21,294 nucleotides of DNA from a virus. The position numbers and the translations under genes are program-made. Where the stretch lies: IMG/VR virus record IMGVR_UViG_3300042924_007074, positions 1 to 21,294 of that record, one strand, 5' to 3'. Shown here piece by piece: positions 1 to 21,294 of the stretch; the first letter of the stretch is position 1; each line of letters starts with the position of its first letter. The notes beneath the pieces were generated by a model. That model saw nothing but the letters and a program-made list of their open reading frames with translations, searched no databases and was not told the DNA's origin.

Positions 1-418
1 GAGCTCCCATTTTTTGTTTTTTCTTTGTGATAAATGTTCCTGAGTAGAACAATTTAGTTTTGAAATTAAATGAAAAATATTCTGTTGTTTTTCTTTCAAC
101 AAAAAACTTACCTCCGACTCTTCTTTGTTTTGTGTATAATTGATATTTTAAAGAAATTTTATTTTCACTTTCTTCAATAAAAAATCTATATCTGATTCTA
201 AATACTGACGCACAAGGATTACCATAATGATTAACAAAATCATCCTCAGAAAATAGTTGAGTGTCGGTATAAAAGTTTTCTTTGTTTTTTGTGATATGAA
301 CTGACGCATAACTGTTATTATTTTTTGAGTCAATATCACAGAAGTTTTTATAAAGTTCAACTCTGTAATTCTTTTTTTCAATAAACTTATGGAATGTTTT
401 TCCTTCTACTTCTAACAT
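1..418 (-). CDS. Hypothetical protein, 3' end outside window
   Basis: I do not recognise this protein. From ATG at 418 the minus frame stays open for 139 codons to the window edge with no stop, so the C-terminus is missing. It begins MLEVEGKTFHKFIEKKNYRV and is rich in Lys, Asn, Tyr and Phe. The alternating hydrophobic and polar pattern suggests a beta-rich soluble fold, with no membrane segment. The start is well supported: TATCTTTG, a Bacteroidetes -7 element, ends only 4 bases before the ATG, and a terminator for the upstream Smr gene lies just beyond. It therefore begins a new, probably leaderless, transcript. A shorter open frame in this stretch (148-381) starts at TTG in another frame and is a shadow of this gene. 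Confidence 0.75.
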   Translation of the reverse strand, partial: MLEVEGKTFHKFIEKKNYRVELYKNFCDIDSKNNNSYASVHITKNKENFYTDTQLFSEDDFVNHYGNPCASVFRIRYRFFIEESENKISLKYQLYTKQRRVGGKFFVERKTTEYFSFNFKTKLFYSGTFITKKKQKMGA

Positions 419-420
419 AG

Positions 421-453
421 TACAAAGATACAAAAAACCCCCGACTTTTTCAA
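421..453 (-). promoter_or_regulatory. Bacteroidetes-type promoter
   Basis: The minus strand has TTG at 453-451, a 20-base spacer, and TATCTTTG at 430-423. This matches the Bacteroidetes sigma consensus of a TTG-containing -33 element, about 19-21 bases, then TAnnTTTG. The ATG of the next gene begins 4 bases after the -7 box, so the expected transcription start falls at or next to the start codon. The -33 TTG lies in the loop of the overlapping terminator hairpin. Confidence 0.7.
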
Positions 454-460
454 CCGGGGG
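432..460 (-). terminator. Rho-independent terminator after Smr gene
   Basis: CCCCCG at 438-443 and CGGGGG at 455-460 form a perfect 6-bp GC stem with an 11-base loop. On the minus strand a run of T (432-437) follows. It sits just downstream of the Smr gene stop. A T-run on the plus side (467-475) could let it act in both directions. Confidence 0.75.
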
Positions 461-473
461 ATCACATTTTTTT

Positions 474-695
474 TTAAACTAAACTTACAATTAACTTACC
501 GGGGTTGTTCCACGCTTCGTTATAGGTAAAGTCATAATCTTTGAGGTTTTTTATTACTACTTGTTTCATCGCTTGACTGATTCCGGTGATGATCTCAACT
601 TCCCTTGACTTTTTATTCATCTGTTCCCAAATAAATTGATCCATCAATTTAGGTACATCTGCGTGTTTAACTCCATGTAAATCTAAAGTTCTCAT
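474..695 (-). CDS. Minimal Smr-domain protein
   Basis: A 73-residue protein that is almost entirely one Smr domain, the small MutS-related domain found at the C-terminus of MutS2 and as stand-alone nucleases or nucleic-acid-binding modules. The LDLHG motif is at residues 4-8, followed by a helix, then the IITG strand at about 35-38 and a C-terminal NPGKLIVSL strand. The canonical TGxG loop reads TGIS here, so the second Gly is lost. The known family cleaves or binds branched DNA or RNA; activity here is uncertain. It follows the 743-1279 gene after a 47-base gap and ends at a strong terminator, so it is probably the last gene of an operon. Confidence 0.75.
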   Translation of the reverse strand: MRTLDLHGVKHADVPKLMDQFIWEQMNKKSREVEIITGISQAMKQVVIKNLKDYDFTYNEAWNNPGKLIVSLV

Positions 696-742
696 AAAAA
701 TGAATTTATACTTTATGGTATTGAATACCTTTTATAAATATT

Positions 743-1279
743 TTAGATCCATTCTTTTCCGTCCCAAAATTGGAACCCTGGTAATTTTTTTTTGTAATTA
801 AATTCGTCAAAGAAGTCAGTAATATACAGAAATTCATACTTTCCAAAAAACTTTTGCAATAAATAATAATAGGAAAGTGTACCATAAGATTTTTTATCCT
901 TAATAATGTTCATTATGGCAAACATAACTTGATCTTCAATATAAATAACTCTTCCCCAAAAAACATCATCAAAATAGAAATCTTCAAAATTTCCTGAATT
1001 ATACCAATCAAAACTTAATGGAGATTGTATATTAGAATTAGTAGTACTTGATGAAATTTTAATGTTATTTAATTCTTTTTTTCTTTTATTCGAAATTTGA
1101 TTAATTTTTAATCGGGATGATCTTGTTTGGTACCAAAATTCTTGATCTTTCTCGTAATAAGGAATCCATCCATTCTCAAACATGTATTTTGCGGATTCGT
1201 TTTCTCTTTCTGATTCTAAATAAATTAATGGTTCTGTCCCGTTGAAAAAACTTTTACTATGATCTATTATGAGTTTCAT
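743..1279 (-). CDS. Unknown protein, possible GNAT-fold aminoacyl-transferase relative
   Basis: A 178-residue protein I cannot assign firmly. Around residues 33-68 it has a segment ENGWIPYYEKDQEFWYQTRS followed by RLKIN and a basic KRKKEL stretch. This resembles the part of arginyl/leucyl-tRNA-protein transferases (GNAT fold) in which a Ser-Arg-rich motif precedes a basic helix. The Cys residues typical of those enzymes are absent. The C-terminal half is aromatic and acidic (FYFDDVFWG, GFQFWDGKEWI) and looks globular. Its start overlaps the end of the 1257-1964 gene by 23 bases, so it is cotranslated with it. The transferase reading is an inference from pattern only. Confidence 0.6.
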   Translation of the reverse strand: MKLIIDHSKSFFNGTEPLIYLESERENESAKYMFENGWIPYYEKDQEFWYQTRSSRLKINQISNKRKKELNNIKISSSTTNSNIQSPLSFDWYNSGNFEDFYFDDVFWGRVIYIEDQVMFAIMNIIKDKKSYGTLSYYYLLQKFFGKYEFLYITDFFDEFNYKKKLPGFQFWDGKEWI

Positions 1280-1964
1280 CGTCTAACTTATTATACATCT
1301 CTGATCTTTCTTGATTGCTTTCACCTTGTTCTAAGTTTGTGTGATCGTAATTCATTATATCAGTATCAGGAGTGACCCATTTGTTTGATCTTTCTGCGGT
1401 CCACAAAGTTGTGTTATATTTTCTATTGATTACAAGATTTTCTTTAACCGTGAAAGATGGGTCGTGGATTAATAATCTATTATTCGGTTGTATTGCAAAG
1501 TTTCCATTATCCATGGCGATAAAATGACCACATTTATGTTGTGATGGAAATTCACTAAAACTAAAATCAGTTTCGCTCATGTCTGTTGAACTTCCCCAAT
1601 CTAAGGTAAAAAGGTATCTTCCTGAATAATTAACCCTCCTTCTCGAAATAAATTTACAAGTTTTGTTTTTTAATAATGGGAAACAAGTTACACCAACATG
1701 ATAACTAAATGAGTCCCACAAAACCAACTCATCTAACTCTTGTTGAGGCGCATCTTCCTTCCAACAAAAAGCATGAATTGGCATTCTCCACCAAAGACCC
1801 CCATCTTCCATCATAAAATGAAATAATGGTGCCTGAGCCGGTATAGAACACATACCAAAAATGTAACATGGGAATAATTTATCGTGTGAATCTTCTTGAT
1901 CTCTAAGAAAGTTTCCTCTGATGAATGCTTCAACAACTGGAATTGGTGTGTTTAAATATGCCAT
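1257..1964 (-). CDS. Conserved phage protein of unknown function
   Basis: A 235-residue protein whose N-terminus (MAYLNTPIPVVEAFIRGNF, then FPCYIFGMCSIPAQAPLFHF and WWRMPIHAFC) resembles a protein family I recall from marine myoviruses and cyanophages; I know no function for it. It has many Trp, Cys and His residues and no signal peptide or membrane segment. The C-terminal 40 residues are polar and probably disordered. Its ATG shares one base with the stop of the preceding 36-codon membrane microprotein (TAATG), so translation is coupled. The family recall is from memory and unchecked. Confidence 0.75.
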   Translation of the reverse strand: MAYLNTPIPVVEAFIRGNFLRDQEDSHDKLFPCYIFGMCSIPAQAPLFHFMMEDGGLWWRMPIHAFCWKEDAPQQELDELVLWDSFSYHVGVTCFPLLKNKTCKFISRRRVNYSGRYLFTLDWGSSTDMSETDFSFSEFPSQHKCGHFIAMDNGNFAIQPNNRLLIHDPSFTVKENLVINRKYNTTLWTAERSNKWVTPDTDIMNYDHTNLEQGESNQERSEMYNKLDDETHNRS

Positions 1965-2074
1965 TATTTTTTGTTTTTCTTTTTAAAATATCTATACATT
2001 AAATAACCACTCAAAAGAACTAATGTTAAAAACATTCCTAAGATATGGACATATGTCTCTATAATACTAATCAT
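1964..2074 (-). CDS. Membrane microprotein, 36 aa
   Basis: Reading between two larger genes gives a 36-residue frame beginning MISIIETYVHILGMF. It has one hydrophobic helix (about residues 4-26) and a basic tail, YRYFKKKNKK, suggesting a single-pass protein with a cytoplasmic C-terminus. Both junctions support a real gene: its ATG overlaps the upstream stop as ATGA, and its TAA overlaps the downstream ATG as TAATG. I recognise no family. The length, Lys-rich tail and position would suit a small phage membrane effector or holin-like protein, but that is speculation. Confidence 0.7.
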   Translation of the reverse strand: MISIIETYVHILGMFLTLVLLSGYLMYRYFKKKNKK

Positions 2075-2388
2075 AAGCTAAATTTATATACTCCATCTTC
2101 AATTTGAACCTCTAAAATTCCGCCATTTTCAATTATCTTTTCAATTTGTTCTGGTTGGAATTTAATGTACTCAGGTTCCATAAAGATTTTACTTGCTTGA
2201 GTCAAAGACAGTTTGGACCCTGTTAATAAATTTAAGACAGTTTCGTTTTCACATTCCACAATGGATGGGTATTGGCCACCAACCGTTACAATGACTTTAT
2301 CTCCGATTTCTACTTTGTCTAAAGACACAATATATGGTCTCTCATCGACCATTACCAATTTAACTTTTTGTTTTTCATTATCACTCAT
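2071..2388 (-). CDS. Hypothetical protein
   Basis: A 105-residue acidic protein of unrecognised family. The N-terminal half contains strands with the pattern IVSLDKVEIGDKVIVTVGG, like a small beta-barrel (KOW or SH3-like) that could bind nucleic acid or a partner. The C-terminal half is helical and ends in a strand. There is no Cys cluster and no membrane segment. The ATG overlaps the stop of the upstream 2385-2696 gene, and its own stop overlaps the microprotein start, so it is central in a tightly coupled operon. Confidence 0.7.
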   Translation of the reverse strand: MSDNEKQKVKLVMVDERPYIVSLDKVEIGDKVIVTVGGQYPSIVECENETVLNLLTGSKLSLTQASKIFMEPEYIKFQPEQIEKIIENGGILEVQIEDGVYKFSL

Positions 2389-2696
2389 AACATAAACCCG
2401 TACATTTGTGATACGGCTCCCATATATTTTTTTAGATTTATTACAGCCTGTTTGAAATCCACTCTTGGGGTTTCATTGAATCTTTCTGACAGCTGATCAT
2501 CAGTTAAAGTTTTATCACAACTATCATAGATGTCCTTAAGCATCTGGAGATAAATCTCTTCTTTACTATAAGTATCATCAATTTTCTTTTCAACCACTTG
2601 ACCCTCTAACTCAACACAATAATCAATCAATTCCTGTACTTCAGGATGATCCATTAGCTGTGTATTAGTCTTGAATATTTGTCTTATGTTCTTCAT
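2385..2696 (-). CDS. Hypothetical helical protein
   Basis: A largely alpha-helical, acidic protein of 103 residues when started at MKNIRQIFK (2696). The frame opens 11 codons earlier at 2729, but that start would lie deeper in the upstream zinc-ribbon gene; the chosen start still overlaps it by 32 bases. An alternative start at 2654 (MDHPEVQEL) would avoid overlap. Heptad-like segments (LEGQVVEKKIDD, ICYLQ-type spacing around residues 45-65) suggest a coiled coil or a small helical bundle. No family recognised and no catalytic motif seen. Confidence 0.65.
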   Translation of the reverse strand: MKNIRQIFKTNTQLMDHPEVQELIDYCVELEGQVVEKKIDDTYSKEEIYLQMLKDIYDSCDKTLTDDQLSERFNETPRVDFKQAVINLKKYMGAVSQMYGFML

Positions 2697-3051
2697 AGTG
2701 TTTATTACATAATGTTGTATGCCAACCAATATTTGTTCTTAATTCTCCTTTTTCACCGCAGGTCTCACAAGTTTCATAACTTAGATTTTCAGCCTCACTT
2801 ATTCTTTTATGAACTTCAGTTGATGCTCCGTTAATATAAAATCTAAGTCCACCAAATTTTTCTTTTACTTGACAAGTTTGTTTATCCCACCCTAATTCAA
2901 TAAGATCAGTAATCAGATCCTTAATTAGTGGATACCAACCAGATCCAACACTAAAAAACCCTGAATCTTTGATTGGACCTCTGTCTGAATGAAACCCATT
3001 TTCAAGTCCACCTATGGATTCTAAAAACTCATTCATTTGTTCTTTAGTCAT
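2665..3051 (-). CDS. Conserved phage zinc-ribbon protein
   Basis: A 128-residue protein of a type I recall in many phage genomes. The middle has GWYPLIKDLITDLIELGW followed by VKEKFGGLRFY (about residues 39-72). The C-terminus carries a probable zinc site with C95, C98, C115 and H118. Function is unknown; the zinc ribbon suggests binding to nucleic acid or protein. Its ATG lies inside the end of the preceding 26-residue microprotein, implying translational coupling. The family assignment is from memory; the zinc ligands are visible directly. Confidence 0.75.
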   Translation of the reverse strand: MTKEQMNEFLESIGGLENGFHSDRGPIKDSGFFSVGSGWYPLIKDLITDLIELGWDKQTCQVKEKFGGLRFYINGASTEVHKRISEAENLSYETCETCGEKGELRTNIGWHTTLCNKHYEEHKTNIQD

Positions 3052-3124
3052 CTTTTAAAAATTTTCTGTGTTTACCTAAAACACCAATTAATAGTATTGT
3101 AAATATAAATAAAATACCAACCAT
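3044..3124 (-). CDS. Membrane microprotein, 26 aa
   Basis: A 26-residue frame, MVGILFIFTILLIGVLGKHR then KFLKDD, consists of one hydrophobic helix and a basic C-terminus. Its stop overlaps the ATG of the zinc-ribbon gene by 8 bases, the same coupled layout seen for the other microproteins in this window. Only 28 bases separate its start from the upstream terminator, so it is the first gene of its operon. It has no clear TAnnTTTG promoter. Very short, so it could be chance, but composition and position favour a real single-pass peptide. Confidence 0.5.
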   Translation of the reverse strand: MVGILFIFTILLIGVLGKHRKFLKDD

Positions 3125-3154
3125 AATCAAATGATAGTGGTTTATGTAAAATAG

Positions 3155-3183
3155 AAAAGGGGGAGTAGCGAATTCCCCCTTTT
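3155..3183 (-). terminator. Terminator after the repeat/zinc protein gene
   Basis: AAAAGGGGGA (3155-3164) and TCCCCCTTTT (3174-3183) form a perfect 10-bp inverted repeat with a 9-base loop, flanked by A and T runs. It can act on both strands. It closes the single-gene transcript of 3241-3969 about 58 bases after the stop codon. Confidence 0.8.
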
Positions 3184-3240
3184 GATTGTTACCCTAACGG
3201 ATAACGGTCCTAAAAGCCCACCACTAAGGATGGGGTTTCA

Positions 3241-3969
3241 TTAGAAGATCTCCAACAAAAAACTTGAGTTGCCTTCCCAATTTTTGAGCTGAGACTTTGG
3301 AACCCAGAATTCCATAACACCAATTTCCTCAACTCGTTTCAAGTATTCCCCACGGAAACGATCCGCTTGACTCTTGTCTTTAATATATTCAACTTTCATA
3401 TGTTTAGCACAAGTCTTACCCATTTGAGTTAACATAGAAAATTCGTCAGTCAAACTTTTAGCACAACACATACAAACTTTACAACGCTTCACGGTCATCT
3501 TACCTGCGAACTTCACAGCCTTAGGTGAAATTGCCAAAACTTTAGTGATATCCAAGATAGTTGGGTTGAACTCCAAACCATAAGTCTCTTTCATCTCTTG
3601 TCCAATACGACGACCAACTTGAATGGTGTCTCCTTCGGCAGGAATATTCATTTGTTTGGTCGCCGCTTTTGTTTCTTCTTTTTGAATTTGATTCAACGCC
3701 GCAGTCACTTGTTTATCAGACAACTTACCATACTTCTCAAGTTTAGATTGAATCTCTTTTACAAAAGAGTTCTCCCCTGTGTAATCCTGAATTTTTTTCA
3801 TATCATCACTCAACTCAACTTGTTTCGCTTCAACAGGAGCATTTAAGATCTTTTCAACCGCTGCCGCTTGTTTATCGGTTAAAGATCCGTATTTCTTAAT
3901 TGCATCTTTCATCTTGATGATGAAAGAGTTAGAACCTTGATAATTTTGAACTTGAGTGATGGTGGACAT
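3241..3969 (-). CDS. Repeat protein with zinc-binding cluster
   Basis: A 242-residue protein. Two internal repeats (about residues 6-44 and 58-97) share the pattern Y-x-G-x-NSF followed by a helix and KYG-LxDKQ. The last 13 residues (NWEGNSSFLLEIF) look like the start of a third repeat that stops early. Similar L-x-DKQ repeats occur in phage proteins whose role I do not know. Between the repeats and the tail is a Cys cluster (C163, C166, C168, C169, C187, H190), probably a zinc site. The gene stands alone, with a TATCTTTG promoter 25 bases upstream and a strong terminator downstream, so it is regulated separately and may be strongly expressed. Confidence 0.75.
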   Translation of the reverse strand: MSTITQVQNYQGSNSFIIKMKDAIKKYGSLTDKQAAAVEKILNAPVEAKQVELSDDMKKIQDYTGENSFVKEIQSKLEKYGKLSDKQVTAALNQIQKEETKAATKQMNIPAEGDTIQVGRRIGQEMKETYGLEFNPTILDITKVLAISPKAVKFAGKMTVKRCKVCMCCAKSLTDEFSMLTQMGKTCAKHMKVEYIKDKSQADRFRGEYLKRVEEIGVMEFWVPKSQLKNWEGNSSFLLEIF

Positions 3970-3994
3970 ATAAAGTGTTTAATTGATTACACCA

Positions 3995-4024
3995 CAAAGA
4001 TACTAATATTTCAATTTAATCCAA
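3995..4024 (-). promoter_or_regulatory. Bacteroidetes-type promoter
   Basis: On the minus strand TTG (4024-4022), a 19-base spacer and TATCTTTG (4002-3995) match the Bacteroidetes -33/-7 consensus closely. The ATG lies 25 bases after the -7 box, giving a short leader of about 18-20 bases. Confidence 0.75.
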
Positions 4025-4036
4025 CACTTTTTTAAA

Positions 4037-4189
4037 TTATTTTAAAAATCTTAAATAATAAACTTCACACAAAAATAACAAAGCAAATACCCATCCTGAT
4101 AAAGAGTACCAATCTTCCAAAAACCAACTGAATCCAATATTGATTACTATTATTAGTAATAGTGGTACATAATAAATTCCTTTTTTCAT
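4037..4189 (-). CDS. Two-helix membrane microprotein, 50 aa
   Basis: Starting with ATG at 4189, which overlaps the ATPase stop as ATGA, a 50-residue frame reads MKKGIYYVPLLLIIVINIGF and on to LRFLK. Two hydrophobic segments (about residues 6-22 and 31-45) separated by an acidic turn (LEDWYSLSG) predict a helical hairpin in the membrane. It is the last gene before the promoter of the next transcript and has no obvious hairpin terminator of its own. No family recognised. Confidence 0.65.
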   Translation of the reverse strand: MKKGIYYVPLLLIIVINIGFSWFLEDWYSLSGWVFALLFLCEVYYLRFLK

Positions 4190-5184
4190 CTTCCAAATCC
4201 AACTTTTCCAGACCCTTTAATTGTTGGCGCCCTTTTTAACCCTTCAAGATTATCCATAACTTCTTCGAAATCCCTTCCCATAACAATAGTTGAAATTACA
4301 ACTTCTTTCAAGTGTGAAAGGGACATTCCTTCTGTTCTTTTCACCCATTCTTCAACATCAATACCTTTTATATCTTCTTCTGTCAACTTATGACGAATAT
4401 ATGCTTCACGAATATCATCGTTTGGAAGTTCTACTTTATATCGTCTATCGAAACGAGATGGTCTGTTGGTGATACGATCCTGTAATTTCTCAGGATAGTT
4501 AGTTGTTGCAATATAAACAACATCTTCAATTTGTTTTACACCATCCAAGATGTTTAATAATCTACTTGTTGAATGGCTATTCTCACCAGCAATTGAATCG
4601 ATATCCTCTAATAATACAATCAATGGTCGGTTAGGTTCGATCTTTCTGAAAGTCGCAATGAAATCCATAAAGTAATCAACATCGTCTTGGTCTTTAATAT
4701 TGATAATTATACCATCATTATCAATCAATTGTTTTGAAATCAACTGAATGATACCTGACTTACCACAACCTGGTTCACCGTACATTAGAATACCTCGTTT
4801 GTGAACAAAGTTATATTGTTTGTATTTGTCTCTACGATCCCAAAAGTTTTGGATGTCTTTTAAGATATCTGTAATCTCGTATGAAGGTAATTGATACAAC
4901 TCATCGGTCTTGAATGGTTGTTTCTTTAGTGTGTGTTGGTTTAGTTGTCTATTCCATACAACTTCATAGATACCTGACGGTACTTTTGGAACTGATGTAA
5001 ATGCCGGAACAAATTCCTCATCTTGTAATGTTCCCCAACATGTTGGTGAATTACTTACGGGTTTATCTTCCAATTCTAATTCATCATAAAAACCATCAGG
5101 TCTTGTTATTGTAACACTTTCTACAGTTTCCATATTAGAAAGTTCTTTCATATACATATTTATCATTTCTTCGGGTTCCATCAT
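4186..5184 (-). CDS. AAA+ ATPase, BCS1-like
   Basis: A 332-residue AAA+ ATPase. Residues 1-120 form a non-conserved N-terminal region. The AAA module has Walker A GEPGCGKS (136-143), Walker B LIVLLEDID (188-196), sensor 1 ATTN (226-229) and an arginine-finger region RPSRFDRR (241-248). The order and spacing resemble the BCS1 / FtsH-CDC48 group, which remodels or unfolds proteins as a hexamer. Similar small AAA ATPases of unknown role occur in many large phages. The C-terminus ends in a short Gly/Lys/Arg tail (GSGKVGFGR). It lies between two small genes with ATGA overlaps, one upstream (5181-5426) and one membrane microprotein downstream, which may be partners. Confidence 0.9.
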   Translation of the reverse strand: MMEPEEMINMYMKELSNMETVESVTITRPDGFYDELELEDKPVSNSPTCWGTLQDEEFVPAFTSVPKVPSGIYEVVWNRQLNQHTLKKQPFKTDELYQLPSYEITDILKDIQNFWDRRDKYKQYNFVHKRGILMYGEPGCGKSGIIQLISKQLIDNDGIIINIKDQDDVDYFMDFIATFRKIEPNRPLIVLLEDIDSIAGENSHSTSRLLNILDGVKQIEDVVYIATTNYPEKLQDRITNRPSRFDRRYKVELPNDDIREAYIRHKLTEEDIKGIDVEEWVKRTEGMSLSHLKEVVISTIVMGRDFEEVMDNLEGLKRAPTIKGSGKVGFGR

Positions 5185-5426
5185 CTCACAAGTATCGGGT
5201 GTATTATTATTAAAATTTCTTCTGTTTTATCTTTTACTTTTACAACTCTGTCTTTATGGAGTTTCAAAGTTTCTTTTGGGTTTTTTGTTTTTAGATGTTC
5301 GAATTGATCTTTCATTTCTTTTCTCGCATCTGATTCTTTTTTGAAGTACCCAAAGTAGTCATCACAACCACCTACTCCTCTTGTTTTATCGTAAACCCCA
5401 TAAATCAGGTCGTTGTCTTTTGCCAT
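5181..5426 (-). CDS. Small conserved protein, paralogue of the gene at 7891-8112
   Basis: An 81-residue soluble alpha/beta protein of unknown function. It shares a clear pattern with the product of 7891-8112: IYGVxDKT near the N-terminus, then a YFGxFK segment followed by a DA helix start, and a C-terminal strand LIIIHP-x-LVR. The two are therefore paralogues within one genome. It overlaps the upstream stop as TAATG and the downstream ATPase start as ATGA, so all three are translated together. Confidence 0.75.
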   Translation of the reverse strand: MAKDNDLIYGVYDKTRGVGGCDDYFGYFKKESDARKEMKDQFEHLKTKNPKETLKLHKDRVVKVKDKTEEILIIIHPILVR

Positions 5427-5686
5427 TATAATTTATTTGCAATTGATTTGATTGTTTCTTCATCTTCGTTTGAAAGTCTGTGTCTGTTGTTCATTAGAGT
5501 TATAAGTGTTTTTTTCCACTCCTCATCCATAAAACTCAAACTTTCATTTTTACTTGTGTTTGTTGATATTACCACACCTTCATCAACAAGTAAATCAACT
5601 AACTTTAAAATTTCACGATCTGATAAATTTTCATAGATGTCATTTACATCTAATTCTACTTCTGCTTCTGTCCAAAATGTTGCCAT
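5426..5686 (-). CDS. Small acidic hypothetical protein
   Basis: An 86-residue acidic protein. The N-terminus (VELDVNDIYENLSDREILKL) follows a pattern I recall in small phage proteins, with an acidic strand then a helix ending in LVDEG. The second half is helical. There are no Cys or membrane segments. It starts 22 bases after the terminator tract that closes the RNA ligase gene, so it probably heads an operon with 5181-5426 and the AAA ATPase. No consensus promoter box is visible in that short gap, and some read-through from the ligase transcript may supply it. Confidence 0.7.
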   Translation of the reverse strand: MATFWTEAEVELDVNDIYENLSDREILKLVDLLVDEGVVISTNTSKNESLSFMDEEWKKTLITLMNNRHRLSNEDEETIKSIANKL

Positions 5687-5707
5687 AATTTTTTTTTAAA
5701 TGATAAT

Positions 5708-5739
5708 AAAAAAAGGTGACTCCATCAATGGGAGTCACC
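5708..5739 (-). terminator. Terminator that contains the RNA ligase stop codon
   Basis: GGTGACTCC (5715-5723) and GGAGTCACC (5731-5739) form a perfect 9-bp stem with a 7-base loop, followed on the minus strand by a T-run (5714-5708). The TGA of the ligase gene (5727-5725) lies in the loop, so the stem also encodes the last residues of the protein. Confidence 0.85.
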
Positions 5740-6846
5740 AACATTATTTTTCTCTCCGTAGATTAAGTAATCAGGATTGATCACTTTTGCTACTTTGTGA
5801 CGCTCACCACTCAAGCATTTCACAACAATACCTTCATGCGGAACTTTGGTACCTTCAATAAAGTTACCGAACACAAAACTATCTTGTATTTCTTTATCCC
5901 AAGGACCTGTGTATAACAAATCTACTTTAGGTAAATCTAACTCGTCGAACACACCTCTTTCAGTTATGAACTCGCGGTAAACACCATCAACCTCAACATC
6001 AAATCCTGCGAAACGAATATCAGTCAACCCATAGTCGTAATTCTTTTGGATTCCATGTCCGTAAATCTCACCGTATATAACAATACCTGATCCCAATCTT
6101 TCAGGAGTGTAGTATAGTTTTACATAATCCCATAATTTTTTTTGGATATCGTAATCTTCCGCAATAGTTCTCCACACATCAGTAGAGTAAAAACCTTGAG
6201 AAGTTGATCCTTTTTCAACATTGTGTGATCCGTAAACATATTCAAACTCAACCCATTCATTACCAAAGAATTTTCTAACACGATCCCAAATACTTAATCT
6301 TTTCTTTCTTACAATACCATAACGAGCGTTTGTTCCGTGTATTTTACGAGTGATAACAACCTTATCTTCTTCGGTGAATAACTCAGGAACATTCTTCAAG
6401 TTAGGAAACTTATAATAAACATGGAAGTTAGGATTTTGGTGGTATTTAACCTTTCTACCTCCAACACTCATTTCAACCATCTTAACTGGTGGTTCGTATT
6501 TGAAAACCTTAAGTAATTCCATACAATCAGATCCTTCATATCTGTATTTTTCAGGAACACTCCCTATTGGTATTATCAAACATTCAGAATAAACTCCACG
6601 AAGTTTCACGGTTCTTACTCGTTGTCCTTTTCTCAAGTAATTAGTCACACCCAAACCATCAGAAAGTTTCAATGGTATTACAGCGTCGGTAGTCGCAACA
6701 ACAACCAAATCAGTTACTTTATATTCACCTTTTTTAACTATTGCATTCCAACCACCAACTACCGCAAGTTCTATGTTATCTGCTCTTTCTATTGGTCTTA
6801 TCTCACCGATCACACCAACATAACATACACTATTTAAATTTTCCAT
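5725..6846 (-). CDS. RNA ligase with N-terminal OB-fold domain (Rnl5/DraRnl-like)
   Basis: A 373-residue ATP-dependent polynucleotide ligase. The N-terminal domain (about 5-95) looks like the OB-fold of Deinococcus RNA ligase: an ADNIELA segment, a Gly-Trp strand and LRGVYSECL. The nucleotidyltransferase domain follows. Motif I is KIHGTN with the adenylated lysine at K168, motif III FEYVYGSHN (201-209), motif IIIa IVIYGEIYG (255-263), motif IV EGIVVKC (338-344) and motif V around K351-K354. Known relatives seal nicks with RNA on the 3'-OH side. The gene follows the cREC gene by 6 bases, and its stop lies in a terminator loop. This context suggests repair of tRNA or mRNA broken during host defence. 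Confidence 0.88.
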   Translation of the reverse strand: MENLNSVCYVGVIGEIRPIERADNIELAVVGGWNAIVKKGEYKVTDLVVVATTDAVIPLKLSDGLGVTNYLRKGQRVRTVKLRGVYSECLIIPIGSVPEKYRYEGSDCMELLKVFKYEPPVKMVEMSVGGRKVKYHQNPNFHVYYKFPNLKNVPELFTEEDKVVITRKIHGTNARYGIVRKKRLSIWDRVRKFFGNEWVEFEYVYGSHNVEKGSTSQGFYSTDVWRTIAEDYDIQKKLWDYVKLYYTPERLGSGIVIYGEIYGHGIQKNYDYGLTDIRFAGFDVEVDGVYREFITERGVFDELDLPKVDLLYTGPWDKEIQDSFVFGNFIEGTKVPHEGIVVKCLSGERHKVAKVINPDYLIYGEKNNVGDSH

Positions 6847-6852
6847 TTTCTA

Positions 6853-7269
6853 TTATTTTTCTACTATATAGTCCCACTCAAATCTAATACAGTTCTGTTT
6901 CAAACGATTGATATGTCGGTAGTTATTAATATACCCAGTCATATTACCACTTCCAATTGCGTTGTGTGAATGAACAACAACATCAACAACTGGTTTACCA
7001 TTCATCCACTCATTAACTAACCACTTAACACAATCCATACCTGTTTTTTCTGTAATGTTATTGTAATCAATTGTATAATTTTTATAAACATTTCTTTTCC
7101 ATTCATCAATTGCAGTGTCCCCCAAATCGTGATCTAACGAAATTAGTTCAATATTATTCAAACCAATCTCATTTATTTTTTCCACGAACTCTTCGTAAGA
7201 ACGAACAACAATCCAATCTTTATCAACAGGTGTTCGAACATCATCTAAATATATTTTTTTATCTTTCAT
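6853..7269 (-). CDS. Cyclic-phosphate processing receiver-domain protein (cREC)
   Basis: A 138-residue protein matching the cREC family, a receiver-like fold predicted to handle cyclic-phosphate RNA ends and found in RNA repair and conflict systems. Visible motifs are LDD (8-10), SLDHDLG (44-50), TGMDCVKWL (76-84) and VHSHNAIGSGNM (99-110), in the family's usual order and length. These acidic and His residues would form the predicted active site. It sits 6 bases upstream of the RNA ligase gene and is surely cotranscribed with it, which supports a role in preparing ends for sealing. No enzymatic activity has been established that I know of, so the chemistry is a prediction. Confidence 0.8.
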   Translation of the reverse strand: MKDKKIYLDDVRTPVDKDWIVVRSYEEFVEKINEIGLNNIELISLDHDLGDTAIDEWKRNVYKNYTIDYNNITEKTGMDCVKWLVNEWMNGKPVVDVVVHSHNAIGSGNMTGYINNYRHINRLKQNCIRFEWDYIVEK

Positions 7270-7274
7270 AATTT

Positions 7275-7634
7275 TTATAAACTTTTTATATCAGAATCAT
7301 CTAACTCATCTTTGGAATCTTTCATTCTTAAATTTGTTTCTTCAACATACTTTCTAATTAATTTAAAAATTTCTTTAATATCTGTAAACTCTGACACAGG
7401 ACTATCGAGTCTACCTGGTAAAAATATCAAAGTAAACCCATGATTTCCTTCAAATGTTTCAGTTACTTTTTTACCGCAGATTTCATCAATATAAACCCAA
7501 GGAAAGTTACCCACAAGTTTAACTTCAATTCCAATTTTTTTCAATCTATCCACAAAGACCTTGATCTTATCACCAGTCAATTTTGTAGGGTCGTTTTCTT
7601 TTTCTATATAAGTTCCAAATTTAGTTTCTTTCAT
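7275..7634 (-). CDS. Conserved phage hypothetical protein
   Basis: A 119-residue protein of unknown function, start chosen at ATG 7634 (MKETKFGTY) because it overlaps the stop of the upstream membrane gene as ATGA. A start 30 codons earlier would lie deep in that gene. Features are a strand IEVKLVGNFPWVYIDEICGK, an HGFTLIFLPG segment and a C-terminal helix EIFKLIRKYVEE; the tail is acidic and probably disordered. I recall similar GN-x-PW-x-Y proteins in Bacteroidetes phages, with no known role. It precedes cREC by 5 bases, so it belongs to the same transcript. Confidence 0.7.
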   Translation of the reverse strand: MKETKFGTYIEKENDPTKLTGDKIKVFVDRLKKIGIEVKLVGNFPWVYIDEICGKKVTETFEGNHGFTLIFLPGRLDSPVSEFTDIKEIFKLIRKYVEETNLRMKDSKDELDDSDIKSL

Positions 7635-7894
7635 TTCATTAACTCCAAAAATATAATAACAACTACAGACCCAAACAAATATCCAAGCCCTGAACATAAA
7701 GCCAATTTTAATCTTTCTTTCCAAGTCTTTGACTCAACCATAAATCCCACGAAAGGTAATGATAAAAATGGTCCGATGAATGCAAAAAATAACATTCCAA
7801 GATAATTCTTGTCGGCAACTACAGTAATATAAAATGTGCTTCCAATCTCTAATATAAGAGCAGATAAGAAAACAATCAAATACCTTTTAATCAT
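7631..7894 (-). CDS. Small membrane protein, about three helices
   Basis: An 87-residue hydrophobic protein with three predicted membrane segments (about residues 5-26, 31-52 and 64-83) and a polar loop with SKTWKERLK between the second and third. The Glu and Tyr in the first helix (LEIGSTFYI) resemble small integral proteins seen in phage genomes, but I cannot name a family. Both ends overlap neighbours as ATGA, so it is translated with them. It could be a holin or a host-membrane modifier; nothing in the sequence decides this. Confidence 0.7.
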   Translation of the reverse strand: MIKRYLIVFLSALILEIGSTFYITVVADKNYLGMLFFAFIGPFLSLPFVGFMVESKTWKERLKLALCSGLGYLFGSVVVIIFLELMK

Positions 7895-8112
7895 CGAAGA
7901 ACATATTGGTGAATTATTATCACTAATTTTCCTTCAACTATGGCTCTATCGTTTTTTATTTCAATATTCATCCAACCCAAATCCTCTTTGAGTCTATTTG
8001 CTTGAACTTGAACTTCGTGTTCAGCATCTTCTTTAGTTTTGAAGAATCCAAAATATGTTTCGCAAGATCCTGTCTTATCACAAACTCCGTAAATTATCTC
8101 TCTATTTTTCAT
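7891..8112 (-). CDS. Small conserved protein, paralogue of the gene at 5181-5426
   Basis: A 73-residue soluble protein of unknown function. It shares IYGVCDKT, YFGFFK followed by DA, and the C-terminal VIIIH-x-x-VLR with the product of 5181-5426. The helix between is Gln and Lys rich. Two copies in one short genome segment point to a duplicated phage family. Its start overlaps the end of the basic-protein gene by 11 bases and its stop overlaps the membrane gene as ATGA. Confidence 0.75.
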   Translation of the reverse strand: MKNREIIYGVCDKTGSCETYFGFFKTKEDAEHEVQVQANRLKEDLGWMNIEIKNDRAIVEGKLVIIIHQYVLR

Positions 8113-8308
8113 CTTTTAATCTTTTTTTTGATTCTTCTTTTAAACCTCTTAATAAACCTTTTTTATATGTAATATAATCTTCCTCGTATTTTGATGGCCA
8201 AGCCACAAGATAAGAATTATTATTATCTTTTGGATAAGTATAAAAATCTTTTTCTAATCTTTTTTTTGTTTTTCTTGGTAATCTAAACTTTTTCTTTTTT
8301 TGAGCCAT
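8102..8308 (-). CDS. Small basic phage protein
   Basis: A 68-residue, strongly basic protein. The start at ATG 8308 (MAQKKKKFRLPRK) is preferred over one 9 codons earlier because it lies near the end of the upstream gene; the overlap is 26 bases. The N-terminal KKKKF-x-LPRKTKKRLEKD, then YPKDNNNSYLVAWPS and an EDY helix, follow a pattern I recall in small phage proteins of unknown role. The charge suggests nucleic-acid binding. Confidence 0.65.
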   Translation of the reverse strand: MAQKKKKFRLPRKTKKRLEKDFYTYPKDNNNSYLVAWPSKYEEDYITYKKGLLRGLKEESKKRLKDEK

Positions 8309-8465
8309 AACATTCAAACTTTTTATCTTTAACATTCCACAAATCTTTTACCCCCTCTGTCATATGACAATTGTGTCTTTTTCCAGTCCTACGACCGAAA
8401 TCAACAATCATATCATTATGACGATTACGAATTAAGTGTGGACATTCTTTACAGGGGGTTTTCAC
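8283..8465 (-). CDS. Small Cys/His protein, possible DUF6283-like
   Basis: A 60-residue protein starting at GTG 8465. It has C5, C8 and H10 near the N-terminus, then H32-x-C33-H34 and C52, which could bind one metal ion. The arrangement (CxxCPH, a basic loop, NCH, a late Cys) resembles small phage proteins of the DUF6283 type; that match is from memory. GTG is favoured as start because TACCTTTG lies exactly 4 bases upstream, the same geometry as two ATG genes in this window. It heads the operon that runs through cREC to the RNA ligase. Confidence 0.65.
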   Translation of the reverse strand: MKTPCKECPHLIRNRHNDMIVDFGRRTGKRHNCHMTEGVKDLWNVKDKKFECYGSKKEKV

Positions 8466-8469
8466 CTTA

Positions 8470-8477
8470 CAAAGGTA
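8470..8477 (-). promoter_or_regulatory. Bacteroidetes -7 element for the cREC/ligase operon
   Basis: TACCTTTG reads on the minus strand at 8477-8470 and ends 4 bases before the GTG start. The upstream bases TTTCT are shared with the promoter at 14019-14026. No clear TTG -33 element is seen at the expected distance, so strength or sigma dependence may differ. Confidence 0.55.
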
Positions 8478-8507
8478 AGAAATTAATTTGAATGGGTGAA
8501 AATTATT

Positions 8508-8711
8508 TCAATTAAAAATTCCATTATTTAGTAAATCACAAAGAAATGCTGTTTCATAATAAATAAATAAAGATATTGAAACTAAAATTAAGACCACTAA
8601 AGAAACTCCAACTAAAAAATTTAGTTTTATAATTTCGAAAAATAACTCGACAAGATCTCTGATACAATAAACCATTATGATAATCAAAAATCCAACGAGT
8701 ATTATTTCCAT
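8508..8711 (-). CDS. Small membrane protein, two helices
   Basis: A 67-residue protein with two long hydrophobic segments (about residues 2-17 and 32-53) separated by an acidic/aromatic helix (DLVELFFEIIKLNF). It starts one base after the stop of the T9SS cargo gene, so it is surely cotranscribed with it. No family recognised. A helper of the exported protein or an independent lysis factor are both possible. Confidence 0.6.
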   Translation of the reverse strand: MEIILVGFLIIIMVYCIRDLVELFFEIIKLNFLVGVSLVVLILVSISLFIYYETAFLCDLLNNGIFN

Positions 8712-8712
8712 A

Positions 8713-11172
8713 TTACTTGATTATTTGTTTTAAGGTGTTAGTTGAAAACTCGTTTGATGTTACTTTTATATAATACACTCCTGACACAATATTTAACATA
8801 TCAAGATTATATAAATTAATACCCCCTTTTATTTCAATTTCTTTTTCTAAAACAATTGAGCCTTTTGAATCTTGAATTTCAATTTTACCATTTCCGATCA
8901 TGTTTTTATTGTTCAATACAACTTGAAAAGATCCTGAACTTGGATTTGGAAATGTTGAAAAATATCCTTTTGAATTTCCATTACAAATAACATTGATCGG
9001 TCCGTATTCATCGCTAACACCATCAATATCATATTGTATTAATTTATAATAATTGTTTCCGTCAATTGCATTTTCATCTTTTGTTGTATAACTTAATTCT
9101 TGAGTTGAGTTGCCAGCAGAATTCAAGGTTGTTAATTTAGACCAATTTTCACCATCTCTTGATTTAAGAACATCAAAGTGAGATGTGTTATGTTCAGTAG
9201 CAGTTCTCCAATTTAATGTGATAAGATTATCATTACAAGTTCCGTCAAATGATAATAGTTCAACAGGTAATGCTCCATTTGTTATTATATTAAAAAATCT
9301 AACTTGAGTTCCACAGTTTGATGAATTTGAAACTGTGACTCTAACAGATCCATTGGTTGTTGTTTGAGGCCAATAAAAAGATATTGATGGTGTATTAGAG
9401 TTTGGTATGTTATTCCATAAAGGTGCGGTAACTGACTCTGTGTATGCCCATTGATATGTTGCGTTTGGGACAGGTGTAATAGAATATGTTTCTTGAGTTC
9501 CCGCAATAATTGTGTTGTTCCCCGACACTGTGGAAACAAATCCAACTGAAGGGTTTACGGTTATTGTTGTTGATGTCGCATTCGAACACCCATTTGATGA
9601 CACCGTTAGTGTATATGATTGATTACTTGTTGGTGATGCAAAAGGACTTGGTGCATTTGGATTTGTTAGTCCTGTAGATGGAGACCATGAGTATGTTACT
9701 GGTGATCCTCCAGTATTCCCCACTGATGAAATCAATTGTGTGTTAGATCCCGAACAAATTGTGTTTGTTACTGAACTTACTGAAACTGTTGGTGTTGGAT
9801 TCACCGTTATGGTTGTTGATGCACATCCTGAACTAAATAAACTTGAATTATAATTTCTAGCAAAATAAGTAGTGGTGGTAGTAGGTGAAACCGTGATGGA
9901 ATTTCCAACTCCGATTTGAGTTACCCCACATCCATTAATATACCAATAAACCGTTCCCACTCCACCATTAGCGGTTAATGTTGTTGATGTTCCGTTACAA
10001 ACAATATTTGAAGTTGCAGATATTGAAGTTGGGTTAGGGGGTGGTGGTGTTGAACAAATCAATCCAACCTGAAAGGCGCTACTTGAGTTGTATCCATGAA
10101 CTAATATATAGTAGTTTAGTCCAACGGTTGATGTCCATTGATAAGATGCTGATGATGTGGCACATGTTGGCCCATAATCATCGTTACCACCAACGCAAGT
10201 TAAAGATGAACAATTAGGACCACTAAAAACCGAGATCTTACTATCCCAAGCAGTATTACAAAGATAAGCCGTCATAATCTGTCCATTTCCAGGAACCATA
10301 TACCAAACTCCAGGTTGGGTTTGTGAGACATTACAAAAACCATTTTCTCCATTTCCGCTATTAGTGGAATTGACCGTAGTTCCGGATACAATTTGACCAC
10401 ATGAGATAGAAGTTGCGTTACAAACTAAATCATTTACAGGTGCAGCAGGGGCTGAACAAGAAAGACATTCAATCGTTGTCGTTCCACAATTAATTGCAGT
10501 CCCACATGATGAATTAGTATTGTAATGAATATAATAAGTCCCTGATATTGGTGCGGTCCATGTTAAAGGTGAAAAACCAGTAGCAACCACAGTTCCGTTA
10601 TAGGATGAATGTCTTACAGTAATGTAGCCACCTAAATTATATGTAGATCTATATTGTCCTCCCGATACAATATTAAAAATGGTATTATATTCTTCTTGAT
10701 AAGTGCAAGTGCTAATTGTATGAACACCAGGTATAGATGGTGCAGTTAATGATCCATAGGCGTATAAATTAACACAACCTCCTCCTCCACCACCAGAACA
10801 CGAAGCAACACAAGTATAACCACCTGTAGTTGCGGTTCCTGTTACGGGTTGTATTGTATTTAGTAGAATTGTTCCTGTGTTATTTCTTATTTGAACTCTC
10901 ATTTCTGAAGGAAAAGTTCCTGATGTTGTTCTCCATACTCTAATGATTTGACCTGATGATGCTGTGAAATTAAAAATTAATGGTCCATAACCACTTGTGA
11001 AGGTTGATCCAAGATTAGTTAATACAGTTATTCCATTTACACTAACGGAAACTCTTCCTCCATTCCATCCATCACCCCAAGTATCGGTTAAATAGATTGA
11101 ATGAGTGCAAGATTGTGATAAAGTGACGAAACTTGTAAAAAAAACAAAAATCGATAATAATAAATTCTTCAT
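8713..11172 (-). CDS. Secreted multidomain protein with T9SS type A sorting domain
   Basis: An 819-residue exported protein. Residues 1-21 form a Sec signal peptide (hydrophobic core LLLSIFVFFTSFV). Next come Cys-paired beta domains: a WGDGWNGG domain (about 22-123), a GGGGGG linker (127-132), a second domain ending in GTYYIHYNTNSSCGT, and a third starting NDLVCNATSISCGQ. Then follow Ig/PKD-like repeats rich in Thr and Ser, and an ALPVELLSF domain. The last 80 residues (FPNPSSG at 741-747, then SGVYYIKV) form the C-terminal signal recognised by the Bacteroidetes type IX system, which is cleaved as the cargo passes the outer membrane. The protein should end up on the host surface or outside the cell. 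It is visibly less AT-rich than its neighbours, suggesting capture from a host. Confidence 0.88.
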   Translation of the reverse strand: MKNLLLSIFVFFTSFVTLSQSCTHSIYLTDTWGDGWNGGRVSVSVNGITVLTNLGSTFTSGYGPLIFNFTASSGQIIRVWRTTSGTFPSEMRVQIRNNTGTILLNTIQPVTGTATTGGYTCVASCSGGGGGGCVNLYAYGSLTAPSIPGVHTISTCTYQEEYNTIFNIVSGGQYRSTYNLGGYITVRHSSYNGTVVATGFSPLTWTAPISGTYYIHYNTNSSCGTAINCGTTTIECLSCSAPAAPVNDLVCNATSISCGQIVSGTTVNSTNSGNGENGFCNVSQTQPGVWYMVPGNGQIMTAYLCNTAWDSKISVFSGPNCSSLTCVGGNDDYGPTCATSSASYQWTSTVGLNYYILVHGYNSSSAFQVGLICSTPPPPNPTSISATSNIVCNGTSTTLTANGGVGTVYWYINGCGVTQIGVGNSITVSPTTTTTYFARNYNSSLFSSGCASTTITVNPTPTVSVSSVTNTICSGSNTQLISSVGNTGGSPVTYSWSPSTGLTNPNAPSPFASPTSNQSYTLTVSSNGCSNATSTTITVNPSVGFVSTVSGNNTIIAGTQETYSITPVPNATYQWAYTESVTAPLWNNIPNSNTPSISFYWPQTTTNGSVRVTVSNSSNCGTQVRFFNIITNGALPVELLSFDGTCNDNLITLNWRTATEHNTSHFDVLKSRDGENWSKLTTLNSAGNSTQELSYTTKDENAIDGNNYYKLIQYDIDGVSDEYGPINVICNGNSKGYFSTFPNPSSGSFQVVLNNKNMIGNGKIEIQDSKGSIVLEKEIEIKGGINLYNLDMLNIVSGVYYIKVTSNEFSTNTLKQIIK

Positions 11173-11336
11173 TGCGTATAAAATTAAAACACATTAATTA
11201 TTATACTCACTTGAAGAATCCTAATTGGAAACCCCCATATACCATGGGCAGGTCGAGGTACTATAATAAATACGAAGAACTATTTGATTGTTGTATATCA
11301 ATTATGGTGTATTGAGCAAACTCCCATTTTGATTTA
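11173..11336. other. Noncoding gap upstream of the T9SS gene
   Basis: A 164-base gap, the longest in the window. On the minus strand it holds a short hairpin CCCAT-GGTAT-ATGGG followed by GGTTT (around 11231-11245), a weak terminator candidate for the RlpA gene. Nearer the T9SS start is TATAATAATT, which resembles a -10 box, but no TAnnTTTG is present. A 17-codon open stretch ending FQLGFFK has no credible start and may be a gene remnant. Confidence 0.4.
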
Positions 11337-11744
11337 TTATTTTCTAATTTCAACAGTATCAACCGGTGTTAGTGTGACATTTATCACACCTCTTTTTAAA
11401 AAATTAAGTTGTTTTGCAGTACCATAACTAAGATCAATTATGAATTTAGAACTTTTTGGAAGTCGATCATTAACTTTAACATAACAAACTGAGTCGTTAT
11501 GATGATTAGTTACTTTTAGTATTGTTCCGAACTTGAAGTGTTTGTGAGCTGCGGTTAGACTATCGGCATGAAATCTTTCCCCTGAAGCTGTCATCCTACC
11601 TGTCCAATGCTGTCCGTAGTAAGTAGCAATTCCTTTATATTCGGGTAATTTTAAAATAAAAGATAATGTCAGAAATGGTAAGAATACCAATAATTTATTT
11701 AAGATTCCAATTTTTGTATTTTGTTTCGATTTTTCTTTTTCCAT
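11337..11744 (-). CDS. RlpA-like lytic transglycosylase with N-terminal membrane anchor
   Basis: A 135-residue protein. After a basic N-terminus, residues 16-31 (LNKLLVFLPFLTLSFI) form a signal anchor or signal peptide. The rest is one double-psi beta-barrel of the RlpA family: GIATYYG (38-44), TASGE (52-56), TAAH (64-67) and VNDR (91-94). The His and Asp correspond to the catalytic pair of bacterial RlpA, which cleaves peptidoglycan glycan strands lacking stem peptides. The SPOR domain of host RlpA is absent. In a phage this is likely a lysis or wall-remodelling enzyme reaching the periplasm by its own signal. The start overlaps the metalloprotease gene by 50 bases; no later Met precedes the domain. 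Confidence 0.8.
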   Translation of the reverse strand: MEKEKSKQNTKIGILNKLLVFLPFLTLSFILKLPEYKGIATYYGQHWTGRMTASGERFHADSLTAAHKHFKFGTILKVTNHHNDSVCYVKVNDRLPKSSKFIIDLSYGTAKQLNFLKRGVINVTLTPVDTVEIRK

Positions 11745-12945
11745 ATTTTTTTTCCATAATTTGTTGGTGAAGATCCCAATTTAGAATCGATTCACTAACT
11801 TGTTCGTCGTCTTTTGCCATTGCGTAAAGTTTAGAAATTTTCTTTAACATTTTGTTTGCAACATAATTAAATTCTTCAAATTCATCTTCAAAAAACTTAG
11901 TTGGATTTTTTTCATATCTCATAGTTCGTGATAAAAACTTTTGTCTAATCTCATTTGTTTTTTGAAGTTGTTTCATTTTTTCTTCAAATCCTGGTGGTAT
12001 CATTCCAAGTTGTGCTCCAAATGTTAAAAAGTCATCCATAGGACCTTGAGTCATTTGCATAAAAAAATCCATTCTGTTATTTACTAAATCAATATAAACA
12101 ACTTCTAATACTTTGTTTATTTTTTCATCAATAGACATGTCAGATGGGTCTTCACCGATGTGTTCTAAAAGAGCATCCAATCTATCTTCTTGTTGTTTTA
12201 AATCTTGTATAAAATTATCAAAAGTGTAGTTTTTTATTCTTAATAATTCTTTATAAACTCTATTGTCCTCTAAAAAGTCTTTGAACTGTGATTTTGTAAT
12301 GTTCTTTCTTTTCATTGAGTATGCAACCTCTGTTGGTCTAACAAGGTTTTCAATTGCATGAATGTAATACATAAATCTATAAAAAACTCTATCGATTGCC
12401 GGTATTGCAAAATTACCTTTTTGTTGTGTTGCCTGATAAACAGCATCAGGACCCATACGACTATATTCTTTAGCTTGTTTATCGTATTTATGTTTTATCT
12501 CATGAGCCAAAGCCGATACATTTTCATCTCTTTCCTCTTCCATTTTAGCGATAAGTTCTTCTGGTTTCCAATTGTCACCAACAGCAAAAGTAATTGTTAA
12601 ATCTAAAGTTGTTGATGGTTGAGTTTCTTTCATATACACATCCCTATTGAACCCAAAGGCTCCCGCCATCCCCATCGAGATAATGTCTAATACACCTTCT
12701 TCACCATCAACAGTTTCTATATTAACTTCAAGGTTATATGAATCAATTTTGATCTTTTTCTTATCACCTAATTCTAATTCGATATCACCATCAAATTCAT
12801 ATTCATCTTTAATACTATCTATTGATTTGATGTCTTTTTCAACGATATCGTATAGCGTATCAGCAGCTTCTAAAATGTTATCAGGAACCCCTAAAGCTTC
12901 AGTTATTAGTCTTAATTGACTTTCGGTGATAATAATATTTTTCAT
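11695..12945 (-). CDS. Putative zinc metalloprotease with N-terminal packaging-like tag
   Basis: A 416-residue protein. The N-terminus MKNIIITESQLRLITEALGV resembles that of the small PG-binding protein at 16766-17086 and contains an (I)-T-E-A site like T4 capsid-targeting tags, which are cut after (L/I)-x-E. An HEIKH zinc motif lies at 148-152 within ALAHEIKHKYD, and a possible third ligand is E206 in RPTEVAY. The remainder is helical and charged. Proteins of this layout occur in large phages, to my memory, without known substrates. If packaged, it could process head proteins or act in the new host cell. A 14-base motif identical to one upstream of 17086 lies 2 bases before the ATG. Confidence 0.65.
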   Translation of the reverse strand: MKNIIITESQLRLITEALGVPDNILEAADTLYDIVEKDIKSIDSIKDEYEFDGDIELELGDKKKIKIDSYNLEVNIETVDGEEGVLDIISMGMAGAFGFNRDVYMKETQPSTTLDLTITFAVGDNWKPEELIAKMEEERDENVSALAHEIKHKYDKQAKEYSRMGPDAVYQATQQKGNFAIPAIDRVFYRFMYYIHAIENLVRPTEVAYSMKRKNITKSQFKDFLEDNRVYKELLRIKNYTFDNFIQDLKQQEDRLDALLEHIGEDPSDMSIDEKINKVLEVVYIDLVNNRMDFFMQMTQGPMDDFLTFGAQLGMIPPGFEEKMKQLQKTNEIRQKFLSRTMRYEKNPTKFFEDEFEEFNYVANKMLKKISKLYAMAKDDEQVSESILNWDLHQQIMEKKYGKRKIETKYKNWNLK

Positions 12946-12947
12946 AA

Positions 12948-12961
12948 TAATAAATATATTG
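12948..12961 (-). promoter_or_regulatory. Shared 14-base motif upstream of a tagged gene (copy 1)
   Basis: The minus strand reads CAATATATTTATTA, identical to 17099-17112. Both copies stand just before genes whose products begin MK(K/N)xI(I/L)xE. It could be a phage-specific late promoter. AT-richness makes a chance match possible. Confidence 0.35.
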
Positions 12962-12971
12962 GTGTTATGGT

Positions 12972-13628
12972 TTATCCCACAACTCCAACCAAATCATCAA
13001 GGTGGTGATCGTTACTCAAATCAGATCCAATTTCACGACGATCCATCATGTGAACTATCTCAGTTATTTTGTATGGATACATATTGTTACCATCCATACC
13101 AACATCCAATCGTTTTCCGTTACCCCATTTATTTTGAGCGGACAAATGAACATGTCCATGAAGATGGATTACACCTTTATTTAATCCGTGCCAACTTTGG
13201 AGTGGGTAATGACATAAAACAAAATCTACATCACAAATATTAACCTCAAGATAATGTTGAGCAGATAAAAATCTGTTTTGGATTTCTTGTCTATTTTTTA
13301 AAATGTTCTGATCGTGATTACCCAAGACTAAGTGAATGTTTTTACAAACTAAACGATCTAGAAATTGTTCAATTCTTTCAAACCCACCAAAAGCAAGATC
13401 ACCTAAATGAATCAAAGTATCATTTGGGCCAACTTTTGAGTTTATGTTGTTCACAATTGTAACATCCATTTCATCAAGATCTCGGAAGTCTCGAGTTGAG
13501 TTTACGGGAATATCACCTTCTTGTGTTCGCCAGTTGGTAACACCTCGACAGATATTTTTGTGATGGTAGTGAGTATCAGATGTGATCCACACTACACCAG
13601 TTGTAAGTAATTTATCAAAGTTTTTCAT
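12972..13628 (-). CDS. Calcineurin-type metallophosphoesterase
   Basis: A 218-residue dinuclear metallophosphoesterase. Metal-binding motifs appear in order: SDTH (D18, H20), GDLAF (D77), GNHD (N104, H105), a CHYPLQSW segment (H140) and GHVH (158-161). The family hydrolyses phosphomonoesters or diesters, including 3'-phosphate and 2',3'-cyclic phosphate RNA ends in bacterial Pnkp. Its ATG overlaps the stop of the upstream P-loop kinase gene as ATGA, so kinase and phosphatase are made together. That pairing suggests an end-healing pair. The substrate is inferred from context; many phages carry similar phosphoesterases of unknown role. Confidence 0.85.
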   Translation of the reverse strand: MKNFDKLLTTGVVWITSDTHYHHKNICRGVTNWRTQEGDIPVNSTRDFRDLDEMDVTIVNNINSKVGPNDTLIHLGDLAFGGFERIEQFLDRLVCKNIHLVLGNHDQNILKNRQEIQNRFLSAQHYLEVNICDVDFVLCHYPLQSWHGLNKGVIHLHGHVHLSAQNKWGNGKRLDVGMDGNNMYPYKITEIVHMMDRREIGSDLSNDHHLDDLVGVVG

Positions 13629-14014
13629 AATTTGATTTCAAAACGATTTTTCATTTGTTCTAATTTGTCTTCAGGAACTCCGTGTTCACTACTCCCTCCG
13701 TGTCTGTTTTCGATTACGATTGAAAATACCTTATACCCGTATTTTTTTGCCATCTCAAAATATGTTTCCATTTCCCATTCTTGAGTAAATGTGTTTGAAA
13801 CGACAATTTTTGGTATTTCTTTTATCATATCCATATAAACCATATCGTGACACCACTCGTGAGCCCATTTAATTTTTGAGCCATCAAATTTATATTCACC
13901 GTTCCCATCTATAAAAAACATATCGGCTTCATAATGTTCTCCACCCAAAGTTTTTGCAAATGTTGATTTACCACTACCTGGTATTCCTCTCACTAAATAA
14001 ATCATTTTTTCCAT
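13625..14014 (-). CDS. P-loop kinase, polynucleotide-kinase-like (N4BP2L1 type)
   Basis: A 129-residue kinase. Walker A is GIPGSGKST (10-18). EADMFF (29-34) has an acidic residue at D31 that could activate the substrate hydroxyl. The GEYKFD and AHEWC segments and VVSNTFT (71-77) follow the pattern of AAA_33 / N4BP2-like 5'-OH polynucleotide kinases. The C-terminal HGVP segment precedes a likely lid with R124. The known reaction of close families is ATP-dependent phosphorylation of 5'-OH nucleic acid. It overlaps the phosphoesterase gene by ATGA. The start is fixed by TACCTTTG lying 4 bases upstream, implying a leaderless transcript. Confidence 0.8.
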   Translation of the reverse strand: MEKMIYLVRGIPGSGKSTFAKTLGGEHYEADMFFIDGNGEYKFDGSKIKWAHEWCHDMVYMDMIKEIPKIVVSNTFTQEWEMETYFEMAKKYGYKVFSIVIENRHGGSSEHGVPEDKLEQMKNRFEIKL

Positions 14015-14018
14015 ATCA

Positions 14019-14026
14019 CAAAGGTA
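14019..14026 (-). promoter_or_regulatory. Bacteroidetes -7 element for the kinase/phosphatase operon
   Basis: TACCTTTG reads on the minus strand at 14026-14019, 4 bases before the ATG. The preceding TTTCT matches the promoter at 8470-8477. Upstream is a T-rich tract rather than a clear TTG, partly belonging to the terminator at 14043-14067. Confidence 0.6.
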
Positions 14027-14042
14027 AGAAAAAAAACGGCAT

Positions 14043-14067
14043 AAAAAAAGGGAGTCAAACTCCCTTT
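14043..14067 (-). terminator. Terminator after the collagen-like protein gene
   Basis: AAAGGGAGT (14047-14055) and ACTCCCTTT (14059-14067) form a perfect 9-bp stem with a 3-base loop. On the minus strand a run of T (14049-14043) follows. It lies 4 bases after the stop codon of 14071-15309 and separates the virion-like cassette from the kinase operon. Confidence 0.8.
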
Positions 14068-14070
14068 ATT

Positions 14071-15309
14071 TTAACTTCCTATCATTTTGTAATAAAGTTC
14101 TGATGATAATTTATTAGAAACTGGTAAAGGGGTTTCTATTCCTGCAGTACCGCTTGTACCTTGTGTTCCACTTGTACCTGAGGTTCCTGATAAACTGCTT
14201 GACCCACTTCTTGGACATTTTCCTGTATCATCAATCGCTTTCATTACTGTTCCAAAATCAAATGTGTATCTGTTACCACTTATTCCACTAACGAGAGGTG
14301 TGTTTGGATCTGGAACTTCAGGGACTTCAGGGACTTCAGGATCATTAGTTTTACCACTACAGAATTGTTTTTTCAAAACTGAACCTAACAATTTATTTTT
14401 AAACCATTTTTTTGCATAAATGAAGTCATAATCTTTATAATTCTCACATGAAAAACCTAATCTTGTAAATCCTGTTTTTAATTCTTTTTTGGCAAATGCA
14501 CCATTTTTACTTTTTTTCCATACAGTATCTTTTGGCGTACTAAAAACGGGTATATCTTTCACAATTGGATAAAAAGTTTGAACATTTTTTTGTTTGTATT
14601 CTGAACCGCCGCCCTTAACATTATTATCCGAAGATCCTTCAAGTACAACACCATTCTTTTTAGCCTCATCCTTTACCGTAAGAAATCCCACACCCAATAA
14701 AATCGCTAAAGCCCACAGATTTTTTTTTGAGATTGTTCTAGCACCGCTCGATGTTGTATTTATTATACCTTTTTGTTCAAATGCGGTTAAAAAACTTTTA
14801 AAATCACCTATTCTAGAAATTCCAGTCTTGTTCAGAACTGCAATTTCATTTTTGACAAAAGGGGTTATTTCACTTTTAGCGGCTGTGGATAAACTTGCCA
14901 CCTCATACTTAGTTGTGTTTGGTAAAACCATCAATTCGTTTTTACCAGTTCCTACTGCAGTTTTTTGGGCATTTTTGAGTTTTTTTGTGAATCTTCGATT
15001 TTTTCTTAGTTGTTGAAAAATTCCTGCTCTTTCAGACGATGTTAAATTACCTCTTATTTTTTTTTGAACTCTTTTAAGTAATTCCTCAATTGAAGACTTT
15101 TGAACCTTAGCAAAATCATCTACTTTAGTCCCTGCAGTTTTCATTGTCCTGATAGCGGCTTTAATTACATCGTCAATTTCTGTTTTCAATATATTTGCGA
15201 TAGCAGTCGAAACCACATTTCTTATTGGTACTGCCTCCGTTAAAAGTTTACCGTACATTATCTCTTGTGATCTTTGTATTTCTTGTATAGTTTTTTTGTC
15301 TAAATCCAT
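14071..15309 (-). CDS. Putative virion/ejected protein with collagen-like tail
   Basis: A 412-residue protein of no recognised family. The N-terminus reads LLTEAVP at 22-28, an (L)-x-E site like those cut by T4-type prohead protease. Residues 30-190 are helical and basic. A single hydrophobic segment (NLWALAILLGVGFLTV, about 197-212) is followed by a polar domain with W264, W302 and several Cys. Then come a PEVPEVPEVP repeat (324-333) and a GTSGTSGTQGTSGTAG collagen-like run (375-390). Low-complexity tails of this kind are common in structural phage proteins. It lies 14 bases downstream of the long PG-binding protein gene and ends at a terminator. Confidence 0.6.
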   Translation of the reverse strand: MDLDKKTIQEIQRSQEIMYGKLLTEAVPIRNVVSTAIANILKTEIDDVIKAAIRTMKTAGTKVDDFAKVQKSSIEELLKRVQKKIRGNLTSSERAGIFQQLRKNRRFTKKLKNAQKTAVGTGKNELMVLPNTTKYEVASLSTAAKSEITPFVKNEIAVLNKTGISRIGDFKSFLTAFEQKGIINTTSSGARTISKKNLWALAILLGVGFLTVKDEAKKNGVVLEGSSDNNVKGGGSEYKQKNVQTFYPIVKDIPVFSTPKDTVWKKSKNGAFAKKELKTGFTRLGFSCENYKDYDFIYAKKWFKNKLLGSVLKKQFCSGKTNDPEVPEVPEVPDPNTPLVSGISGNRYTFDFGTVMKAIDDTGKCPRSGSSSLSGTSGTSGTQGTSGTAGIETPLPVSNKLSSELYYKMIGS

Positions 15310-15323
15310 TTTGTTTTTATTAA

Positions 15324-16769
15324 TTATTTTTTATCTTTCAAACTTTCAATCCATTTTTCAAAAGCAAACATTTTCTCACCAAATTTTTTCATGCTCTCTG
15401 AACCAACCATTTTTTCAAACTTTGTCGGTTGGAGTTCAACGCCTAAAGCAAATGCCAACTTTGGGTCAATTTTTCCTGTGACAGAAATAGATTTATCTTT
15501 TTTATTATAATACTGTTGGAGTTGTTTTACAGCGTTTTCTGTGTTTTTATCAAAAACTCCATTAACCGGTCCTGAATAATTTAGTTGGCTAAATCCACCA
15601 TATTCTTCAGGTATTTCTTTAATTGCCAATAAACCTTCTTGAGCGGCTTTTACTTTTTCTCCTCTATCACCAAGTTTGAGTTCAGAATCTTTCATAAATT
15701 CTGCAATTGCAACCCCACCAATAGTTCCTGCCAATAATCTTCCAACACTTACTTTAGCCGTTTGGCCAACCAACGATTTTATCCAAACCAAAGCTTTGTC
15801 AATTACATTATCGAAAAAAGAAAATATTTTATTAAAAAAAGACATAACATTTTTACCAAATAATTTTGTTAAAAAGTTTTTTGCTTGTCCCACAAACCCT
15901 TTTATTTTTGGAAATGCTGTGACTAATTTTTGAAGGAGGGACCTCACAGGCCCTTTTCCAAGTTGCTTAGTTCCTGACTTGACGGCCATTTTCAGTGCGA
16001 GTTTTGGACCTGCAGCTGCTGCAGATGTAAACAAAAGTGCAATTATATCCGTAATTAATAATACAAATGGCATTTTTGCTCTTTCAGGTTCTGCAGGATC
16101 GTAGTCACCTGTTCCTATTTCATAGACATCCAAAAGAACTATCAATGTCCATACAATTTTCATTACAACAACTCCTGGGGTCACCGAAATAATTAAATCA
16201 AAAATGATACCACCATATGACTGTAAATTTCTTCTTATCCATCTTAATAAAGGTAAAACTCCTTTTTTTAATATAGGAACTATTATTTTTTGTGCAACCG
16301 CCTTTAATCCTTTACCAATTGCAGTTATGGCCGAAGTGGCGACATTTTTTATTCCACTCCAAACTTGTCCAGTTTTTTTCTTCAACCAATCCCAAAATCC
16401 TTCTATTATAATTTCAACTCCATTCCAAGATTTAGAAATTTCTCTTTCTAAAATTAACTTGTTTGAGGACTCTTTAATTAAACCCAATTTTGGTCCAAAT
16501 TCTTTGTCCCATTCTTTTAAAACCAACTTGCAATTATCAGGACTAATTACTTTAAAAAATTCATACAAAACTTTTTTTGGTTCTAATTTATATTCAATTA
16601 AAGAAATTAAACCGTTACTATATTGATATTTAGCATTGTTTTTTACAACCTTCAGAATTTCAGGTATCATGTTCATATTAAATTTGACAAATTTTTTCTC
16701 TTCACAAACATAAAAACCTTTAGATGTGAATAAATATTTTCCGTCTAATGTTGGCCCTAATATTTTCAT
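15324..16769 (-). CDS. Long hydrophobic protein with C-terminal peptidoglycan-binding domain
   Basis: A 481-residue protein. Residues 1-125 are polar. From about 126 to 355 there are amphipathic and hydrophobic helices, including GIIFDLIISVTPGVVVM with MKIVWTLIVLL (187-213), MPFVLLITDIIALLF (233-247) and LLAGTIGGVAIAEF (345-358). A peptidoglycan-binding domain of type 1 occupies about 365-443, with the LGDRGEKV and GVFDKNTENAVKQLQ signatures and TGKID. Membrane-active helices plus a wall-binding domain fit a virion protein ejected to cross the cell envelope, or a tail-tip protein; this is an inference. It is coupled by ATGA to the small PG-binding gene upstream. Confidence 0.65.
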   Translation of the reverse strand: MKILGPTLDGKYLFTSKGFYVCEEKKFVKFNMNMIPEILKVVKNNAKYQYSNGLISLIEYKLEPKKVLYEFFKVISPDNCKLVLKEWDKEFGPKLGLIKESSNKLILEREISKSWNGVEIIIEGFWDWLKKKTGQVWSGIKNVATSAITAIGKGLKAVAQKIIVPILKKGVLPLLRWIRRNLQSYGGIIFDLIISVTPGVVVMKIVWTLIVLLDVYEIGTGDYDPAEPERAKMPFVLLITDIIALLFTSAAAAGPKLALKMAVKSGTKQLGKGPVRSLLQKLVTAFPKIKGFVGQAKNFLTKLFGKNVMSFFNKIFSFFDNVIDKALVWIKSLVGQTAKVSVGRLLAGTIGGVAIAEFMKDSELKLGDRGEKVKAAQEGLLAIKEIPEEYGGFSQLNYSGPVNGVFDKNTENAVKQLQQYYNKKDKSISVTGKIDPKLAFALGVELQPTKFEKMVGSESMKKFGEKMFAFEKWIESLKDKK

Positions 16770-17086
16770 GTTAAAGTTTCTGCGTTTGGATTCAATAGGA
16801 GATCCCCTTCATTTCCTTGATCTTCTTCATCATCGTCTGAGGCCAATTTTGAATCAAATTTATAATTAGTATATTTTTCTATAGCCGCTTTTGTTTTTTC
16901 CCCACAAATCCCATCAACTCCATCTTCATTTGGTCCTGAGTTACCTAAGTCTGCTTGGAAGCAATCTTTCAATCTTTGTTGAACTTGCGTAATTTCATCT
17001 TTAGTTTGTTCATTCAGAATTGCCGTTTCTACAATAAAATTTTTGATTCTACTATATTGTTTCTCACTTAAGATTAATTTTTTCAT
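16766..17086 (-). CDS. Small peptidoglycan-binding-like protein with packaging-like tag
   Basis: A 106-residue protein, start chosen at ATG 17086 (MKKLILSEKQYSRIKNF). An upstream ATG at 17119 would add 11 residues unlike the sister protein at 11695-12945, which begins MKNIIITESQ. An AILNEQ site at 22-27 resembles a prohead-protease cut. Residues 33-72 (QVQQRLKDCF, then DGVDGICGEKTKAAIEKY) match a short peptidoglycan-binding fold with two Cys that could pair. The tail is acidic and disordered. It is the first gene of the cassette and overlaps the next by ATGA. A 14-base motif shared with the metalloprotease gene lies 12 bases upstream. Confidence 0.65.
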   Translation of the reverse strand: MKKLILSEKQYSRIKNFIVETAILNEQTKDEITQVQQRLKDCFQADLGNSGPNEDGVDGICGEKTKAAIEKYTNYKFDSKLASDDDEEDQGNEGDLLLNPNAETLT

Positions 17087-17098
17087 AAATGTTTTTCT

Positions 17099-17112
17099 TA
17101 ATAAATATATTG
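17099..17112 (-). promoter_or_regulatory. Shared 14-base motif upstream of a tagged gene (copy 2)
   Basis: Minus-strand CAATATATTTATTA, identical to 12948-12961, ends 12 bases before the ATG at 17086. It lies immediately downstream of the terminator at 17118-17144, where a new promoter would be expected. Confidence 0.4.
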
Positions 17113-17117
17113 AAAAC

Positions 17118-17144
17118 AAAAAAAGGTGAGAATAAATCCCACCT
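17118..17144 (-). terminator. Terminator after the 17220-17495 gene
   Basis: AGGTGAGA (17124-17131) pairs with TCCCACCT (17137-17144), 8 bp with one G-U wobble and a 5-base loop, followed on the minus strand by a T-run (17124-17118). It lies about 75 bases after the stop of the upstream gene. Confidence 0.75.
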
Positions 17145-17155
17145 TTTAAGAGGTC

Positions 17156-17169
17156 GACATCGAAATGTC
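17156..17169 (-). other. UUCG-loop hairpin in a 3' untranslated region
   Basis: On the minus strand GACAT-TTCG-ATGTC forms a 5-bp stem with a UUCG tetraloop, between the stop of 17220-17495 and its terminator. A second weak stem, TTTGTT with AACAAA, lies nearer the gene. Such stable hairpins can protect transcript ends or be part of a small RNA. Confidence 0.45.
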
Positions 17170-17219
17170 TTCTAACTCCACCACTTTGTTTTTATAGAAC
17201 AAAGAAACTATATTTTACA

Positions 17220-17495
17220 TCAAACTAAAGTTTCCAATTTGTTTCTTACTTGATCACCTAAACTTACAGGAGTCATACTTGTAAGAATAATAGATTCTTT
17301 CAATATTTTATGAGGAATATGAACCAAAAACATATCACCATCATAAAAAGAAAGGTCTTCTTTAAGATTCAAAGCACCATCAACCATTTTTAAAAAAATT
17401 TTAAATTGGATGGGATCAACAAAAGATTCAGAAAGTATTGTTCCAAATTTTTCGTTAAGTATATTAATTTTATGGTTTATAGTGTTTTTTATCAT
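17220..17495 (-). CDS. Hypothetical protein in its own transcript
   Basis: A 91-residue protein of unknown family. The N-terminus contains ILNEKFGTILSESF, again with (L)-N-E and (L)-S-E sites like those in the tagged proteins nearby. The remainder is mixed alpha/beta with a KMVDGALNLKEDLSFYDGDM segment. It has its own TATATTTG promoter element 16 bases before the ATG and a terminator about 75 bases after the stop, so it is monocistronic. No membrane segment or Cys residue is present. Confidence 0.65.
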   Translation of the reverse strand: MIKNTINHKINILNEKFGTILSESFVDPIQFKIFLKMVDGALNLKEDLSFYDGDMFLVHIPHKILKESIILTSMTPVSLGDQVRNKLETLV

Positions 17496-17511
17496 ATATC
17501 AATTGTTTATA

Positions 17512-17519
17512 CAAATATA
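17512..17519 (-). promoter_or_regulatory. Bacteroidetes-like -7 element
   Basis: TATATTTG on the minus strand fits TAnnTTTG and lies 16 bases before the ATG at 17495. No TTG is found at the usual -33 distance, so it is weaker evidence than the elements at 423-430 and 3995-4002. Confidence 0.5.
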
Positions 17520-17543
17520 GTAAAACTTTTGACTTGAAAAAAC

Positions 17544-17960
17544 TTACTTCAAAACTTTTTTTAAAATTTCTATAAGTTGTTTGTTTTGTTTTTGTGTAGG
17601 AATTTCATCTTTTTTGAAATATTTACATTTTGTGTGTTCGTGTCCGTGAGTTGCATTTTTTAAATCAGGTTCTTTTTTTTCTTCAGTGTTTTGAAGAAAC
17701 ACAAACATCATCCCTCTTTTTGTACCGTCGTCGTTGAAGTTGTCAATGATCCCAACAAGATCTAAATCGGTAGTAATCTCAACATTGGTTTCTTCATAAA
17801 ATTCCCTTATTGCTGCTTGTCCTGGCGATTCACCATTTTCTATACCACCACCCGGTATTGACCAAATGTTAGGTAATGTTTCTTTTGGTCCTCTTTTACA
17901 AAGCAAAACCTCATCATTATGTTTAAGAATAACACCAGCACTTTTTCTAAACTTCTTCAT
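17544..17960 (-). CDS. Nudix hydrolase
   Basis: A 138-residue Nudix protein. The Nudix box runs from G38 to V60: G38, five residues, E44, then REFYEETNV at 52-60, with Asn replacing the usual Gly near the end. The catalytic Glu residues E56 and E57 are present. The family cleaves nucleoside diphosphates linked to another moiety, such as oxidised NTPs, ADP-ribose, dinucleotide caps or NAD. The substrate cannot be read from the sequence. It faces the plus-strand DUF192 gene across a 14-base gap that forms most of a palindrome, so the two may share a control site. It ends 24 bases before the -7 element of the next minus-strand gene. Confidence 0.9.
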   Translation of the reverse strand: MKKFRKSAGVILKHNDEVLLCKRGPKETLPNIWSIPGGGIENGESPGQAAIREFYEETNVEITTDLDLVGIIDNFNDDGTKRGMMFVFLQNTEEKKEPDLKNATHGHEHTKCKYFKKDEIPTQKQNKQLIEILKKVLK

Positions 17961-17962
17961 AG

Positions 17963-17976
17963 ATATTTATAAATAT
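17963..17976. promoter_or_regulatory. Palindromic TATAAATA site between divergent genes
   Basis: ATATTTATAAATAT is a perfect 14-bp palindrome filling the gap between the two divergent start codons. Each strand contains TATAAATA, the T4 late promoter core. On the minus strand it ends 3 bases before the Nudix ATG; on the plus strand it overlaps the DUF192 ATG. It may be a promoter or operator, or only AT-rich coincidence. Confidence 0.35.
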
Positions 17977-18316
17977 GAAAGTAAAAATAAATAATAATCT
18001 TTTCGATGTTAAAACTGTATTAACCTCAAAGGATTCCCAAAAAGGTATGATGGGAAAAAAGTTTGATGGTTTTGATGGTATGTTGTTTTTTATGAAAGAC
18101 GAACCACATAACTTTTGGATGAAAAATTGTTTAGTCCATTTAGATATTATTTTTATTCAAAATCACAAAATTATTAAAATACATCACAACTGTAAACCGT
18201 GTTTTGAAAATGATTGTGATCACTTCGAGGGTCATGGCGATTTAGTTCTTGAGTTACCAGGTGGATCTTGTAAACAATACAAAATTAACGATGGTGATCA
18301 AGTAGAACTTATTTAA
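17975..18316 (+). CDS. DUF192 family protein
   Basis: A 113-residue DUF192 protein and the only plus-strand gene in the window. Family signatures are visible: GMMGKKFDGFDGMLFFM (24-40), HNFWMKNCLVHLDIIFI (45-61), an NCKPC segment (about 71-75) and LELPGG followed by a GDQVEL end. Members occur in bacteria, archaea and many cyanophages; the function is unknown. Bacterial homologues usually have a signal peptide, which is absent here. Its stop codon shares bases with the stop of the convergent methyltransferase gene, so there is no space for a terminator between them. Confidence 0.88.
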   Translation: MKVKINNNLFDVKTVLTSKDSQKGMMGKKFDGFDGMLFFMKDEPHNFWMKNCLVHLDIIFIQNHKIIKIHHNCKPCFENDCDHFEGHGDLVLELPGGSCKQYKINDGDQVELI

Positions 18317-19164
18317 ACCAATTCTATTTTAACTTGTTTTTTTTCATCTACAAAAGTTTGAACTCGGCCTCTTGCAACATCACAATAGTTTGGACTTAAT
18401 TCAATTCCTAACCATCTACGATCTAATATCTCAGCGGCAACTACAGATGTACCACTACCACAGAACGGATCTAAGACTACATCATTCTTGTAGGACAATA
18501 TCTTGATCGCTTTGGTTGGTATATCCATCGAGAAAGTTGCCTTGGTAAGTGATTTAGTATCTGCAAAGTAATTCCACTGACCAAACACAAGTTCCATAAA
18601 TTCTTTCTTATCATTCTCGTCATAGACCATTTTGTTCCTTTTAGAACCATCTTCATTCTCAATTTCAGTTAATTCGCCAGTCCATTGTGGTTGACCTTTG
18701 ATTTTTTTGATGTGTTGTTTTTTGTATGCCAATATAACACATTCTTTTGGGTTATAGATATAAGGTGAACTTGGACTCATCCAAGATCCCCAAGCCGTTG
18801 TCTTACTTCTGTGTGGTGATTGTTCTTCCAAATCAACAATTCCGAAGAATCCAAAACCAATTTCTTTCATGATCTGCCACATCTCTGAGACAAAAAAGAT
18901 ACGACCACCTTTTTTCTGTCTGTTAATTTCATAAGGAATGTTAAGGGCTATACGACCATCATCTTTTAGTAATCTATAAACTTCTGTCAACCAAGACTTT
19001 GCGAATTCAACATAATCTTCAAATTCCACATCATCTTCGTGAACATCATAGTCGATTCCAACACCATAAGGTGGACTAGTGACTACCAAATCAACACTAC
19101 CCTCAGGTAATGTCTTCATCACCTCAATACAATCTCCGTTAATAATTTTTCCTGTTTCTATCAT
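18313..19164 (-). CDS. DNA methyltransferase (N4-cytosine or N6-adenine, beta class)
   Basis: A 283-residue site-specific DNA methyltransferase. Catalytic motif IV is TSPPYGV (29-35), and the AdoMet-binding motif I DPFCGSG (232-238) comes near the C-terminus. This order (IV first, I last) is the beta class. SPPY is typical of N4-cytosine enzymes but also occurs in adenine enzymes, so the base is undetermined. A variable target-recognition region lies between about residues 100 and 215. No restriction endonuclease gene is adjacent, so it is probably a solo phage enzyme protecting DNA from host restriction. It follows an unknown gene by 3 bases. Confidence 0.92.
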   Translation of the reverse strand: MIETGKIINGDCIEVMKTLPEGSVDLVVTSPPYGVGIDYDVHEDDVEFEDYVEFAKSWLTEVYRLLKDDGRIALNIPYEINRQKKGGRIFFVSEMWQIMKEIGFGFFGIVDLEEQSPHRSKTTAWGSWMSPSSPYIYNPKECVILAYKKQHIKKIKGQPQWTGELTEIENEDGSKRNKMVYDENDKKEFMELVFGQWNYFADTKSLTKATFSMDIPTKAIKILSYKNDVVLDPFCGSGTSVVAAEILDRRWLGIELSPNYCDVARGRVQTFVDEKKQVKIELV

Positions 19165-19167
19165 TTT

Positions 19168-19698
19168 TTAAATTCCTGCTGTTATGTGGTAATAATAACC
19201 TTTTGATGTCATATCCCCAAATGATTTATAAATTTCATATCTTTTATCATCATAGAACATATCTGTGACAATTTCAACCCTACAACCAACATCTTTAACT
19301 TCAAATCTGATTTTTTCTACATCAAATTCTTCTTCTAATGGTATGTCATATACTAATATATTACCTTTACAATGATCTTCTATAATAAGATAAGCATCCT
19401 GACTACAATACTTTTCTTCATAATCACATTTTTCACGATTAAGTTCTTCCGTTTCATAGACTAAATTTCCGTTTTCATCCTCTACTTTTAAATAGAAAGT
19501 TTCAGGATATGGACCTATTAGGGTGTCTAATTCAGAGTCAAAATAACTTTCAACACCCAAAACTTCACAAATCTGATCGTAATCCATTTCATCGAACTCA
19601 ACTCTTTTGTCTTGGAAGGTGTTGTATTGTTCTGTGTTTAACTTAAATGGGTAGACTTCAGCCCCTCTGTGTCCTAATGTAAACTTGTAGTATTTCAT
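19168..19698 (-). CDS. Hypothetical protein
   Basis: A 176-residue, acidic, Tyr-rich protein of unrecognised family. It begins MKYYKFTLGHRGAEVYPFKL, and predicted strands alternate with short helices. Cys residues (C64, C91, C97, C109 region and C138) are scattered, not a clear zinc site. It has no signal peptide or membrane helix. It is followed by the methyltransferase gene after 3 bases, so the pair is likely cotranscribed. It starts 8 bases after the membrane microprotein stop. I can suggest no function. Confidence 0.7.
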   Translation of the reverse strand: MKYYKFTLGHRGAEVYPFKLNTEQYNTFQDKRVEFDEMDYDQICEVLGVESYFDSELDTLIGPYPETFYLKVEDENGNLVYETEELNREKCDYEEKYCSQDAYLIIEDHCKGNILVYDIPLEEEFDVEKIRFEVKDVGCRVEIVTDMFYDDKRYEIYKSFGDMTSKGYYYHITAGI

Positions 19699-19706
19699 GT
19701 TATATC

Positions 19707-19856
19707 TTAAAATAAAAAATTAATAAATTTATAAACTAAAATTCCCATCAAATACAACCAGAAGACAATAATTGAAAATGCTAAAATTCTGTAGTTTCTT
19801 TCTACATGATTTTTTGACCTTCCTTGAAAGTCATTTAGATTCCAATCTTTTCCCAT
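19707..19856 (-). CDS. Membrane microprotein, 49 aa
   Basis: A 49-residue frame starting MGKDWNLNDFQGRSKNHVER, followed by one hydrophobic helix (about residues 24-48) ending in KFINFLF. The polar head and late helix suggest a tail-anchored topology. Only 2 bases separate its ATG from the stop of the upstream membrane gene and 8 bases separate its stop from the next ATG, as expected for an operon gene. No family recognised. Confidence 0.6.
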   Translation of the reverse strand: MGKDWNLNDFQGRSKNHVERNYRILAFSIIVFWLYLMGILVYKFINFLF

Positions 19857-19858
19857 TT

Positions 19859-20254
19859 TTAAATAAAATTTGAGATCATTTGTGCTAATTTATATCCTGT
19901 AAAAGCCCCTGCAGCTGCGGATCCGGGAAGAATAATAAACTTGCCTAACATTGTTTCATATTTCTTTCTATTCACAATATAAGAAATCAGAATGTAATAA
20001 ACAACATAATTAATCAATACTAAAAAGTCCAGTTCTTTTGCCGCAAATACTACAATAGAGTTCCCGAGAAAACCCCACATAAAGTTGATGAGAGTTTCTC
20101 TTAATAATTCGTTTGGTGTTGTAAGAGCATCCCAAACATTAATCTCTTTATCAAACCCAGTTTTATTTTTCGAGTGTTTGGATATGGTGTTGGAGGTACC
20201 ATAACGCTTTTCTGAGATCCTCGAGTTCTTTATCTTTTCCTTTCTTTCCTGCAC
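19859..20254 (-). CDS. Membrane protein, about three helices; start uncertain
   Basis: The C-terminal 73 residues (from M at 20080) hold three hydrophobic segments, with the last ending in GSAAAGAFTGYKLAQ. Upstream in the same frame, DALTTPNELLRETLIN looks like part of the protein, but there is no ATG, GTG or TTG between 20080 and the end of the DUF3310 gene. The only canonical start that includes it is GTG at 20254, which overlaps DUF3310 by 92 bases. A shorter product from 20080, a non-canonical ATT or ATA start, or a +1 frameshift from DUF3310 are alternatives. A small membrane protein of this kind is typical of phage operons; no function is suggested. Confidence 0.5.
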   Translation of the reverse strand: MQERKEKIKNSRISEKRYGTSNTISKHSKNKTGFDKEINVWDALTTPNELLRETLINFMWGFLGNSIVVFAAKELDFLVLINYVVYYILISYIVNRKKYETMLGKFIILPGSAAAGAFTGYKLAQMISNFI

Positions 20255-20432
20255 GACTTATATATTTTACTGTATTTCCTAAACTAAACCCTAAATCCCA
20301 AGCATCAATTACTTTGATTGCTTCGTAAGGGTTATTTTCTCCTCCGTAATGTTGAGGATGATTTACTTGTTCTTTTTGTGGTGAAGGACATTGACAAAGT
20401 CCAGTACCACCACATACACATTGTTTATCCAT
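20163..20432 (-). CDS. DUF3310 protein with N-terminal Cys cluster
   Basis: An 89-residue protein. Residues 24-88 form a DUF3310 domain, seen in many phages and sometimes called nucleotide-kinase-like: VNHPQHYGG, IKVIDAWDLGFSLGN, VKYISRAGKK and EDLRKALWYL are all characteristic. Its biochemical role is not known to me. A short N-terminal extension carries C5, C7, C13 and C15 in a C-x-C-x5-C-x-C arrangement, a probable metal site. The ATG overlaps the glutamine synthetase stop as TAATG, so it is translated after that enzyme. Confidence 0.88.
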   Translation of the reverse strand: MDKQCVCGGTGLCQCPSPQKEQVNHPQHYGGENNPYEAIKVIDAWDLGFSLGNTVKYISRAGKKGKDKELEDLRKALWYLQHHIQTLEK

Positions 20433-21294
20433 TACTCTTCTCTATATTCTTTTAATAATTCTTCATTGGACATAGTTCCATACTTTTCACTAAGACCGTT
20501 TAAATTAACATCTTTATTGATCATAGTTTTTGTATCATAAAGTAGTTGAGCTACATATAATGAATTAACGATCTCACGAACAATTTTATATGGATCTGCA
20601 TTTGATCCTGGTCTTCTATCTTCAACATATCCTTTCCATTCTTTTGCTGTGTCCTGTGGAACTCTAATTGATGCTCCACGATCAGATACACCCCAACTAA
20701 ATTTATCAATTGCCTGTGTCTCATATTCACCAGTCAAACGAAGGTTATTGTTTGATCCGTAAGCTTTGATATGATCTTCGTGTCTTGATTCAAATGCGTT
20801 AAATAGTGACATGAAGTATTCTTCGTTACCATCAAATCTCATCATGTCTGTTGAGAAGTTTGTGTGAAGTCCTGATCCATTCCACTCTCCGTGTGTGATT
20901 GGTTTTGGGTGAAGTTCAATGTGATAACCGTACTTCTCAGCAATCTTAAATAGGAAATATCTAGTCATCCAAAGATCATCTCCGCCTTGTAATTTTCCTT
21001 TTGAAAAAACTTGGTATTCCCACTGACCTAAAGCAACCTCAGCATTTGTTCCTGTAATATCAATACCATAGTTTAAACACATATTCAAATGTTCCTCAAC
21101 AAATGGACGACCAACAACATTATGACCTACACCACAGTAGTACTCACCTTGTCCTTTAAGGATGTTTCTCTTGTGACCCAAAATGTTTCCATTAACTTCT
21201 TCTCGAATAAAATATTCTTGTTCAAAACCAAACCAAAGATCTTCAAATCCTTCACCAATACTAGATCTTTTATTCGATTCATGGGGTGTTCCAT
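20432..21294 (-). CDS. Glutamine synthetase, eukaryotic type (GSII), 5' end outside window
   Basis: The frame runs from the window edge to TAA at 20432, giving 287 residues; the N-terminal beta-grasp part is missing, and an apparent TTG start at 21181 is internal. Visible motifs are those of the GSII family: FGFEQEYF (near window residue 25, catalytic Glu), a CGVGHN-like segment, GTNAEVALGQWEYQV, a GDDLWMTRY helix, PKPITHGEWNGSGLHTNFST (ammonia and ATP site) and DRGASIRVPQ with EDRRPGSNADPY. The enzyme makes glutamine from glutamate, ammonia and ATP. All conserved active-site segments appear intact, so it is likely functional. GSII is typical of eukaryotes and some bacteria. In a phage it would be an auxiliary gene feeding nucleotide and amino-acid synthesis. 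Confidence 0.9.
   Translation of the reverse strand, partial: GTPHESNKRSSIGEGFEDLWFGFEQEYFIREEVNGNILGHKRNILKGQGEYYCGVGHNVVGRPFVEEHLNMCLNYGIDITGTNAEVALGQWEYQVFSKGKLQGGDDLWMTRYFLFKIAEKYGYHIELHPKPITHGEWNGSGLHTNFSTDMMRFDGNEEYFMSLFNAFESRHEDHIKAYGSNNNLRLTGEYETQAIDKFSWGVSDRGASIRVPQDTAKEWKGYVEDRRPGSNADPYKIVREIVNSLYVAQLLYDTKTMINKDVNLNGLSEKYGTMSNEELLKEYREE

Follow-up and report, generated by a model that had tools for sequence, protein, structure and literature searches.

A predicted type IX secretion cargo gene behind a conserved leader with three-way-junction covariation in a likely jumbo phage fragment

Why would a phage carry a gene for a protein addressed to the type IX secretion system (T9SS) of its host, and what would control such a gene? 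A gene for an 819-aa protein in an uncultured virus sequence raises this question. The window, here the whole stretch of DNA that was analysed, is the entire IMG/VR record of 21,294 bp. Its own flanks beyond 21,294 bp are therefore unreadable, and the phage context was judged through relatives. Phage genes with T9SS sorting domains have been described before. Cryophage genes with T9SS type A sorting domains include an endoglucanase, a GH39 gene and a PA14 gene in variable islands (PMC7468147). Bellas et al. 2020 regard the Cryophage case as a unique occurrence and suggest hijacking of a host system, possibly for superinfection exclusion (PMC7468147). The crAss-BACON cluster 2 ORFs carry T9SS sorting domains near head genes in Bacteroidota phages (PMC6949934).

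The cargo gene and the parts of its product are as follows.

8713..11172, (-) strand: T9SS cargo gene, 819 aa, with Sec-like signal, beta-sandwich modules, fn3-like module and type A C-terminal sorting domain (CTD)
11113..11172, (-) strand: predicted signal peptide, residues 1-20, by a charge/hydrophobicity heuristic
9796..10038, (-) strand: Ig_7 (PF19081), residues 379-459, Pfam 32 bits, cut-off 27.3
8983..9282, (-) strand: fn3-like module ahead of the CTD, about residues 631-730, own delimitation from the alignment
8719..8952, (-) strand: type A CTD, PF18962/TIGR04183, by Pfam and NCBIfam

Residues 741-817 match PF18962 at 31.5 bits (Pfam cut-off 27), and residues 741-819, the extreme C-terminus, match TIGR04183 at 30.2 bits (NCBIfam cut-off 23). 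The N-terminus, MKNLLLSIFVFFTSFVTLSQ, is Sec-signal-like by the charge/hydrophobicity heuristic only. The sequence-only reading had proposed a Sec signal and a T9SS type A CTD; the CTD is confirmed over curated cut-offs, and the N-terminus resembles a signal by the heuristic. A PDB sequence search gave a single weak match, to an Endonuclease I chain (residues 740-818, E 0.021). The sole INPHARED matches were to four records of uncultured phages, 462-642 kb long, and extended over some 80-120 residues. The match to the phage tail family phrog_3995 is weak (E 0.0029). Structure prediction gave two models, both of low quality (pLDDT 66.5 and 65.9), and the first Foldseek matches from a poor model are fragments of Aureispira GhpA at TM-scores of 0.20 or less. 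Across 12 pairs of the window with its relatives, dN/dS of the CTD is 0.01-0.47, with dS above 1 in several pairs. By this measure the CTD of the cargo family is under purifying selection; together with the viral loci that encode relatives, this speaks for more than a chance occurrence.

Genes of phage type surround the cargo gene in the window.

5725..6846, (-) strand: phage RNA ligase (phrog_968), profile match
11337..11744, (-) strand: RlpA-like DPBB protein, PF03330 at 58.1 bits, neighbour often retained in relatives
11695..12945, (-) strand: 416-aa protein without a family match and without an INPHARED match, neighbour often retained in relatives
12972..14014, (-) strand: phosphoesterase (phrog_547) and P-loop protein (phrog_2071), phage families, often retained neighbours

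The flanking genes also include a DNA methyltransferase (phrog_67), and phrog_2071 is an ATPase with a kinase-like P-loop. A glutamine-synthetase-like phage gene at 20432-21292 (-) is cut by the record end (PF00120, 72.1 bits) and is retained in many relatives. The proteins encoded at 14071-17119 (-) have weak tape-measure and peptidoglycan-binding matches and are possibly virion or lysis proteins. Profile searches identified no gp23-type capsid or terminase gene within the 21-kb window.

Relatives of the 819-aa protein are encoded at 31 viral loci in a viral contig scan with the protein as query, and a scan with the family alignment gave 50 viral loci, with L095-L098 among them weak. In 25 of the 31 loci the cargo gene has the neighbours that surround it in the window; the exceptions are L004, L008, L009, L022, L023 and L024. 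Local gene order is shuffled at L016 and L028. Both a terminase gene and a capsid gene of T4 gp23 type lie on the contigs of L015 (272,576 bp) and L016 (291,867 bp), and portal-like and scaffold-like ORFs, as judged by eye, adjoin the capsid/terminase genes in those relatives. A gp23-type capsid scored over the cut-off in 4 of 14 records, as did a terminase, and two related records (G010, G011) combine gp23-type capsid, terminase and a length above 200 kb, as in T4-like jumbo phages. The terminase of the L016 phage has 1,793 phage record matches, all below 60% identity; among the 12 matches listed, the Bacteroidota isolate is Flavobacterium phage immuto (27%). Since the same neighbourhood sits in large contigs with T4-type virion genes, the window most likely represents part of a jumbo T4-like phage genome.

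The proposal that the gene sits among phage-type genes is borne out by the family matches of the flanking genes and by the T4-type contigs of the relatives. The same contigs speak, via relatives only, against chromosomal flanks. A search for viral homologues, which the sequence-only reading had called for, returned the 31 loci; among untruncated complete family members, 16 of 27 carry a long CTD. Taken together, the T9SS-cargo architecture and the phage origin are well supported computationally.

The rest of the family ends differently. Complete members range from 613 to 1,729 aa. By our own patterns, the 28 distinct complete members behind the leader described below comprise 16 with a PNP-type CTD, 11 with a short tail and one truncated protein (L086), so that the untruncated ones divide into 16/27 with a long CTD and 11/27 with a short tail. 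In the long-CTD group, L004, L011 and L012 fall below the Pfam cut-off, and L171 has a PNP-type end without a TIGR04183 match. The short tail (for example KRINLAGQEVNENATGIIIEIYEDGSIKRIIR) comes after the same fn3-like module as the long CTD. It has about 35 residues, with stretches that resemble motifs B, D and E by eye in alignments A2 and A3, and three strands in a low-confidence structure model. No NCBIfam or Pfam model recognised it in the proteins tested. Comparison of short tails with long CTDs by hhalign gave a probability of 0.4% and no profile similarity, and for this reason the tails are not filed as short-CTD members.

In Prevotella intermedia, short CTDs of 43-55 residues retain motifs B, D and E and undergo cleavage and glycosylation; short alongside long CTDs are reported only from this species (PMC11969387). 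Deletions in HBP35 showed that surface export needs the final 22 residues, in which motifs D and E lie (PMC3120885). The phage tails resemble the P. intermedia CTDs as putative short C-terminal signals after the last structured domain. They differ in length, in their occurrence in phages and a Flavobacteriia genus, and in matching no curated model.

The best homologue among cellular proteins has 1,200 aa and comes from a Flavobacteriia MAG (locus L042, genome G018). Identity to this chromosomal homologue is 61-64%, and 61% over the best segment, and its surroundings look by eye like housekeeping genes. The gene at 7962-11564 of L042 lacks the first half of the CTD, with TIGR04183 positions 23-72 only at 16.3 bits, through deletion or assembly error. 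In the scan for cellular homologues, 34 of 36 loci were labelled Bacteroidota. Homologous segments at L058 and L062 lie in MAGs labelled Neisseriaceae and Gracilibacteria in which no SprA was found, and they may reflect binning error or transfer. Of 61 genomes in the G018 genus, 46 contain a match to the phage protein at E<=1e-10. Those ranking next after G018 match it mostly via the C-terminal region of fn3-like module and CTD, about residues 603-819, and the fn3-like module is common to many proteins of this genus.

Of 41 genomes searched in the same genus, 13 have the short tail (E<=0.01), on signal-peptide-like proteins. The genus was picked for its best homologue and model A3 contains its members, so these counts are biased as a host prediction. 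An mnmA-like gene adjoins 4 of 9 short-tail loci examined by eye. Loci L106-L112 of the Flavobacteriia genus encode signal-peptide-like proteins of about 350 aa with the short tail, some as tandem pairs, and no curated model matches the tail. Across the phylum, the tail was found in 7 of 198 genomes, mostly in part; a larger model found it in 2 of 296 genomes, G018 included (E<=0.001). A search without positive control gave 0 of 299 genomes in the phylum of the MAG labelled Neisseriaceae. SprA was present in 10/10 chosen short-tail genomes of the likely host genus and in 0/2 others. The domains of the cargo protein are of Flavobacteriia type, and the host is probably a T9SS-bearing Flavobacteriales lineage. 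As the genus was chosen by its homologue, it is a host lead and not proof.

Upstream of the cargo gene lie two further features.

11206..11257, (-) strand: 52-nt leader, predicted three-way junction, ending 33 nt ahead of the ATG, from flank alignment, pattern scans and RNAalifold
11265..11272, (-) strand: TATTTATT, putative promoter-like site ahead of the leader

When 5' flanks were aligned, about 52 nt before the start codon were nearly invariant in 17 of 17 loci, five of them other gene contexts, and the remaining flank was variable. The window has no second copy at three mismatches or fewer. Pattern scans found the leader in 68 IMG/VR contigs besides the window, with one match each: 41 and 22 from the scans, L196, and four with a variant stem (L298, L300, L301, L302). 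Some of the 68 contigs are the same or near-same virus, and 110 loci reduce to 34 unique cores. A scan with a shorter pattern (116 stretches) was excluded from every leader count. Of 26 new loci in a relaxed scan, 17 were rejected as chance (L182, L183, L185-L187, L189-L192, L195, L197, L200, L202, L203, L205-L207), as was L299 in the variant-stem scan. BLAST of INPHARED gave one good match (E 1e-8), in the 634,780-bp phage LR745206.1, where the copy scores 73.4 bits with the leader model; four other matches had E 5. When two jumbo records were searched as end-to-end tiles, each had one strong match (82.8 and 77.7 bits), and the next best scored 17.2 bits.

The genes behind the leader encode 34 distinct complete proteins, of which 16 have a PNP-type CTD at the end, 16 the short tail and two neither (the truncated L086, and L201). 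With L297, L298, L300, L301 and L302 added, 37 of 39 carry a CTD or short tail; the C-termini of L298, L300, L301 and L302 were judged by eye, that of L297 by TIGR04183 and the others by our own patterns. The count leaves out 25 distinct proteins truncated where a contig or locus stops, and four loci whose available sequence has no ORF. N-termini of leader genes are signal-peptide-like in 38/38 distinct proteins by the heuristic. N-terminal parts unlike that of the window protein were seen by eye at L132, L176, L175, L184, L188, L201 and L297, and the L194 and L204 proteins share only a central domain with it. In the 635-kb phage, the leader gene (L297, 4070-4420) encodes 117 aa that are mostly signal peptide, a short stretch and a CTD (TIGR04183, 24.2 bits, cut-off 23). 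The leader gene at L201 (8363-10078) has a complete, seemingly intact 572-aa product in which no CTD was found.

T9SS-type genes elsewhere in leader-bearing phages, at L037, L038 and L036 (LR745206.1), have no leader in the stretches searched. L037 (8641-10551, (-) strand) and L038 (3580-5490, (+) strand) each hold a second T9SS-type cargo gene with a cohesin-like domain and a CTD at 48 bits, about 10 kb away in the phages behind L016 and L028. In bacteria, 240 related genomes searched with stricter Infernal filters gave no convincing copy and one weak match (L267), where only the 3' strand is alike and lies, by eye, inside apparent coding sequence. A scan of 86 bacterial genomes gave one one-mismatch match (L181), which was read as chance, with the rest of the leader absent. 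No copy was found in 65 loci that include bacterial homologues.

RNAalifold predicts a three-way junction from the 34 unique copies and from a 37-row set. The helices are P0 (CUC/GAG), P1 (RACC/GGUU), P2 (CCCRU/AUGGG) and P3 (UCY-loop-RGA). P1 and P2 form one arm, and the strand UUCUUCAAG between P3 and P0 is nearly invariant. In the 37 rows, double compensatory changes occur in 5 of 15 pairs and are spread over all three helices (P0, P2, P3): one pair of P0 (UA to AU, L300), one of P2 (UA to AU, six rows) and all three of P3. Ten of the 15 pairs have no double change, the compensatory cells include related rows, and the innermost P3 pair fails in 9 of 37 rows. Paired cells amount to 98.2%, against 94.2% in shuffled alignments (0 of 500 reach the observed value) and 31-57% when slid. 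Core lengths are 50, 51, 52, 53, 54, 55 and 70 nt, the last at L171 with a very long loop, and length changes are confined to hairpin loops. Alignment A9 excludes L171, which is present in A7, and the unaligned L302. Six copies folded singly have ordinary energies (z -0.17 to 1.01); for the window and L008 the minimum-energy structure contains the arms of the model, and for the other four it differs. By compensatory covariation the leader classes as a structured RNA, and we read it as a putative cis-acting control RNA for phage-made T9SS cargo.

No Rfam family reaches its gathering score: the window leader drew nothing, and the region of the L300 copy drew four sub-threshold matches, which were taken as chance. 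Pairing of UUCUUCAAG with tRNA was rejected: among 146 tRNAs found by ARAGORN, the lone complementary stretch lies outside the anticodon loop. Literature searches showed no title on the leader element; the candidate-RNA catalogues PMC8040213 and PMC2864571 lie outside this comparison, and a prior description is possible.

A TATTTAT-like site lies 13-18 nt ahead of the leader in 31 of 37 unique upstreams. In one jumbo record, TATTTAT[AT] occurs 84 times within 120 nt upstream of same-strand ORFs, against 12.8 expected and 40 on the other strand, and in a second 91 times, against 14.1 expected and 54 on the other strand. In these two jumbo phages (L268-L296) the motif peaks 10-30 nt upstream of ORFs. 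It is a candidate phage promoter class, which would make the leader an added 5'-UTR. Two other promoter scans were uninformative: the Bacteroidota-type promoter TATNTTTG has 11 sites in the window against 10.4 expected, and a generic sigma-70 scan of 8000-13000 gave 31 against 25.7 in shuffles.

The conserved stretch could instead act as DNA, as a promoter or operator or as a recombination site for swapping of cargo cassettes. Its constancy while flanks and downstream genes change, the TATTTAT-like site close ahead and the ordinary folding energies all fit this reading. Against it, double compensatory changes occur in all three helices and length varies only in the loops; against a recombination site in particular, the two records searched end to end hold no second copy. 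We consider action as DNA rather unlikely. Translation of the stretch, as an upstream ORF or an N-terminal extension (MVDGGF..., MEDGGFLKRFFK...), is much less probable still. In several copies a short frame begins at an ATG or GTG within P2, and in L011 and L297 it continues into the gene. But the frame is not kept across core lengths of 50-55 and 70 nt, and the L193, L198, L204, L298, L300 and L301 rows have AAG in place of the ATG, so an upstream ORF is unlikely.

Other readings concern the protein. It might be a virion component, a fibre or particle adhesin, with signal and CTD left over from a host gene. Virions often bear Ig-like modules, and the weak phrog_3995 match would agree, but by the heuristic every one of the 38 distinct leader genes begins with a signal-peptide-like N-terminus and the dN/dS of the CTD is low; we regard a virion role as improbable. 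The sequence-only reading offered recent capture of a host adhesin as its alternative. That such a capture has no role in the phage, or that the gene belongs to a misbinned bacterial fragment, is scarcely credible. The L042 homologue in a Flavobacteriia MAG and the similar C-terminal modules in most genomes of its genus would suit it. It is strongly disfavoured by the neighbourhood retained in phage contigs, and also opposed by the purifying selection and by a leader without a convincing copy in the bacterial genomes searched. With its neighbours retained in 25 of 31 viral loci, the cargo gene is not a recent capture.

The explanation that we favour, by a modest measure, combines a cargo slot, a cis-acting structured leader and a T9SS-exported surface protein. 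In large T4-like phages, probably of T9SS-bearing Flavobacteriales, the locus would be a cargo slot for one surface protein. Transcription would start from a phage TATTTAT-type promoter just ahead of the 52-nt leader. The leader would fold as a three-way junction with UUCUUCAAG as its nearly invariant single strand, and would set in cis the translation or stability of the mRNA behind it. The product would enter the periplasm by Sec. Its C-terminal signal, a long type A CTD or a short tail, would then pass it on to the host T9SS, which would display or release it, as the architecture suggests. Given a body of predicted beta-sandwich modules, the likeliest use is to coat the infected cell or serve it as an adhesin, altering what attaches, although this particular role is doubtful. 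Candidate effects on the cell are a block to superinfection, altered adhesion, defence against grazing and a change in gliding. A wider proposal, to which we give slightly less than an even chance, is that an undescribed class of RNA, confined to phages, marks a cargo slot, possibly a single one in each genome, for interchangeable T9SS cargo. It would span T4-like jumbo phages and the 635-kb phage and control the timing of the surface change, possibly by sensing a host factor or metabolite.

Because phage T9SS cargo is already in print (PMC7468147, PMC6949934), the cargo part adds a new family to a kind already known. Relative to that published cargo, the conserved leader is new. The window shares a phage-encoded T9SS type A sorting domain with Cryophage and differs in its beta-module protein, retained neighbourhood, jumbo T4-like phages, structured leader and alternative short tail (PMC7468147). 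It shares T9SS sorting domains in Bacteroidota phages with crAss-BACON cluster 2, in which phages and domains are other and the leader is not mentioned in the available text (PMC6949934). Like riboswitches and other cis-regulatory leader RNAs, the leader is a compact conserved structure 5' of one functional gene class; unlike the catalogued ones, it has no accepted Rfam match and was found here only in phages. The cargo protein would be, like the Aureispira GhpA grappling hook (PDB 9flw), a long chain of beta-sandwich modules on a Bacteroidota surface, a likeness of general architecture only, the model being poor and the TM-score 0.20.

The sequence-only reading had noted neither the leader at 11206-11257 nor the short C-terminus that some relatives have instead of a long one. 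Phage T9SS cargo was formerly known from variable islands or beside crAss-like head genes, and here it is a retained feature of large phages. The cargo is accompanied by what appears to be its own RNA control element, and the reason for phage remodelling of the Bacteroidota surface becomes testable. The leader provides a sequence handle for T9SS cargo genes without N-terminal homology, and the short C-terminal tails are of a kind that the curated models applied here overlook. Should the leader prove to be a sensor, it would represent a regulatory RNA specific to phages, and its class of targets would be defined.
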